Positions 1 through 64,000 of a stretch of DNA of 64,000 nucleotides are shown here, piece by piece. A program made the position numbers and the translations under genes. Location: positions 345,356 through 409,355 of the forward strand of contig NZ_QZMN01000001.1 in assembly GCF_003702705.1 (NCBI RefSeq). The letters are read 5' to 3'. The stretch's first letter is position 1; each line of letters begins with the position of its first letter. Below the pieces are notes generated by a model. That model did no database searches. It was not told where the DNA came from and worked only from the letters and a program-made list of their open reading frames with translations. This DNA is from Ornithinimicrobium cerasi. GTDB lineage: Bacteria > Actinomycetota > Actinomycetes > Actinomycetales > Dermatophilaceae.

Positions 1-255
1 GTCCTTGAGCGGGATCCGCACGTAGGACCCGCCGACGACGTCGTCGCCGTCGAGCGCCAGGATGAGGCTCTTGCGGCGCACCGTCTGGCTGCCGTACGCC
101 ACCGCGATGGACGAGGCGGAGTCAGCCAGGTCGTCGTCCCCGAGGATCGCCGTGAGGGCCCGGCTCACCAGGTCGGCGTAGGCCGCGACCTGCGCCGGCG
201 GCGAGGCGGCCCCGCCCGGGTCGGGCGGCGGCACGGAGACGACCGAGAGACTCAC
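1..255 (-). CDS. GNAT-like N-acetyltransferase, N-terminal part (runs off the window)
   Basis: Only the first 85 codons are present, starting with GTG at 255 and running off the left edge. The readable N-terminus has an alpha-helical opening followed by a beta strand and turn ending DDVVGGSYVRIPLKD. That resembles the first strands of actinobacterial GNAT acetyltransferases, where a GDDVVG turn precedes the acetyl-CoA-binding core. The core itself lies outside the window, so substrate and family cannot be confirmed. The gene points away from wecB and lies 72 bases downstream of it on the same strand, so the two could be co-transcribed. Confidence 0.5.
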   Translation of the reverse strand, partial: MSLSVVSVPPPDPGGAASPPAQVAAYADLVSRALTAILGDDDLADSASSIAVAYGSQTVRRKSLILALDGDDVVGGSYVRIPLKD

Positions 256-327
256 GTCCGACAGTGTCTGCCGCCGTCGGGGGTGGCGGCAAGGCGTTTT
301 GCGTCGGCACGGGGCGGGCGGCCGGCC

Positions 328-1395
328 TCAGGGGCGCGGGGCGCTCCCGAGCGCGTCCAGCACCGCGGCGGCCGCGGAGCCGTCGCCGTAGGGCGCCTCG
401 TCCGTCGGGGCCGGGGCGGGGCGGGATGCCGCGTCGCGGACGGCCGGACCCGGCTCGACGAGCACGTTCCAGCCCAGCCGCACGGTCTCCACCCACTCGG
501 TCTCGGTGCGCACCGTCGTGCACGGGGTGCGCAGCGCGAACGCCTCCTTCTGCAGGCCGCCGGAGTCGGTGATGACGCCCCTGGCCTGGGCCACCGCTCC
601 CACGAGCGCCGGGTAGGGGAGGGGCGGCCGGGTGATGAGCGACCCGCCGTCGAGGTCGAGCCCGTGCTCCTCCGCCCGCGCGCGCAGGCGGGGGTGCGCC
701 AGGAGCACGACCGGGTGGTCGACCTCCTGCAGCGCCGTGACGATCGCACGCAGGCGGTCCGGGTCGTCGGTGTTCTCCGCCCGGTGGACGGTCGCGAGGG
801 AGAAGCGGCCAGACGGCACACCCAGCTCCGCCAGGACCGCCCCGGTGTCGACGAGCTCGTCGCGCACCCGCATCAGGACGTCGATCATCACGTCGCCGAC
901 GACCACCGTGCGGCCGCCCAGACCCTCGTCGGTGAGGTGCCCGCGCGCCACCTCGGTCGGCGCCAGCAGCAGGTCCGCGGCGTGGTCGGTGAGCACCCGG
1001 TTGTGCTCCTCGGGCATCCGCCGGTTGAACGAGCGCAGCCCCGCCTCCAGGTGGGCGACCGGCAGGTGGAGCTTGACGGCCGACAGGGCCCCGGCGAGCG
1101 TGGAGTTGGTGTCGCCGTAGACGAGGACCCAGTCCGGTCCCTGCGTCTCCAGCACCGCGTCCATGGCGCCGAGGATGGCGCCGGTCTGCACGCCGTGGCC
1201 GCCGGAGCCGACGCCGAGGTGGACGTCCGGGTCGGGGATGCCCAGGTCGCGGAAGAAGACGTCGGAGAGCATCGGGTCGTAGTGCTGCCCCGTGTGCACG
1301 ATGACGTGATCGAGGCCGCGGCGCGCGCACTCCGCCGCCACGGGGGCGAGCTTGACGAACTGGGGACGGGCGCCGACGACGCTGAGAACCTTCAC
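328..1395 (-). CDS. wecB: UDP-N-acetylglucosamine 2-epimerase (non-hydrolysing)
   Basis: This cytoplasmic enzyme interconverts UDP-GlcNAc and UDP-ManNAc, feeding teichoic-acid-linkage or capsule-type polysaccharides. The 355-residue length is normal. The N-terminus VVGARPQFVKLAPV, the GQHYD segment, VYGDTNSTLAG, HLEAGLRSF, the RMPEEHNR helix, HRAENTDD and the C-terminal TDSGGLQKEAF are all family hallmarks. The start is GTG at 1395, because the family begins exactly at this MKVLSVVGARP sequence; upstream in-frame codons would run into the divergent gene. It is divergent from the glycosyltransferase at 1438 with a 42-base gap, which must hold both promoters. A UDP-ManNAc-dehydrogenase-type gene lies nearby at 4910, consistent with a ManNAc/ManNAcA branch. 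Confidence 0.93.
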   Translation of the reverse strand: MKVLSVVGARPQFVKLAPVAAECARRGLDHVIVHTGQHYDPMLSDVFFRDLGIPDPDVHLGVGSGGHGVQTGAILGAMDAVLETQGPDWVLVYGDTNSTLAGALSAVKLHLPVAHLEAGLRSFNRRMPEEHNRVLTDHAADLLLAPTEVARGHLTDEGLGGRTVVVGDVMIDVLMRVRDELVDTGAVLAELGVPSGRFSLATVHRAENTDDPDRLRAIVTALQEVDHPVVLLAHPRLRARAEEHGLDLDGGSLITRPPLPYPALVGAVAQARGVITDSGGLQKEAFALRTPCTTVRTETEWVETVRLGWNVLVEPGPAVRDAASRPAPAPTDEAPYGDGSAAAAVLDALGSAPRP

Positions 1396-1437
1396 GGTGC
1401 CCAGGGTAGGGCGCCCGTGCCGGGATACGTTGGTGCC

Positions 1438-3840
1438 ATGCGCGTGCTGGTGGTGACGACCTGGTACCCCACCGCCGCCTCCCCCGGCACCGGCATCTTC
1501 GTGGCCCGCGACGTGGCGGCGATCGCGACGCTCCACGACGTGCGGGTGCTCCACCTGGTCGCACCGACGCTCGTGGAGCAGGGGCCCTCGGGGTATGCCG
1601 TGACCCCGGGCGGGCGGGGTGGGGCACCTGCCGCGTCGGCCGGGGCAGTGGTCCCCGTGGAGCAATTGGTCATGGACCCGCGCCGGCCGGACCACGTGCT
1701 GCGGGCCGCGCTGCGGGTCGGCGCGCTGGCAGGTCACGCCGACGTCGTGCACACGATGGCGGTCTCCGCGCTGCTGCCGATGACCGGGTGGCGACCCGCG
1801 GTGCCGTGGGTGCACACCGAGCACTGGTCCGGGCTCACCGCGCCGGAGACACTCTCGCCCGCGCTGCGCCTCGCCCGCGGTGCGGTCCGCCCCCTGCTGC
1901 GACGTCCGGACGTCGTCGCGGTCGTCGGCGAGGGACTGGCCGAGGGCGTGCGAGGGCTCCGGGCCGGCCCGGTCGTCGTGGTCCCGAACATCGTGGACGG
2001 TCCCGACGTCCCCGCGCCGCGCCGGGCCCCCGCGGTGGCGCTGACCGACCGCGGGCCGCTGGAGCTGGTCGCGGTGGGTGCGCTGATCGACCGGAAGGAC
2101 CCCCTGACGGCGGTCGAGGCGACGGCGGAGCTGCGGCGACGGGGGGTGGACGCGCGGCTGACCTGGGTGGGGGAGGGTCCGCTGCGCGGGCGGACGGCCG
2201 AGCGGGCGGGCAGGCTCGCGGTGCCCCTCACTCTGACCGGCGCCGTCGACCCGCCTGACGTGCCGGGTCTCGTCTCGGCGTCCGACCTGTTCCTCCTGCC
2301 GACGCGGGCCGAGACGTTCTGCGTGGCGGCGGCGGAGGCGCTGGCCCGCGGGCGCCCGGTCGTCGTCGGCGACAGCGGCGGGCCGCGGGCCTTCGTCGCT
2401 CCTCCCTCCGGGCTCCTCGTCCCCCCCGGTGCCCCCGCGGCGCAGTGGGCGGACGCCGTCGAGCAGGTGTGGGGCGCCGCCGCCGGCCTGAGCGCCGAGG
2501 ACGTCGCCGCGCCGGTCCTGGCCGCCTACGGCGCCGCGCAGCACGCCGCCCGCGTGGACGCCCTGTATGCCGGCCTCACGCCCCGTGACACCGGTTCACC
2601 AGATGAACCAGTGGGTCCGGTGGATCACCACGCGAGCCAGGCCGACCTTGGCTCAGGGGGTGAGCCAGTGGGTCCGGTGGATCACCGCGCGAGCCGCGCC
2701 GACCCTGGCTCAGGGGGTGAACCAGTGTCACGTGGTCCAGGCGACCGGCCGCCGGACGTCGACGTGGTGATCGCCACCCACTCCTCCCGCCGGCGGACAG
2801 AGCAGGCCGTGAGGTCGGTGCTCGACGGGGTCGGCGCGGTGGCGGCGCGCGTCACGGTGGTGTGCCACGACCTGCCCCTGGCCGACGTCGCGGCCGGCCT
2901 CAGCGAGGCGACGAGGGCGGACGGGCGGGTCCGCCTGCTCGAGCACCACGACGGGCTGGGCAGCCCGGCGGGACCGTTCACCGCGGGTCTGGAGGCGGCG
3001 ACCGCTCCGTGGGTCTCGATCCTGGGCAGCGACGACCGCCTCTCACCCGGCGCGCTGGGTCACTGGATGGACGTGGCCCACCGCACCGGCGCGGAGGTGG
3101 TCCTGGCGCAGGTCCAGCTCGACGGCGCCCCCGTCCCCACCCCGCCGACGCGCCTGCGACCGCTGCCGGGCATGCTTCGGCGACATCGCGACCTCGACCT
3201 GGTGCGGGACCGGCTCAGCTACCGCTCGGCCCCCCTCGGCCTTCTCTCCCGGGCCGCCGTCGAACGCACCGGCGCGCGCCTGCTGCCGGGGGCGCAGACC
3301 GGTGAGGACGTGCCCTTCGTGATCAGGCTGTACGCAGGTGCCCGGGTCGCGCTCGCAGACGCCGCGCCCTACGTCGTGGGCACGGACGCGACGGACCGCA
3401 CGACCTCCGTGCCCAGACCGGTCCGGGACCAGCTGGTGGCGGTCACCCACCTCGTCGAGGACCCGTGGCTGGCGACGCGACCGGCGGGCGAGCGCGACGC
3501 GGTCGGCACCAAGCTCCTACGCATCCACGTGTTCGGGGCGGTCCTCACGCGCAGCGACCCCGGCTGGTGGACGCCGGCCGAACGCGCCGACCTGGCCCGG
3601 ATCACCCGGGAGCTCCTGGGCGCCTGCCCCGGTGCCGCCGACCCGCTCAGCCTGGCGGACCACGACCTCCTCCGCGCCGTGCTCGACCCCGGCACCCCCG
3701 CCCGGAAGCTCGTCGACCTCGCCCACGCACGGCGACGTCACGGCACCCCCCGCACGCTGCTGCCGTCCGACTGGCGGCACGTCCTGCACCGCGAGGCGCC
3801 GCTGCGCCTGATGGCCGCCTCCCTCGCGGCCCAACGCTGA
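1438..3840 (+). CDS. Fused glycosyltransferase: GT4-type N-terminal and GT2-type C-terminal halves
   Basis: An 800-residue protein with two glycosyltransferase modules. Residues 1 to about 385 are a GT-B, family-4-like enzyme: it opens VLVVTTWYPTAASPGTGIF, has VVPNIVDG, then VGALIDRKDP and the donor-site TRAETFCVAAAEALARGRPVV. Residues about 440-800 are a GT-A, family-2-like domain: DVDVVIATHSSRRR at its start and an ILGSDDRL motif as the DXD-like metal site. The two are joined by a linker (390-427) made of two copies of a 19-residue repeat encoded by hairpin-forming DNA. The ATG at 1438 begins the canonical GT4 N-terminus. Probably a cytoplasmic, membrane-associated enzyme that extends a surface glycan. 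The substrate is unknown. Fusion by repeat insertion is my inference. Confidence 0.85.
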   Translation: MRVLVVTTWYPTAASPGTGIFVARDVAAIATLHDVRVLHLVAPTLVEQGPSGYAVTPGGRGGAPAASAGAVVPVEQLVMDPRRPDHVLRAALRVGALAGHADVVHTMAVSALLPMTGWRPAVPWVHTEHWSGLTAPETLSPALRLARGAVRPLLRRPDVVAVVGEGLAEGVRGLRAGPVVVVPNIVDGPDVPAPRRAPAVALTDRGPLELVAVGALIDRKDPLTAVEATAELRRRGVDARLTWVGEGPLRGRTAERAGRLAVPLTLTGAVDPPDVPGLVSASDLFLLPTRAETFCVAAAEALARGRPVVVGDSGGPRAFVAPPSGLLVPPGAPAAQWADAVEQVWGAAAGLSAEDVAAPVLAAYGAAQHAARVDALYAGLTPRDTGSPDEPVGPVDHHASQADLGSGGEPVGPVDHRASRADPGSGGEPVSRGPGDRPPDVDVVIATHSSRRRTEQAVRSVLDGVGAVAARVTVVCHDLPLADVAAGLSEATRADGRVRLLEHHDGLGSPAGPFTAGLEAATAPWVSILGSDDRLSPGALGHWMDVAHRTGAEVVLAQVQLDGAPVPTPPTRLRPLPGMLRRHRDLDLVRDRLSYRSAPLGLLSRAAVERTGARLLPGAQTGEDVPFVIRLYAGARVALADAAPYVVGTDATDRTTSVPRPVRDQLVAVTHLVEDPWLATRPAGERDAVGTKLLRIHVFGAVLTRSDPGWWTPAERADLARITRELLGACPGAADPLSLADHDLLRAVLDPGTPARKLVDLAHARRRHGTPRTLLPSDWRHVLHREAPLRLMAASLAAQR
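2605..2718 (+). repeat. Two tandem 57-bp hairpin-containing repeats inside the glycosyltransferase fusion gene
   Basis: Units at 2605-2661 and 2662-2718 are near-identical. A third partial unit begins at 2719 (GAACCAGTG). Each unit contains an inverted repeat: GAGCCA with TGGCTC (9-base loop) in the first and GAGCC with GGCTC in the second. Just upstream GGTTCA and TGAACC also pair (from 2593). The unit length is a multiple of three, so the frame stays open. It reads as a REP-like palindromic element that became a protein linker. Confidence 0.8.
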
Positions 3841-3905
3841 CCGGCCCGACGCTGACCGGCCCGGGGGCTCGCGGACGCGCGGTCAGCGGCAGCAGGAGCG
3901 GGACG

Positions 3906-4835
3906 TCAGCGCGGGAAGCGGGCGTCGAGCCACGAAAGCAGGTCGGCCTCCACCTCGTCGCGGTTGACCTCGTTGAGCACCTCGTGCCGGGCGCCGGGCC
4001 AGACCGTCACCGTCACGTCCCGGACGCCGGCGCGGCGCAGCCGGCCGCTGACCTCCTCGGCCGCCGCCGCCCCGCCGACGGGGTCCACCTCGCCGCCGAC
4101 GACGAGGACCGGCAGCCCCGCGGGGATCCGCGCGTAGGTCGACGGCTCGCTCACCCAGAGCAGGCCGGTGAGCAGGTCACGGTAGAACCCGGCCGTCGCA
4201 GTCCCGCCGCACAGCTCGTCCGCCGCGTAGGAGTCGACCTGCGCCTCGTCCCGCGACAGCCAGTCGAACCTCGTCCGGTTGGGTCGGAACGCCCGGTTGT
4301 ACGGCCCCAGCAGCAACGCCTCCATGAGCCGGCTGCGCGCCCGCGGCCCCCGCAGCCGCGCCTCCAGCGTCGCCACCTTCAGCCCCAGGCGTCCGGAGAG
4401 CCCGGGGTCGCCGGCCGTCCCCGACAGGATCAGGCCAGCCAGCCGGTCGCCGTGGCGGGCGGCGTAGGCCCGGGCCAGGAACGACCCCATGCTGTGCCCG
4501 AGCAGCACGACCGGCGCCCCCGGGTGCTCCGCCGAGAGGTGGTCGGTCAGCGCCACCGTGTCGTCCACCACGGCCGCGAAGCCGTGCTCGTCCCCGAGGT
4601 GCCCGAGCTCGCCCGGGCCACCCGCCGTGCGGCCGTGCCCGCGGTGGTCCGCCGCGTACACGGCATACCCCTGGTCCGCCAGCCGCTCACCCAGGTGCGC
4701 GTAGCGCTCGGCGTGCTCGACCATCCCGTGCACCACCTGCACGACGGCGCGCGGCGGCCCCTCGGGGAGCCAGCTGCGGACGTGCAGCACGGTGCCGTCC
4801 GGGACGGTGTGGCGGAACGTCGAGGTCGTGGGCAC
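3906..4835 (-). CDS. Alpha/beta hydrolase of the monoacylglycerol-lipase (serine aminopeptidase S33) type
   Basis: The 309-residue protein has the fold's landmarks in order: VVHGMVEHAERY oxyanion region, AADHRGHGRT, the nucleophile elbow GHSMG, an acid residue in VVGGEVDPVGG and a histidine in PGARHEVLNE. The HGMVEHAERY and DHRGHGRT pair is characteristic of bacterial and eukaryotic monoacylglycerol lipases, so cleavage of monoacylglycerols or lysophospholipids is likely. No signal peptide or membrane segment is seen, so it is probably cytoplasmic. It is convergent with the glycosyltransferase fusion gene and divergent from the nucleotide-sugar dehydrogenase at 4910. The short gap to the former contains a 15-base duplicated sequence (ACGCTGACCGGCCCG twice). 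Confidence 0.87.
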   Translation of the reverse strand: MPTTSTFRHTVPDGTVLHVRSWLPEGPPRAVVQVVHGMVEHAERYAHLGERLADQGYAVYAADHRGHGRTAGGPGELGHLGDEHGFAAVVDDTVALTDHLSAEHPGAPVVLLGHSMGSFLARAYAARHGDRLAGLILSGTAGDPGLSGRLGLKVATLEARLRGPRARSRLMEALLLGPYNRAFRPNRTRFDWLSRDEAQVDSYAADELCGGTATAGFYRDLLTGLLWVSEPSTYARIPAGLPVLVVGGEVDPVGGAAAAEEVSGRLRRAGVRDVTVTVWPGARHEVLNEVNRDEVEADLLSWLDARFPR

Positions 4836-4909
4836 GGGGTCAGACTATGCGCCGCGCGCCCACGTATCCTGGGCACGCACCACACCCCACAGGACGGACA
4901 CCTCCACCC

Positions 4910-6238
4910 ATGAAGATCGCGGTCGTCGCGCTCGGCAAGATCGGTCTCCCCCTGGCGGTGCAGTTCGCCGACGCGGACCCCTCGCACGAGGTCGTCGGGG
5001 TCGATGTCAGCCGGCGCGTCGTGGACGCGGTCAACGCGGGTCAGGAGCCGTTCCCCGGGGAGGCCGGGCTGGCCGACAAGCTCGCCGAGCTGGTCCCGGC
5101 AGGGCGGCTGCGGGCCACGACCGACTACGGCGACGCGATCCCCGGGGCCGACGCGGTGGTGCTCGTCGTGCCGCTCTTCGTCGACGAGGCCACCGGGGCC
5201 CCCGACTTCGGTTGGATGGACGAGGCGACCCGCTCCCTGGCGCAGCACCTCACCCCTGGCACGCTCGTCTCCTACGAGACCACCCTGCCGGTGGGCACGA
5301 CCCGCACCCGCTGGAAGCCCATGCTCGAGGAGATCTCCGGGCTGAGCGAGTCACCGGACACCGGCTCCGGTGGTTTCTGGCTCGTCTTCTCGCCCGAGCG
5401 CGTGCTCACCGGTCGGGTGTTCGCCGACCTGCGCCGCTACCCCAAGCTCGTCGGGGGGCTGAGCCCTGAGGGCACCGCCCGTGCCGTCGAGTTCTACGAG
5501 TCGGTGCTCGAGTTCGACACCCGCCTGGACCTGCCCCGCCCCAACGGCGTGTGGGACCTGGGCAGCGCCGAGGCCGCGGAGATGGCCAAGCTGGCCGAGA
5601 CCACCTACCGGGACGTCAACATCGGGCTGGCCAACCAGTTCGCGCGCTTCGCCGACACCGTCGGCATCGACGTGCACCGCGTCATCGAGGCCTGCAACTC
5701 CCAGCCCTACTCCCACATCCACACCCCCGGCATCGCGGTCGGCGGCCACTGCATCCCCGTCTACCCGCGCCTCTACCTCTCCACCGACGCCGACGCCACC
5801 GTCGTGCGGTCCGCCCGCGAGGCCAACGCGGCGATGCCGGAGTACGCCGTCTCCCGCGCCGAGGCGCTCCTGGGCTCCCTGCAGGGGCTGCGCGTCGTCG
5901 TCCTCGGCGCCTCCTACCGCGGCCGGGTCAAGGAGACCGCGTTCTCCGGGGTCTTCGCGACCGTCGGGGCGCTGCGCTCCCGCGGCGCCGAGGTCCTGGT
6001 CCACGACCCCATGTACGACGACGACGAGCTCGCCGCCCTCGGGTGGACGCCCTACCACCTCGGGGAGCCGGCGGACGTGGCGATCGTCCAGGCCGACCAC
6101 CCCGAGTACACCCGGCTCTCCTCCCACGACCTCCCCGGCCTGCGGCTGCTCCTCGACGGGCGCCGCGTCACCGACCCCGACCGGTTCACCGGCGTCCCCC
6201 GCCTCACCATCGGCGGGGGTGACCCCCTCCCCGCATGA
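4910..6238 (+). CDS. wecC: UDP-N-acetyl-D-mannosamine/glucosamine-type nucleotide-sugar 6-dehydrogenase
   Basis: A 442-residue NAD-dependent dehydrogenase that oxidises a UDP-HexNAc to the uronic acid in two steps. The N-terminal Rossmann loop is VALGKIGLPLAVQF, the central helix contains AEMAKLAETTYRDVNIGLANQ, and the catalytic cysteine lies in GGHCIPVYP. The C-terminal UDP-binding domain includes VVLGASYRGRVKETAFS. The ATG at 4910 places the Rossmann strand at the N-terminus, as the family requires. Its stop overlaps the ATG of the DUF6541 gene (ATGA), so the two are probably translated together. With the UDP-GlcNAc 2-epimerase at 328 it would supply ManNAcA. The exact sugar is inferred from this pairing, so the symbol is provisional. 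Confidence 0.85.
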   Translation: MKIAVVALGKIGLPLAVQFADADPSHEVVGVDVSRRVVDAVNAGQEPFPGEAGLADKLAELVPAGRLRATTDYGDAIPGADAVVLVVPLFVDEATGAPDFGWMDEATRSLAQHLTPGTLVSYETTLPVGTTRTRWKPMLEEISGLSESPDTGSGGFWLVFSPERVLTGRVFADLRRYPKLVGGLSPEGTARAVEFYESVLEFDTRLDLPRPNGVWDLGSAEAAEMAKLAETTYRDVNIGLANQFARFADTVGIDVHRVIEACNSQPYSHIHTPGIAVGGHCIPVYPRLYLSTDADATVVRSAREANAAMPEYAVSRAEALLGSLQGLRVVVLGASYRGRVKETAFSGVFATVGALRSRGAEVLVHDPMYDDDELAALGWTPYHLGEPADVAIVQADHPEYTRLSSHDLPGLRLLLDGRRVTDPDRFTGVPRLTIGGGDPLPA

Positions 6239-8211
6239 GCTGGGCGCAGGCCGCACCCGGCGTCGTCGGGCTCGCACTGATCTGGGTGGTCCCGGGGTAT
6301 GCCGTGCTGCGGCTCCTCGGGTTCCGTGGGCTCCTCGCGCTGGGGGGCGGGGCCGCCGTCACCTCCGGGCTGTCCGGGGTGCTGGCCATCGCCTACGACC
6401 TCGTGGGCATCGGCTGGTCGCTGGGCAGCCTGCTGCTCGGGCTCCTGCTCGCGGTGGCGGTCGCTGCCGCCCTCGGCCGCCTGCTCGGGTCGACCCAGCA
6501 CCCGGACGGGGTGACGGTCGCGGGGGAGCGCGAGCTGCGGCATACCGAGCGCGGGTGGCTGGCGCTCACCTGGGCCCTCGGCGGCGGCGTGCTCGCCGCG
6601 GCCATGACGACCGGCATGGGGCGCGCGGACCAGCCGCCGCAGGCCTGGGACGCGGTCTTCCACCTCAACGCGCTGTGGTTCGTGCGGGAGACCGGCAACG
6701 CCAGCTCGCTCGGCGGGCTGTCCCCGATGTACGCCGACCTCGCCGCCCCGTTCTACCCCGCGACGTGGCACGGGCTGGTCGCCGTCGCGCCGTTCCTCCC
6801 CGGCGTGACGGAGGCGGCGAACGCCTCCTCGGTGGTGCTCGGGTCGGTCGTCTGGGTGGCCGGGCTGGTCGCGCTCTCCCGCGTCGTCTGGCCGGCGCGG
6901 GCGCTGCCGACGGTGCTGGTCCCCGTGCTGGCCGCCTCCTACGTGGCCTTCCCGGCGATCGCGGTGTCGATGCTGGCGGTGTGGCCGTTCGCGCTGTCGG
7001 TGGCCTGCCTGCCGGGCACGATCGCGCTCGTCATCGCCACGCTGCGGGGCGTCCTCTCGTGGCGCATGCACCTGGCGCTGTCCCTCGGGCTGCTCTGGGC
7101 GGTCGCCGGGGTGGTCCTGGCGCACCCGTCCGGGCTGTTCTCCCTCGTGCTCCTCGCGCTGCCGCTGCTGACCGTGCTGCTCGCGCGCCAGCTGGTGCGG
7201 ATGGGCCGTCGGGGCCGGCCGGTGCGCGCGGCGCTGCTGATGACGGTCTGGGTGGTGGCGATCGTGGGCACCATCGTCTTCCTGGTCAACTTCCCGCCGG
7301 TGCGCTCGATCATGGACTACCGCAGGGGCGGGCAGGACTCCTACCTCCCGGGCGTCGGGTCGCTGCTCATCGACCACCCGCTCATCTACGTCTACAAGAT
7401 CACCTCGGTCAACGTCGTCGGCACCGCGCTCGTCCTGCTGGGGGTGGTGCTGGCGCTCCGGTGGCGGCACGCCCGCTGGCTGGTGGTCTCGCTCGTCGCC
7501 GCCGCGGTGCTGACCCTGCTCGCCGCCGGTCCGCCCGAGCAGCCGCTGCGGGTGCTCGCCGGCTTCTGGTACACCCAGGCGTCCCGGATCAACCAGCTGA
7601 TGCTCGTGCCGGCGATCATGCTCGCGGCGGGGGCGGGCTCGTGGCTGTCCCGGGTCGCGGCCCGACGGCTCGGGAGCCCCCTGTGGGTCCCGGCCGCGGT
7701 CCTCGTGGTGATGCTCGTGACGCTGACGTCGGGGCTGCGGTGGACGAGCCAGACCCAGGTGATGGCCTCCACCTACACGACCTACCCCATCGCGTGGGGG
7801 ACGATCCTGGAGCCTGAGGAGATCGCGATGATCGACCGGGCCGCCACGACGCTGCCGGACGACGCGGTCGTCCTGGGCGAGGCGGTGGCGGGCTCGCCGT
7901 ACCTCCTGCACCGGGCCGGCGTCGACGTCGTCTTCCCCCAGCTCAGCCCCATCCCGGACTCGCCGGAGCGGACGGTGCTCGAGCAGGACTTCCGCGACTG
8001 GCGCACCCGGCCCGAGGTCTGCGACGCGGTGCGCGCGCTCGGCGTCACGCACGTGTATGCCGACTCGCTCACCTTCGACGACCCGCTCAACGCCAAGTGG
8101 GAGGAGACCACCCCCGGCCTGCGCAACCTGGCCCCCGAGGAGGGCCCGGACTTCCGCCGGGTGGACGAGGGTGGCTCGGCCTCGCTGTGGGAGTTCACCG
8201 GCTGCTCGTGA
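6235..8211 (+). CDS. DUF6541 family polytopic membrane protein, probable GT-C-like glycosyltransferase
   Basis: A 658-residue integral membrane protein with about a dozen hydrophobic helices and a soluble C-terminal portion of roughly 150 residues. The segment PQAWDAVFHLNALWFVRETG followed by FYPATWHGLVAVAP is the recognisable DUF6541 signature. Acidic residues in the first periplasmic loop, as here, are what GT-C enzymes use for catalysis. It starts within the stop of the sugar dehydrogenase (4-base overlap), so it belongs to that operon and probably acts in assembly of the same surface glycan. Enzymatic activity is inferred from fold resemblance and context only. Confidence 0.8.
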   Translation: MSWAQAAPGVVGLALIWVVPGYAVLRLLGFRGLLALGGGAAVTSGLSGVLAIAYDLVGIGWSLGSLLLGLLLAVAVAAALGRLLGSTQHPDGVTVAGERELRHTERGWLALTWALGGGVLAAAMTTGMGRADQPPQAWDAVFHLNALWFVRETGNASSLGGLSPMYADLAAPFYPATWHGLVAVAPFLPGVTEAANASSVVLGSVVWVAGLVALSRVVWPARALPTVLVPVLAASYVAFPAIAVSMLAVWPFALSVACLPGTIALVIATLRGVLSWRMHLALSLGLLWAVAGVVLAHPSGLFSLVLLALPLLTVLLARQLVRMGRRGRPVRAALLMTVWVVAIVGTIVFLVNFPPVRSIMDYRRGGQDSYLPGVGSLLIDHPLIYVYKITSVNVVGTALVLLGVVLALRWRHARWLVVSLVAAAVLTLLAAGPPEQPLRVLAGFWYTQASRINQLMLVPAIMLAAGAGSWLSRVAARRLGSPLWVPAAVLVVMLVTLTSGLRWTSQTQVMASTYTTYPIAWGTILEPEEIAMIDRAATTLPDDAVVLGEAVAGSPYLLHRAGVDVVFPQLSPIPDSPERTVLEQDFRDWRTRPEVCDAVRALGVTHVYADSLTFDDPLNAKWEETTPGLRNLAPEEGPDFRRVDEGGSASLWEFTGCS

Positions 8212-8223
8212 CGGGCGGGCCGG

Positions 8224-9006
8224 TCAGCCCACCCACTCGCCCCGCGCCTGGAGCACCTCCTTGAGGAGGTCCGCCCGGTCGGTGACGATCCCGTCGACGC
8301 CCAGGTCGAGCAGCCGCACCATCTCGGGGACCTCGTTGACCGTCCACACGTGCACGAACGCCCCCACCTCCTGCGCCGCCTCGACCGTCGTCGGGGTCAC
8401 CACCTCGACACCCGAGCGACGCACCGGCACCTGCAGCCCGTCGACCCCCGCCAGCACCCTGGCCACCACCGGCGTCCGCACGAGCGGGGGGAGGGCGGCC
8501 GCCGCCCGGAACCGCGCCGCCGTGGTCTGACCGGCCGACGTCACCACGGGGCGGGTCAGCCGCATCAGACCCTCGCGCCGGCGCTGGTCGGAGAAGGAGG
8601 CGATGCACACCCGGTCGTGCGCGCGCGTGCGCTCGATGACCCGGGCCAGCGGCAGGATCGCGCCCGGGCTCTTGATGTCGATGTTGACCCGCAGGTCGGG
8701 CCAGGCGCCCAGCAGCTCCTCGAGCTGCGGCACCGGCTGTGGGCGAGCGCCGATCCGGGCCCGCGACACCTCCCGCCAGGACAGGTCGGGGATCCGCCCC
8801 ACCCGGTCCGTCAACCGGTCGAGGCTGTGGTCGTGGAAGGCGACGACGACCCCGTCGCGGGTGGCGTGCACGTCGGTCTCGACGTAGCGGTACCCCAGCT
8901 CCACCGCCCCCTCGAACGCGACCATGGTGTTCTCCAGGCCCTCGAGGGAGAAGCCCCGGTGGGCCATCGGGACGGGTCCCGGGTGGTCGAGGTATGCCGT
9001 GCGCAC
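8224..9006 (-). CDS. Glycerophosphodiester phosphodiesterase
   Basis: The 260-residue protein hydrolyses glycerophosphodiesters to glycerol-3-phosphate and an alcohol. The GDPD motifs are clear: [35 protein letters not shown] and, near the end, [20 protein letters not shown] followed by TDRADLL. All metal-binding positions (HRG, E-x-D, HD) are kept. No export signal is seen. The GTG at 9006 is chosen because the conserved AHRG motif follows after about 16 residues, as in relatives. It is divergent from the phospholipid-synthesis operon at 9100, fitting a role in recycling phospholipid head groups. Confidence 0.92.
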
Positions 9007-9099
9007 GTCCCCACCGTACGGTGCCGCCCCGACCGACCGGCCGCGACACGACCGCCGCGGGCCCGGGGACGGGGGTGCGTTCTGCCACACTGGCGCCCT

Positions 9100-9684
9100 G
9101 TGCAGGGGCTCTACGCGCTCAAACCGTGGTACACCCGCCGTCTCGGCCGAGCCGTGGCGGCGGCCGAGCGGCGTGGCCTCTCGCCCGACGTCTTCACCCT
9201 GGCCGGCGTCCTCGCCGCGGCCGTGGCCGGCGGGGCCCTGGCCGTCGGCTGGTGGTGGGCGGCCCTCCCGCTGCTCGCCCTGCGTCTCGCGGGCGCCAAC
9301 CTGGACGGGGCCGTCGCCCGCGCCCGCGGGGTCTCCCGCCCGTGGGGCTTCGTCCTCAACGAGCTGGGCGACCGGGCGGGCGATCTGCTGATGTGGGCCG
9401 GCCTGGCGTGGTGGGCGGCACAGCACTCGACCGCCGCCCTCGTCGCCGTGCTGGTCGCCAGCGTCGCCGCGACGCTGCCGACGTTCGCCTCCCTCTCGGC
9501 CGCCGGAGCAGGGGGGAGCCGCGTCAACGGCGGGCCGCTGGGCAAGACCGAGAGGTGCGCCCTGGCGGTCCTCGGCTGTGCCGTGCCGTCCTGGCTGGTC
9601 GGCATCAGCATCCTGGTCGTCGTCGGCTCGCTGGCCACCGCCGTCCTGCGGCTGCGCACCGCCCGTGGCGAGCTCCGGCCGTGA
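9100..9684 (+). CDS. CDP-alcohol phosphatidyltransferase family protein, divergent active site
   Basis: A 194-residue membrane protein resembling enzymes that join CDP-diacylglycerol to an alcohol. The expected signature is D-x2-D-G-x2-A-R-x8-G-x3-D-x3-D. Here it reads LDGAVARA and, further on, GDRAGD, so the second, third and fourth aspartates are present but the first position is alanine and the glycine before the third aspartate is asparagine. Four to five hydrophobic helices follow. The start is GTG at 9100. Its stop overlaps the GTG of the CTP-transferase gene, so the two are coupled. The missing first aspartate means activity on standard substrates is uncertain. Confidence 0.75.
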
Positions 9685-10592
9685 CCGTCGACCCGGGGCT
9701 GTGGTGGGACACCCTGCTGCACCACGACCGCGTGCTCACGCTGCCGGTGGACCTCCCGTGGTTCGGGGAGGTCACCGGCCAGGGCGTGTTCAACCTCTAC
9801 CTGACCCTCGCCGTCCTCATGGTCGGCGGACTGGCGGTGGCGGTCCTGCGGCAGCCGGAGCTGCGGGCGCGGTGGACCACCTGGGTCCTCATCGCCCCCG
9901 TCGTGGGCCTGCCCATCTGGCTGGGTCGCGGCAGCACCGCCCTCCTCGCCGCCGTCCTGGCCGTGGTGGCGGTCGTCGAGCTCGCCCGCCTGGTCGGCCT
10001 GCCCCGGGCCGAGACGACGATCCTGCTCGTCCTGGCCGTCGCCTACCCGCTCGCCGCGTGGCGGGCGCCGGACCTGCTGCTGCTCGCCCCCGTCGTCGCC
10101 CTCGGCTGCGCGGTGCCGGCCATCGTGCGGGGCGACGCCGCGACGGGGGTGGAACGTTCCGCCCTGACCGCGTTCGCCTCCGTGTGGGTGTGCTGGTCGC
10201 TGGCCCACCTCGTGGTCCTGTGGGAGGACGCCTTCGCGGTCGTCTTCGCCGCCGCCGCCGCCGACGTGGCGGCCTACGTGGGGGGCCGCACCCTGCGCCG
10301 CCTCCGGTGGGCCCGGACCCCGCTCTCGCCCCTGTCGCCGAACAAGACCGTCGGGGGACTGGTCGGGGCGGTGGTCGGCGCCGTGATCGTGCTGCTCGTC
10401 CTCGGTCACCTCAGCGCGGGCATGGTCGTGGCCGTGGCGGCCGGCGGGGTGCTCGGTGACCTCCTCGAGTCGATGGTCAAGCGCCGGGCGGGGGTCAAGG
10501 ACGCCGGCCGGTGGCTGCCCGGCTTCGGGGGGCTCCTGGACCGTGTCGACTCCCTCCTGATCGTGCTGCCGCTGGCGGCTGTGCTGGGATGA
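9681..10592 (+). CDS. Phosphatidate cytidylyltransferase-like membrane protein
   Basis: A 303-residue polytopic protein. The CTP_transf_1 signature sits near the C-terminus as [18 protein letters not shown] followed by GGLLDRVDS. The K-R, K-D and D-R-x-D residues are present; the usual histidine in PGHGG is phenylalanine here. CdsA enzymes make CDP-diacylglycerol from phosphatidate and CTP, the donor substrate for the upstream transferase. Both ends overlap neighbouring genes by 4 bases (GTGA and ATGA), so the three genes form one translation-coupled operon. It is probably an accessory CdsA rather than the housekeeping copy, since it lies away from the usual frr-pyrH locus; that is inference. 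Confidence 0.85.
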
Positions 10593-11821
10593 CCGTCATG
10601 GGCAGCACCTCCAGCTCGGACCGCACCACCCGGCCGCCCGCCCGGGCGACCTGGGGCGCCCGGGCCAGGCACGTGCTCTGGCGGGCGATGTCGACGCTGG
10701 TCGGCGGGGTGCGCATCGGCGGCCGGGTGCCCTCCGGGTCCATGGTGCTGGTGGCCAACCACACCTCCCACGCCGACACCGCCGCACTGCTCACGGCGGT
10801 CCCGCCCGACCGTCGGCCGACCTTCGTGGCCGCCGCGGACTACTGGTTCGCCCGACCCTGGCGCCGCGCTCTCGTCTCCGGCCTGGTCGGGGCGCTCCCG
10901 GTGGCCCGCACGGGTGACGCCTACGAGACCCTGCGGGACGCCGCCGCCCCCGTGCTCGCCGAGGGCCGGGCCCTCGTCATCTACCCCGAGGGCACCCGCG
11001 GTGCACCGGGGGAGCCGGTCGGCCCGTTCCGCTCCGGAGCGCTCCGCCTCGCCGCCGACCTGGACGTCCCCCTCGTGCCCGTGGGGATCAGCGGCACCGG
11101 GGAGGTGCTGCCCAAGCACGGGCGGCTCCGGCCCACCGGGGTGGTGCTGCGCTTCGGCGACCCCCTGCCGGGGGTGGTCTGCCGGGACACCAGCCCGGAG
11201 GTGGTGCGGGCCGCGGTCCAGGCGCTGCGCGACGACAGCAGCGCCGTCCCCTGGCCGGACTCGAGGCTCTACAGCTGGCTGGAGCGCCGCAGCGACGTGC
11301 AGCTGATGACCGCAGGTCTGCTCTGGGGGTTCGCCGAGGCGCTGTCCTGGCCGGTCATGGCCGAGGTCTACGTGGTGGCGGTCGGAGCGCCGCAGCCGCA
11401 CCGCGCCGGCCGCGTCGGGGCGTCCGTGGCGGCCGGCTCGGTGGCCGGGGTCCTCGTCCACGCCGCCCTGGCCCGACGAGGCGTCCGCCTGCCGGCACCC
11501 CTGACCACGCCGGCCATGCGCACGGCGGCCCGGGACCACCTCCGCTCCGACGGGGCTCCGGGGATCTGGCGCCAGCTCCGCAACGGGATCCCGGTCAAGG
11601 TCTACGCCCGCGCGGCGGGGGAGTCGGACCTCGCCCTGCACCGCCTCGCCGGCGCCGTGGCGCTGGCCAGGCCGACGCGGATGGCGCTGGCCACGGGCGT
11701 CGTGCTCGTGGCGGGACGGTGGGCCCACCCGCTGCTGCGTCGGCGCTACCCCGAGTTCCTCGTCCTGGGCTCGGCCGTGTTCGCCGAGGGCCTGCACCGC
11801 GTCGTGCGTCGTTGGCGCTGA
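10589..11821 (+). CDS. 1-acyl-glycerol-3-phosphate acyltransferase (PlsC) domain fused to a C-terminal membrane domain
   Basis: The N-terminal ~230 residues are a PlsC-type acyltransferase: ANHTSHADT is the NHx4D catalytic motif and [13 protein letters not shown] the substrate-binding motif. The family is normally 200-260 residues long, but this protein has 410. The extra C-terminal part (about 240-410) contains several hydrophobic helices and resembles no catalytic domain I can name. The ATG at 10589 overlaps the upstream stop. As the last gene of a transferase/CTP-transferase/acyltransferase operon it would make phosphatidate for the other two enzymes. Confidence 0.85.
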
Positions 11822-11834
11822 CCCCGTCCGCGCC

Positions 11835-11850
11835 CCACCCCTAGGGGTGG
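11835..11850. terminator. 16-bp perfect palindrome after the phospholipid operon
   Basis: CCACCCCTAGGGGTGG is perfectly self-complementary and begins 13 bases after the acyltransferase stop. There is no T-run. It may be a terminator hairpin or a protein-binding site for the operon that starts at 11937; the sequence does not decide between them. Confidence 0.4.
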
Positions 11851-11936
11851 CCCTGCCGCTTCACCCGGCGCCCCGCGCCGTCCCCTCCTACGGTGGAGGA
11901 AGGTGGACACGTGGTCCACGACAGAAGGAGGAGCAC

Positions 11937-12752
11937 ATGAGCGACCAGTCTTTCGACCAGCACGGCACCAACCTGAGCACCCGCGACGTGGCGATGGAGG
12001 AGACCGCAGGCGTCGCCTCGGACGCCAAGGAGGGGGCACGCTCCGTGGCCCAGACGGCCGGGGCCGAGGTCCAGAACGTCGCCGGCGAGGCCCGCGACCA
12101 GATCTCGTCCCTCTACCAGCAGGTGCGGCAGGACGTCGGCTCCCAGGCGAGCGACCAGCAGCGGCGCGCGGCGGGCGGGCTGCACGGTCTGGCCGGCGAG
12201 CTGACCCAGATGGCCGACGGGGCCGAGAGCTCCAGCCTGGCCACCAGCCTGGCCCGCCAGGCGGCCGAGCGGCTGGACGGCATCGCCGGCTGGATCGAGC
12301 AGCGCGAGCCGGCCGACCTGCTCGACGAGGTCCGCCGTTACGCCCGACGCAACCCGGGGACCTTCCTGGCCGCGTGCGCGGCCATCGGGCTCGTCGGCGG
12401 GCGCCTCACCCGTGGACTGCGCGACGAGGCCTCCGCGGAGGACGCGCGCTCCCCGCTGGGAGCGCCGGTCCCCGCCTACGGCGGCACGGCGACCACGGGC
12501 ACGACGACCCCGTTCGGCGGTGAGGGCTACGGCGGCCGTCCCGGTCCGGCGGCGACCACCTACACCTCCGCCGGCGCGGCGGTCGCGACCCCTGGCTACG
12601 ACCAGCCCGTCGGGATGCCCGGGTCCACGGACGCCATGTACGACGACGACATCCGCGCCCTCGACGGCGAGGGGCTCGACGGCGAGCGGGGCGAGGTCTA
12701 CCCCGCCACCGCCGACGCCGGCCTGCTCGACGACGGCGGTGACCGCCGGTGA
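11937..12752 (+). CDS. Hypothetical membrane-associated protein, DUF883/YtxH-like
   Basis: A 271-residue protein preceded by a strong ribosome-binding site, AGAAGGAGGAG, which fixes the ATG at 11937. Residues 20-140 are Ala/Gln/Asp-rich helices of the kind seen in DUF883 or LEA-like proteins. One hydrophobic segment follows the RRYARRNPGTFLAACAAIG motif, near residues 140-160. The C-terminal 100 residues are low-complexity Gly/Thr/Tyr/Pro. It is translation-coupled to the holin-like and DUF3618 genes. Such trios are common in Actinobacteria and often linked to stress or envelope adaptation. No enzymatic function is apparent. Confidence 0.75.
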   Translation: MSDQSFDQHGTNLSTRDVAMEETAGVASDAKEGARSVAQTAGAEVQNVAGEARDQISSLYQQVRQDVGSQASDQQRRAAGGLHGLAGELTQMADGAESSSLATSLARQAAERLDGIAGWIEQREPADLLDEVRRYARRNPGTFLAACAAIGLVGGRLTRGLRDEASAEDARSPLGAPVPAYGGTATTGTTTPFGGEGYGGRPGPAATTYTSAGAAVATPGYDQPVGMPGSTDAMYDDDIRALDGEGLDGERGEVYPATADAGLLDDGGDRR

Positions 12753-13258
12753 CCCTGCCGACCACCGGAGGAGCCTCCCGGGTCCCGGACCCGCACGTGC
12801 GCGAACCCGCGGCGCCGGGCGAGGTCCGGCCCGCCGAGCAGATCGACGGCGCCCACCGCTCGTACGACCGCGGTGAGGTCGATTCCGTCGGCGCGCTCGT
12901 CGGCGACGTCACCCGCGACCTGTCGACGCTGATGCGCCAGGAGGTGGCGCTGGCCAAGGCCGAGGCCAAGCAGTCCGCGACCCAGGCGGGCAAGGGCGCG
13001 GGCCTGCTCAGCGGCGCTGCGCTGGCCGGCTACTTCACGCTGCTGTTCCTGTCGGTCGCCCTGTGGTGGGCCCTCGGTGACGCCCTGGACAACCTGGGCT
13101 GGGCAGCCGTCGTCGTCGCTCTGATCTGGGCCGTCGTCGCTGCGGTCCTGGGCGTGATGGGTCGCAGCCAGCTGCAGAAGGTACGGGGCATGCCGTACAC
13201 CGTCGACACCGCCAAGAAGGTTCCTGACGCACTCAAGGGAAACGAGGACCACCGATGA
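12749..13258 (+). CDS. Phage-holin-family / actinobacterial holin-X superfamily membrane protein
   Basis: A 169-residue protein. An N-terminal soluble segment leads into the conserved VGALVGDVTRDLSTLMRQEV and ALAKAEAKQSATQAGKGAG helices, then two closely spaced transmembrane helices (about 90-140). This is the layout of the actinobacterial putative holin-X family. Its neighbours are not phage genes, so lysis is unlikely; membrane organisation or stress is more plausible. It starts with GTG overlapping the upstream stop and ends overlapping the ATG of the DUF3618 gene. Confidence 0.85.
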   Translation: MTLPTTGGASRVPDPHVREPAAPGEVRPAEQIDGAHRSYDRGEVDSVGALVGDVTRDLSTLMRQEVALAKAEAKQSATQAGKGAGLLSGAALAGYFTLLFLSVALWWALGDALDNLGWAAVVVALIWAVVAAVLGVMGRSQLQKVRGMPYTVDTAKKVPDALKGNEDHR

Positions 13259-13950
13259 GCACCTACCCCACCGACCCCACCACCACCAGCGACGACCCCG
13301 AGGTCCTGCGGCGGCAGATCGAGCAGACCCGCTCGGACCTCAGCCGCAACGTCGACGCCCTCGGCGAGGCCGCCAGCCCCGGCAACATCGCACGCCGCCA
13401 GGCCGAGAAGGTCGGCGACTCCGTCCGCGGCGCCGGCCACTCGTTGAAGGAGAAGGTCATGGGCAGCAGCGACCCGTACGACACGGAGCCGGGCCTGACG
13501 GGCCGCACGTCCGAGGCGGCCTCCGCCGTGGGCTCGAAGGTCGGTGACGTCGCCGGCTCCGCCCGCGACGCCGTCGCCTCCACCCCCTCCGCGGTGAAGC
13601 AGCAGGCGCGCGGCAACCCGCTCGCCGCCGGGCTCGTCGCCCTCGGCGCAGGGTGGCTGCTCGGCTCCCTCCTGCCCGGGTCGGAGAAGGAGCGCGAGCT
13701 GGCCGTCGCGGCGAAGGAGCAGGTCCGCGACAGCGGCCTGGCCGAGGAGGTCAGCGCCGCGGCCAAGAACGTCGTCGAGGAGATCAAGCCCCAGGCCCAG
13801 GAGGCCATGGACAAGGTCAGGACGAGCGCGGCCGAGGGCGCCGAGCACGTCAAGGAGGACGCGGCCTCGACCGCCCCGGACGTGAAGAGCAGTGCCCAGG
13901 AGTCCAAGGACACCGTGCAGGGGTACCGCGAGCAGGGCGGCAGCCTCTGA
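13255..13950 (+). CDS. DUF3618 domain-containing protein
   Basis: A 231-residue protein whose N-terminus carries the DUF3618 core: EVLRRQIEQTRSDLSRNVDA, then LGEAASPGNIARR. A single membrane helix near residues 125-140 (AAGLVALGAGWLLGSLLPG) separates long Ala/Lys/Glu-rich helical stretches that should form coiled coils. It is the last gene of the trio and starts inside the previous stop codon. A GC-rich hairpin follows at 13997. No function is known for the family. Confidence 0.85.
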   Translation: MSTYPTDPTTTSDDPEVLRRQIEQTRSDLSRNVDALGEAASPGNIARRQAEKVGDSVRGAGHSLKEKVMGSSDPYDTEPGLTGRTSEAASAVGSKVGDVAGSARDAVASTPSAVKQQARGNPLAAGLVALGAGWLLGSLLPGSEKERELAVAAKEQVRDSGLAEEVSAAAKNVVEEIKPQAQEAMDKVRTSAAEGAEHVKEDAASTAPDVKSSAQESKDTVQGYREQGGSL

Positions 13951-13996
13951 CCAGCACGTCCCCTGGCGACGCCGGGTGACCCTCACCCGAGCGGTC

Positions 13997-14029
13997 CGGC
14001 CCCGTCCACCTCACCGGTGGGCGGGGCCG
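13997..14029. terminator. Bidirectional terminator hairpin
   Basis: CGGCCCCG (13997-14004) pairs with CGGGGCCG (14022-14029), and an inner CCACC/GGTGG extends the stem. It lies between the convergent DUF3618 and spermidine-synthase-like genes. No T-tract follows, as is common in high-GC Actinobacteria. Confidence 0.65.
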
Positions 14030-14034
14030 CGCCG

Positions 14035-14829
14035 TCACCGCAGCCGCAGCGCGCCGGTGTCGGGAGGGACGGGTGAGGCCTCACCCGTCTCGCCGAAGGG
14101 CCGCACCCCCGCGACGAGCCGGTCGACCTCCCCGCCCGCCCGCCACGCGCTGGGGAAGTTCGCGCGTGCGGCCACCCGGCGCAGGCTGACGTCGTCGAGG
14201 GGGTCGTGGGAGGCCACGACGACCACGTTGCCGAAGCGTCTCCCGCTCGCGACCTCGCGGAGCACCATCTGCCCGACGTGCGCGAAACGCTGTCGCAGCG
14301 TCGCGCACAGCCGGGCGACCCAGCGCAGCCCCGGCTCGTCCGCGGTGTTGAGCAGCAGGAGACCGTCCGGTGCGAGGACCCGGTCCAGCTCCCGGACCCA
14401 GGCCGCGCCGGCCAGGTCGCCCGGGACCCGTCCCTCGTCGAACGCGTCGACGACCACGACGTCCGCGGACGCCGTCCGGAGGGCGGCCACGCCCTCCTGA
14501 CCGGTGACGGGCCGCACCCGGATGCGGTGGCCCCTCGGCAGCGGCAGCTCGCGCCGCACGAGCTCGGTCAGCGGGGCGTCGGGCTCCAGCACGATCTGCG
14601 GCGAGCCGGGGTGCACCCGGTGCACCCACCGGGCGAGCGTCATACCCGCCCCGCCCACGTGCGTGACCGCGAGCGGTGCCGGGTCGGGGCGCAGCGCCTC
14701 CAGCACCAGGGCCAGCTGCTGGACGTACTCGAAGACCAGCAGCAGCGGGTCGTCGGGGTCGACGTAGGACTGCGGGTAGCCGTCGCGCTCGACCGTCGCG
14801 CCGCCGCGCTCGTCCCAGACGATGCCCAT
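14035..14829 (-). CDS. Spermidine-synthase-like methyltransferase-fold protein
   Basis: The 264-residue protein has a Rossmann methyltransferase fold of the polyamine-synthase type: THVGGAGMTLARWVH for the nucleotide loop, an acidic strand end in VLEPDAPL, and VVVDAF as the catalytic-loop aspartate. It lacks the full N-terminal beta domain and several substrate residues of true spermidine synthase. The product is therefore not certain, and many actinobacterial paralogues of this kind are uncharacterised. It is 37 bases downstream of the HTH-MurA gene on the same strand and may be co-transcribed with it. Confidence 0.75.
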   Translation of the reverse strand: MGIVWDERGGATVERDGYPQSYVDPDDPLLLVFEYVQQLALVLEALRPDPAPLAVTHVGGAGMTLARWVHRVHPGSPQIVLEPDAPLTELVRRELPLPRGHRIRVRPVTGQEGVAALRTASADVVVVDAFDEGRVPGDLAGAAWVRELDRVLAPDGLLLLNTADEPGLRWVARLCATLRQRFAHVGQMVLREVASGRRFGNVVVVASHDPLDDVSLRRVAARANFPSAWRAGGEVDRLVAGVRPFGETGEASPVPPDTGALRLR

Positions 14830-14866
14830 CCGGTATGCCGTCGCGCCCGCCCGCGGTCCGCCCGGC

Positions 14867-16396
14867 TCAGATGTCCCGGAAGGTCTGGATCCGGGCGCCG
14901 AGGGCGTTGAGCCGCGTGGCCAGCTCCTCGTAGCCCCGGTTGATGACGTAGACGTTGCGCAGGACCGAGGAGCCGGGGGCGGCGAGCATGGCCAGCAGGA
15001 TGACCACGCCCGGGCGCAGCGCCGGTGGGCACATGATCTCGCCGGCCCGCCACTTGGTGGGACCCTCGATCATCACCCGGTGCGGGTCCATGAGGTGGAC
15101 CTTGGCGCCGAGGGTGGTGAGCTCGGTGAGGTAGATGGCGCGGTTCTCGTAGACCCAGTCGTGGATGAGCGTCGAGCCCTGGGCGCAGGCCGCGATGATC
15201 GCGAAGAACGGCAGGTTGTCGATGTTGAGGCCGGGGAAGGGCAGCGGGTGGATCTTGTCCAGCGGCGCCTTGAGCGGCCCCGGGATCGTGCGCAGGTCGA
15301 CGAGCCGGGTGTGCCCGTTGGCGGAGGTGTACTCCGGGCTCAGCTCGCACTGGAAGCCCATCGTGTCCAGCACCGCCAGCTCGATCTCCATGAACTCGAT
15401 CGGCACCCGCTGGATGGTGATCTCGCTGCCGGTGACCACCGCGGCGGCCAGCAGGCTCATCGCCTCGATGGGGTCCTCGGAGGGGGAGTACTCGATGTCC
15501 TGGTCGATCTGCTCGACGCCGGTGACGGTGAGCGTCGTGGTGCCCAGACCCTCGATCCGCACCCCGAGCTGCTGCAGGAAGACGCACAGGTCCTGCACCA
15601 TGTAGTTGGACGAGGCGTTGCGGATCACCGTGGTGCCGGGGTGGCGGGCGGCGGCCAGCAGGACGTTCTCGGTCACCGTGTCGCCCCGCTCGGTGAGCAC
15701 GATGGGCCGGGTCGGCCACTGGGCCGTGTCGACGCTGACGTGGTAGGTGCCGGTCGTGGCCGTCACGTCCATACCGAAGTGGCGCAGGGCGATCATGTGC
15801 GGCTCGACGGTCCGCGTGCCGAGGTCGCACCCGCCCGCGTAGGGCAGCTCGAAGGTCTCGAACTCGTGCATGAGCGGGCCGAGGAACATGATGATCGTGC
15901 GGGTGCGGCGTGCTGCGGTCTCGTCCATCGCCCCGAGGTCGATCCGCTCCGGCGGCATGATCTCCAGGTCGGAGGAGTCCGGGAGCCAACGGATCTTGAA
16001 GCCGATGGAGGTCAGCACCTCGGTGATCCGGTTGACCTCCTCGATCCGCGCCAGGTTGCGCAGGGTCGTCCGGCCCTTGTTCAGGAGTGACGCGCACAGC
16101 AGCGCGACCGCGGCGTTCTTGGAGGTCCGCACGTCGATCTCGCCGGAGAGCTTGACCCCGCCCTCGATGCGCAGGTTCTGGGGGACGCCCGAGCTGACCT
16201 GGACGATCTCGGAGTCGAGCTTCTCCCCGATGCGGGCGATCATCTCCAGGGAGAGGTTCTGCTTGCCCTGCTCGATGCGGGCCACCGCGCTCTGGCTGGT
16301 ACCGAGCAGCACGGCGAGCTCGGCCTGGGTGAGCTCCTTGTGCCGCCGGGCGTCGCGGATCAGACCACCGATGCGGGACAGGTAGCTCTCAGTCAT
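14867..16396 (-). CDS. UDP-N-acetylglucosamine 1-carboxyvinyltransferase-like enzyme with N-terminal XRE helix-turn-helix domain
   Basis: A 509-residue fusion. Residues 8-62 are an XRE-type DNA-binding domain (IRDARRHKELTQAELAVLLG, then TSQSAVARIEQGKQNLS). Residues 70-509 are an EPSP-synthase/MurA fold. The MurA catalytic pair is Lys93-Asn94 in TSKNAAVALL, and the catalytic cysteine is Cys190 in AGGCDLGTRTVEPH. Both are intact, so enolpyruvyl transfer from PEP to UDP-GlcNAc, or to a relative, is plausible. I chose ATG 16396 over the in-frame GTG at 16405 because of the GTGGGGCGC just upstream. A 16-bp palindrome 15 bases upstream suggests self-regulation. It is probably a second MurA-like enzyme, not the housekeeping one. 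Confidence 0.87.
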   Translation of the reverse strand: MTESYLSRIGGLIRDARRHKELTQAELAVLLGTSQSAVARIEQGKQNLSLEMIARIGEKLDSEIVQVSSGVPQNLRIEGGVKLSGEIDVRTSKNAAVALLCASLLNKGRTTLRNLARIEEVNRITEVLTSIGFKIRWLPDSSDLEIMPPERIDLGAMDETAARRTRTIIMFLGPLMHEFETFELPYAGGCDLGTRTVEPHMIALRHFGMDVTATTGTYHVSVDTAQWPTRPIVLTERGDTVTENVLLAAARHPGTTVIRNASSNYMVQDLCVFLQQLGVRIEGLGTTTLTVTGVEQIDQDIEYSPSEDPIEAMSLLAAAVVTGSEITIQRVPIEFMEIELAVLDTMGFQCELSPEYTSANGHTRLVDLRTIPGPLKAPLDKIHPLPFPGLNIDNLPFFAIIAACAQGSTLIHDWVYENRAIYLTELTTLGAKVHLMDPHRVMIEGPTKWRAGEIMCPPALRPGVVILLAMLAAPGSSVLRNVYVINRGYEELATRLNALGARIQTFRDI

Positions 16397-16410
16397 GCGC
16401 CCCACTGTAG

Positions 16411-16426
16411 ATCACATATATGAGAT
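16411..16426. promoter_or_regulatory. AT-rich palindromic operator candidate upstream of the HTH-MurA gene
   Basis: ATCACATATATGAGAT is palindromic at 14 of 16 positions around a perfect CATATATG core (16415-16422). It sits in the only strongly AT-rich spot of this neighbourhood, 15-30 bases upstream of the ATG, and overlaps the likely -10 region on the minus strand. The downstream gene encodes an XRE domain that could bind it. Confidence 0.55.
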
Positions 16427-16452
16427 AAGAATGATGGTCGGGCGGAGACCGA

Positions 16453-17739
16453 TCACGCCGGGCGGATCGCGGCGAGCAGCACGGGACCGACCAGCTCGCG
16501 CTGCCACGGTCGGGCGCCGAGCTCGGCCAGGGCGTCCTCGATGCTGCCGGCGGTCGGAGGAGTGGGCGGGCGCCACAGCACCCGCCTGAACGTGTCGGGG
16601 GTCATGAGGTTCTCGACGGGGACGTCGACCTCCTCGGAGAGCCGCGCGAGCGCCGCCCGCGCGACGGTGAGACGTTCGGCCGCCTCGGGGTCGCGGTCGG
16701 CCCAGGCCCGGACCGGGGGAGGGCCGTCGCCGCGCGCCGGGGGCGCGGGGAGCTCCTCCTCGGGCAGCTCGACCGCCCGACGGATCGCGGCCAGCCAGGT
16801 GCGCTGGTAGCGCAGGATGCCCTGCTCGGCCCGGCGCTGCCTGGAGTGGGAGCGCTCCGGCTTGTCCGAGGCGAGTGCCGAGGCGTGCCTGGGGAGCCGG
16901 GTCGCGAGGTCCACCAGCGTGCCGTCCGGCAGCACCCTGCCCGGCGCGACGTCCCGGTCCCGGGCGATCTGGTCGCGGGCCAGCCACAGCTCTCGCAGCG
17001 CCGCGGTGTTGCGCCGGTTGCGCAGCCGCTGGGTCCCGGTCGTGCGGCGCCAGGGCTCCGGGTCGCGGTCCCGCTGCGGGACGAACTCGCACAGCGCCGC
17101 GAACTCCTGCCGTGCCCAGCCGAGCTTGCCCTGCTCCTCGAGGTCGCGCTCCATACGGTCCCGCAGCTGCACGAGCAGCTCGACGTCGAGCGCGGCGTAG
17201 CGCAGCCAGGGCTCCGGCAACGGCCGGGTCGACCAGTCGACGGCGGAGTGCTCCTTGGCGAGGGTCACCCCGAGGTAGTACTCCAGGGAGGCCGAGAGGC
17301 CGACCCGTGGCAGGCCGGCCAGGCGGGCCCCCAGCTCGGTGTCGAACAGCTCGGCGGGGCGCAGCCCGAGCTCGTCGAGGCAGGGGATGTCCTGGCTCGC
17401 GGCGTGCAGGACCCATTCGGGACCGCTGAGCACGGCCGCGAGCGGCGCCAGGTCGGGGAGCGGAACCGGGTCGACGAGCCACGTCCCGGACCCCTCCCGC
17501 CGCACCTGGACGAGGTAGGCCTTCTGCCCGTACCGGTAGCCGGAGGCCCGTTCGGCGTCGACCGCGACCGGCCCGGTCCCCGCGGTCAGCGACCCGACTG
17601 CGCGGGCCAGGCCCTCGGGGGTGTCGACGACGTCGGGGACCCCGTCCGAGGGCTCGTCCAGGGCGTGGAAGTCGGTCTCGACGTCCGTGTCCGAGCCGGT
17701 CCGGTCCGTGTCGGCGGCGCCCTGGCGGCCGGCCGTCAC
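16453..17739 (-). CDS. rnd: Ribonuclease D (DEDDy exonuclease with HRDC domain)
   Basis: A 428-residue 3'-5' exoribonuclease. The DEDDy motifs are VAVDAERASGYRY (Exo I, D-x-E), HAASQDIPCL (Exo II), and YAALDVELL (Exo III with tyrosine and aspartate). A first HRDC-like segment follows around residues 230-290, and a C-terminal extension includes another helical bundle. It is a cytoplasmic enzyme for tRNA and structured-RNA 3' processing. It starts at a GTG that overlaps the stop of the DUF3000 gene by 4 bases, so the two are co-translated. This DUF3000-rnd pairing is common in Actinobacteria. Confidence 0.9.
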   Translation of the reverse strand: MTAGRQGAADTDRTGSDTDVETDFHALDEPSDGVPDVVDTPEGLARAVGSLTAGTGPVAVDAERASGYRYGQKAYLVQVRREGSGTWLVDPVPLPDLAPLAAVLSGPEWVLHAASQDIPCLDELGLRPAELFDTELGARLAGLPRVGLSASLEYYLGVTLAKEHSAVDWSTRPLPEPWLRYAALDVELLVQLRDRMERDLEEQGKLGWARQEFAALCEFVPQRDRDPEPWRRTTGTQRLRNRRNTAALRELWLARDQIARDRDVAPGRVLPDGTLVDLATRLPRHASALASDKPERSHSRQRRAEQGILRYQRTWLAAIRRAVELPEEELPAPPARGDGPPPVRAWADRDPEAAERLTVARAALARLSEEVDVPVENLMTPDTFRRVLWRPPTPPTAGSIEDALAELGARPWQRELVGPVLLAAIRPA

Positions 17740-18377
17740 CGGCGGGTACCGGAGAGGGCGACCACGCCCTCGGGCAGCGGCGGGAGGCCGGCGAGCGTGC
17801 AGAGCAGGTCACCCCAGGCGCCCAGGTGCGCGGCGAGCTCCACGTCTTCGCGCCCGGGGGTCAGGACCGGCGTCCACGAGGCGCGGATCTCGAGCTCGAC
17901 GCTCGGCGGACGGTCGACGAGGGCACCGAAGCTCTCGGACGTCACGCAGGTCACGGTGCCCGCCGCGGCGGCCCAGCCGAGCTCGGCGGAGTCGAGGGCG
18001 TCGGTGAGCCAGGACCACCCGGCCTGGCCGGCGAGCGGGTCGTGACCGACCTCGGGCTCCATCTGCGCCTTGGCGTAGCTGACCACCCGCCAGGCACCCT
18101 CCCACGGCTCGGGCTCGGCAGGGTCGTGCAGGAGCACGAAGCGGCCGGTCGCGATCGCCTCGTCGTCCTCGAGGTGGGAGGGGACGACCTCCCCGGAGAG
18201 GGCGACGGCGTGCGGGGCCAGCCTGGTCGGTGCCGGGACCTCCTCGAGCAGCAGCTCGGCGCGCACGCCGACCTCGCGCAGCCCGGAGATCGCCCGGGTG
18301 AAGACGCTGCTCTCGGACGTCGCGGGACCGCCCGCGGCCCGGGGGCGCGAGCGGGTCCCTGAGATCCGGCTCACCAC
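17736..18377 (-). CDS. DUF3000 domain-containing protein
   Basis: About 213 residues. It matches the actinobacterial DUF3000 family: [20 protein letters not shown] near the start, [21 protein letters not shown] and the C-terminal [21 protein letters not shown]. The start is uncertain: GTG codons at 18377 and 18374 precede SRISGTRSR, and in-frame codons extend to 18422. I chose 18377 because relatives begin near this sequence. The protein is soluble and its function is unknown. It is upstream of and overlaps rnd, and is divergent from hemE. Confidence 0.8.
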
Positions 18378-18469
18378 GTCACCACAGTAGGCCGAGCGCA
18401 CCGTGCGGGCCAGCACCGCCACGCCCGGACCCCCGGGGGCGGCGCGGGCCCCGTGGGAGACTGGGCCCC

Positions 18470-19510
18470 GTGACCTCCCCCGTCGACAGCCCCCTCGTCC
18501 GCGCTGCCCGCCGCCAGGACGTCCCGCACACCCCGGTGTGGTTCATGCGGCAGGCCGGGCGCTCGCTGCCGGAGTACCGCGCGATCCGGCAGGACGTCGG
18601 CATGCTGGAGTCCTGCCGCACGCCGGAGCTGGTCGCCGAGATCACGCTGCAGCCGGTGCGCCGGCACGGGGTCGACGCGGCGATCCTCTTCAGCGACATC
18701 GTCGTGCCGCTGATGGCGGTGGGCCTCGACCTGGACATCGTCGCCGGCGTCGGGCCGGTGGTGGCCGAGCCCGTGCGCGCCCGCTCCGACCTCGACCGGC
18801 TCCCCGAGCTCGCCCCGGAGGCGGTCCCGGACATCGCCGAGTCGGTTCGGCTGCTCGTCGCCGAGCTGGGCGCCACCCCCCTCATCGGTTTCGCCGGCGC
18901 CCCGTTCACGCTCGCGTCATACCTCGTGGAGGGTGGGCCGTCGAAGAACCACGAGCGCACCAAGGCGCTCATGCACGGGGACCCGCAGCTCTGGGACGAC
19001 CTGTGCGCGCGTCTCGCGCAGATCTCGCTGGCCTTCCTCCGCGTCCAGGCCGACCACGGTGCGAGCGCGGTCCAGCTCTTCGACTCCTGGGCGGGACACC
19101 TGTCGCGCGCCGACTACCTGCGGCACGTCGAGCCGCACAGCCGCGCGGTCCTCGCCGGGATGGCGCAGAGCCACCCCGAGGTCCCGCGGATCCACTTCGG
19201 CGTCGGCACGGGCGAGCTGCTGGCGCCGATGGCGGACGCGGGCGCCGACGTCATCGGCGTCGACTACCGCGTCAGCCTCGCGGACGCGGTGGAGCGCACC
19301 GGCGGGAGGTATGCCGTGCAGGGCAACCTCGACCCCGCGCTGCTCTTCGCCCCGTGGGAGCCGTTGGAGAGGCGCGTCCGCGAGATCGTGGAGGAGGGCC
19401 GCGCGGCACCGGGGCACATCTTCAACCTCGGGCACGGCGTGCTGCCGACCACCGACCCCGACGTGCTCACCCGGGTGGTCGAGCTGGTCCACGAGGTCTC
19501 CGTGCGCTGA
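18470..19510 (+). CDS. hemE: Uroporphyrinogen decarboxylase
   Basis: A 346-residue heme-pathway enzyme converting uroporphyrinogen III to coproporphyrinogen III in the cytoplasm. The signature [17 protein letters not shown] lies at the N-terminus. [32 protein letters not shown] and [13 protein letters not shown] are the other conserved blocks. The start is GTG at 18470. Its product is the substrate of the protein encoded at 21632, so heme genes flank the convergent nadE/DUF4349 pair. Confidence 0.96.
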
Positions 19511-19535
19511 CGGCGGACCCGGGCCCACCCTCGCA

Positions 19536-19568
19536 GGTGCTCGACGGGGTGAGCGGTCGAGGGTCACC
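19536..19568. terminator. Possible hairpin between convergent hemE and nadE
   Basis: CTCGAC (19540-19545) pairs with GTCGAG (19556-19561), with outer GGTG and CACC able to extend the stem across a bulge. It lies in the only gap between the two convergent genes. No T-run is present. Confidence 0.35.
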
Positions 19569-19570
19569 CG

Positions 19571-20416
19571 TCAGCGGTCACCGAGGAACCCGTCCGGGGT
19601 GACGGGGAGCGCCCTCTTGTGCCCGGTGCGGCGGTACCACCGCAGGATCGTCGCCTCGTCCTCCGCCGGGACGGGCAGGCCCTCGAGGTAGTCGTCGACG
19701 GCCTCGTAGCGCACGCCCAGCGCCACCTCGTCGGCGAGCAGCGGCTTGTCGCTCTCCAGGTCGGCCGTGGGGACCTTGTCGACCAGCACCTGCGGGGCGT
19801 CCAGGTGCCGCGCGATCTCCCGCACCCGACGCTTGGGCAGCCCGAACAGCGGCGTCAGGTCGGCGGCCCCGTCGCCGAACTTCGTGAAGAAGCCGACGAC
19901 CGCCTCGGCGGCCTGGTCGGTGCCCAGCACGGCCAGGCCGCGCACCCCGGCGATCGCGAACTGCGCGACCATCCGGTGGCGCGCCTTGACGTTGCCCTTG
20001 TGGTAGTCGTCCACGTCGTCACCGACGACCATGCCGGAGGCCAGCAGCTGTTCCCACTGGGCGTCCACGCCGGGCCCGATGTCGACGGTCAGCACCTCGT
20101 CGGCACGGATGAACCCCAGGGCGCGCTGCGCGTCGGCCTCGTCCCTCTGCTCGTGGTAGGGCAGGCGCACCGCGACGAACCGGGCGTCACCGCCCGCGAG
20201 CCGCACGCGCTCGCAGGCGACCTGCGCCAGCCGCCCGGCCACCGTGCTGTCCACGCCGCCGCTGATGCCCAGGGCGTAGCCGCGCAGGCCGGACTCCTGG
20301 AGGTAGCGGACCAGGAACCCGATGCGCCGCTCGGCCTCGGCGGCCGGGTCGAAGGTCGCCGGGTCGATCACCTCGAGCGCCGTCCTGATCTCCTGCTGCT
20401 GCTGGGTGTCGGTCAC
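19571..20416 (-). CDS. nadE: NAD(+) synthetase, ammonia-dependent
   Basis: A 281-residue enzyme that amidates deamido-NAD with ammonia and ATP. The P-loop is [18 protein letters not shown], and [20 protein letters not shown] is the NAD-binding loop. The [20 protein letters not shown] block and a [13 protein letters not shown] segment confirm the family. Length and lack of a glutaminase domain place it with the ammonia-dependent type, like E. coli NadE. It starts at a GTG overlapping the DUF4349 stop by 4 bases. Confidence 0.94.
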
Positions 20417-21360
20417 GCCTGGATGCTATCCGGGGCGGTGGGCACCGACACCCCGCGCCGGCGTCGACGGCGCACCAGCACGAGGGGGACGGCGACCAGG
20501 GCGGCCACCGCGAGGAACGGCAGCAGGGCCCCCGTGGCGGTGAGGAGGACCGTGAGCGACCTCCCGAACGCCTCCCACCCGGCCCGCAGCCCGGCGAGCA
20601 GCCCGGTGTCCGGCACGGTCTCCGCCAGCGTCTGCCGGTCCTCGGCCAGGTGCAGCGTGACGGTCGACCGGCTGACGTCCTGGGCCATGACCTGCATCCG
20701 GGCCTTGAGCGCGTCGAGCTCGGCCTCGCGGTCGGCCAGCTCGCGCTCGAGGCCGGCGATCGACTCCACGCTGGTCGCCTGGCCCACCAGGTCACGGAGC
20801 CGGTCCGCCCCCGCCTCGAGGGTCGCCACCCGGGCCTCGACGTCCCGGTACTCCGCGGCGACGTCCTCCGCCTGGCTCCGGCTCGCCGTCACCTCCCCGA
20901 GCTCGCCGAGGGTGACCACCACGGCGTCGAGGCTCTCGGAGGGGACCCGCAGGACGAGCGTCGCCCAGCCCGTGCGCTCCTCGTCGCCGGGGGAGACCTC
21001 CTCGGAGGAGACCCAGCCCCCGGCCGTGGTCGCCGCGGCCCGAGCCTGGGAGGCCGCCGCCGCGACGTCCTCGACGAGCACCTCCAGCGTCACCCGGCGC
21101 ACCATCATGGCCCCGTCGGCGTCCGTCGCGGCGACCGGGACGACGTCGAGGGAGGCCTCCTCGGCACCCGAGGTGCCGCCGTCCGAACCCGCGGCACCGC
21201 CGTCGTCGTCCGCGGCACCCTCGGAGAACGCCCCCACGGTCCCGGCGTCACCGGAGGCGGGCTCCGCCGCGGTGTCGGCGCCGGACCGCACGCCGACGGC
21301 CGAGCACCCGCCCAGGAGCATGAGCAGCATTCCCAGCACCACCAACAACCTCGTGGACAT
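20413..21360 (-). CDS. DUF4349 domain-containing lipoprotein
   Basis: A 315-residue protein with a lipobox (MLLMLLGGC) near residue 19, a low-complexity Gly/Ala/Asp/Ser stretch to about residue 70, and the DUF4349 core ([17 protein letters not shown], then [19 protein letters not shown] and [11 protein letters not shown]-like text). A coiled-coil at about 165-215 and a C-terminal transmembrane helix end in a polybasic RRRRRRG tail. It should be anchored outside by lipid and also span the membrane. Function is unknown. It is co-translated with nadE downstream and divergent from hemY, with the octamer repeat in between. Confidence 0.85.
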
Positions 21361-21456
21361 CGTCGTCTCCTTCTGTGCGTGCGTGGACGCCCGTGCGACG
21401 CCGCCCCCGGGCGGGCCGTTCCCGCGACCCGGTCACGGCTGCGTCACGATCCTTGG

Positions 21457-21560
21457 CACGGGGGCACGGGGGCACGGGGGCACGGGGGCACGGGGGCACG
21501 GGGGCACGGGGGCACGGGGGCACGGGGGCACAGGGGCACAGGTACACAGGCGCACGGGCA
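21457..21560 (+). repeat. Tandem octamer repeat, nine perfect CACGGGGG units plus four degenerate ones
   Basis: Nine exact copies of CACGGGGG run from 21457 to 21528. They are followed by CACAGGGG, CACAGGTA, CACAGGCG and CACGGGCA to 21560. The array lies in the 271-base gap between the divergent DUF4349 and hemY genes. A five-G run every 8 bases could form G-quadruplexes, and the purity suggests slippage-driven length change. It is not CRISPR, as there are no spacers. Confidence 0.95.
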
Positions 21561-21631
21561 TCGGCCCGGACGGCAGGCACGAGACGCTCCCGGTCGGGGC
21601 AGGGCACCGACCCGGGTGAGAGGGTGGCGCC

Positions 21632-23065
21632 ATGCCGTCCTACCTGGTCCTCGGCGGCGGGATCGCCGGTCTCGCCGCGGTCGACGCCATCCTCGACCTC
21701 GACCCCGTCGCCTCCGTCACGTTGCTGGAGGCGGGGGACAGGGTGGGCGGCAAGATCAGCAAGGCGCAGGTCGCGGGCTGCACGGTGGACGTGGGCGCCG
21801 AGGCCGTGCTGGCCCGCCGCCCCGAGGCCGTCGACCTCATGCACCGCGCCGGGCTGGGGGACGAGGTGGTCCACCCCACGGGTGCCCCCGCCCAGGTGTG
21901 GTCGCGCGGACGGCTGCACAGGTTGCCGGCCCGGACCTTCATGGGTGTGCCGGCCGACCCGGAGACCCTGCGCGGTCTTCTCACCGACGAGGAGGTGCGT
22001 CGCGCCGGCGACGAGCGGGTCGGTGCCACGGACGAGGCGGACGTCTCGGTCGCCGACCTGGTGACGGGCCGCCTGGGCCGGGCCGTCACCGAGCGCCTGG
22101 TCGAGCCGCTGCTCGGGGGTGTCTACGCCGGGCACGCCGACCTGCTCTCCGCCAGGGCGGCGCTCCCGCAGCTGTTCGAGGCGGCCCGCTGCGGGGGCTC
22201 CCTGCTCGAGGCGGTCGCCCGGCTGGTGCCGTCCCCGTCGGCGGGGACTCAGTCCCGGGCCGGCACGCCGGTCTTCGCGACCGTCCGCGGCGGGTTGCAC
22301 CGTCTGCCGGCGGCGCTCGCGGCCCGCCTGGAGGAGCGGGGGGCGAGGGTCCTGACCGGCACGGTCGTCCGCGAGCTGGGCCAGCTGCCCGGGGGCGGGT
22401 TCGAGGCGGTGACCGGCCCGCGGCCGGCGCCGACGGCATACCGCGCGGACAGGGTCGTGCTCGCGGTGCCCGCCGCGCCCGCCGCCCGCCTCCTCCGGGA
22501 CCTCGCCCCCGTCGCGGCGCGGCTCCTGGGCACGGTGGAGAGCGCGTCGATGGCCGTGGTGACCCTGGCGTTCCCCTCTTCGGGGATGGGGGCGCTGACC
22601 GGGTCCGGGTTCCTCGTCCCCCCGGTCGACGGCCGGACCGTGAAGGCGTCGACCTTCAGCGCCTCGAAGTGGGACTGGGTCCGGGAGTCCGGTCGAGGCC
22701 GTGCCCCGGGAGGCGGTGACCTGACGCTGCTGCGCGCGTCGGTCGGACGGCACCGCGAGGAGGCGGCCCTGCAGGTGAGCGACGCCGAGCTGGTCCGCGC
22801 CTGCCTCGGCGACCTCGCGGAGGCGCTGGGCCGCGACCTCCCGGAGCCTGTGGACACCCACGTGCAGCGGTGGGGCGGGGGACTGCCGCAGTATGCCGTG
22901 GGACACCTCGACCGGGTCGCGGCGGTCCGCGAGGCGCTGGCGGGTGTGGACGGCCTGACCGCGTGCGGCGCGGCCTACGACGGCGTCGGGATCCCCGCCT
23001 GCGTGGCGTCGGCGCGCGGGGCGGTCGCGGAGCTGTTCGGTCCGGCCGGGACAATGGGGTCATGA
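21632..23065 (+). CDS. hemY: Coproporphyrinogen III / protoporphyrinogen oxidase, FAD-dependent
   Basis: A 477-residue flavoprotein. The FAD-binding loop is [11 protein letters not shown], followed by [13 protein letters not shown] and a [12 protein letters not shown] segment. The C-terminal motif [15 protein letters not shown] is the second FAD contact typical of the HemG/HemY family. In Actinobacteria this enzyme oxidises coproporphyrinogen III to coproporphyrin III (also called CgoX), which fits the chdC gene overlapping its end. The ATG at 21632 directly precedes the Rossmann strand. Two GTATGCCG-type octamers occur within the gene. Confidence 0.92.
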
Positions 23066-23769
23066 GCGACTACACCTCCCCGACGCCGGACCAGGCCGAG
23101 CAGATCAACGCGGCGATCCGCTACGCCGCCTACTCCGTCTTCCGGTCCGCGGCCCCGCTGCCGAGGGACCGCGGCCCGCTGGCCGCCGAGGTGCGCGAGG
23201 TGCTGGCGGAGCTGGAGGGTCAGGGGCTCGTGGTCCGGGGGATGTACGACGTCTCGGGACTGCGCGCCGACGCCGACCTGATGATCTGGTGGCACGCCGC
23301 CGACGTCGAGCTCGTCCAGGCGGCCTACCAGCGGTTCCGCCGCACGGAGCTGGGCCGCCACCTGGAGCCGGTGTGGTCCAACGTCGGGCTGCACCGCCCG
23401 GCGGAGTTCAACCGGGGCCACGTCCCCGCGTTCCTCTCCGGCGAGGCACCTCGGCGCTACGTGTGCGTCTACCCGTTCGTGCGCTCCTACGAGTGGTACC
23501 TGCTGGACGCCGCCGAGCGTGGTCGCATGCTGCGCGAGCACGGTGAGGCGGCCCGTGACTTCAAGGACGTTCTCGCCAACACGATCTCCTCGTTCGCGCT
23601 CGGCGACTACGAGTGGCTGCTGGCCTTCGAGGCCGACGAGCTGCACCGCATCGTCGACCTGATGCGCGAGCTGCGGGCCGTCGACGCCCGGCGGCACGTC
23701 CGGGAGGAGATCCCGTTCTTCACCGGCCCCCTCGTCGAGGTGGAGGACCTGGTGACGCGGCTGCCGTAG
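23062..23769 (+). CDS. chdC: Coproheme decarboxylase (chlorite-dismutase family)
   Basis: A 235-residue enzyme that makes heme b from coproheme by two peroxide-dependent decarboxylations. The family blocks are [35 protein letters not shown] with the catalytic tyrosine, the heme-ligand histidine region [12 protein letters not shown], and [18 protein letters not shown]. The ATG at 23062 overlaps the hemY stop (ATGA), so the two terminal steps of the coproporphyrin-dependent pathway are co-translated. Also called HemQ. Confidence 0.95.
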
Positions 23770-23793
23770 CGGGGCGCGACCGCTCAGCCCAGG

Positions 23794-24249
23794 TCAGCCG
23801 TCCTTGGGCACCAGGGTCATCGCGATGCTGTTCATGCAGTAGCGCTGGTCGGTCGGGGTGGCGTAGCCCTCACCCTCGAAGACGTGCCCCAGGTGCGAGC
23901 CGCAGGTGCCGCAGCGCACCTCGGTGCGGGTCCGTCCCAGGGAGGCGTCCTCGATGTAGCGGACCCGGTCCTCGGCCAGCGGGGCGTAGAAGCTGGGCCA
24001 GCCGCAGTGGCTGTCGAACTTGGTCTCGGAGCGGAAGAGCTCGGCCCCGCACGCCCGGCAGGCGTAGACGCCCTCCGTCGTCGTCTCGTTGTACTCGCCG
24101 GTGAAGGGGCGCTCCGTCCCGGCCTCGCGCAGCACGTGGTACTCGGCCGGGGTGAGCTGCTCGCGCCACTCCTGCTCGGTCCGGGCGACGGGGAGGTCCG
24201 TGCCGCCCCGGGCGGCGTCGGTCGCGGGGGTGCTGTGGTGGGTGGTCAT
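23794..24249 (-). CDS. msrB: Peptide-methionine (R)-S-oxide reductase
   Basis: A 151-residue enzyme reducing methionine-R-sulfoxide in proteins. The two structural zinc motifs are CRAC and CGTC. The conserved FDSHCGWPSF block is present, and the catalytic cysteine is in QRYCMNSIAM close to the C-terminus. It is convergent with chdC and 74 bases downstream of nothing else on its strand, so it is probably monocistronic. The start is ATG at 24249. Confidence 0.95.
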   Translation of the reverse strand: MTTHHSTPATDAARGGTDLPVARTEQEWREQLTPAEYHVLREAGTERPFTGEYNETTTEGVYACRACGAELFRSETKFDSHCGWPSFYAPLAEDRVRYIEDASLGRTRTEVRCGTCGSHLGHVFEGEGYATPTDQRYCMNSIAMTLVPKDG

Positions 24250-24323
24250 GACGACCAGCCTACGACGCGGGCCTGGTAGCGGCCGCCGGGCGAGTGCCCG
24301 GCGGCCGCCACAGGTCCATCCCC

Positions 24324-27300
24324 CTAGCGGGGGAGGCGGAGCTCCTCGAGCACGCCGTCCTGCACCGCCAGCGTGCCGCCGAGGACGAAGATCCGCCCCG
24401 GCTCGAGCCGGTCGAGGGCCGCCCAGGTCGGTCCCGGCACGCTCCCGGTCCGCACCAGCAGCACGGGCGAGTCGGTGGCCCCGGCCCGCGCCGCGCCCGC
24501 GAGCGCGTCGGGCCAGTCCAGACCGGTGGCGATGTAGACGTCCTGCGACGTCGCCAGCGCCCTCGAGACCTCGGCCGCGGTGGCGTACCGGTTGGCCCCG
24601 GCGACGCGTTCCACCGTGCCGTAGGAGCCCAGAGCCGTGACGACCGCGTCGGACACGGCGAGCGTCCCGCCCAGCACCACGATGCGGTCAGGCGCGAGCC
24701 GTTGCAGCTCGGCCCGGGTCGACGGCGGCACGGATCCGTGCCGCACGAGCAGCACCGGACCGTCGACGGACCCGGCCCTCGCCGCCCCGGCCAGAGCGTC
24801 GGGGAAATCGGCGCCGGTCGCCACGTAGACGACGTCGGCCGCGGGGAGGTCCCGTGCGATGAGCGCGGCCGTCTGGTACCGATCGCCACCCGCACGACGC
24901 ACGACGGTGGCGTCCGGCAGCAGCGTGCGCAGGGAGCTCTCCACTCCCGCGGACACCGCGAGGGTGCCCCCGACGACGACGACCCTGTCCGGCTGCAGCC
25001 GCCGCAGCTCGGTGGCGGTGACGCCGGGCACCGAGGTCGGGCGCACCAGCAGCACGGGGCCGCCCAGGCTGCCGGCCCGGGCCGCCGCGGCGAGCGCATC
25101 GGGGAACGCCGTACCGGTGGCGACGTAGACCGTTCCGACGCCCGGGGCGAACTGCTGGCTGACCCGAGCCGCCGTGTCGTAGCGGTCCAGACCCGAGACG
25201 CGGATCACCTCCGGCGGGACCGGGCCCGGGTTCTCGCGGCAGGCCTCGTCCAGCAGCGCGAAGTCCTGCACGACCGTGCCACCCCGCGCCAGGTCCACGA
25301 GGTGGGGGTCGGGCCGGAAACCGGTCAGCAGCGCCGTCATCCGCAGGGTGCCCACCTGGGTGTTGATCCACCGGGCGTAGACGCCCTCCTGGTCGGTCAT
25401 GATGAGCCAGCCGTCGCCGACACCCTCCCGCACGGGGGTGATGTCGATGCCGACGGAGTCCCCGGCGACCAGGCCGCCCTCGCAGTCCTCGAGGTATGCC
25501 GTCCCCGTCACCTTGCCCCAGGACAGCGGGGGGGTCACGTGCATGGTGACGTCCACCGGGGCCGGGGTGACCGGGACGTTGGCCACGACGCCGACGCCGG
25601 CGGTGTAGGTGCCGGGCTGGTTCACGGCTGAGCTGTCGGTGGTGACACCGACCGTGACGCTCTGGCCGGGGTCCAGGACGGCCTCGGTGGTGTCCAGGAC
25701 GAGCCACTCCACGTCGGCGCCGCTCTCGGCGCACAGGTCGAGACCGGGCAGCAGCTCTGCCGAGGACACGAGGTCGAAGTCGTCCTGCCCGCCCGCCCGG
25801 AGGAAGCCGCAGGCCCCCCCGCCGCGGTAGACCGCGTGGTTGGCGTTCGGCAGGGGCGACCAGCTGTCGGCGACCGGGTCGTAGGCCCACGAGGCGTTGG
25901 TGAGCTGGCCGTCCTGGATGCCGCTGACCGCCACGAGCTGGCCGTTGGCGCTGGCTGCGGCGGGGGCGAAGAGCGTCGCCGGTGCGGGCGCCCGTGACGT
26001 CCAGGCGTCCGCGGACGGGTCGTAGGCCCACGTCGCGTCCAGCATCTGCTCGCTCGAGTCGATGCCGCCGGCGCACACGACGCCGCCGTCCAGGCCGCCG
26101 CACGAGGGGAAGGCGACCGGCACGGGGAAGGGCGTGCGGACGGACCACGAGTCGCTGGCGATGTCGTAGGCCTGGACGGTGTCGACGAGCGGGAGGCAGA
26201 AGCCCGTCGTGCACCCGCCCACCGCGAGGACCTCACCGGCCGTCACGGCGACGCCCATGGACGACACCGGCGTCGGCAGCGGCGCACCCGGTGCCCAGCT
26301 GTCGGTCTCCGGGTCGTAGATCCAGGTGTCGGACGTCGGCTCACCGGACGCCGACCAGCCGCCGGCCACGACGATGCGGCCGTCGACGGCTGCCGCGAGC
26401 GGCAGCTCGACGGGAGCGGGGAGCGCGGCGAGGGGCTGCCACTCCAACGCCGGGGCGTCGTAGCGGTAGAGGCCCGGGAAGTCGGTGAAGCTGAAGCCGC
26501 CGACGCTGTACCAGACGCCGTCGAGACTCACGACGCGGTTGCCGGTGACCGGGACGGGGAGGTCGGTCAGGTCGGTCCACGGCTCGTCGGCGGGGGCCGC
26601 CGCGGCCGCCGCCTCCCGGAGGTCCTCGCGCAGCGCGGACGAGCCCACCGACACCTCGACGGGCCTGCTGACCAGCGGCGCACCGTCAGCGGCGACAGCC
26701 TGCTGGGAGCTCATCCTGCTGCCGTCCGCGCGGAGGATCTCAAAGTCTCCGCGGCGCTCGGTGAAGGTGATCTGCGCCGTGCTGGTGCCGGTGTTGGTGA
26801 CGGTGAACTCACCACCGTCCGCCTCCCCGAGCGCCACCGTCGTCGTGAGGGAGGTGGGGTCGATCTCCAGGATCGCCTGGCCGAGCACGAAGTCGGCCCG
26901 AGCCACAGCGCCCTCCAGCACCGTCACGTCCTGCTGGTCCGTGCCGTAGTTGCGGGCCGTGGCCAGGAACGGGTGACTGCCGGTGAGCTCGGAGTGCAGC
27001 CAGTAGAAGCCGTCGTCCAGCGCCGGGTCGTCCGGGGTTGCCCGGCTGGTGCCGGCGTCGGAAGGGTTGTCGACGGAGCTGACCCGGGCGTTGACGATCC
27101 CGGCGCCCTCCAGGTCGTCCTGCACGTAGCCGACGACGAGGCCGCCGCCGAGCGGCTCGCAGGTGCGGCTGCCGAGGAAGACGTCGTCGACCTGCCACAG
27201 CAGGTCGGGCTCCGGCGGCGGGTCCTGGTAGCGGAACCGGACGTGGGCCTGGGAGGCACCCGCGAGCTGGTCGGTGACGTCGAGCGTCACCTCGTCCTCG

Positions 27301-29657
27301 ATGACGAAGGTCGTCTCCTCGTGGACGACGACCCAGGTGATGCCGCCGTCCGCGCTGACCTCGACGGCGCCGGAGGATCCGCCGAAGGTGTCGAAGAGCT
27401 GCTTGTAGACGACCGACACGGTGGTCATCGCGCTGGCGTCGAGCGGTGGCGAGACGAGGACCGTGTCTCCGGACCCCACGTCGAGCATGCTGTTCGCCTC
27501 GGCGAACCCGCCCTGACCACCCGTGAGGTTGCCGATCGCCATCGGGTCGTCGAAGCGCCAGACCAGCCCGTCGCCCTGCAGGTCCTCGACGCTCCATCCC
27601 TCGGGCAGGGCCAGGGAGTCGTAGGTCTCCGTGGTCCCGTCCAGGACCAGCGTGTACCCGGGGGCGCTGCACGTCACCGGGTCGACGAGCAGCGCGAAGT
27701 CGGCCACGGACCCGTCCGCCGCGACGACGACGACCTCGCGCGACTCCACCTGGTAGCCGGGCAGCTGGGCGGTGGCGCGGACGACGTGCGTGCCCACCGG
27801 GAGGTCCAGGGTGTAGGCACCGGTCAGGGGGTCGGTGTAGGCACCGACGGAGGACTGGCCCTGGACGCTGATCCGGGCGTAGAGCGGGTAGCCCTGGCCG
27901 GACCCGTCGGTCACGGTCCCGGACAGCATGCCGGTCGGCGCGGCCTCCAGCGCGACGTCGTGGACCACGGTGTCGTCCACGGGCACGGTGACGGTCGCCG
28001 CGTCGGGGAGGTAGCCGAACTTGCTCGTCGTGACGTCCCACTCGCCGGAGCCGAGGCGGATGCCGTAGGTGCCGTCGGCCGCAGTGGTGGTGGACCGGGT
28101 GCGCTCCGCCTGCAGGGTGACGGTGGCCCCGGCGAGCGCCTCCGCGCTGGCCGCGTCGGTGACGGTCCCCGCCACCCGGCCGGTGTCGCCGATCGGTGCG
28201 GAGTCCAGCAGCGCGATCGCGTCGAGGCGTCCCTCGCCGTAGACGTTGTTGTCGCCGGGGGAGCCGCCGCACTGCTCGTCCGGGGTGTCGACGGCGGACC
28301 CGTCGAGCAGCTCGCGGGTGAAGGTCACGTCACCGATGAGGTCGGGCGCCGCCGCCCAGAGCAGGGCGACCGCGCCACCGACGTGCGGCGCCGCCATGGA
28401 GGTGCCGCTGAAGGACTCGTACCCGCCGCCTGGGACGGAGGAGCGGACGTTCACCCCCGGCGCCGAGATGTCCGGCTTGACCGCTCCGTCCTGGCCGACG
28501 CCGCGGGAGGAGAAGGGGGCGATGGTGTTCGTGATGTCGTAGGCGCCGACGGAGTAGTTGATGATCCGGCTGCCCGGCGAACCGGACGTCTGGCACTGGG
28601 GCCCCATGTTGCCGTTGGACCACACCCCGAAGATGCCGGAGGCCGCCCAGGCCTCGGCGACGTCCTCCATGAACGGGTCGTTGGTCGGGAAACCGCTGCC
28701 CCACGAGTTGTTGATGACGTGCGGTCGCATCGAGGGGAGCGGGTTGTCGCCGGCGAGGTCCGTGGGTGCGAGCAGCCACTCGCCGGCCGCGATGAGCGCC
28801 GCGTCGGACGGGCAGCAGCCGTTGGCGGCGATCCAGCGTGCCCCCGGCGCGACGCCGATCTGGTTGGCGCCCCCGTCGTCGCCGACCATGGTGCCCATCG
28901 TGTGCGTTCCGTGGGCGTCGAGGTCGACCGGCTCGTCCGAGCCCACCCCGCCCGCGTCGAACCAGTTGTAGTCGTGGGTGAAGGTGCCGTCGCCGTTGTT
29001 GCCCCGGTACTGCTCGACGAGCGCCGGGTGCTGGTAGTCCACCCCGGTGTCGATGTTGGCGACGACGATCCCCTCCCCGGTCACCCCGTAGCCCGACCAG
29101 ACGTCGTCGGCGTTGATGTCGGCCACGCCCCACTCGACGTCGTCGGCGGTGAAGGACGGCTCGCCGGGCAGCGGCTCAGGCAGGTCGTACTCCGTGGGTA
29201 GGTAGACCCCCTCGACCCCCGGGTCGAGCGCGAGCGAGCGCAGGAGGTCCTCGTCACCACCCTGGATGAGGATGGCATTGCTGATGAAGTACGGGGTGTG
29301 CTCCACACCCGACGCGCTGAGCCGCTCACGCGTCGCGGCCTGGCTCTGCTCCGCGGTGCTGCGCAGGGCGTCGTAGACGGCCTGCCCGCGCTCCTCCCAC
29401 GAGTCGATCGCGCTCGGGGCGGTGAGATCAGCCCGCTCCTCGAACCTGACCAGGACCGTGGCACGCCCGCGGTCCTCGAGCTCCTGGACGACGTCGGCCT
29501 GCAGCTTCTGCTCCGGGTCAGGCCCCGGAGGCGCTGGTGCCGCCCCCGCGGCCAGGCCGCCGCCCAGGACCATCACCGCTGCCGTCAGCGACGCTACCCA
29601 GCGTCGTCTCGCAGCCCGCGGTCGTCGCGCGTCCCGGTCCTTGGCGTGCAGCGGCAT
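24324..29657 (-). CDS. Secreted S8 subtilase with carboxypeptidase-like, kelch and three cell-wall-binding repeats
   Basis: A 1777-residue exported protein. A signal peptide (about 1-45) has a basic region followed by VASLTAAVMVLGGGLAAGAA. A propeptide (about 50-160) precedes the peptidase, whose triad is Asp203 (NIDTGVDYQHP), His249 (DAHGTHTMG) and Ser420 (FSGTSMAAPHVGG). Then come two carboxypeptidase-regulatory-like domains (about 495-660), a jelly-roll/adhesion region, a third such domain, a kelch-type propeller with repeated W-YDP-DSW motifs (about 1075-1310), another beta domain, and three cell-wall-binding type-2 repeats (about 1490-1777; each with RYxTA, FPDALA and VVVGGTLAV). It probably acts as a wall-anchored protease. 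The ATG at 29657 gives the signal peptide. Confidence 0.92.
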   Translation of the reverse strand: MPLHAKDRDARRPRAARRRWVASLTAAVMVLGGGLAAGAAPAPPGPDPEQKLQADVVQELEDRGRATVLVRFEERADLTAPSAIDSWEERGQAVYDALRSTAEQSQAATRERLSASGVEHTPYFISNAILIQGGDEDLLRSLALDPGVEGVYLPTEYDLPEPLPGEPSFTADDVEWGVADINADDVWSGYGVTGEGIVVANIDTGVDYQHPALVEQYRGNNGDGTFTHDYNWFDAGGVGSDEPVDLDAHGTHTMGTMVGDDGGANQIGVAPGARWIAANGCCPSDAALIAAGEWLLAPTDLAGDNPLPSMRPHVINNSWGSGFPTNDPFMEDVAEAWAASGIFGVWSNGNMGPQCQTSGSPGSRIINYSVGAYDITNTIAPFSSRGVGQDGAVKPDISAPGVNVRSSVPGGGYESFSGTSMAAPHVGGAVALLWAAAPDLIGDVTFTRELLDGSAVDTPDEQCGGSPGDNNVYGEGRLDAIALLDSAPIGDTGRVAGTVTDAASAEALAGATVTLQAERTRSTTTAADGTYGIRLGSGEWDVTTSKFGYLPDAATVTVPVDDTVVHDVALEAAPTGMLSGTVTDGSGQGYPLYARISVQGQSSVGAYTDPLTGAYTLDLPVGTHVVRATAQLPGYQVESREVVVVAADGSVADFALLVDPVTCSAPGYTLVLDGTTETYDSLALPEGWSVEDLQGDGLVWRFDDPMAIGNLTGGQGGFAEANSMLDVGSGDTVLVSPPLDASAMTTVSVVYKQLFDTFGGSSGAVEVSADGGITWVVVHEETTFVIEDEVTLDVTDQLAGASQAHVRFRYQDPPPEPDLLWQVDDVFLGSRTCEPLGGGLVVGYVQDDLEGAGIVNARVSSVDNPSDAGTSRATPDDPALDDGFYWLHSELTGSHPFLATARNYGTDQQDVTVLEGAVARADFVLGQAILEIDPTSLTTTVALGEADGGEFTVTNTGTSTAQITFTERRGDFEILRADGSRMSSQQAVAADGAPLVSRPVEVSVGSSALREDLREAAAAAAPADEPWTDLTDLPVPVTGNRVVSLDGVWYSVGGFSFTDFPGLYRYDAPALEWQPLAALPAPVELPLAAAVDGRIVVAGGWSASGEPTSDTWIYDPETDSWAPGAPLPTPVSSMGVAVTAGEVLAVGGCTTGFCLPLVDTVQAYDIASDSWSVRTPFPVPVAFPSCGGLDGGVVCAGGIDSSEQMLDATWAYDPSADAWTSRAPAPATLFAPAAASANGQLVAVSGIQDGQLTNASWAYDPVADSWSPLPNANHAVYRGGGACGFLRAGGQDDFDLVSSAELLPGLDLCAESGADVEWLVLDTTEAVLDPGQSVTVGVTTDSSAVNQPGTYTAGVGVVANVPVTPAPVDVTMHVTPPLSWGKVTGTAYLEDCEGGLVAGDSVGIDITPVREGVGDGWLIMTDQEGVYARWINTQVGTLRMTALLTGFRPDPHLVDLARGGTVVQDFALLDEACRENPGPVPPEVIRVSGLDRYDTAARVSQQFAPGVGTVYVATGTAFPDALAAAARAGSLGGPVLLVRPTSVPGVTATELRRLQPDRVVVVGGTLAVSAGVESSLRTLLPDATVVRRAGGDRYQTAALIARDLPAADVVYVATGADFPDALAGAARAGSVDGPVLLVRHGSVPPSTRAELQRLAPDRIVVLGGTLAVSDAVVTALGSYGTVERVAGANRYATAAEVSRALATSQDVYIATGLDWPDALAGAARAGATDSPVLLVRTGSVPGPTWAALDRLEPGRIFVLGGTLAVQDGVLEELRLPR

Positions 29658-29778
29658 GAGGAGCCCCGTCCTGCGTGTGCAGCACCGAGGCCCCTCCCCG
29701 GCCGACCACGCCTACGACAGAACCTAGTGGCGCGTCGCGGTCTGCCGGTACCCGTGGAACCACCCCCGCGCGGACAGG

Positions 29779-30183
29779 TCAGGGTGCGGAGCTGCGGGTC
29801 ACGTACCAGCTGGCGACGGTGGAGCGACGGTGGAACCCCAGCTTGCGCAGGATCGTGCTGACGTGGCCCTCCACCGTGCGCTCGGAGAGGAAGAGCATCG
29901 CGGCGATCTGCCGGTTGGTCATCCCCTCCGCGACGAGGCCGGCGACACGGTCCTCCCGGTGCGTGAGGCGACCACCGGCGGGTTTCACCCGCGTCACCGG
30001 TGCCGCCACCGGCCGGCCCGCCGGGTCCGCGGGTTCCGCGGGTTCCGCGGGGTCCGCGGGACAGACGGCCCCCGTCAGGATCGCCCTGGCCTCCGCCTCC
30101 ATCGACCGGTTGTTGGCCGCCGCCCGGACCTTCAGCCGGCGGCGGACCTCCTCGTCGAGCCCCCGCACCGTCACCGTCGCCAT
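29779..30183 (-). CDS. Small regulator: FitA-type ribbon-helix-helix domain fused to a LuxR-type helix-turn-helix
   Basis: A 134-residue protein. Residues 1-42 (VTVRGLDEEVRRRLKVRAA, then SMEAEARAIL) match FitA/VapB-type ribbon-helix-helix antitoxins. Residues about 75-134 are a LuxR/GerE HTH: LTHREDRVAGLVAEGMTNRQ, then LSERTVEGHVSTILRKLG. A Pro/Ala/Glu linker encoded by 9-base CCGCGGGTT-type repeats joins them. No PIN toxin gene is adjacent. The ATG at 30183 is chosen because the RHH strand starts there. The two DNA-binding folds in one small chain suggest a repurposed antitoxin acting as transcription regulator. It is divergent from the LigD-like polymerase gene. Confidence 0.75.
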   Translation of the reverse strand: MATVTVRGLDEEVRRRLKVRAAANNRSMEAEARAILTGAVCPADPAEPAEPADPAGRPVAAPVTRVKPAGGRLTHREDRVAGLVAEGMTNRQIAAMLFLSERTVEGHVSTILRKLGFHRRSTVASWYVTRSSAP

Positions 30184-30295
30184 GGTGGCGATGCTAGCGA
30201 TGCTGGCATCCACGTGGGTCTCCGGGGGGAACTTTGCCGGGCGCGGGCCGTCGACGTCGTGGATCACGGGGGCGTCGCCGACTAGGTTGACGTCC

Positions 30296-31396
30296 ATGGC
30301 TGCGGACGCGACGACGCTCGAGGCGACCGGACCCGACGGCGAGCCGGTGGAGGTGCGCCTCACCAGCCCCGACAAGGTCGTCTGGCCGGCCACCGACCAG
30401 GGGGAGGCCATCACCAAGGCCGACCTGGCGGCATACCTGGGTGCGGTGGCGGGGCCGATGCTGAGGGCCCTGGCGGACCGTCCGGTCACCCTCCAGCGGG
30501 TGCGGGGCGGGATCGAGGGGGAGGAGTTCTACTCCAAGAACCCGCCGAAGGGCGTGCCCGCGTGGTCGCGGACGACGGAGGTGACCTATCCGTCCGGCCG
30601 CCGCCACCCGCAGCTGGTGGTCGACGACGAGGCCACGCTGCTGTGGACGGCGCAGATGGGCACGGTGACCTGGCATCCCTGGCCGGTGCGCAGCGGTGAC
30701 AACGACCACCCCGACGAGCTGCGGATCGACCTTGACCCCCAGCCGGGCCGCGCCTTCGCCGACGTCGTCGAGGCGGCGCTCGGGCTGCGCGAGGTGATGC
30801 TGGAGGCCGGCCTGACCCCCTTCGCCAAGACCACCGGGAGCCGCGGGGTCCACGTGTTCGCGCCGGTCCGGCCGGAGCTGGAGTTCCTCGAGGTGCGGCA
30901 CGCCGTCATCGGGCTGGCCCGCGAGCTGGAGCGCCGGATGCCCGACCTCGTGACCACGGCGTGGTGGAAGGAGGAGCGGGGCGAGCGGATCTTCGTCGAC
31001 TTCAACCAGGCGACGCGCGACCGCACCCTGGCGGCGGCGTGGAGCCCGCGGATCCTGCCCGGCGCCCCCGTGTCGGTCCCGGTGACCTGGGAGGAGCTGG
31101 TGGCGGTGCGTCCGTCGGAGCTGACCGTCCACACCGTCCCCGGGTGGCTCGCCGAGCACGGGGACGCGTGGGAGGGGATGCACGACCAGCCTGGCGAGGT
31201 CGCCGGTGCCTACGCCCTCTGGCAGGCGGACCTCGAGCGCGGGCTGGGCGAGCTCAGCTTCCCGCCCGACCACCCCAAGATGCCCGGGGAGCCGCCGCGG
31301 GTGCAGCCGAGCAAGAAGGTGGCCGAGCACTGGGACGAGCAGGGCAACCGCGTCGAGCCCGAGACGCGTCCGCACCAGCAGGGTGGGGCAGACTGA
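30296..31396 (+). CDS. LigD-type polymerase/primase domain protein
   Basis: A 366-residue archaeo-eukaryotic-primase-like polymerase of the LigD POL family, used in non-homologous end joining. Motifs include SPDKVVWP near the start, GIEGEEFYSKNPP, the catalytic acids in RIDLDPQPG, the KTTGSRGVHVF nucleotide-binding segment and a late IFVDFNQ. It stands alone rather than fused to a ligase and nuclease as in LigD. The following gene, 4 bases on, is the ligase. No Ku gene is visible in this window. The ATG at 30296 follows a short leader. Confidence 0.88.
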   Translation: MAADATTLEATGPDGEPVEVRLTSPDKVVWPATDQGEAITKADLAAYLGAVAGPMLRALADRPVTLQRVRGGIEGEEFYSKNPPKGVPAWSRTTEVTYPSGRRHPQLVVDDEATLLWTAQMGTVTWHPWPVRSGDNDHPDELRIDLDPQPGRAFADVVEAALGLREVMLEAGLTPFAKTTGSRGVHVFAPVRPELEFLEVRHAVIGLARELERRMPDLVTTAWWKEERGERIFVDFNQATRDRTLAAAWSPRILPGAPVSVPVTWEELVAVRPSELTVHTVPGWLAEHGDAWEGMHDQPGEVAGAYALWQADLERGLGELSFPPDHPKMPGEPPRVQPSKKVAEHWDEQGNRVEPETRPHQQGGAD

Positions 31397-31400
31397 CGAC

Positions 31401-32483
31401 GTGCACCTGCCGCTGCTGCCGCCCGTGAGCCCGATGCTGGCCAAGCCCGGCCGGAGCCTGCCCACCGGCTGGTGGTACGACCCGAAGTGGGACGGCTTCC
31501 GCTCGATCGTCTTCCGCCACGGTGACGAGGTGGTGCTCGGCAGCCGCAACGAGAAGCCGCTCACCCGCTACTTCCCCGAGCTCGTGGAGGCGATCCTGCG
31601 TGACCTGCCGCAGCGGTGCGTCGTCGACGGCGAGATCGTCGTGACCACTGCGGACGGGCGGCGGCTGGACTTCGAGGCCCTCCAGCAGCGGATCCACCCG
31701 GCAGACTCGCGGGTGCGCATGCTCGCCGCGCAGACCCCGGCCGCGTTCGTCGCGTTCGACCTGCTCGCGCTGGGGGACGAGGACCTCACGGGTATGCCGT
31801 TCTCCGCCCGCCGGGCGCGGCTGGAGGAGGCGCTCGGGTGGCTGAGCCCCTCGGCCGTGGGGCCGTCGGTGCACCTGTCCCCGATCACCGCCGACGAGGA
31901 GGTGGCGATGCGGTGGTTCGCCGAGTTCGAGGGCGCCGGTCTCGACGGGATCATCGCCAAGGACCCCGCCGGGGTCTACGAGCCCAACAAGCGGGTCCTC
32001 GTCAAGCTCAAGCACGAGCGGACGGCCGACTGCGTCGTGGCCGGCTACCGCCTGCACAAGAGCGGGGAGGACGCCGTGGGCTCCCTGCTGCTGGGTCTCT
32101 ACGACGAGCGGGGGGTGCTGAGCAGCGTGGGGGTGGCCGCGTCGTTCACGATGGCCCGGCGCCGTGAGCTCCTCGCCGAGCTGGAGCCGCTCGTCACCAC
32201 GCTCGACGGACATCCGTGGGACTGGGCGGCGCAGCTGGAGGGGGAGCGCACGCCGCAGAAGAACGCTGGGTCGCGGTGGAACGCCGGCAAGGATCTCTCG
32301 TTCGTGCCGCTGCGGCCCGAACGGGTGGCGGAGGTGCGCTACGACTACCTGGAGGGGGAGCGCTTCCGGCACATCGCTCACCTGGTGCGGTGGCGGCCGG
32401 ACCGGGACCCGAAGAGCTGCACCTACGACCAGCTCGACCGGCCGACCGACCACGACCTGTCCGCGGTGCTGGGGGTGCGGTGA
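31401..32483 (+). CDS. ATP-dependent DNA ligase (LigC/LigD ligase-domain type)
   Basis: A 360-residue ligase. The adenylated lysine lies in YDPKWDGFRS (motif I). The other nucleotidyltransferase motifs are VVDGEIVV (III), GLDGIIAKDP (IV) and VLVKLKHERTADC (V). An OB-fold follows. It starts at GTG 31401, 4 bases after the polymerase gene, so the pair would act together in joining broken DNA ends. Its stop overlaps the ATG of the hydrolase gene by one base (TGATG). Confidence 0.9.
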   Translation: MHLPLLPPVSPMLAKPGRSLPTGWWYDPKWDGFRSIVFRHGDEVVLGSRNEKPLTRYFPELVEAILRDLPQRCVVDGEIVVTTADGRRLDFEALQQRIHPADSRVRMLAAQTPAAFVAFDLLALGDEDLTGMPFSARRARLEEALGWLSPSAVGPSVHLSPITADEEVAMRWFAEFEGAGLDGIIAKDPAGVYEPNKRVLVKLKHERTADCVVAGYRLHKSGEDAVGSLLLGLYDERGVLSSVGVAASFTMARRRELLAELEPLVTTLDGHPWDWAAQLEGERTPQKNAGSRWNAGKDLSFVPLRPERVAEVRYDYLEGERFRHIAHLVRWRPDRDPKSCTYDQLDRPTDHDLSAVLGVR

Positions 32484-33661
32484 TGACCGCGCACCCGGCG
32501 GTGCGCCGCGCCGTGGCCGTGGGCGCCGGAGTGGCCGGGGGCGCGGCGCTGGGCGGGGCGGTGTCCATGGGGACGGCCACCTACTTCGCCCACCGGATCA
32601 TCACGCCGGAGCACGAGAAGAAGGACGACAGCACGGTCGTCGCGGTGGCCGCGGACGAGGGGACGGTCACCCTTCGCGCCACCCCGGACACCACCGCCCG
32701 GGGACGCTACGGGTTGTGGCTGCAGGGCGGGGCGGGGCACGCCCGGCTGGGCGACGTGCTCGGGACCGAGGGGACGGGGCGAACGGCCACCGTGACCCGC
32801 CCGGTCCTCGGTGTCGACTCGGGAGAACTGGTCCCCGGACCGGCGCGATGGAACAAGTACTTCTACTGCGGCACACCGGGTTCGGCGCTCGACCTGGATT
32901 ATGAGGACGTCCTGGTCACCTCCGACGTGGGCGACCTGCCGACGTGGCGGGTGCCGCCCCCGCCGGAGGCCGACACCGGAGACTGGGCGATCCTCGTGCA
33001 CGGGCGCAGCGCGATGCGGGAGGAGACCCTGCGCGCGCTGCCGGTGCTGCACCGGCTCGGGTTCACCTCGCTGGTCCCCATGTACCGCAACGACATCGGT
33101 GCCCCGCCGAGCACCGACGGACGCTACAGCCTGGGGTTGTCGGAGTGGCGGGACGTGGACGCCGCGATGCGCTTCGCCCTCGCGCACGGGGCGCGCCGGC
33201 TCGTCCTGGTGGGCTGGTCGATGGGTGGGGCGATCGTGCTGCAGGCGCTGAACCGCTCGGACGTCGCCCACCGGGTGCACCGGGTCGTGCTGGACGGCCC
33301 GGTGATCGACTGGGGGTCGGTGCTCGCCCACCAGGCCGAGCTGCACCTCATCCCCAGACCCATCGACCACCTCGCCCGCAGCCTGATGCGCAGCCGGGCC
33401 TCCCGGCACCTGCTGCGGATCGCCGAGCCGGTGGACGTGGCGGCCACCAACTGGGTCGACCGGGCCGACGAGGTCAGCCACCGGATCTTCATCATCCACT
33501 CCGCCACCGACGAGACCGTGCCCTTCGGGCCGTCCCAGGACCTGGCCCGGCGGCGGCCCGGACTGGTGCACACGTTCGTGTGGCCGAGCGCGCGGCACTG
33601 CCAGGAGTGGAACACCAACACCTCGTTGTGGGAGGACCTCGTCGCCTCCTTCCTGCGCTGA
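32483..33661 (+). CDS. Alpha/beta hydrolase with N-terminal hydrophobic segment
   Basis: A 392-residue protein. An Ala/Gly/Val-rich hydrophobic stretch near residues 10-35 may be a membrane anchor or signal. The hydrolase core has LVHGRSAMREE (oxyanion loop), VGWSMGGAIVLQ with the nucleophile serine, an aspartate in HSATDETVPF and a histidine in SARHCQEWN. No close family is recognised and the substrate is unknown. It is translation-coupled to the ligase gene (TGATG), an operon partnership without an obvious metabolic reason. Confidence 0.8.
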   Translation: MTAHPAVRRAVAVGAGVAGGAALGGAVSMGTATYFAHRIITPEHEKKDDSTVVAVAADEGTVTLRATPDTTARGRYGLWLQGGAGHARLGDVLGTEGTGRTATVTRPVLGVDSGELVPGPARWNKYFYCGTPGSALDLDYEDVLVTSDVGDLPTWRVPPPPEADTGDWAILVHGRSAMREETLRALPVLHRLGFTSLVPMYRNDIGAPPSTDGRYSLGLSEWRDVDAAMRFALAHGARRLVLVGWSMGGAIVLQALNRSDVAHRVHRVVLDGPVIDWGSVLAHQAELHLIPRPIDHLARSLMRSRASRHLLRIAEPVDVAATNWVDRADEVSHRIFIIHSATDETVPFGPSQDLARRRPGLVHTFVWPSARHCQEWNTNTSLWEDLVASFLR

Positions 33662-33702
33662 CCCCGGTGGGGTGGGGCAGGCGGGGGGCGAGGCAGTGGT
33701 CC

Positions 33703-34359
33703 TCAGCGCAGCACCGTCCGGACGAGGACGTCCCCGCCCCAGAGGAGGAGGTGGGTCGGGGTGCCGCGCAGGTCGGCGAAGGTGAGGGACGGGGGGACGA
33801 GCAGCGGCCCCGCGCCCCCGGCGAGGACCGGCCGGACGGTCACGCACAGCTCGTCGACGACGCCCTCTGCCAGCCAGCTCGCCAGGAGCGAGGCGCCGCC
33901 CTCCACGACGACCCGCCGCCAGCCGTGGGCGAGGACGGCGTCGAGGGCCTCGCGGGCGCCGAGCGTGCGCCCGTGGCCGCTGACGAGGACCACCTCGCCG
34001 GCGTCCGGTCCGGCGGGCCCGCGCAGGGTCTCCGGCAGGACCTCCCCGCTCGAGACCACCGCCAGCGCGGTGCCCCGCAACGGCCGGTAGCCCTCCGCAC
34101 GCACCGTCCCCGCACCGACGACAACGACGTCCGCCCAGGCCCGGAGGTGGTCGAAGGCCGCGTGGTCGCCGTCGGAGCCGGCGTTGAGGGTCCCGCTGCG
34201 CCCGTCGGGCCCCGTCGTGCGCCCGTCCAGGGTCGTGATGAAGCCGGCTCGCACCCAGGGGCGGGACCCGAGGTCGGGCGGTGCGGCATACCAGTCGGCG
34301 AGTTCGTCGGGGGTCAGGGGACCGGTGCCGGTGCGCGTCACCCCGGCATCATCGCTCAC
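33703..34359 (-). CDS. RibD C-terminal-type reductase (pyrimidine reductase / DHFR-like fold)
   Basis: A 218-residue protein with RibD_C features: RAGFITTLDGRTTGPDG near the N-terminus, WADVVVVGAGTVRAEGY in the middle, VVVEGGASLLASWL as the NADPH-binding motif and DELCVTVRPVLAGG near the end. Such proteins reduce pyrimidine riboflavin intermediates or related compounds with NADPH. No other riboflavin genes are nearby, so the physiological substrate is not clear. The start is ambiguous between GTG at 34359 and GTG at 34341. It is divergent from ppk2. Confidence 0.8.
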   Translation of the reverse strand: MSDDAGVTRTGTGPLTPDELADWYAAPPDLGSRPWVRAGFITTLDGRTTGPDGRSGTLNAGSDGDHAAFDHLRAWADVVVVGAGTVRAEGYRPLRGTALAVVSSGEVLPETLRGPAGPDAGEVVLVSGHGRTLGAREALDAVLAHGWRRVVVEGGASLLASWLAEGVVDELCVTVRPVLAGGAGPLLVPPSLTFADLRGTPTHLLLWGGDVLVRTVLR

Positions 34360-34399
34360 GGCGCGGGCGGTGACGCCCGTGACGTGCCACGATGGCGCG

Positions 34400-35311
34400 A
34401 TGGCGAAGAAGAAGGACAAGGTCAAGGGCACCGACGACGGCGGGGGCAGGGCCGAGGGGACGGCGGCGCTGACGACGGTGGCACCGTTCACCGACGCCCT
34501 CCGGGTGGGGGAGGGTTTCGTGCTGGCGGGCGTCGACCCCCGGTCGACACCGGCCTTCGACGGCGACAAGGAGGCCGGGAAGTCGGCGCTGGCCGCGGCT
34601 GACGAGGAGCTGGACCACCTGCAGGAGCAGCTCTTCGCGATGAGCCGGGCGGGGGGCAGCAGGCGCCTGCTGCTGGTCATCCAGGGCATGGACACCTCCG
34701 GCAAGGGCGGGATCATGCGTCACGTCGTCGGGTCCGTCGACCCGCAGGGGGTGGAGCTGACCGCCTTCAAGCAGCCGACCGCGGAGGAGCGGCGCCACCC
34801 CTTCCTGTGGCGCATCAGGCGGGCGCTGCCCGGGCCGGGGATGATCGGGGTCTTCGACCGCAGCCACTACGAGGACGTCCTGGTCGTGCGGGTGCACGAC
34901 CTGGTGCCGCCCGCGCAGTGGAAGCGCCGGTACGGCACGATCAACACCTTCGAGAAGGGGCTCGTCGAGGAGGACGTCACCCTGATCAAGGTGATGCTCC
35001 ACATCTCCCCCGACGAACAGAAGGCGCGGCTCCAGGAGCGGCTGGACCGCCCCGACAAGCACTGGAAGTACAACCCGGGTGACCTGGACGAGCGCGCGCA
35101 CTGGGACGCCTACCAGGAGGCCTACCAGGCGCTGCTCGAGCGCTGCAGCCCCGAGCACGCGCCGTGGTACGTCGTGCCCGCGGACCGGAAGTGGTACGCC
35201 CGGCTGGCCGTCCAGCAGCTGCTCCTGGAGCACCTGCGCGGTCTGGACCTGCGCTGGCCCGAGGCCGACTTCGACGTCGAGGGCGAGAAGGAGCGGCTGA
35301 CCGGCCTGTGA
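34400..35311 (+). CDS. ppk2: Polyphosphate kinase 2 family (polyphosphate:nucleotide phosphotransferase)
   Basis: A 303-residue enzyme that phosphorylates nucleotides from polyphosphate. Walker A is LLVIQGMDTSGKGGIMRHV, Walker B is GVFDRSHYEDVLVVRVH, and the lid region carries YGTINTFEKGL. DRPDKHWKYNPGDLDERAHW and APWYVVPADRKWYARL are also family blocks. It is a single-domain protein. Whether it uses NMP or NDP substrates cannot be told here. It starts at the ATG followed by a Lys-rich AKKKDKVKG segment and is convergent with glgX. Confidence 0.92.
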   Translation: MAKKKDKVKGTDDGGGRAEGTAALTTVAPFTDALRVGEGFVLAGVDPRSTPAFDGDKEAGKSALAAADEELDHLQEQLFAMSRAGGSRRLLLVIQGMDTSGKGGIMRHVVGSVDPQGVELTAFKQPTAEERRHPFLWRIRRALPGPGMIGVFDRSHYEDVLVVRVHDLVPPAQWKRRYGTINTFEKGLVEEDVTLIKVMLHISPDEQKARLQERLDRPDKHWKYNPGDLDERAHWDAYQEAYQALLERCSPEHAPWYVVPADRKWYARLAVQQLLLEHLRGLDLRWPEADFDVEGEKERLTGL

Positions 35312-35345
35312 CCGCCCTCGGGCCGGTGGGTGCGCGGGGTTCGGC

Positions 35346-37475
35346 TCAGCCGTGCTGGAGCTCCGGCTGCGGCGTGGCCTGGAGGACGACGACGGCGCGA
35401 CCGGGCATCTCGTGGGTGGATCCCGTCTCCCACGGGATCGAGTCGTCGATGTCGTCACCGCTGGTGTCGACCACGACCCGCCAGGTGGTCGTGTCGATGC
35501 CGTCCGGCACGGTGAACGGCACCGGCTCGTGGTGGCCGTTGAAGAGCAGGAGGAAGTGGTCGTCCATGACGGCTCGGCCGCGCTGGTCCTTCTCGGTGAT
35601 CGCCTCCCCGTTGAGGAAGACCATCACGGCCTGCTCGTTCTGGTGCCAGCCCTGGGGCGGCATCTCCGAGGCGTCGGGGGCGTACCAGACGATGTCACCC
35701 AGGTCGCTCTGCCCGCCGTGGTCGGCGTCCCCGGCGAAGAAGCGGCGCCGGCGGAAGACACGGTGCTCGCGGCGGAGCCGGATGAGCTGGCTCGTGAAGT
35801 CGAGCAGGTCGTGCTCCTCGGGGTCGAGCTCCCAGTCCATCCAGGCCAGCTCGTTGTCCTGGCAGTAGACGTTGTTGTTGCCCAGCTGGGTGCGTCCCAT
35901 CTCGTCGCCGTGGGCGAGCATGGGGACGCCCTGGCTGAGGAGCAGCGTGGCGAGGAAGTTCTTCTGCTGGCGCAGCCGGAGGGCGCTGACGCCGGGGTCG
36001 TCGGTGGGGCCCTCGACGCCGCAGTTCCAGGAGCGGTTGTGGGCCTCGCCGTCGTTGCCGCCCTCGCCGTTGGCCGCGTTGTGCTTCTCGTTGTAGGAGA
36101 CGAGGTCGCGCAGCGTGAAGCCGTCGTGGGCGGTGATGAAGTTGACCGAGGCGATCGGGCGGCGACCGCTGTGCTCGTAGAGGTCGGAGGAGCCGGTCAG
36201 CCGGCTGGCGAACTCGCCCATGGTGGCCGGCTTGCCGCGCCAGAAGTCGCGCACGGTGTCGCGGTACTTGCCGTTCCACTCGGTCCACAGCGGGGGGAAG
36301 TTGCCCACCTGGTAGCCGCCGTCGCCGAGGTCCCAGGGCTCGGCGATCAGCTTGACCTGTGAGATGACCGGGTCCTGCTGCACGAGGTCGAAGAACGCCG
36401 ACAGCTTGTCCACCTCGTGGAACTGCCGGGCCAGGGTGGCCGCGAGGTCGAACCGGAAGCCGTCGACGTGCATCTCGGTGACCCAGTAGCGCAGCGAGTC
36501 CATGATGAGCTGCAGGACGTGGGGGCTGCGCATGAGCAGGCTGTTGCCGGTGCCGGTGGTGTCGTAGTAGTGAGCCCGGTCCTCGTCGACGAGGCGGTAG
36601 TAGCTGGCGTTGTCGATGCCGCGGAAGGACAGCGTGGGCCCGAGGTGGTTGCCCTCTGCGGTGTGGTTGTAGACGACGTCGAGGATGACCTCGATGTCGG
36701 CCTCGTGGAGCGCCTTGACCATCGACTTGAACTCGGTGACCTGCTGCCCCCGGTGCCCGAAGGCGGAGTAGCCGTTGTGCGGGGCCAGGAAGCCGATGGT
36801 GTTGTAGCCCCAGTAGTTCGACAGTCCCTTCTCCTGCAGGTGGGGGTCGTTGACGAACTGGTGCACGGGCAGCAGCTCGACGGCGGTGACCCCGAGCCGG
36901 GTGAGGTGGTCGATGACGTCGGGGTGGGCGACGCCGGCGTAGGTGCCGCGGATCTCCGGCGGGACCCCGGGGTGGTTCATCGTCAGGCCGCGCACGTGCG
37001 TCTCGTAGATGACGGAGTCGGCGTAGGCGTGGCGCGGGGGGCGGTCGTGGCCCCAGTCGAAGAAGGGGTTCACGACGACCGAGAGCATCGTGTGCAGCGC
37101 CGAGTCGTCGGTGTTGAAGGAGTTCGGGTCGCCGAAGTCGTAGCCGAAGAGCCCCTGGTGGTTGCGGATCTGCCCGCTGATCGCCTTCGCGTAGGGGTCG
37201 AGCAGCAGCTTGTGCGGGTTGAAGCGGTGGCCCTCCTGGGGGGCGTGGGGTCCGTGCACGCGGTAGCCGTAGCGCTGACCGGGCTGGCAGTTGGGGATGT
37301 AGCCGTGCCAGACGTGCGCGTCTACCTCGGTGAGGGGGACGACGACCTCGTTGGCGCGCTCGCCGATGAGGCACAGGTCCACGGCGGTCGCGTTCTCGGA
37401 GAAGATCGCGAAGTTGACTCCGCGTCCGTCGTAGGTCGCTCCGAGGGGGTAGGCGCTTCCGGGCCAGACGTCCAT
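35346..37475 (-). CDS. glgX: Glycogen debranching enzyme (GH13, isoamylase type)
   Basis: A 709-residue enzyme that hydrolyses alpha-1,6 branches of limit-dextrin glycogen. The N-terminal CBM48-like domain carries YPLGATYDGRGVNFAIFSE. The GH13 core has DVVYNHTAEG, the nucleophile Asp343 in VDGFRFDLA, the acid Glu379 in LIAEPWD, and FITAHDGFTLRD. The NRSWNCGVEGPTDDP block is specific to this subfamily. The start is ATG 37475, preceded by AAAGGGA as ribosome-binding site. It is convergent with ppk2 and divergent from the YihY gene. Two energy-store enzymes side by side may be coincidence. Confidence 0.95.
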   Translation of the reverse strand: MDVWPGSAYPLGATYDGRGVNFAIFSENATAVDLCLIGERANEVVVPLTEVDAHVWHGYIPNCQPGQRYGYRVHGPHAPQEGHRFNPHKLLLDPYAKAISGQIRNHQGLFGYDFGDPNSFNTDDSALHTMLSVVVNPFFDWGHDRPPRHAYADSVIYETHVRGLTMNHPGVPPEIRGTYAGVAHPDVIDHLTRLGVTAVELLPVHQFVNDPHLQEKGLSNYWGYNTIGFLAPHNGYSAFGHRGQQVTEFKSMVKALHEADIEVILDVVYNHTAEGNHLGPTLSFRGIDNASYYRLVDEDRAHYYDTTGTGNSLLMRSPHVLQLIMDSLRYWVTEMHVDGFRFDLAATLARQFHEVDKLSAFFDLVQQDPVISQVKLIAEPWDLGDGGYQVGNFPPLWTEWNGKYRDTVRDFWRGKPATMGEFASRLTGSSDLYEHSGRRPIASVNFITAHDGFTLRDLVSYNEKHNAANGEGGNDGEAHNRSWNCGVEGPTDDPGVSALRLRQQKNFLATLLLSQGVPMLAHGDEMGRTQLGNNNVYCQDNELAWMDWELDPEEHDLLDFTSQLIRLRREHRVFRRRRFFAGDADHGGQSDLGDIVWYAPDASEMPPQGWHQNEQAVMVFLNGEAITEKDQRGRAVMDDHFLLLFNGHHEPVPFTVPDGIDTTTWRVVVDTSGDDIDDSIPWETGSTHEMPGRAVVVLQATPQPELQHG

Positions 37476-37551
37476 GGGTCCCTTTCAGGGGGTAGGGGTG
37501 ATGAGGCGTGGGGACCACGTCGTCGCCGGTCGGACAGTCTACGGTGATCGC

Positions 37552-38502
37552 GTGACCGAGCGCCCCACGACGCGGCAGCGGGTGCGCAGGTTGCTGGCCC
37601 CGGTGCCGGGGGCGGTGCCGGCCGCCCGGCTGGTGGCCGAGACGGCGCTGGTGGCCGGCCGCCACCGGGCCGGCGGGCTGGCCGCCGAGGCGGCCTACTT
37701 CGCCCTGCTCTGCCTCCCGCCGCTGCTGCTGGCGGTGGTGGCGGGCGCCGGCTTCGCGTCCGAGTGGTTCGGGCCCGACCTCCTGCTGCGGGTGAGCGAG
37801 GCCCTGGAGACGTGGTCCCGGCGCTTCCTGACACCGGAGACGGTCGATGAGCTCATCATGCCCACGTTCGCCGAGACGCTGGGTGCGGGACGGGTGGACG
37901 TCCTGTCGGTGGGGTTCCTCGTCTCGCTCTGGTCAGGGTCCCGGGCGCTGCGTGTCCTCCTCGACACGATCGCGATCATGTACGGCCAGGGTGGGGACCG
38001 CGGTCCGGTGCGGACGCGCCTGCTCAGCCTCACGGCATACCTGGTCAGCTTGGTGGTCATGGGGATCACGCTGCCGCTGGTGCTCGTGGGACCCGAGTAC
38101 GTGCGGCGGTGGCTGCCGGAACGTTTGGACCTGCTGGCGACCGGGTACTGGCCCGTGGTCGCGCTGCTGGGCATCGCGAGCCTCACCGCGCTCTTCCACG
38201 TCGCGACGCCGCAGCGCTCGCCGTACCTGCGCGACCTGCCCGGCGCCCTGCTGGCGGTCTTGCTGTGGGTGGGGTCCTCGGTCGCGATCCGGGAGTGGGC
38301 AGAGCGCGCCTCGGGTGGCACCTCCCTCTTCGGACCTCTCACCGCACCCATCGTTCTGCTCGTGTGGCTGTACTTCACGGCTCTGGCGGTGCTGGTCGGG
38401 GCGGCCCTCAACTCGGCGATCCGACGGCTGTGGCCGCCGCCGGAGTACCGAGGTCCCCGGGCGCGATTGCACGGGTGGTGGGAGGAGCGTCGGGCCGGTT
38501 GA
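37552..38502 (+). CDS. YihY/virulence factor BrkB family membrane protein
   Basis: A 316-residue polytopic protein with about six transmembrane helices. Family features are AAEAAYFALLCLPPLLLAVV in the first helix, VSLWSGSRALRVLLDTI and, near the end, LFGPLTAPIVLLVWLYFTAL. The start is GTG at 37552 followed by the basic cytoplasmic N-terminus TERPTTRQRVRRL. The family's role is unclear, although once called RNase BN by mistake. It is followed by the tRNA cluster after 90 bases. Confidence 0.87.
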   Translation: MTERPTTRQRVRRLLAPVPGAVPAARLVAETALVAGRHRAGGLAAEAAYFALLCLPPLLLAVVAGAGFASEWFGPDLLLRVSEALETWSRRFLTPETVDELIMPTFAETLGAGRVDVLSVGFLVSLWSGSRALRVLLDTIAIMYGQGGDRGPVRTRLLSLTAYLVSLVVMGITLPLVLVGPEYVRRWLPERLDLLATGYWPVVALLGIASLTALFHVATPQRSPYLRDLPGALLAVLLWVGSSVAIREWAERASGGTSLFGPLTAPIVLLVWLYFTALAVLVGAALNSAIRRLWPPPEYRGPRARLHGWWEERRAG

Positions 38503-38591
38503 GCGCCGTGACACGCGGGCCCGGCCGGATTTTGACTCCGCCGGTCGGTCGGCTAATGTTTCCTCTCGCGTCACCGACACGGTGAACGCAG

Positions 38592-38664
38592 GCGGACGTA
38601 GCTCAGTTGGTAGAGCGCAACCTTGCCAAGGTTGAGGTCGCCGGTTCGAGGCCGGTCGTCCGCT
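38592..38664 (+). tRNA. tRNA-Gly (GCC)
   Basis: A 73-nt cloverleaf. Acceptor GCGGACG pairs with CGTCCGC, with T as discriminator. The anticodon stem CAACC/GGTTG encloses loop TTGCCAA with anticodon GCC, and the T-loop GGTTCGA is intact. First of three tRNA genes in a row. CCA is not encoded. Confidence 0.97.
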
Positions 38665-38694
38665 CGGAGGCAGCACCACCGAGGTGCCTCACAT

Positions 38695-38765
38695 GGTGGC
38701 GTGGCCGAGAGGCGAGGCAACGGCCTGCAAAGCCGTCTACACGGGTTCAAATCCCGTCGCCACCT
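38695..38765 (+). tRNA. tRNA-Cys (GCA)
   Basis: A 71-nt cloverleaf. Acceptor GGTGGCG pairs with CGCCACC. The anticodon stem ACGGC/GCCGT encloses CTGCAAA with anticodon GCA, and the T-arm GGGTTCAAATCCC is intact. It lies 30 bases after tRNA-Gly. Confidence 0.97.
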
Positions 38766-38791
38766 CGCAGGACAGGTCACACCCCGACCAC

Positions 38792-38863
38792 GGGCGATTG
38801 GCGCAGTGGTAGCGCGCTTCCTTGACACGGAAGAGGTCACTGGTTCAAACCCAGTATCGCCCA
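38792..38863 (+). tRNA. tRNA-Val (GAC), integration site of the adjacent element
   Basis: A 72-nt cloverleaf. Acceptor GGGCGAT pairs with ATCGCCC. The anticodon stem CTTCC/GGAAG encloses TTGACAC with anticodon GAC. Its last 20 bases are repeated at 43023-43042 with one mismatch, which shows that an element integrated here and rebuilt the 3' end of the tRNA. The gene stays intact. Confidence 0.97.
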
Positions 38864-38864
38864 C
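38844..38864 (+). other. attL: tRNA-Val 3' end, left boundary of the integrated element
   Basis: TTCAAACCCAGTATCGCCCA plus a final C. It matches 43023-43043 at 20 of 21 positions (C versus T at the seventh). It covers the T-arm and acceptor strand, the classic target of tyrosine recombinases. Confidence 0.85.
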
Positions 38865-38870
38865 TACATA

Positions 38871-38912
38871 CGAAAGGCCCTGACCAGCGGAAACGCCGGT
38901 CAGGGCCTTTCG
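38871..38912 (+). terminator. Rho-independent terminator after the tRNA cluster
   Basis: A perfect 15-bp stem (38871-38885 with 38898-38912), continued by GCG-GAAA-CGC with a GNRA-type tetraloop, then TTT. It lies just inside the element, so the incoming element supplied a new terminator for the tRNA genes. The displaced one is at 43051. Confidence 0.93.
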
Positions 38913-39104
38913 TTTGGTGGTGTGTGGGGAATGCCCCGGCGTGGCCGCTCACGGAGTGGTCAAGCGGTGAACCGCCCCGGGTTCAGTGGAGAGTCGTGTG
39001 TGCTTCGGCGGCGGTTGCCGTCGAAGGGTAACGGTCCCAGCCGCTGAGCCCCCGATTCAGTGGGCTTCTTAAGTGACCGACCGGAAGCCATCCCGCGCGG
39101 TCAG

Positions 39105-39443
39105 TCACAGATCCATGAGCAGCGCAAGCGTCTCGCGGACTTCGCCGAGGACGACCGGGCCGACGTTTCCCGTGCGTTTGTGAATGCGTGTCGTGGCGAC
39201 GGAGCGCACATGCTGGCACTGCGCCGACGAGCGCGCCACCAGCCGATTTCCCTCGTCGGGATCGATGAGCACCTCGGTGCTGCTGTGACGCAGCGTCCGG
39301 GTCAGGGGAACGACCTGGACGACGTTCGGTTCCCCCCGCAAGACCCGATGGGCTGTCACCACGATGGCCGGGCGCCGAAGTCCCGCCTCGCTGCCCGAGG
39401 GCATGCCGAGATCGAGCTCGACGACATCACCCGGCGTCAGCAT
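39105..39443 (-). CDS. mazF: MazF/PemK-type mRNA interferase toxin
   Basis: About 112 residues, SH3-like MazF fold. It opens LTPGDVVELDLG, then RRPAIVVTAHRV, NVVQVVPLTRTLR, EVLIDPDEGNRL, and SSAQCQHVRSVATTRI, ending with the helix VLGEVRETLALLMDL. The arginine after LRRPAIV and the SAQC/VRSV region are MazF active-site positions. These toxins cleave mRNA at short motifs. The start ATG 39443 overlaps the antitoxin stop by 17 bases, the normal antitoxin-first coupling. Confidence 0.85.
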   Translation of the reverse strand: MLTPGDVVELDLGMPSGSEAGLRRPAIVVTAHRVLRGEPNVVQVVPLTRTLRHSSTEVLIDPDEGNRLVARSSAQCQHVRSVATTRIHKRTGNVGPVVLGEVRETLALLMDL

Positions 39444-39624
39444 CCAGCCACGCACTCTCTTCGGCCGTGAGGCCAGCCGCAAGGTCGCGCCCCATGGCGT
39501 CCTGGCGGAGCACTCGGATCGCGTTGCTCACGGTCTCGTCGATCGTCTCGTGGCGCTCGGCCGCGAGCCGGGTCACCTGTGCGTGCGTGTCCCGACTGAT
39601 ACGGATCGTCGTCGTCTCACCCAT
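39427..39624 (-). CDS. Ribbon-helix-helix antitoxin partner of MazF
   Basis: A 65-residue protein: RHH strand TTTIRISRDTHAQVTRLA, helix ERHETIDETVSNAIRVL, then an acidic tail LTAEESAWLDADAG that would wrap the toxin. RHH-type MazE antitoxins of Actinobacteria have this layout. The ATG at 39624 lies 17 bases downstream of a perfect 22-bp palindrome. It is the first gene of the operon. Confidence 0.85.
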   Translation of the reverse strand: MGETTTIRISRDTHAQVTRLAAERHETIDETVSNAIRVLRQDAMGRDLAAGLTAEESAWLDADAG

Positions 39625-39641
39625 GAGATCAGCGTAGTCCG

Positions 39642-39663
39642 GTGTAGACGGATCCGTCTACAC
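39642..39663. promoter_or_regulatory. Perfect 22-bp palindrome: autorepressor operator of the MazEF operon
   Basis: The half-site GTGTAGACGGA pairs with TCCGTCTACAC without a mismatch. It lies immediately upstream of the antitoxin ATG (39624), where the promoter must be. RHH antitoxins bind such sites as dimers of dimers, with toxin as co-repressor. Confidence 0.75.
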
Positions 39664-39707
39664 ACATTTGGCAGGCAAGCGGAGGTCTCGGCTGGCGCAG
39701 GGGTGGG

Positions 39708-40475
39708 TCACGGGGTCGCCCGGTGGAACGACTGGAGGCCGGCGACGGCTCTGGCTGCCCGGCGCCGGACCGTCCGTGCCGATGCTGCGTGGTCCTCGGC
39801 GACCAGCTCGGCCACCGACGGGGTCATCAGGCCGCCCCGGCCCCGTCGCGCCGGTACGTTGAGCCGCGCCGCCTCCCGGGCCACGTCCAGGAGCAGGGCT
39901 CGGTCCTCGCGGGTCAGGGCGCCGAGCGGGTAGCGTCCTCGAGAAGCTCGGCCAGCTCGCGCTCGGGGTCCGGCACGGTCTCGAGGTCGAGCACCTCCGG
40001 GACCGTCCCCATCGGGACCGCCGACGCCCAGACACGGTCACGACGCACGGCCGCCTCACCGACACCGAGGTCGGCCATCACCTCCCGTCGTGTCCGGGCC
40101 AGAAGCGTGGCTGCGACCCTCCTGGACGGGTCGCCACGGTAGGACCGAACCGTCAACCACAGCTGTCCGGCGACTAGAGCGTCGACATCGCGGGAGGTCC
40201 GCCAGCTGCCGTGCCAGGTTCACCGCTCCAGGCACCAGGAGCCACGTGATCACCGAGACCGCCACCACGTCGTGCTCGGCCGTCCGTGCCAGGGCCGCCA
40301 GCACCTCATCGCGCCCTTCAGGTGCCGTCTGAGCCAGCCAGCCCGGCAGGTCGAGCAGGTCGGCGACCACCAAGAGGCCCGGTTCCGTCCGGCCCCAGTC
40401 ATGCCAGCGGTCCCGCGCCCACCGCATGGGCGGTCGTTCGTGGGTGTCCACCCCAAGACAGATCGCTACGCTCAT
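39708..40475 (-). pseudogene. Frameshifted conserved gene of unknown function (two compensating indels)
   Basis: Three consecutive frames together read as one protein of about 255 residues from ATG 40475. The first part (MSVAICLGVDTHERP to RQLADL) ends near 40195. The second (VDALVAGQLWLTVRSYRGD to ELLEDAT) continues to about 39935. The third (YPLGALTREDRALLLDVARE to a stop at 39708) ends in an HTH-like helix pair. The total is 768 bases, a multiple of three, as expected from one insertion and one deletion. Proteins of this layout recur in actinobacterial integrative elements, but I cannot name a function. Sequencing error is an alternative. Confidence 0.55.
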
Positions 40476-40902
40476 CGTCGTCTCCTTCCACACCGCGTCG
40501 ATGTGGCCCAGACGATGACGTGAGTGCGCTCCCGGATTCGCCCCTCCCAAGCGCCCCCAGCAGCGTCCCCCCCGCAGCTCGGCTGGCCAGCCTCCTTCGG
40601 TCCAGTGGCCGACGTTTCTGCAGGTCACAGCGCGCCCCCAGCGCTCCCGGGAGCGCCCCCCCTGGGTGTGGGCGAACTTTCCGACCCGGCCGCCTCCGTC
40701 AGTATCACCGCAGGTCAGAGCCACGCCCCCAAGAAAGTCGGGCACGTCCCTGAGAAAGTTGGTAGCGGAGGGGTGGTGCTGGGCGACATCGAGGCCCCGC
40801 GATGGCTGCTCAGACCAGAGGTCGGCGGCACTGGGCCCTCTTCGACCAGCCCCGTACGTAGCGTTTATGTTACGGTTAGTGGGTGATCAGGAAGGGGAGG
40901 GT
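40476..40902. promoter_or_regulatory. Noncoding stretch with the likely promoter/operator of the HigA-like gene
   Basis: No convincing gene in these 427 bases. A 16-bp perfect palindrome GCGCTCCCGGGAGCGC lies at 40641-40656. Close to the HigA start an AT-rich site, CGTAGC (40857-40862) and GTTACG (40869-40874), forms an inverted repeat with one mismatch around GTTTAT, and includes a TATGTT -10-like box. That is a plausible operator for the XRE antitoxin. Confidence 0.5.
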
Positions 40903-41316
40903 ATGAGCAAGCACACCGCGTTCTGGGACGACCTGAGCCGCGACCTGCAGGACCCGGAGTTCCTCCGCGAGTACGTCGTGGAGTCCATGCGGATCTCGAC
41001 CATCGACTCGGTCGTCAACGCCATCAACGACGCGCGCGAGGCTGCCGGAATGTCCAAGGCGGAGCTGGCGCGGGCCATCCGAAAGGAGCCAGCGACCATC
41101 CGTCGTCTGCTGTCCTCCGAAAGCGCCAACCCGACCCTGGGCACGTTGGCCGAGGTGGCGGCTTCCCTCGGGTTGCGCATCACCGTCGAGCCGATTCCCC
41201 AGGCCGAGCGCGGCCAGATCACCCAGGCCTTGCTCGAGGGCCGGACAGCTGACCCGATAAAGCTTGCCGAGCACCTCAACAAGTTGCGTAGCCCCAGAAC
41301 GAGGATTCCCGCCTGA
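40903..41316 (+). CDS. XRE-family antitoxin, HigA-like
   Basis: A 137-residue protein with a HTH at about 55-100: AREAAGMSKAELARAIRKEP, then RRLLSSESANPTLGTLAEVA and ASLGLRITVEPI. The LGLRITVEP ending is usual for HigA antitoxins that partner HigB/RelE toxins. GAAGGGGAGG gives a good ribosome-binding site 6 bases before the ATG at 40903. The partner toxin lies 5 bases away but on the opposite strand, tail to tail. That arrangement is unusual, as the two are normally in one operon. Confidence 0.8.
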   Translation: MSKHTAFWDDLSRDLQDPEFLREYVVESMRISTIDSVVNAINDAREAAGMSKAELARAIRKEPATIRRLLSSESANPTLGTLAEVAASLGLRITVEPIPQAERGQITQALLEGRTADPIKLAEHLNKLRSPRTRIPA

Positions 41317-41321
41317 CGCCG

Positions 41322-41750
41322 TCAGACCACGGACCGCGGGTTCCGCTTGCGGTACTCCACGCCCAGCCTGCGGACCGCGGCGTAGTCGGCATCCGACAAC
41401 GTCGTCCGGAACGGCTTGTCCCGCCCGTCGACGACGACCAGTAGCGGCTTGTCCTCGTCCTTGGCCTCGTAGTCGAGGAGGCAGAAGAGCCGGTAGTGGT
41501 GACGTCCCGGCCCGTCTATCCGCACCTCGAACCAGCCGCTCATGTCACCCTTCATCGCCTCCCAGTACCCGCCGCCGGCGAAGCGCTTCGGTGGAGCGCT
41601 CGCGACGGCCACCAGTGCGGCGCGCATCTTGGCGCGGACGCCGGCCGGGTAGGAGTCGAGCGCTTCGCGGCGGGACCACGCCGATCGGGACTCATCACGG
41701 CGTCGTCCTGCCGTGCAGCTCGGACAACCGCCGCGTGATCTCGGCGTCAC
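41322..41750 (-). CDS. RelE/HigB-superfamily toxin (convergent to HigA-like gene)
   Basis: The segment from ALDSYPAGVRAKMRAALVA to the end is a RelE-fold toxin: YWEAMKGDMSGWFEVRIDG, HHYRLFCLLDYEA, then PLLVVVDGRDKPFRTTLSD and ADYAAVRRLGVEYRKRNPR. This class degrades translated mRNA at the ribosome. The start is uncertain: GTG 41750 would overlap the last 56 bases of the integrase gene, and no better in-frame start is visible until within the domain. The 5' end may have been joined to the integrase tail by recombination. Confidence 0.7.
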   Translation of the reverse strand: MTPRSRGGCPSCTAGRRRDESRSAWSRREALDSYPAGVRAKMRAALVAVASAPPKRFAGGGYWEAMKGDMSGWFEVRIDGPGRHHYRLFCLLDYEAKDEDKPLLVVVDGRDKPFRTTLSDADYAAVRRLGVEYRKRNPRSVV

Positions 41751-42854
41751 GGTCGGCGGCGGCGTGCTGGTAGCGCATCGCCGCGCCGGGCGTCGAGTGG
41801 CCGAGCCGGCTCATGAGCTCGGCGAGGGTTGCGCCGGTCTGGGCAGCGAGGACGGCGCCGGTATGGCGCAGGTCGTGCCAGCGCAGGTCCGGTCGGCCGG
41901 CGGCCTTCCTCGCTGGGTAGTAGACCTTGTAGAGCGTCGACGGCGCCATGTGCCGGTCGCTGTCGGCCGCGGCGGGGAAGAGCAGCGCATCCTTGCCGGT
42001 CGCGGTGTGCTGAGACAGATGGGTCTTGACCGTGGCGAGCAGATGCGGCGGGATCGCGACGTCGCGCACGCCCGCGTCGCTCTTGGGTGGGCCGATGATG
42101 AACTCGCCGCCGACGCGCACCACGCCACGACGGACCTTGACACGGCCGGTCCGCAGGTCGACGTCACCGCGGCGTAGCTCGGCCAGCTCTCCGAAGCGGA
42201 GCGCACACCATGCGGCGAGCAGAGCCATCAGACGGTAGCGGTCGGGCAGCTCCGTGACGATCGTCTGGAGCTCGGTCAGGGTCGCCGGCTCCACGTGGTG
42301 GGCCCGCCTGGCGTTCCCGGCGCCGCGGATGTGCGCCGGGTTGTACGGGATGAGGGGAGTGGGCCGCACGGACGCGGCTCCGGCGAGGATCGTGCGCAGC
42401 AGGCTGTACGCCTGCGCCCTGACGGTGTCCCGGCCCGGGGCCACCTGGTCGTACACGCGTTGACGTCCTCGTGCGAGATCCGGTCGATGCGCTCCTCGCC
42501 GAACGTCGGGTAGATGAACCGCTCCAGCAGCATCCGATACTGCTGGCCGGTCGTCGGGCGCAGCTCGCGCCCCCGCGTCCGGCGGGTCTCCAGCCACAGC
42601 TCGGCGTACGCGCGGAACGTCGGGGACTCCCGTCGCCGTGCCCCTTGAGCAGCGGCCTGGGGCGCCCAGACCTCCATCCCGATCTCGGCTCGGCGCGCGG
42701 ACAGCCAGGCGATGGCGTCGTCCTTCGCGTCGAACGTCATCGGCGCCCGGTAGAGACGACCGTCGGGGCCGGTGTAGGCAGCCCGGTAGCGCCCCGACTT
42801 GAGCCGCTCCACACGCCCGAACCCACGTCTGGACTGATGGTCCCTGCGAGTCAA
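41695..42854 (-). pseudogene. int: Tyrosine-type phage/ICE integrase, frameshifted
   Basis: A TTG start at 42854 with a strong GGGAGGA site 8 bases upstream opens an N-terminal arm-binding/SAM-like region (YRAAYTGPDGRLYRAPMTF to ERIDRISHEDVNA). Near 42455 the reading moves one base: the core continues as VYDQVAPGRDTVRAQAYSLL in another frame. The catalytic residues are present: Arg in WCALRFGELAEL, His-x-x-Arg in WHDLRHTG, and LGHSTPGAAMRYQHA with His and nucleophile Tyr. Total length is about 387 codons, with one base missing. The gene lies next to the right att repeat, reading inwards. Confidence 0.85.
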
Positions 42855-42864
42855 CTTGTGTCCT

Positions 42865-42899
42865 CCCAGTATCGCCTTTCGAGGAACATACGAGGAACA
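42865..42899. repeat. Partial att core and direct repeats upstream of the integrase start
   Basis: CCCAGTATCGCC (42865-42876) repeats 12 bases of the tRNA-Val att core. Directly after it CGAGGAACA occurs twice (42880-42888 and 42891-42899) with a two-base spacer. They could be integrase arm-type sites or an att remnant of an earlier insertion. Confidence 0.45.
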
Positions 42900-43022
42900 A
42901 CGGCGTCAAAACCCGTCAAGACGTGTCCAACTTTGTCCCTTGTCGATATGCCCTCTGACCTGCGAGTTTACCAGCAAAGTGGACGCCGGGAAGGGGTCTG
43001 TGGTGGCCCCCTCTCACAAAAT

Positions 43023-43043
43023 TTCAAATCCAGTATCGCCCAC
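43023..43043 (+). other. attR: right boundary of the integrated element
   Basis: TTCAAATCCAGTATCGCCCA plus C; 20 of 21 bases equal to the tRNA-Val end at 38844-38864. It is the displaced original 3' end of the tRNA, followed by the tRNA's former terminator. Confidence 0.85.
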
Positions 43044-43050
43044 CATCTTT

Positions 43051-43091
43051 GAAGGGCCTCTGAGCAGCGGAGACGCCCTCGGGGGCCTTTC
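43051..43091 (+). terminator. Displaced original terminator of the tRNA-Val operon
   Basis: GAAGGGCCTCTGAG pairs, with two wobble pairs, with CTCGGGGGCCTTTC (43078-43091). Tail TTG. It has the same design as the active terminator at 38871 (AGCGGAGACGCC versus AGCGGAAACGCC in the loop). Confidence 0.7.
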
Positions 43092-43383
43092 TTGACCTGG
43101 TCAGTGCCACATTCGTGCCAGAAGGGTCGGGCCGAGAGCCCGCCGAGGGCTCAGCGGGGTGACGGCGCAGGGCGGCCCACGGGTAGGTGGCGAGACCTGA
43201 CCCGTGGGCCTCGACCAGCAGCAGCGCTGCCAGCCGTGAATCCGATCCTAGACCTGCCGGCTCTCTCCCACCTCGGTCGCGCGCGACGGCCGAGCGACCA
43301 CGACCGTCGGGCCGTCCCTACCATGACGGGATGAGCAGCACCGTGGAGATCCCCGCCGCCGACACTCGCAGGCCCGGCGGGGT

Positions 43384-43929
43384 GTGACGACGGTGACGCG
43401 ATACATCGCCTTCCTCCGCGCCATCAACCTCGGGGCGCACCGCAAGTTCCCGAAGGACGCGATCCGGGCCTGCGTCGAGGGTGCCGGGTTCCGCGACGTG
43501 GCCACCCACATCAACACCGGCAACGTCCTGCTCTCGACGTCCCGCCGGTCGCGTGCCTCGGTGGAGAACGCGCTGGAGGAGGCCTTCCTCGCCGACCGGG
43601 GCTTTCCGGTCCCGACGATCGCCTTCCGGCCCGAGGAGCTGGTGGAGGTGGTCCGGGCGGGGGAGGAGCTCGCGACCGGTCGCCCCGAGGTGGTCCGTCA
43701 CTATGTGTCCCTCCTCAAGGAGGAGCCCGGCCCCGGCGTCTCCGCCCAGGTCACCGACGCCACCGAGCCCGGGGTGGCCGTGCTGGTCGTGGGCCGCGCC
43801 GTGCACGTGGTCACCGACCACGTCCTGGGTCAGGGCGGGCCACAGTCCGACCGCCTGGAACGGCTGCTGGGAGTGGCGACGACCCGCAACCAGACCGTCC
43901 TGAGCGCCCTGGTGCAGAAGTGGTGCTGA
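43384..43929 (+). CDS. DUF1697 domain-containing protein
   Basis: A 181-residue protein of the DUF1697 family: YIAFLRAINLGAHRKFPKDA, then HINTGNVLLSTSRR, FLADRGFPVPTIAFRPEEL and, near the end, GVATTRNQTVLSALVQ. The start is GTG at 43384. A tiny upstream frame, ATG 43331 to TGA 43387 (18 codons, beginning MSSTVEIPAAD), overlaps this start as GTGTGA and could couple translation. Function of the family is unknown. The 290 bases between the old terminator (43091) and this gene hold nothing else I recognise. Confidence 0.88.
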   Translation: MTTVTRYIAFLRAINLGAHRKFPKDAIRACVEGAGFRDVATHINTGNVLLSTSRRSRASVENALEEAFLADRGFPVPTIAFRPEELVEVVRAGEELATGRPEVVRHYVSLLKEEPGPGVSAQVTDATEPGVAVLVVGRAVHVVTDHVLGQGGPQSDRLERLLGVATTRNQTVLSALVQKWC

Positions 43930-43935
43930 GCAGGA

Positions 43936-45642
43936 CTAGGGCCCGCTGACCCGGAAACCGGCCGACCGGCGGTCGTCCGCCACGGAGCTGACCACCCCGC
44001 CCTCCCAGTCGACCTCGAGCACCTGCAACGAGCCGAAGTCGCTGCGCAGCGACGGGTCGACCACGCGTACGGCATACCCCAGGTCCTGCAGCGGTGCCGC
44101 GAGGTCACCCGTCTCCAGCGCCATCTCGCCCTCGGCCAGCACGAAGCGGGGCGCGCGCACGATGGCCTCCAGGCCCTCTCCGTGCAGGCTCCAGCGCAGC
44201 ACGGCGGCCGCGATCGTGTTTGGGATCTGCTGCCCTCCGGGCGTGCCGAGAACGAGCACCGCGCGACCCTGATCGTCCAGCAGCATCGACGGCGCGCTCC
44301 AGCTCACCGAGCGTCGCCCCGCCTCCGGCCGGTTGGCCTCCGTCCTGCCCATCGCCTCGAAGCGGGTCAGCTGGTCGTTGAGGAAGTAGCCGCCCACGGA
44401 CCGGCCGCTGCCCCAGTAGTGGGTGATCGTGTTGGTCATCGAGACGGCGTTCCCGTCCTCGTCGACCACGGCGACGTGGGTGGTGTTGCCGCCGCCCTCA
44501 TAGGCCGGCAGGCCCGCTGAGACCGCGTCGTCCGCGGAGCCGGTGGCCAGCAGCTCGTCCGCGAGCCCGGCGTTGCGCTCGGCGTCCGTGAGCGAGTCGA
44601 CCGGCACGTCGACGAACCGGGGGTCGCCGAGCACCGTCTGCACAGACTCGTTGGCCACCGTCCAGGCCCGGGACTGGAGGTCGACGAACTCGGGGGAGTA
44701 GGGGTCGACGTCGCCGATACCCGCGGCCTCGGCCACCTGGGCGAGCTGGACGAGGGCGGCACCCGGCAGCGCCGGGGCTGCGGAGAGCAGGACGTGCTCG
44801 CCGACCTGCCCGCGCGGCGGCTCGGAGACCACCACCTCGTAGTCGGCGAGGGACGCGGCGTCCAGCCCGGGCTCCTGCAGCAGTGGCTCGGCGAGGCTCC
44901 CGCTGTAGAAGGAGCCCGGTCCCTCCGCAGCGAGGGTGCGCAGCGTGGCGGCCAGGTCCTCCTGGATCAGGAGGTCGCCCTCGCGCACGGGCGACCCGTC
45001 TGAGCGCCGGAACTGTGGCATCCCCTCGGTGGCGGGGAGTCCGAAGTCGGCGAGCGCGTCGGAGAGGAAGCCGGAGACCGGGCCTCCCTCGGTGGCGACC
45101 TCGACGGCCGGGGCGACCACGCTCTCCCACGGCAGCACCCCGTGGTCCGCGTGCAACCGGCCGAGGCCCGCGGCATACCCCGGGACCCCCGTCCCGGACG
45201 GGGGGATCACCCCCGTCGCGCTGACCTCCTCCCGGTAGTCATAGCTCTGCGCCACCCCGTCAGTGAGCACGACCGCGGCCCCGCCGCCGCCCAGGCCCGA
45301 GGTGTGCGGCTGCATGACGGAGTCGACGAGGGCAGCAGCGACGGCGGCGTCGGCCGCGGTGCCGCCCGCCTCGAGCATCTCCATGCCCGCGTCCGCGGCG
45401 AGCTGGTGCCCGGCGGCGACCCCCGCGGCTCCGAGGACCGGGCCGGGGTCGGCGGCCGTGGTCACCGCGGCCTCGTCCGTCGTCGGCGCCGGGTCCGGTG
45501 CCGGTGCGGAGGTATGCCGTGCCTCGGGCTCGGCGGTCGCCGTCGCCTCCGGCGGCGCGGGGTCGACTCCCCCCGTGCAGGCGGCGAGCAGCAGGGCGGG
45601 CAGCAGGAGCAGGGCGCCGGCACGTCGGGGGTCGGTCGTCAT
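43936..45642 (-). CDS. ggt: Gamma-glutamyltransferase, lipoprotein form
   Basis: A 568-residue N-terminal-nucleophile hydrolase acting on glutathione or other gamma-glutamyl compounds outside the membrane. A signal peptide with lipobox ALLLAACTGG is followed by an Ala/Pro/Thr-rich spacer. The core begins GHQLAADAGMEMLEAGGTAA, and the autoprocessing threonine is in GGGNTTHVAVVDEDGNAV, which would release the small subunit. VLGTPGGQQIPNT is the conserved late motif. The ATG at 45642 overlaps the preceding gene's stop (4 bases). Confidence 0.92.
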   Translation of the reverse strand: MTTDPRRAGALLLLPALLLAACTGGVDPAPPEATATAEPEARHTSAPAPDPAPTTDEAAVTTAADPGPVLGAAGVAAGHQLAADAGMEMLEAGGTAADAAVAAALVDSVMQPHTSGLGGGGAAVVLTDGVAQSYDYREEVSATGVIPPSGTGVPGYAAGLGRLHADHGVLPWESVVAPAVEVATEGGPVSGFLSDALADFGLPATEGMPQFRRSDGSPVREGDLLIQEDLAATLRTLAAEGPGSFYSGSLAEPLLQEPGLDAASLADYEVVVSEPPRGQVGEHVLLSAAPALPGAALVQLAQVAEAAGIGDVDPYSPEFVDLQSRAWTVANESVQTVLGDPRFVDVPVDSLTDAERNAGLADELLATGSADDAVSAGLPAYEGGGNTTHVAVVDEDGNAVSMTNTITHYWGSGRSVGGYFLNDQLTRFEAMGRTEANRPEAGRRSVSWSAPSMLLDDQGRAVLVLGTPGGQQIPNTIAAAVLRWSLHGEGLEAIVRAPRFVLAEGEMALETGDLAAPLQDLGYAVRVVDPSLRSDFGSLQVLEVDWEGGVVSSVADDRRSAGFRVSGP

Positions 45643-46712
45643 CGCGGGGTCTCCTGGGCGGTCGGGTGCTCGACGGGGGGAGGTGGTCGCAGCCACGGGT
45701 GGCGCAGCACCCACTCCAACGGACCGGGCAGCCCCGTGCGTTCCCAGAGGACGACGACGAGCACGAGCAGGGCCAGCAGCCCGGCGCTGACGCCCGCCCC
45801 CGCGATGAAGCTGCCCAGGCCCTCGTCCGGCTTGACGACCGCGAGGACCAGCACGTGCAGCACGTAGAGGGTCAGGGCGTAGGTGCCCATGACCGCCAGG
45901 CCCGACATGAGCCGGCCAAGACGCCGACCGAGCAGCAGACAGGCCGCGATCACGAGGACCGCGCCCCCGGTCGCGCTCACCAGCCACAGGGGCATCTGCC
46001 CGTGCGCCACCCCGGTGAGCAGCCGCGGCCAGCCGCGGTCGGCCCGCGGGCCCAGCAGGGCGGTGGCCGTCGTCGCCACGACGAAGGCTCCCACCGCTGC
46101 GACCCCTCCCCAGACGGCGAGCCGGCGCACTAGTGCGGTGCTGGTGAGGTCCACCCGGGAGAGGATCAGACCCACGACGAAGGGCACCGTCCAGCTCAGC
46201 AGCGGGTAGGGGCCGGTGATGAGCAGGGAGCGGAGCGCCTCGTCCGGGGGAGTCCCCAGGCTCGGGCCCTGGTCCTCGATCCCCAGGTGAGTGATGTCGT
46301 AGCGCACGAGCACCGCCGGTCCCGCGACGGTGACCACCAGGGTCAGCGCCACCAGCCACCGCGTGGGCAGCCGCCACAGCGGCGGAGCCAGCAGGAAGAG
46401 CACCGCGTAGGTCGGCAGGATGACGCTGACCGTCTGCGTCGTCGACTGCAGCGCCAGCCCCACGACGAGGAGCAGCAGCACCCGCCAGGCGAGCGGCGAC
46501 CACAGGGCGCACCCCGACCGGCGGCGCAGGAAGAACCCCATGCCCAGGCCGGCGATCGTCACGAAGAGCACCGACGCCCTGCCGAAGGGGAGGAGGTAGA
46601 GCCGCTCCAGGACGGTCTCGGCGTTGGTCGGCCCGACGTTGACGACGACCATGCCGATGATCGCCAGGGCACGCGCGGCGTCCAGACCGACCAGGCGGGG
46701 ACGGGGTCCCAC
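45639..46712 (-). CDS. Polytopic membrane protein, heparan-alpha-glucosaminide N-acetyltransferase/DUF418-like
   Basis: About 357 residues with ten or so membrane helices. RLVGLDAARALAIIGMVVVN at the N-terminus is the hallmark of acyltransferase-3-related HGSNAT/DUF418 proteins, which transfer acyl groups across the membrane to sugars. MGTYALTLYVLHVLVLAVV near the end matches DUF418. The start is unsure: GTG 46712 fits the family's N-terminus, while open frame extends to 47060 across the divergent alpha-galactosidase gene. It is co-translated with ggt. Confidence 0.7.
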   Translation of the reverse strand: MGPRPRLVGLDAARALAIIGMVVVNVGPTNAETVLERLYLLPFGRASVLFVTIAGLGMGFFLRRRSGCALWSPLAWRVLLLLVVGLALQSTTQTVSVILPTYAVLFLLAPPLWRLPTRWLVALTLVVTVAGPAVLVRYDITHLGIEDQGPSLGTPPDEALRSLLITGPYPLLSWTVPFVVGLILSRVDLTSTALVRRLAVWGGVAAVGAFVVATTATALLGPRADRGWPRLLTGVAHGQMPLWLVSATGGAVLVIAACLLLGRRLGRLMSGLAVMGTYALTLYVLHVLVLAVVKPDEGLGSFIAGAGVSAGLLALLVLVVVLWERTGLPGPLEWVLRHPWLRPPPPVEHPTAQETPR

Positions 46713-46838
46713 CTGGGTCTGGGCATGCGCCGTCGCCGAGGTCTCCGTGGTCCGCTCCCGTCGTCCGTGGACCTCAAGCCTAACGAGCAGGGCGGCCCGG
46801 GCTGGACAGCCGACCCTGCCATGCAGTGAGGTGGTGCG

Positions 46839-48995
46839 GTGCCCCTCCCTCCGCCGCCCCAGCACCTCCATCTCCGCGCCTCCGGCACGTCCGTGGTCCT
46901 CGATCTCGCTGACGGGTCGCTGCCGGTGGTCCGCCACTGGGGCACCGACCTCGGCGAGCTCTCGACGGACGACCTGAGCGCGCTCACCACGGCCGGTCGG
47001 GTGGCGTTCTTCGACAGCCCGTTCGACGTGGCGGACGCCGTCCCGGTGCTGCCCGAGCACGCCCGCGCCTGGATCGGCCGGCCGGGCGTGGAAGGCTCCC
47101 GGGCCGGGCGCGACTGGTCACCCGCCTTCCGGACCACCGGACCGGCGCTCGCCTCGACCACCCCCGACGGCACCCAGCGGGTCGTCGTCCGCGCGGCCGA
47201 CGTGGCGGCATACCTGGAGATCGAGCTCGAGATCGAGCTCCACCCCGGCGGGCTGCTGCGCCTGCGTTCCACGTTGACGAGCACCGGTGGGGAGGACTAC
47301 GTCGTCGGCGCTGTGCGGCACACCCTGCCCGTGCCCGAGCAGGCCGGCGAGCTGCTCGACTTCACCGGGCGGCACACCTTCGAGCGGATCCCGCAGCGCC
47401 AGCCCTTCCCCGCCGGGGTGCACTCGCGCGAGGTCCGCACCGGGCGGACCGGGCTGGACGCGGTGCACCTCCTGTGCGCCGGGGAGCCGGGCTTCGGGGC
47501 GCGGCACGGGCAGGTCTGGGCGGTCCACCTCGGCTGGAGCGGCAACCAGCAGACCTATGCCGAGCGGCTGCACAACGGCGCCCGGCTGCTGGGGTCGGGG
47601 GAGGCGCTGGAGCACGGGGAGGTGCGTCTCTCGCCCGGTCAGTCCTGCACCACCCCCTGGATGTATGCCGCGCACGGCACCGGTATCGACGAGGTGACCG
47701 CCCGGTTCCACGCGTGGCTGCGCTCCCGGCCGCACGCGCCGACCCGGCCGCGCCCGGTCACCCTCAACACGTGGGAGGCCGTCTACTTCGGCCAGTCGCT
47801 CGAGCGGCTGACCGAGCTCGCCGACCTGGGTGCTGAGGTGGGAGCGGAGCGGTTCGTGCTCGACGACGGGTGGTTCGGCGGCCGGCGCGACGACACGACG
47901 AGCCTGGGTGACTGGACGGTGTCGCCGGACGTCTGGCCGGACGGCCTCGGACCGCTGATCGACCACGTGCGAGGCCTGGGCATGGAGTTCGGGCTCTGGG
48001 TGGAGCCCGAGATGGTCAGCCAGGACTCCGACCTCGCGCGTGCCCACCCCGAGTGGCTGTTCGCCGCCGGCGGGCGTCGCGGCCTGGACTCGCGGCAGCA
48101 GCAGGTCCTGGACCTGGGCCACCCGGACGCCTACGCCCACGTCCGGGACCAGCTGCTGGACCTGCTGTGGACCTACGAGATCGCCTACCTGAAGTGGGAC
48201 CACAACCGCTACCTGAACGACGCGGGGCACGCCCCCGGCGGCGAGGCGGGGGTACGCGCGCACACGCTGGCGGCCTACCGCCTCATGGACGAGCTTATCG
48301 CCGCGCAGCCCGGGCTGGAGATCGAGTCCTGCGCGGGCGGGGGCGGGCGCGTCGACCTCGGCGTGTTGGAACGCTGCGTCCGGGTGTGGGCCTCCGACTG
48401 CATCGACCCGCTGGAGCGGCAGCAGATCCAGCGCTGGACCATGGCGCTGCTGCCTCCCGGGTGGGTCGGGACCCACGTCGGTTCGCCGCGGGCCCACACG
48501 ACGGGCCGCCGCCACGACCTGTCCTTCCGCGCCGGGACGGCGATCTGGGGCCACCTGGGCATCGAGTGGGACCTCACGTCCGCGAGCCCCGAGGAGCGCG
48601 AGGAGCTGGCCTCCTGGGTCGCCTTCCACAAGGCCCACCGCGCGCTGCTGCACGAGGGTGTGGTCGTCAACGGCGACCACCACGCCGAGGCCGTCCGGGT
48701 GCACGGGGTGGTCTCGCCGGACCGGGACCGGGCGCTCTACTCGGTGGCGGCCGTCGCGCGTCCGCACACCACCGGTCCGGGCAGGGTTCGGCTGCCCGGC
48801 CTCGACCCGGCCCGCCGCTACCGGGTGGGCGTGCCCTCACCGGGGGCGACCCCCGTGCTCGAGGGACGGGGTGTGGTGCCCTGGACCCGTGAGGGCCTGG
48901 TGCTGCCGGGCGTGGTGCTGACCGAGGTCGGCCTTCCCATGCTCCCCCTCCTGCCCGAGCACTCCCACCTCATCTCGGCGGAGGAGACCCGATGA
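46839..48995 (+). CDS. Alpha-galactosidase (GH36)
   Basis: A 718-residue enzyme removing terminal alpha-galactose from raffinose-type sugars. GH36 motifs are all present: FVLDDGWFGGRRDD, FGLWVEPEMVSQDSDL, the nucleophile aspartate in YLKWDHNRYL, ESCAGGGGRVDLGVL and the acid/base aspartate in VRVWASDCIDPLERQQIQ. The start GTG at 46839 has GTGAGGTGG upstream. No signal peptide is seen, so the enzyme is intracellular and the substrate must be imported. It overlaps galK (ATGA), making a two-gene alpha-galactoside operon. Confidence 0.94.
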   Translation: MPLPPPPQHLHLRASGTSVVLDLADGSLPVVRHWGTDLGELSTDDLSALTTAGRVAFFDSPFDVADAVPVLPEHARAWIGRPGVEGSRAGRDWSPAFRTTGPALASTTPDGTQRVVVRAADVAAYLEIELEIELHPGGLLRLRSTLTSTGGEDYVVGAVRHTLPVPEQAGELLDFTGRHTFERIPQRQPFPAGVHSREVRTGRTGLDAVHLLCAGEPGFGARHGQVWAVHLGWSGNQQTYAERLHNGARLLGSGEALEHGEVRLSPGQSCTTPWMYAAHGTGIDEVTARFHAWLRSRPHAPTRPRPVTLNTWEAVYFGQSLERLTELADLGAEVGAERFVLDDGWFGGRRDDTTSLGDWTVSPDVWPDGLGPLIDHVRGLGMEFGLWVEPEMVSQDSDLARAHPEWLFAAGGRRGLDSRQQQVLDLGHPDAYAHVRDQLLDLLWTYEIAYLKWDHNRYLNDAGHAPGGEAGVRAHTLAAYRLMDELIAAQPGLEIESCAGGGGRVDLGVLERCVRVWASDCIDPLERQQIQRWTMALLPPGWVGTHVGSPRAHTTGRRHDLSFRAGTAIWGHLGIEWDLTSASPEEREELASWVAFHKAHRALLHEGVVVNGDHHAEAVRVHGVVSPDRDRALYSVAAVARPHTTGPGRVRLPGLDPARRYRVGVPSPGATPVLEGRGVVPWTREGLVLPGVVLTEVGLPMLPLLPEHSHLISAEETR

Positions 48996-50203
48996 GCAAC
49001 CTGACCTGGCTGGAGCCGGCCGACGACGACACGGTCGCCGAGACCCTCGACCAGAGCTTCCGGCGGCGGTTCGGCGTGGCGCCCGACGGTGTCTGGGCGG
49101 CCCCGGGCCGGGTCAACCTCATCGGCGAGCACACGGACTACAACGGCGGGTTCGCGCTGCCCCTGGCGCTGCCGCACCGGACCTACGCCGCGGTCCGGGT
49201 CCGCGGCGACGGTGTCCTGCGCATCGCCTCGGCCCAGCAGCCCTCGTCGTGGCAGGGGCGCGTCGAGGAGGTCGGACCGGGGCGTCCCGAGGGCTGGCCG
49301 GCCTACGTCGCGGGGGTCGTGTGGGCGCTGGGGGACCGGCTGCCGGACGGCCTCGGCCTCGACGTCCTCGTCGACGGCCACGTGCCCCTGGGTGCGGGGC
49401 TGTCGTCCTCGGCGGCGCTCTCCTGCTCGGTGGGGGTGGCGGTGAGGGACCTGGTCCGGGGTCTTGCCGGGCTGAGCGACGCAGACCTCGCGGCCGCCTG
49501 CGTGCGCGCCGAGAACGAGGTGGCGGGCGCGGCCACGGGCGGGATGGACCAGACCGTCTCGCTGCGTGCGGTCGACGAGCACCTGCTGCTCATCGACGCC
49601 CGGGAGCACTCGGTGCTGCCGGTGGCCTGGACCCTGCCGGGGCACGAGGTCCTCGTCGTCGACACGCGCGCGCACCACTCGCTCGCGGACGGTCAGTATG
49701 CGGCGCGCCGCCACGCCTGCGAGAGCGCAGCCACGGCCCTGGGGGTGGGTTCCCTGCGGGAGCTGGATCCCGGGCGGCTGGAGGACGCGGACGTGCGGCG
49801 CGCGCTGGCGGACGTGCCGGACGGGATGGCCCGGGTGCGCCACGTCGTGACGGAGAACGGCCGCGTGCTGGACCTCGTGGGGGCGCTGCAGGAGCAGGAC
49901 GCAGTGCTCGTGGGGTCGCTGATGACGGGCTCGCACGAGTCGCTGCGGGACGACTACGAGGTGTCCTGCCGCGAGCTCGACGTCGCGGTCACCGCAGCAC
50001 TCGGTGCCGGGGCCCTCGGTGCGCGCATGACCGGAGGGGGTTTCGGCGGGTCGGCGATCGCGCTGGTGGACCGGGAGGACGTCGAGCTCGTGGCCGGGGC
50101 GGTGGCCGAGGCCTTCGCGGACGAGGGCCTGACGGAACCGCACTTCCTGGAGGCGGCCCCCAGCCGACCGGCCGGCCGCCTCGGTCCCCGACCGACCGGC
50201 TGA
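48992..50203 (+). CDS. galK: Galactokinase
   Basis: A 403-residue GHMP kinase phosphorylating galactose, the product of the upstream alpha-galactosidase. The galactokinase signature PGRVNLIGEHTDYNGGFALP, the ATP-binding PLGAGLSSSAALSCSVGVAV and GARMTGGGFGGSAIAL are present. The ATG at 48992 overlaps the upstream stop. A strong terminator follows the gene. galT and galE are not in the window. Confidence 0.95.
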   Translation: MSNLTWLEPADDDTVAETLDQSFRRRFGVAPDGVWAAPGRVNLIGEHTDYNGGFALPLALPHRTYAAVRVRGDGVLRIASAQQPSSWQGRVEEVGPGRPEGWPAYVAGVVWALGDRLPDGLGLDVLVDGHVPLGAGLSSSAALSCSVGVAVRDLVRGLAGLSDADLAAACVRAENEVAGAATGGMDQTVSLRAVDEHLLLIDAREHSVLPVAWTLPGHEVLVVDTRAHHSLADGQYAARRHACESAATALGVGSLRELDPGRLEDADVRRALADVPDGMARVRHVVTENGRVLDLVGALQEQDAVLVGSLMTGSHESLRDDYEVSCRELDVAVTAALGAGALGARMTGGGFGGSAIALVDREDVELVAGAVAEAFADEGLTEPHFLEAAPSRPAGRLGPRPTG

Positions 50204-50220
50204 GGCCCGGGCACGGGGGA

Positions 50221-50244
50221 GGGGCCGCGGATCACCGCGGCCCC
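50221..50244. terminator. Terminator between galK and the convergent lipoprotein gene
   Basis: GGGGCCGCGG and CCGCGGCCCC form a perfect 10-bp stem with loop ATCA. It is symmetric and lies in the convergent gap, so it can stop transcription from both sides. Confidence 0.85.
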
Positions 50245-50344
50245 TCGTCCGTCCGGCTCACTCGAAGGTGGGCACGCCGCCGCCCTTGCGGGGCTCGTTC
50301 CAGCGGTCGTGGAGCGCGGCGTCCTCCTCGCACTGCTGCTGCAG

Positions 50345-50620
50345 CTACTCCCGGACGTGGTCGCTGATGACCCGGTCCAGGGTGGCGGGCTCGCAGCCGG
50401 GGTCCAGGCGGCTGCGTCGCAGCTCGGACACCTTCTGCTTGAGGATGATGTCGGAGTCGGCGTACTGCACCCCGCGCGGCTGCGCGGGGGCCGGTGCGGC
50501 CGGTGCCGCGGGCTCCGCCGCGGGCTGCGGCAGGGCTGAGACGCCGCCGCAGGCGGCGAGGGCGGCGGTGAGGCCGGTCGCCACCAGGGCGGTGGTGATG
50601 CGGGTGCGGATGGTGCTCAT
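50345..50620 (-). CDS. Small Pro/Ala-rich lipoprotein, cut by an in-frame amber codon
   Basis: 91 residues: signal peptide with lipobox LTAALAACGG, then a Pro/Ala spacer and a short helix SDIILKQKVSELRRSRLDPG. AAGGAG lies 8 bases before ATG 50620. After the TAG at 50345-50347 the same frame stays open for 28 more codons to TGA at 50258-50260, and reads plausible protein (LQQQCEEDAALHDRWNEPRK). A CAG-to-TAG change would explain this: the original product was probably 120 residues. Function unknown. Confidence 0.6.
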   Translation of the reverse strand: MSTIRTRITTALVATGLTAALAACGGVSALPQPAAEPAAPAAPAPAQPRGVQYADSDIILKQKVSELRRSRLDPGCEPATLDRVISDHVRE

Positions 50621-50650
50621 GACGGATCTCCTTCGGTGAGGGTGCGGTGG

Positions 50651-50848
50651 TCACCGGGCGGCTCGGTGCGCCAAGTGCAGGTGCACGAGGGCGTCGTGCC
50701 AGCGCTGGGCCAGGGCGGCCACGGGGCTGAGGTCCTGGGTGACGGAGGGCCGGCTGAGGTCGGCCTGGCGCTGGGCGAGCCGGACCTGCAGGTCCCGCTC
50801 GCGCTCGACGGCGACCGAACGGGCCAGGTCGAGGTTCTGGAAGCTCAT
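50651..50848 (-). CDS. Small hypothetical protein
   Basis: 65 residues, mostly helical: SFQNLDLARSVAVERERDLQ then LSPVAALAQRWHDALVHLHL. The good AAGGAG site 8 bases before ATG 50848 supports a real gene. It ends 30 bases before the lipoprotein gene, probably in one operon. A stretch like AVERERDLQVRLAQRQ suggests a short coiled coil. It is divergent from the SARP-type pseudogene. Confidence 0.6.
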   Translation of the reverse strand: MSFQNLDLARSVAVERERDLQVRLAQRQADLSRPSVTQDLSPVAALAQRWHDALVHLHLAHRAAR

Positions 50849-51018
50849 GGTGATGACTCCTTGTTCGAGGTGGTGGTCAGCTGTCCCGAGCCCCTGCGGC
50901 CCGGTGCCATCACCATGGGTCCGGGCGGTACCGGTCTGGTGCCGCACCGGTATCCGCTCGGTAAACGTGCAGGTGGGCGGGGCTTGACGTGGTGTCAGGG
51001 GCGACGGGACCGTGAGGT

Positions 51019-54000
51019 ATGGCCATCAACGTCCTGGGTCCGCTGGTCGTCACGGGGGAGGGGACCGCGTCGCTGGCGCCGCGCGACCGGGTGGTGCTGG
51101 GGGCCCTCGTCACCCGGTTGGGCCTGGAGGTGTCGGTGGACACCCTCGCCGAGGCGCTCTGGGGTGAGGTCCCCCCGGCCAGCGGGTCGAAGGTGGTCCA
51201 GGGGTGCGTCGTCCGCCTGCGTCGCGTCGTGGAGGCGGACGCGATCCGGACCGGGCCCACCGGCTACCGGCTCGTCCTGCCGGCGCACGAGGTGGACGCC
51301 CGCCTCTTCGAGAGGCTGCTGGCGGACGGGCTCGAGCAGCTCGCCCTGGGTGCGCCGGACCGCGCCGCCTACACCGCGCAGCAGGCGCTGGACCTGTGGC
51401 GTGGTCAGCCGCTGCCCGAGCTGGAGGAGTGGGAACCGGGACGCCTCGAGGCCGAACGGCTCACCACGCTGCGGCTGCAGGCCGAGGAGCTCCTGCTCGA
51501 ATCGCGCATCGCCTCCGGCCAGCACCACGAGGTGGTGGCGGAGGCGCGGACCCGCGTCGGCGAGCAACCGCTCCGGGAGCGACGCTGGCACATCCTGGCG
51601 CGGGCGCAGTACCAGGCCGGCCAGCAGGCCGACGCGCTCACCACCCTGCGCCGTGCTCGTGAGCACCTCGTCGACGAGCTCGGCCTGGATCCCGGGCCGG
51701 AGCTCGTCGGGCTGGAGGAGGCGATCCTGCGTCACGACCCGTCCCTGGACCTGGGTGAGGCACCCTCACCGTCCGCTGAGTCGCCCTACCCCGGCCTGGT
51801 CCCCTTCGACGTCGAGGACGCGGCGACCTTCTTCGGCCGGGAGCGGGAGATCGGGGAGTGCCTGACGACGTGGACGGCCCACGGTGTGCTGGCGGTGGTC
51901 GGTCCGTCGGGGTCCGGGAAGTCGTCCCTCGTGCGGGCGGGGGTGGCGTCGCGGTTGGCTGACCGGGGTCACCGGGTCGTGGTGATGACCCCCGGCGCCC
52001 GTCCGCAGGCCAGCCTGCGGACTGCGCTCGGCGGGGTCGGACCCCGGGACGACGTCGTCCTGGTCGTGGACCAGTCCGAGAAGCTCGTCCGTGATCGCCG
52101 TCGCCGCCGACCGCCTGGGCGAGCTCGCCGCCTATCCCGACCTCGTGCGCCTCGTGGAGCCCGGCCTCTACCTCCTGACCCGCCTCGAGCCGCAGGCCCT
52201 CCGCGAGGTCGTCGAGGGGCCGGCGCGACTCGCCGGCCTGCTCCTCGAGCCGGGGCTGGTCGACGTCCTCGTCCGCGACGTGGCCGGGCAGCCCGGTGCC
52301 CTGCCCATGCTTGCCCACGCCCTCCGGCAGACCTGGCAGCTCCGGGAGGGACGCACCCTGACGGTCTCGGGGTACCAGGCGTCGGGGGGCATCCAGGGGG
52401 CCGTGGCGCAGTCGGCCGAGCACGTCTACCGCGACCTCACGGCGCAGGAGCAGTCGGCGCTCCGCGACCTGCTCCTGCGCCTCGTCACCCCCAGCCCGAC
52501 CGCGAACCGGTGCTCACCCGGATGCCCCGGGACGTCGTCGCCCCCGACGACCAGCGGCAGCGCATCGTGGAGCGGCTGGTCCGCGCCCGCCTGCTCACCC
52601 GCGACCAGGGCGCCGTCGAGATCGCCCACGCCTCGCTCGTCCGCGCCTGGCCACGCCTTCGACGCTGGCTCGCCGACGACCTGCAGGGCCAGCTGCTCTG
52701 GCACCACCTCACGGACTCATCCCTGGCGTGGGACGCCGCCGGACGACCCGAGGACGAGCTCTACCGCGGGGCACGTCTGGCCGCGGCCTCCGAGTGGGAG
52801 CACCGGGTCTCCCCGTCGCTGACCCAGGTGGAGCGCGACTACCTCGACGCCGGCCGGACGGTCCACCAGCGTGAGCTCCGCCGGCTGGAGGAGGAGGCAG
52901 AACGGCAGAGACGGAGCGTGCGGCGGCTCCGGGTCCTCGCCTCCGCCGTGGCCGTCGTGGCGCTCGTCGCCACGCTGCTCGGCACCTCCGCGCTGCGTCA
53001 GGCCGACCGGGCGGACGCCGAGGCGTTGCGGGCGCGGGCCCACGAGCTGGCGGCGTCCTCGCTGGGGGCCCTCGGTTCGGACCCCGGTCTGGGGCGGACG
53101 CTCGCCGTGGCCGCAGCCGAGGCGGGCCCGCAGACCCCGAGCGTGCAGACGGCCGCCGCCCTCCACCAGGCCCTCGCGACGGACCAGGTGGTGGGTCGCC
53201 TGAGCCTCCCGCACGCGTTCGGGCGGCTGACCGCCGACCTCCACCCCGACGGGGACCGGGTGGCCATGACCAGCGAGTGGCCGGACGCCGGCACCAGGTT
53301 CGTGGAGGTGCAGCAGCTCGACGGTCGGCCCGTGGCCACCCTGGAGCTCCCGAGGACGGTGGACGCTGCGTCGGCCATCTTCGACAGGGCCTACTTCACC
53401 CCCGACGGCACCGAGCTCGCGGCCGGAGTGCTGTGGAACCCCACGCACTCGGGGCGCATCGGTCCGCCGAACGACGAGCCGCCGCCGGGGTTGCTCGGGG
53501 TACACGTCTACGACACCGTGACCTACGAGCTCGCCGACGTCGTCGACGTCGGCGCGTGCGGCGGAGGTCTCCTGGGTGCGACGCAGACGCATGTCGTCGT
53601 CTACGCCGCTGCGAGCCCGCGCTGCGACTGGACCCTGAGCAAGGGACGCGACCTGGTCCTCGTCGACCGTCGGTCGGGCGAACGGACGGTCCTGGCCGAG
53701 GGCATCACGAACCTCATCGGCTCAACCCGTCTCAGCGCGGACGGCCGGTTCGTCGTGCACGAGGACCGAGCGGGAGAGACCCGTGAGGTGGTCGTGCGGG
53801 ACCTCGCCTCCGGCGACGAGGTCGCCCGGTGGGCCGGCGACACGCTCCGCGAGATCTCCCCGGACGGTGCCTGGGTGCTCCAGGGGTTCCAGGCCTGGAC
53901 CGTGCGCGAGGTGGCGACCGGCGACGAGGTGACGTTCGAGGACCCCAGGGGGATCGCCTTCTACGCGGACTTCCACCCCGACGGGCAGAGCCTGACCACC

Positions 54001-55757
54001 GTGACCGAGGACGGCACCGTGAGCTGGTGGGACTTCCGGACAGGAGAGCGCCTCGCCTCGCACCGTGGGCTGCGCGCCTGCAGCGTGTCGGTGGCGGCGG
54101 ACGGACTGGTCACCGTGGCGGACGCGACGGGGATCGAGGTGGCAGTGGTGGATCCGCACCGCGGGGAGGGCGGCACCGGGGCCGGGTGTGCCCCGTCACG
54201 AGCGACAACACCCAGATGATCGTCCGGGACGGTGGCGTGCACACGACCGTCCGCTGCCAGGACGCCCCGTCGTGGAGCCACCACCGCACCGATCTCGCGA
54301 CGGCTCGGTCGACGCAGCTGGACGCCGGGCGGGTCGTGTGGTCCGCCTCCGGTATGCAGTGGCGCGAGTCCGTGGGTGACCTTCCCGCGGGTGCGCCCGC
54401 GGGGGCGGTGAACCAGCTCCACCTCGAGGTCCTGGCCGCCGACGCCGGGGCCGATCCCGTCAGGCTCGACGGCATGTGCCCGCTCCTGTGGAGCGAGACA
54501 GGTGGGATCGACGACGGCTGCGCCCCGTTTCCGGAGGAGCCGTTCTTCCTGGACCCGTGCGTCGTGGCGTTCTCCCCGGACGGTGGGCTGGTGGCGGCCG
54601 TCATGTGCCCGGGGTCGTCCGGGGGTCTGGCCGTGTGGGACGCCGGCTCGGGCGAGCTCCTGCACGCCGCCACCCTCGCCGACCCGGAGACCGGAGGAGC
54701 ACCGACCCACCTCGTCTTCACCCCCGACGGGTCGGAGCTGGTCGTCAGCACGGAGAGCAGCCACGTCGTCGTCCTGGACGTCGACAGCTGGGAGGTGGCA
54801 CGACGGTCGGCGGCGCCGGTGCTCGACGCCTGGTACATGCCGGTCGTGGGCTTCCTGGGCGGCGGTGACCTCGTCGCCGTCACCAACGTCGGCGCGCCGG
54901 GCGGCGGCGCGGACGCCACGCTGCACGTCCTCGACCGGGAGACGCTGGTCCCGCAGCACTCACGACAGTCACTGCACGAGGGCACCGTGATGGACGCCGA
55001 GCTCAGCCCCGACGGCAGCCGCGTGGCCACGGCCGCCTCGCAGGGCCTGGTTCGCCTGTGGGACACCGGAACCCTGGACCTGGTGCACGAGATCCCCGTC
55101 GGCCAAGCGGTCCACGCCGTGGCCTGGCTCGACGACCGGCGACTGGTTCTGCTGCGCGACGACGGGACGCTGGACACGGTCCTGACGGACCCGAGCGAGC
55201 TCGTCGCGGTCGCTCGGGAAGGGCTGAACCGACCCCTGACGACCGCCGAGTGCCGCAGCTACGGCTTCGAGGCGTCCTGCCCGTCCCTGGGGCAGCTGCG
55301 GGACGGGGCGACCGCCACCGACCTGGACGGCACCTACCTGCTGCCCCAGCGCGCCGAGGATCTCCACGCGGACATGCGGGACGGCGTCGAGGCAGAGCAG
55401 GGAGCGGCCCTCGACCAGAGGTCGACCGAGGAGCTCGCCGCCCTGTCCGCCGAGATCCTCGGCGAGGCACCCGGCATGCGGCTGCACCTGGAGGACCGGT
55501 CGGTCCGCGTGGTGCGGGACGTGGCCACGTCCGGGCAGGTCGAGGGGGCCGAGGCCCACTGCGCGGGCACCTACACCGTGACGGGGGACCTGCTGCGGCT
55601 CGACGCGGAGCGCGGCACCTGGTGCTACCTCGGCCTGTACCTGGAGGCGCGGTTCAGCGTCGAGGACGGCGACGTGAGGTTGCACGCCGACGGGTTCCGC
55701 GGACCGGTCTTCGAGCGTTACCTCTGGGGCGACCAGCTGCTGGTCCGCCAGACCTGA
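51019..55757 (+). pseudogene. Broken SARP/BTAD-STAND-propeller regulator gene
   Basis: Reads as one large signalling protein across three frameshifts. 51019-52085: OmpR-type winged helix (VLGPLVVTGEGTASLAPRD), bacterial transcriptional activation domain (DALTTLRRAREHLVDELGLD), then a STAND NTPase with Walker A VVGPSGSGKSSLV and Walker B VVLVVDQSEKLV. Near 52090 the frame changes and about 20 residues expected between DQ-E and the next strand are absent. 52095-52495: rest of the NTPase domain (ADRLGELAAYPDLVRLVEPG). Near 52500 one base is lost; 52500-54185 continues with a membrane helix and propeller repeats. Near 54188 another shift; the C-terminal propeller runs to 55757. The deletion argues for real decay; the one-base shifts could be sequencing error. 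Confidence 0.75.
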
Positions 55758-55792
55758 CCCCGCAGCGCGCCCTCGGGTCCGGTCCCGCTCCG

Positions 55793-56998
<1,206 letters not shown>

Positions 56999-56999
56999 G

Positions 57000-59123
57000 T
57001 CAGCCCCTCGCCTGGATGGCGGTGATGGCCACGGTGTTGACGATGTCGCGCACCGTCGCCCCCCGGGAGAGGTCGTTCACCGGGGCGTTGAGACCTTGCA
57101 GCACCGGCCCGATCGCCACGGCGGAGGCGCTGCGCTGCACGGCCTTGTAGGTGTTGTTGCCGGTGTTGAGGTCGGGGAAGATCAGCACCGTCGCCCGGCC
57201 CGCGACGGCCGAGTCCTTGAGCTTGGTCGCGGCGACGGCCGGGTCGACGGCGGCGTCGTACTGGATCGGGCCCTCGACGAGCAGCTCGGGGGCGCGCTCG
57301 CGGACGAGCTCGGTCGCGGCCCGGACCTTGTCGACGTCCGCGCCCGACCCGGACCCGCCGGTGGAGTAGGACAGCATCGCCACGCGCGGGTCGACCCCGA
57401 ACCGGGCGGCCGTCGTCGCCGAGCTGACCGCGATGTCGGCGAGCTGCTCGGCGCTGGGGTCGGGGTTGATCGCGCAGTCGCCGTAGACGAGGACACGGTC
57501 GGCGAGGCACATGAAGAAGACGCTGGAGACGACCGAGACGCCGGGGGAGGTGCGGATGATCTCCAGGGCGGGCCGCACCGTGTGGGCGGTGGACGTGATC
57601 GACCCGGAGACCATGCCGTCCGCCTGCCCCCCGTGCACCATGAGCGTCCCGAAGTAGGCGGGGTCGGTGACGAGGTCGTGCGCCGCCTCGACGGTCACGC
57701 CCTTGTGGGCCCGGAGGCCGGCGTAGGTCGAGGCGAACTCCTCGCGCAGGTCGCTGGTGCGCGGGTCGACCACGGCGGCCTCGTCCAGGTGCAGTCCGAG
57801 GGCGGCGGCCCGGGCGCGCACCTCGGCCTCGTCCCCCAGGAGCGTCAGACGGGCGACGCCGCGGGCCAGCAGCGTGTCGGCGGCGCGCAGGATGCGGTCC
57901 TCGAGACCCTCCGGCAGCACCACGTGGGCGCCGGCGGCGCGGGCCCGGGCGGTGAGCTCGTGCTCGAACATGAGCGGCGTCACGACGCGGGTGCTGGCAG
58001 ACCCCGCCGGCTGCCCGCCGGGCGGCAGCAGGGTGTCGACGTCGAGGTGCTGGTGCACGAGGGTGCGGGCGCGCTCGATCTTGCGCGCCGAGCCGGGGCC
58101 GATGCGGGCCTGCACGCGGGAGATGGCCGTGGCCGTGGTCATGGTGCCGGTGGTGCAGGTGACGACGGGCAGCTCCACCCCCACGCCCTCGACGAGCCGG
58201 TGGACCTGCTCGCTGGGCAGGAACCCCCCGTTGAGGACGATCCCGGACAGCGAGGGGAAGGTCGAGGCGCGGTGGGCGAGCAGCGAGGCGATGAGCACCT
58301 CCTCCCGGTCGCCGGGGCAGATCAGCGCGCAGCCCTCGTGGAGCCGGTCCAGCACGTGGGGCATGGTCATCCCCGCCACGACCATCCCGGTGACCTCGCG
58401 GTCGAGCAGGGCCTCCTCGCCCAGCAGGAGCCGCCCGTCGACAGCGCCCATGAGGTCGCGCATCGTCGGTGCCGAGAGCAGCGGGTCACCGGGGACGGTG
58501 TAGACCGGCACCCGACCGCCGACGCTGCCCCGCCGCTTGCCGGTGGGTGAGACCTCGGAGCGGAGCCGCTCGACGATGCCGCAGCGGACGGTCTCCGCCT
58601 CCTCCGGCGGCACCCGGTTGGCGACGACCGCGGCCACGTCGGCGTGCCGGCTGCGGGCCTCGTGGTAGATCACCTGGGCCGCGGTGACGCTCTCGTCCAC
58701 CGACCGGTCCAGGCACGGGACGACGAGCACCATGGGGGCGCCCAGGTGTGCGGCGATGGCGGCGTTGACGGAGAATTCGGTCGGCGCCGGGACCCCGGTG
58801 AAGTCGGAGCCCACCACCAGCACGGTGTCGTGGTCGGCGGCGTAGGCGTGGAAGCGCTCCACCGCGGTGCCGACCGCCACGTCGTGGTCGCGGTGGACGT
58901 CGTCGTAGGTCACCCCGACGGCCGTGTCCTGCTGCGCCGGCGACGTGGACAGCGGGTGCAGGAGGTCCAGCAGCGGGTCGTGGGCGGTGTCGAGGACGAC
59001 CGGTCGGAAGACGCCGACGCGCCCGCCGCGGGCGCACAGCTCGGCGAGCAGGCCGACGGCCAGGGCGGACTTGCCCGACCGGGACTCGGCGGAGGACAGG
59101 AACAGTGCGGTGGCGCCCGGCAT
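57000..59123 (-). CDS. pta: Phosphate acetyltransferase, long form
   Basis: A 707-residue enzyme converting acetyl-CoA and phosphate to acetyl phosphate. The N-terminal ATPase-like domain (about 1-215) begins FLSSAESRSGKSALAVGLL. A DRTGG domain follows (VAGMTMPHVLDRLHEGCALI). The C-terminal PTA catalytic domain (about 385-707) has VVLPEGLEDRILRAAD, GGQADGMVSGSITSTAHTVR and SYSTGGSGSGADVDKVRAAT. This is the three-domain form seen in E. coli and Actinobacteria. Operon with ackA. Confidence 0.95.
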   Translation of the reverse strand: MPGATALFLSSAESRSGKSALAVGLLAELCARGGRVGVFRPVVLDTAHDPLLDLLHPLSTSPAQQDTAVGVTYDDVHRDHDVAVGTAVERFHAYAADHDTVLVVGSDFTGVPAPTEFSVNAAIAAHLGAPMVLVVPCLDRSVDESVTAAQVIYHEARSRHADVAAVVANRVPPEEAETVRCGIVERLRSEVSPTGKRRGSVGGRVPVYTVPGDPLLSAPTMRDLMGAVDGRLLLGEEALLDREVTGMVVAGMTMPHVLDRLHEGCALICPGDREEVLIASLLAHRASTFPSLSGIVLNGGFLPSEQVHRLVEGVGVELPVVTCTTGTMTTATAISRVQARIGPGSARKIERARTLVHQHLDVDTLLPPGGQPAGSASTRVVTPLMFEHELTARARAAGAHVVLPEGLEDRILRAADTLLARGVARLTLLGDEAEVRARAAALGLHLDEAAVVDPRTSDLREEFASTYAGLRAHKGVTVEAAHDLVTDPAYFGTLMVHGGQADGMVSGSITSTAHTVRPALEIIRTSPGVSVVSSVFFMCLADRVLVYGDCAINPDPSAEQLADIAVSSATTAARFGVDPRVAMLSYSTGGSGSGADVDKVRAATELVRERAPELLVEGPIQYDAAVDPAVAATKLKDSAVAGRATVLIFPDLNTGNNTYKAVQRSASAVAIGPVLQGLNAPVNDLSRGATVRDIVNTVAITAIQARG

Positions 59124-59176
59124 GGTCGTCAGCCTAGACGGGTGACCCCGGTCACCAGGTGGCAGAGTGGCCCTCC

Positions 59177-60097
59177 GTGAGCGCTCCTTCCTCGGGTATG
59201 CCGGACGTGCGCGTCTGGGTCGACGGTCACCTCGTCGGCGACGGTCCCTCCCTCGACGCCCTCGACCACGGGGTCACCGTGGGGGACGGGGTGTTCGAGA
59301 CCGCCAAGGTGGTCGACGGGCAGGTGTTCGCGCTGCGCCGGCACCACGACCGCATGGACAGGTCGCTGGCGGGTCTCGGCCTCCCGCCCCTGGACCGGGC
59401 CCGGGTGCAGGAGGGCATCGACGCGGTGCTCGCCGTGGGCCCTGTCGCGTTCGGGCGGCTGCGCTGGACCGTGACGGCCGGACCGGGACCGCTCGGCAGC
59501 GACCGCCTGGGCGGCGCCTCGACATACCTCGTGACGGCGGTGGAGCAGGACCCCCCGCCGCGGACGGCGGAGGTCGCCGTGGTCCCGTGGACGCGCAACG
59601 AGCGCGGCGCGCTGGCCGGGGTCAAGTCCACGTCGTACGCCGAGAACGTCGTGGCCCTGGCGGCCGCGAAGGCGCGGGGTGCCTCCGAGGCGCTGCTGGG
59701 GAGCACGGCCGGCCAGCTGTGCGAGGGCACCGGGTCCAACGTCTTCGTCGTCGTGGACGGCGTGGTGCGCACCCCCCGGCTCGAGGACGGTCCGCTCGCC
59801 GGGGTGACGCGCGACCTCGCCCTGCACTGGCTGCGGGACGAGGGCTTCGACGTGGCGGAGGACAGCCTGCCGCTCTCGGTGCTGGACCGCGCCGACGAGG
59901 TGTGGATCACCTCCAGCGTGCGCGACATCTGCGCCGTGACCCGCATCGACGTGGTGCCGGGCACCCGGACGATCGGCGGACTCACGCTCGCGACACCGCC
60001 CGTGACTCCTCGCGAGCTGGGGGACGCGGCGGGGCCGGTGACGCGGCGCGCCCAGGACGTCTTCGCGCGGCGCGCAGCCGAGGACATCGACCCCTGA
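59177..60097 (+). CDS. Class IV aminotransferase, probably aminodeoxychorismate lyase
   Basis: A 306-residue PLP enzyme of fold type IV. The conserved DHGVTVGDGVFETAKVVDGQ segment lies near the start. The PLP lysine is in LAGVKSTSYAENVVALAAAK, and EGTGSNVFVVVDG and ITSSVRDICAVTRIDV follow. Folate-pathway PabC, branched-chain or D-alanine aminotransferases share this fold; PabC fits length and motifs best but is not certain. GTG 59177 is chosen; an in-frame GTG at 59159 and an ATG at 59201 are alternatives. It is divergent from pta. Confidence 0.8.
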   Translation: MSAPSSGMPDVRVWVDGHLVGDGPSLDALDHGVTVGDGVFETAKVVDGQVFALRRHHDRMDRSLAGLGLPPLDRARVQEGIDAVLAVGPVAFGRLRWTVTAGPGPLGSDRLGGASTYLVTAVEQDPPPRTAEVAVVPWTRNERGALAGVKSTSYAENVVALAAAKARGASEALLGSTAGQLCEGTGSNVFVVVDGVVRTPRLEDGPLAGVTRDLALHWLRDEGFDVAEDSLPLSVLDRADEVWITSSVRDICAVTRIDVVPGTRTIGGLTLATPPVTPRELGDAAGPVTRRAQDVFARRAAEDIDP

Positions 60098-60153
60098 GAC
60101 GCGCGCTCCGCGACGGCCCTGGCGTCCCGTGTGAGTGCGTCCCGTGGAAGAGC

Positions 60154-60194
60154 GTCCCGTGGGAGTGCGCCGTCCCGGGCCACTCTCACGGGAC
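60154..60194. terminator. Hairpin in a CCCGTG-rich repeat region after the aminotransferase gene
   Basis: GTCCCGTG plus GAGTG (60154-60167) pairs with CACTC plus CACGGGAC (60181-60194), with one mismatch in between. Further copies of the CGTCCCGTG unit lie at about 60123, 60138 and 60153, and of CACGGGA at 60187 and 60202. It is probably the terminator of the aminotransferase gene built from a short duplicated sequence. Confidence 0.5.
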
Positions 60195-60318
60195 CCTCTC
60201 TCACGGGACGGGCATCGTCGTCCGGGTTGCTCGGATGCCGCAGACCGGGGCCCAGCACCGATTTCGTCCGGCGGGCGGAGGTCGCTAGAGTGATTCCCCG
60301 CGCCCATCAGGTGCACCT

Positions 60319-60392
60319 GGACGTGTAGCTCAGCTGGTTAGAGCGCTCGCTTCACACGCGAGAGGTCAGGGGTTCGAGTCCCTTCACGTCCA
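60319..60392 (+). tRNA. tRNA-Val (CAC)
   Basis: A 74-nt cloverleaf. Acceptor GGACGTG pairs with CACGTCC. The anticodon stem CTCGC/GCGAG encloses TTCACAC with anticodon CAC, and the T-loop GGTTCGAGTCCC is intact. It marks the start of a lower-GC accessory stretch. Confidence 0.97.
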
Positions 60393-60412
60393 CCCCACTG
60401 TTCCTCAGTCAC

Positions 60413-60452
60413 GAGGCCCCTGGCCTGCGGAAACGCAGGCGAGGGGTCTTCT
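60413..60452 (+). terminator. Terminator after tRNA-Val (CAC)
   Basis: Stem GCCCCTGGCCTGCG with CGCAGGCGAGGGGTC and loop GAAA, one internal mismatch, followed by TTCTTC. The GCG-GAAA-CGC apex is the same as in the terminator at 38871. Confidence 0.8.
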
Positions 60453-60751
60453 TCATGGCACGCGAGTGCCCTCAGCGTGTCGGATACGTGTCGGATGGCC
60501 GCAAGTAGGCGGGGGGACTCTCGCGGGGTCAGCATCCGAACCAGGCGTCGATAGATGTCGCGTCGGTGGCGCTTCGCGACGAGCAGGAAGCCCGAAGCTT
60601 GTCCTCAGACACGTTCTGGCAGTAGCCGGTGTACGCGCCACTCGCCGTCGCCCGCCCGAGGACGGCCCAGAACACTCGGCACCTCCCGGGGGAGATCGCA
60701 TTCTCTGGCGCGGACCAAGGTGGGCTCGTCAAAGGGGTCTGCGGTGCCGCG
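60453..60751. other. Stretch without a convincing gene
   Basis: About 300 bases of lower and more mixed composition. A 67-codon minus-strand frame (60529-60732) ends with a plausible RVFWAVLGRATASGAYTGYC but has no start signal or neighbour that supports it. It may be a gene remnant. Confidence 0.4.
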
Positions 60752-61024
60752 TCACTGCCCGCGGCAGAGGGGTGCGTTCGGTTCAGGGCAGAAGGTCCCA
60801 GAACTGACGGCGGCCGGCATCGCGTGGATGACCATCTCCTCGCCGCTACGGAAGACGAGCACGACCCTCTCCAGCAACCGTGCCTGGGTGTCGAAGCCGA
60901 GCCGCAGCTCGCGGTGGGGCCACTCGTCTTCCTCGAGCGGCTCGACCCACAACGACAGGTCCGCAGCCTGGACCGCGTCCTCGGGAACGACCCCGTGCTT
61001 GAGCGCGCTGCGGTGGACCTTCAC
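60752..61024 (-). CDS. Probable toxin of a CopG/RHH-paired toxin-antitoxin module
   Basis: A 90-residue protein beginning KVHRSALKHGVVPEDAVQAA, then DLSLWVEPLEEDEWPHREL, RLGFDTQARLLERVVLVF and GEEMVIHAMPA. This order (helical HGV start, then a beta sheet ending with VIHAM) is that of small BrnT-like toxins of Actinobacteria. The GTG at 61024 overlaps the antitoxin stop by 4 bases, the usual coupling. The exact toxin family is inferred from this layout. The last 15 residues are less conserved-looking. Confidence 0.65.
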   Translation of the reverse strand: MKVHRSALKHGVVPEDAVQAADLSLWVEPLEEDEWPHRELRLGFDTQARLLERVVLVFRSGEEMVIHAMPAAVSSGTFCPEPNAPLCRGQ

Positions 61025-61269
61025 GCGGCGTAGCCGGCCAGCGCACGTCGGATCGCCTCGGAGCGGGACAGGTGCTCCCGGGCGGCGTACGCGTCGAGCG
61101 CCGCGATCTCCTCGGCCGTGAGCCGCACGGCGATCACCTGCGTTGGTTCGGCCCCGCGCCCGGGACGGCCCCGGCCGCGGCGTTTGAGCTCCTCGACGTC
61201 ATAGCCAGCCTCGGCCTCGTCAGCCCACTTCTGGATCTGCTCGTCCGTCACCTGGTCGTCATCTGCCAT
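61021..61269 (-). CDS. CopG-type ribbon-helix-helix antitoxin
   Basis: An 82-residue protein. An acidic helical N-terminus (DEQIQKWADEAEAGYDVEEL) and basic RRGRGRPGRG lead to the RHH fold at the C-terminus: QVIAVRLTAEEIAALDAYA and EHLSRSEAIRRALAGYA. It is the first gene of the pair. A TATACGAT -10-like box about 10-18 bases upstream of ATG 61269, within TTTTCGTTATACGATTTT on the minus strand, suggests a nearly leaderless mRNA and an autoregulatory site. Confidence 0.75.
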   Translation of the reverse strand: MADDDQVTDEQIQKWADEAEAGYDVEELKRRGRGRPGRGAEPTQVIAVRLTAEEIAALDAYAAREHLSRSEAIRRALAGYAA

Positions 61270-61339
61270 GGCAAAATCGTATAACGAAAACCCGGCATCA
61301 GGAAGATGCCCTCCAGCACGACTGTGCAGCATGCGGAGA

Positions 61340-62019
61340 GTCGGGCGTGCATAGCCGTTCTCCACGCGGGGGGTCTGGGTAGCGCCTTGCGCTGGGCGAG
61401 TGCCGAGCCGGGTTTCGGGACGGAGGACGGCGCCCGGACCGGTAGCGTGAAGCGCATGCCAATCCAACTCGAGAACGTCGGCATCGCCGTCCGCGACCTC
61501 GAGGCGGCGATCGCCTTCTTCACCGACCTCGGGATGACGGTGCTCGGCCGCGACACGGTCCGCGGAGAGTGGACCGACACCGCGGTTGGCCTCGATGGCA
61601 ACCATGCGAATATCGCCATGCTCCAGACGCCAGACGGACACGGTCGGCTAGAGCTGTTCGAGTACATCCACCCCGCCGCGCTTGAAACGGAACCCACTCG
61701 ACCGAACGAGATCGGCATGCACCGCGTCGCCTTCTCAGTCGACGACATCGAGGAGGCCCTGCAGATCGCCGCGGCGCACGGCTGCCACCCCTTACGCGGG
61801 GTGGCGACCTACGAAGACGTCTACAAGCTGACCTATGTCCGCGGCCCCAGCGGCATCATCGTGATGCTTGCTGAGGAACTTAAGAAGGGTTAACCGCGAG
61901 AGCCCGGCCGGCCGATGGTACGTGGTCACAACCGCGAGCCCAACACCACGACGCGGCATGGTGCGGCGCTACGCGATCACAGCGGCAAAGTCGGACGAGC
62001 GTAGCCGTCCTCCACGCGG
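61340..62019 (+). repeat. 30-bp direct repeat flanking the VOC gene
   Basis: The copies at 61340-61369 and 61990-62019 match at 26 of 30 positions (shared core TAGCCGT-TCCACGCGG with one internal difference). In the right copy GTAGCCG (62001-62007) and CGGCTAC (62017-62023) form a perfect 7-bp hairpin. The repeats could be ends of a cassette or remnants of a duplication. Confidence 0.55.
61456..61893 (+). CDS. VOC (glyoxalase/bleomycin-resistance) family protein
   Basis: A 145-residue vicinal-oxygen-chelate fold protein: QLENVGIAVRDLEAAIAFFT in the first beta-alpha-beta module, LELFEYIHPAA with a metal-type glutamate, then MHRVAFSVDDIEEALQIAA and VRGPSGIIVMLAEEL. Substrate unknown. ATG 61456 is preferred to GTG 61447. 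Codon use is less GC-biased than in the core genes, and it stands alone between a toxin-antitoxin pair and an IS, so it is probably acquired. A 30-bp direct repeat flanks it (61340-61369 and 61990-62019). Confidence 0.8.
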   Translation: MPIQLENVGIAVRDLEAAIAFFTDLGMTVLGRDTVRGEWTDTAVGLDGNHANIAMLQTPDGHGRLELFEYIHPAALETEPTRPNEIGMHRVAFSVDDIEEALQIAAAHGCHPLRGVATYEDVYKLTYVRGPSGIIVMLAEELKKG

Positions 62020-62068
62020 CTACGTGTTTCATTGACGTCAGGATCAGGCCCGGCCAGGCTCGGTCCTA

Positions 62069-62151
62069 GGTGACCGGGGTTGCCGCTCTCAGTGCGGCTG
62101 CCCACGCCGTTGGTGTGAGGCTCACATTTGGCCTGCGCTGCCCCGGTCACC
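62069..62151 (+). ncRNA. Candidate IS110 bridge RNA (structured leader)
   Basis: GGTGACCGGGG (62069-62079) and CCCCGGTCACC (62141-62151) form a perfect 11-bp closing stem. Inside are GCCGC/GCGGC (62082-62086 with 62094-62098) and TGTGA/TCACA (62114-62118 with 62122-62126). A large internal loop between them has the form of a target- or donor-binding loop. A second structured part may follow up to the transposase start at 62252. The position in the 5' noncoding end of an IS110 element supports this; transcription is not shown. Confidence 0.55.
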
Positions 62152-62251
62152 GCCAGGGCCGGGAGAGGCTCAAGAGGGGTATGCCCAGCCGAACGTAGCG
62201 GTGCCCTCCCAGCTCGACACCACCTGTTGGCACGAGCAAGGGAGCAAGGGC

Positions 62252-63430
62252 ATGGATGAGCAGATCGGCCAGGTCGTGATCGGGATGGACCCGCACAAGC
62301 GCAGCGTCACGATCGAGGTGATGACCGCTGATGAGAGCATCGTCGGCGGCGGGCGGTTCGCCACCGACGCAGAGGGGTACGTCCGCCTGCTGGACTACGC
62401 CCGGTCCTGGCCGCAGCGGGTGTGGGCGGTCGAGGGCTGCGCCGGGATCGGCAAGCACGTCGCCGACCGCCTGGTCGCCGACGGTGAGTCGGTGGTCGAC
62501 GTGCCGGCGAAGATGTCGGCACGGGTGCGGGTCTTCGCCACTGGCCAGGGTCGCAAGACCGACGCCACCGACGCCCATTCCATCGCCCTGGTCGGGGTGC
62601 GGATGGCCGGGCTGCGGCCGGTCCTCGCCGACGAGCAGGCCGAGCTGCTGCGGATGTGCGTGGACCGGCGCGCCTCGCTGGGCCGCGAGCACACCCGCAA
62701 GGTCTGCCAGCTGCACAGACTCCTGCTCGAGCTCATCCCTGGCGGGGCCAAGCGGTCGCTGTCGGCGGCGCAGGCCAAGGAACTGCTGAAGACGGTCCGC
62801 CCGACCACGACGGTGGGCAAGGTCCGCAAGGCTCACGCCGCCGAGCTCGTGGCCGACCTGGCCACGATCTACGCGCGCAGCAAGGCCGCGGACAAGGAGC
62901 TGAAGGCGCTGGTGAAGACGACCGGCACCACCTTGCTCGACCTGCACGGCATCGGTCCCTCCGGTGCCGCCAGGCTGCTCGCCGAGGTCGGTGACGTCAC
63001 CCGGTTTCCCGACCGCAACCACTTCGCGTCCTGGAACGGCACCGCCCCGATCGACGCCTCCTCCGGGGACCACACCCGCCACCGGCTCTCCCGCAAGGGC
63101 AACCGAGCGATCAACCGGGTGCTGCACATCATGGCCGTGGTCCAGCTGCGCAACGCCACCGAGGGCCGGGTCTACTACGACCGGAAGAAGGCCGCCGGCA
63201 AGACCTCGATGGAAGCGATGCGCTGCCTCAAACGCCGACTGTCCGACCTGGTCTACAAGGCGCTGCTCGACGACCTCGCTGGGCACGCGGCGACGGGCCC
63301 GGGAGGGCACTCGGGTGACGACTCTGACTCCAGCGCGACCGGCTCACAACCCGCTGCCGGCTCTTCGGACAAGCCACTTCCCGGACCCGCCATGAGTAAG
63401 CCTACGACCACCCTCCCAGCAGCGTCTTGA
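62252..63430 (+). CDS. IS110-family transposase (RuvC-like DEDD recombinase with catalytic-serine domain)
   Basis: A 392-residue recombinase. The RuvC-like N-terminal domain has the acidic residues in VVIGMDPHKRSVTIEV, VWAVEGCAGIGKHVADRL and KTDATDAHSIALV. A coiled coil lies near 150-215. The C-terminal Tnp20-like domain contains LHGIGPSGAARLLAEVGD and WNGTAPIDASSGDHTRHRL with the conserved serine, and KGNRAINRVLHIMA. ATG 62252 is chosen for GAGCAAGGG just upstream; in-frame starts further up would cut into the leader RNA. The tail after residue 350 is a low-complexity Gly/Ser/Pro extension. Length is within the IS110 range, so the gene may be active. Confidence 0.93.
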   Translation: MDEQIGQVVIGMDPHKRSVTIEVMTADESIVGGGRFATDAEGYVRLLDYARSWPQRVWAVEGCAGIGKHVADRLVADGESVVDVPAKMSARVRVFATGQGRKTDATDAHSIALVGVRMAGLRPVLADEQAELLRMCVDRRASLGREHTRKVCQLHRLLLELIPGGAKRSLSAAQAKELLKTVRPTTTVGKVRKAHAAELVADLATIYARSKAADKELKALVKTTGTTLLDLHGIGPSGAARLLAEVGDVTRFPDRNHFASWNGTAPIDASSGDHTRHRLSRKGNRAINRVLHIMAVVQLRNATEGRVYYDRKKAAGKTSMEAMRCLKRRLSDLVYKALLDDLAGHAATGPGGHSGDDSDSSATGSQPAAGSSDKPLPGPAMSKPTTTLPAAS

Positions 63431-63788
63431 CACAGAGGGGTGCCAGATGAGGGCGTCCCGAAGGGTGCGCCGGGCGTCCCTCTTGGTCTAGCCTGTGCGT
63501 TGTCGCGACCTCGGTGGGTGTGACCCGTGCGGGCAGAAACGTCGACCTTCATCGAAAGGACGACGACATGTCGCGATCTTCCTCCACCTTTCCGTTTGCA
63601 GTTCCCTCTTGGGCGCCGATCCCTAGGGTTCCTTCCTGCACATCTCCGGCCTGCGTCCCCCGATTGGTGACCTGGTCGAGTTGCGGATCCGGGGCGGAGG
63701 GTGACCTCCGTGCTGAAGTTGTTCATCGGGACAGCACGGTCGACGGCGAGCAGCGGTTCACCGGGTGCGTGAAGGAGGGGTTCTCACA
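63431..63788. other. Right end of the IS110 element and unassigned spacer
   Basis: The first 60-110 bases should include the IS right end. Beyond that a frame from ATG 63568 (AAAGGA upstream) to 63897 is open, but its product is Ser/Pro/Trp-rich with no family look and overlaps a better-supported gene start at 63789. I see no convincing gene here. Confidence 0.4.
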
Positions 63789-64000
63789 ATGGTGTCCGCC
63801 ACGACTCTGGTTGGACACCGGCGACGGCTCTCCGCACACCAAATCTGGTCTCGGCGTCTGGCAGCTGAGCACCGGTCCCGATCTGCTCGGAGGATGAACA
63901 GCGTGCATCCCAACCTGCTCCGGCTGGACGACCTCGCCGTGCACGTGGCCACCGACCCGCATGTCCAGGCGGTCCTGGGCCTGGGCTCGGCCGGGGTCCA
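63789..64000 (+). CDS. Start of an unidentified gene (runs off the window)
   Basis: From ATG 63789, preceded by a strong GAAGGAGG site at good spacing, the frame is open to the window end. A second in-frame ATG at 63894 also has AGGAGG close to it and begins MNSVHPNLLRLDDLAVHVAT followed by GLGSAG. The latter part may open a nucleotidyltransferase-like domain, but 36 residues are too few to say. It is the first gene after the IS110 element. Confidence 0.5.
   Translation, partial: MVSATTLVGHRRRLSAHQIWSRRLAAEHRSRSARRMNSVHPNLLRLDDLAVHVATDPHVQAVLGLGSAGV

Follow-up and report, generated by a model that had tools for sequence, protein, structure and literature searches.

An IS110-group insertion sequence of Ornithinimicrobium cerasi carries, in the non-coding left end upstream of its recombinase gene, what is very probably a bridge RNA (we put the probability at about 0.93). 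This RNA would hold both target and donor guides, and the circular form of the element would be inserted at GCGGC|A, where the bar marks the junction. The element lies in a stretch of 64,000 nucleotides, called the window below, and unprefixed positions are those of the window. The initial annotation had named the region upstream of the transposase as a candidate bridge RNA; that proposal is now supported by covariation and by matches of the target and donor guides that fall in register.

In the mechanism that we propose from the sequence, the first loop of the RNA would pair with opposite strands of the insertion site, with one through its left target guide at 62086-62098 and with the other through its right target guide at 62121-62129, and the second loop would use donor guides to recognise the element ends as joined in the excised circle. 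By bringing TTGACA of the right end next to TTTCAT of the left end, excision would create a promoter, as we infer from IS621. Insertion of the circle by the recombinase would follow at GCGGC|A, which would be the cassette junction of integron-like arrays. Transcription of the RNA, its binding, catalysis and current activity of the window copy are likewise predicted.

The element and its proposed left-end RNA

The initial annotation lacked exact element ends and a target. Independent insertions now place the ends at 62021 and 63444, with the proposed RNA region between them, and the target at GCGGC|A. Among close copies (recombinase at least 83% identical), 17 left ends show a sharp boundary at TACGTG and 16 right ends one that follows GTGCC or GTGCCA, in both cases with differing flanks; this set includes three duplicate sequences, and a copy with a truncated left end, L116, is the exception to the common left boundary. 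Because the homology of close copies stops at these points while the flanks differ, the element is delimited as follows:

62021..63444, + strand: IS110-group element, 1424 bp, left junction CGGC|TACGTG, right junction GTGCC|AGATGAGG
62021..62251, + strand: left non-coding end, 231 nt, encoding the candidate bridge RNA
62252..63430, + strand: IS110 recombinase, 392 aa, PF01548 and PF02371, frame open throughout
63431..63444, + strand: right non-coding end, 14 nt, final bases GTGCC|

The leader had been described as about 200 noncoding nucleotides. It is indeed a non-coding, structured left end, but it starts at 62021 and measures 231 nt, a length that assumes ATG 62252 as the gene start (GTG 62201, upstream, is also in frame). 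The recombinase matches PF01548 (7.7e-21) and PF02371 (1.1e-21) and scores 175 bits against NF033542, for which the cut-off is 140. Its nearest solved chains are ISCro4 and IS621, and residues D13, E61, D104, D107 and S280 align with their ISCro4 counterparts, the N-terminal stretch of that alignment, over D13/E61/D104/D107, being weak alone (6.2 bits). The roles of the DEDD RuvC-like catalytic residues and of the conserved serine in IS110 recombinases are given in PMC11208158. In PMC11208160, the IS110 group is defined by a left non-coding end longer than the right one; at 231 nt against 14 nt, the element therefore belongs to the IS110 group and not to IS1111. The IS1111 group was considered and rejected, as it would need an RNA in the right end, here 14 nt long.

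Relatives were drawn from a search of 197 genomes, from 20 further stretches of those genomes and from 80 named loci, and among the latter the nearest named relatives belong to Ornithinimicrobium and Serinicoccus. The collection stood at 135 loci when ends were cut, which yielded 96 left and 119 right ends; 95 of the left ends were long enough, and removal of 7 duplicates gave 88 distinct ones.

Several copies are of interest in their own right. L116 (G004:C1:299900-302300) is a 98% identical copy whose match begins at window position 62088, two bases into the left target guide; since its left end is cut within that guide, it is without the 5' part of the RNA. L007 (G004:C1:2077368-2078807) is a full-length copy with 98% DNA identity and a recombinase match in two pieces near codon 78. 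L017 (G030:C16) shows a related IS followed by 34-bp units and by a second window-like left end at the contig edge, possibly tandem IS copies inside an array. A different IS110-family transposase gene (L002:3190-4398; 28% identity over query residues 8-339) adjoins the second copy in the same genome, and the flank of L005, which resembles that of L002, is interrupted by what appears to be another insertion sequence.

The perfect 11-bp closing stem reported initially was confirmed by exact complementarity between 62069-62079 (GGTGACCGGGG) and 62141-62151 (CCCCGGTCACC). The 83-nt hairpin that it closes (62069-62151) has a folding energy of -49.2 kcal/mol (z -4.51, with 0/200 shuffles as stable). 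The whole leader is no more stable than its shuffles (z -0.99, 33/200 as stable), and neither are the 5' region (z -1.11) and the donor hairpin (z -0.85). Because the folding energy of the full leader is uninformative, a comparison of homologues was needed, and it is covariation that carries the bridge-RNA claim; folding energy by itself would not.

We therefore rely on 70 of the 88 distinct left ends that form the structure alignment. RNAalifold, run on these without a supplied structure, returned three stem-loops, namely a 5' stem-loop, a target loop and a donor loop. Compensatory changes among homologous copies, on which the initial annotation had staked its RNA, are present on both sides of 26 of the 37 consensus pairs. 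Overall, 96.4% of cells are paired, compared with 88.9% in shuffled alignments and 39-44% when partners are slid by 1-3 columns, and the covariation score is 0.306 versus 0.168 after shuffling. The structured parts are:

62040..62067, + strand: 5' stem-loop, both-side changes in 10/10 consensus pairs, 93.0% of cells paired
62069..62151, + strand: target-binding stem-loop (helix 2), both-side changes in 8/10 consensus pairs, 96.4% of cells paired
62100..62121, + strand: inner hairpin of the target loop, both-side changes in 5/7 consensus pairs, 99.2% of cells paired
62161..62210, + strand: donor-binding stem-loop, stem (helix 5) with 97.1% of cells paired

In the closing stem, the outermost eight of the 11 pairs are intact in 64-70 of the 70 sequences; for the innermost three the alignment gives 27, 44 and 30 of 70, low counts that are due in part to 43 rows gapped at 62077. 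The two inner hairpins of the initial annotation fared differently: 62100-62121 is conserved, whereas the other (62082-62086 with 62094-62098), paired in 45-69 of 70 sequences depending on the pair, overlaps the left target guide and consists mostly of it. The architecture drawn at that stage also holds for the target hairpin, but it was missing the donor hairpin and the 5' stem-loop. From the position of the putative promoter, the RNA would extend over about 62039-62216. No Rfam family reaches its gathering score over the leader, and the window yields only tRNAs; two sub-threshold Rfam matches lie on the minus strand, in the coding region.

Predicted target guides, donor guides and core

The target guides and the flanks that they would recognise are:

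62008..62020, + strand: left target TCCTCCACGCGGC, identical to the left guide at 8/13 positions
62086..62098, + strand: left target guide CTCTCAGTGCGGC, in the sense of the left target and covering bases -13 to -1
62121..62129, + strand: right target guide CTCACATTT, pairing with +9 to +1
63445..63453, + strand: right target AGATGAGGG, 6 Watson-Crick and 2 G-U pairs of 9 with the right guide

GGC at 62130-62132 extends the right target guide into the core and handshake positions. The joint guide score of the window copy is 15.0, which is equalled or exceeded at 5 of 127,956 window positions; a single copy would therefore not prove a guide match, and it is the element set that does so.

It is possible, though improbable, that structure and guide signal are inherited and that the window copy is no longer mobile. 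Its imperfect match to its own target would fit such a history, as would decayed relatives in the same genome (the fragment L005 and the broken L003) and the split recombinase frame of its nearest full-length relative, L007, which sits in another species at another site. Against this, the recombinase frame of the window copy is open over 392 codons, its catalytic residues align with those of ISCro4 (weakly in the N-terminal stretch), and close copies with unbroken 392-residue matches occupy other sites (e.g. L009, L010, L011, L014, L036 and L117).

Of the 88 distinct left ends, 68 entered the test of the right target guide, 71 that of the left target guide, and 72 each those of the right and left donor guides. 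Some mis-parsed guides stayed in these sets, among them L067 and L130 in the right target set and, in the left donor set, several rows including L076 and L033. The patterns used for locating these parts required GG in the right target guide, GC in the right donor guide, GGC in the left target guide and TTGA in the right end, so the uniformity of these bases is partly the result of selection.

The initial annotation had pointed to the loop sequences as the place to look for matches with the insertion-site flanks, and the target guides do match these flanks in register. For the right target guide, the mean over +1 to +4 is 3.01 of 4 paired with the right flank versus 1.98 when permuted (68 elements, G-U counted as half; z 9.5, with 0/10,000 permutations as good). 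Position +1 is Watson-Crick in 64/68 elements (T-A 55, C-G 9), positions +2 and +3 vary among A-T, T-A, C-G and G-U, and +6 is paired in 22/68, G-U included. For the left target guide, identity with the left flank over -5 to -9 is 2.75 versus 1.85 (71 elements, z 7.8), and -5 is identical in 62/71 against 35.6 expected (G-G 38, T-T 24). We found no covariation signal for the left target guide over -10 to -17 in the same 71 elements (z 1.1).

The second loop holds the donor guides, and a promoter-like element lies at the right end:

62173..62179, + strand: left donor guide AGAGGGG, the same sequence as 63434-63440 in the element's right end
62193..62199, + strand: right donor guide ACGTAGC, complementary to the element start TACGT (62021-62025) and the core
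63427..63432, + strand: -35-like TTGACA of the right end, in the circle 18 nt before TTTCAT (62027-62032)

Across 72 elements in each case, covariation is seen between the left donor guide and the right end (z 7.8), and between the right donor guide and the start of the left end (z 12.3). Positions +1 to +5 of the right donor guide (62193-62197) are Watson-Crick in 67-71 of 72 elements, depending on the position, and show compensating changes; +6 to +8 are mostly unpaired, and only the first five bases of the element are paired.

It is very unlikely that these matches reflect a common ancestry of elements and host repeats instead of pairing. The elements are related, they sit at one kind of site, GCGGC|A, and permutation leaves some of the relatedness in place, but the signal of all four guides, at the positions named, stays when permutation is confined to bands of recombinase identity, with z between 6.6 and 7.8 (right target 7.5, left target 6.6, right donor 7.8, left donor 6.8). 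The signal of the two target guides also appears at offset 0 only (14 other offsets of the right guide give z -3.1 to 1.5, and 10 other offsets of the left guide z -2.9 to 1.5), and compensating pairs occur, such as T-A to C-G at +1. Less probable still is a leader that is merely a structured 5' untranslated region controlling recombinase translation, for although it directly precedes the start codon and its structure could hide the ribosome site, such a region does not predict loops that covary, in register, with each copy's flanks and element ends.

The bridge RNA that we favour would act on an unequal core. Base -1 is C in target and donor alike (64/64 elements), and base -2 is G in the target and C in the donor (62/64); the last bases are CGGC at the left junction and GCC at the right one. 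With exchange at base -1, as in IS621, the target core is therefore GC and the donor core CC in 62/64 elements, unlike IS621, which has CT in both (PMC11208160, PMC11208158). A core dinucleotide common to target and donor is thus not found here. We do not take this as excluding the IS110 group, since an equal core is a feature of IS621 and its near relatives and does not define the group; even among these, the first core base is less conserved (PMC11208158). At four places (L160, L161, L163 and L164), right-flank paralogues that carry no interruption read GCGGC|AGATGAGGG.

The G at -2 of the right target guide (62131) could pair with the C of the donor, and the C at -2 of the right donor guide (62199) with the G of the target. 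Both columns are invariant in the 70 aligned rows, in part through selection by the locating patterns. The handshake guides of IS621 are core-adjacent bases that pair with the partner DNA after exchange (PMC11208158). Here, too, bases of the right guides could form such pairs, and the handshake seems to extend into the core by one base.

As for the putative promoter, TTGA is found in 67/67 right ends, a count fixed by row selection because TTGA was in the locating pattern, and the -10 candidate TTTCAT is a weak match (4/6 by eye). TTGACA overlaps the stop codon of the recombinase and faces out of the element, which might allow an inserted copy to drive a cassette that lies downstream.

Proposed cassette arrays at the insertion site

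The left flank of the window element is a 34-bp unit, CGGCAAAGTCGGACGAGCGTAGCCGTCCTCCACG. An 18-base core pattern of this unit has 45 matches (up to 2 mismatches) in the window genome versus 3 for the reversed pattern, and the matches are often spaced 34 bp apart. Two sites precede the element:

61333..61347, + strand: weaker cassette-junction-like site GCGGAGAGTCGGGCG, which together with the 61982 site brackets a glyoxalase-type gene
61982..61997, + strand: cassette-junction site GCGGC|AAAGTCGGACG, beginning a 34-bp mini-cassette repeated elsewhere in the genome

On the minus strand, 60752-61641 holds two small overlapping frames that resemble a toxin-antitoxin pair; a ribbon-helix-helix match lies close to the end of the second, and the 90-aa one has no Pfam match.

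Pieces of the joined window flanks, mostly 34-bp units, match in 24 of the 32 genomes of the genus. We could not find a full empty site for these flanks in the 32 genomes, in which search the uninterrupted right-flank paralogues came up, nor an empty site for the joined flanks of L014 in 32 genomes; for those of L010, array units and parts of the flanks were matched, again with no full empty site.

We surveyed arrays in seven stretches from four single-contig relatives (L180-L186, e.g. L180:2534-11436). They are made of gene-sized segments and units of 28-39 bp, palindrome-like by eye, joined at GCGGC|A. Within a stretch the sites are mostly in one orientation (124 of 131 loose motif matches, those of L181 including apparently spurious ones inside genes), and gene orientations are mixed. 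In the flanks of the 88 IS110 loci, 60 sites point with the element and 4 against it; only 28 of the 88 loci have sites, and 13 of the 60 come from one locus, L010. Because the site motifs were drawn up after the sites had been seen, the evidence lies in the orientation bias and not in the count; likewise, the 97 junctions among the matches listed read GCGGC|A, as the motif itself required. A reading of the target as a REP element was dropped, the arrays being a better fit to cassettes joined mostly one way. We read the arrays as integron-like, with the IS sitting at a cassette junction in the manner of IS1111-attC elements in integrons.

Associated with the arrays is a second recombinase:

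L185:4314-5240, + strand: 309-aa tyrosine recombinase, XerC/D-like; further copies at L181:13857-14783 (- strand) and in L197-L223

This protein falls below the cut-off of each of the 10 families that it matched, including the integron-integrase model (61 bits, cut-off 265), and none of 7 genomes holds an IntI-type integrase above the cut-off of its model. It occurs (E up to 1e-60) in 22 of the 197 relatives, 16 of them of the window's genus; half of the 32 genomes of the genus are without it at this threshold, though several of these have arrays (e.g. G006). Loci of Micromonospora (L087), Terrabacter (L038), Actinomadura (L058) and Nocardioides (L051) have, close to their IS110 copies, relatives of the protein with 65-89% identity, some of them fragments.

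A conserved stretch ending in GCGGC lies, in divergent orientation, 50-51 bp from the start codon of the 309-aa recombinase in 11 of 27 loci, corresponding to 8 of 24 distinct places; in L197, for example, it reads GAACTCGAGCCGACCGACGCGCGGC|A. Across the 8 genomes in which this attI-like site was found, 7 different sequences stand after its junction. An integron trait, namely an attI-like site beside a divergent recombinase gene and before variable first cassettes, is thus present at these 8/24 places, and at the other 16 a GCGGC|A site stands at another distance or was not found. Motif matches point away from the recombinase in 49 cases and with it in 3 (44 and 3 when three duplicate loci are removed). 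Contig C55 of the same genome has an attI-like site whose first cassette is the one found to the right of the window IS; the recombinase frame there is broken. L160, one of the uninterrupted right-flank paralogues, is itself one of the attI-like sites.

Comparison with known systems

The element resembles IS621 of E. coli in having its RNA in the left end, with the order 5' stem-loop, target loop and donor loop (the loop order of the IS621 bridge RNA being that described in PMC11208160), and in having left guides in the sense of the top strand and right guides complementary to it. It differs from IS621 in its target, here a putative cassette junction whose left side is invariably CGGC. By analogy, it would also resemble the IS1111-attC elements (ISKpn4, ISPst6; seekRNA) in using an RNA-guided DEDD recombinase for insertion at cassette recombination sites; RNA-guided insertion of those elements at the recombination sites of gene cassettes is described in PMC11187229. 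IS1111-attC elements have their RNA downstream of the gene, subterminal inverted repeats and a real integron attC as target, whereas the present element has its RNA region upstream, a right end of 14 nt and a cassette site that, in our reading, is not attC-like.

The arrays are similar to integrons in that a recombinase gene stands divergent from a conserved site, which is followed by variable first cassettes, and in that the sites are mostly in one orientation. They are unlike integrons in their recombinase, which scores below the integron-integrase cut-off and is nearer to XerC/D, and in their junction. The attC core of integrons is G|TTRRRY, and the junction here is GCGGC|A. Complete integrons are very rare or absent in Actinomycetota according to PMC9024848. 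No such arrays in Actinobacteria were described in the open-access titles and abstract openings that we searched, which is weak evidence of absence.

On balance, we lean towards an undescribed integron-like system of Actinomycetota, with an XerC/D-like recombinase, an attI-like site, the junction GCGGC|A and palindrome-like mini-cassettes of 28-39 bp, together with an IS110 clade that lives in its junctions and has an unequal core, its right guides matching the recombined product at -2. The RNA and its logic are already known in kind, and the unequal core amounts to a minor variation. The arrays may prove to be the larger finding, but the path to them started from a single IS.

Naturally varied bridge RNAs whose own targets can be read from genomes offer a way to learn which guide positions matter, and a clade in which donor and target cores differ tests the handshake idea. 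The same loci hint at a platform for gene cassettes in Actinomycetota, a phylum from which complete integrons have been reported to be very rare or absent.
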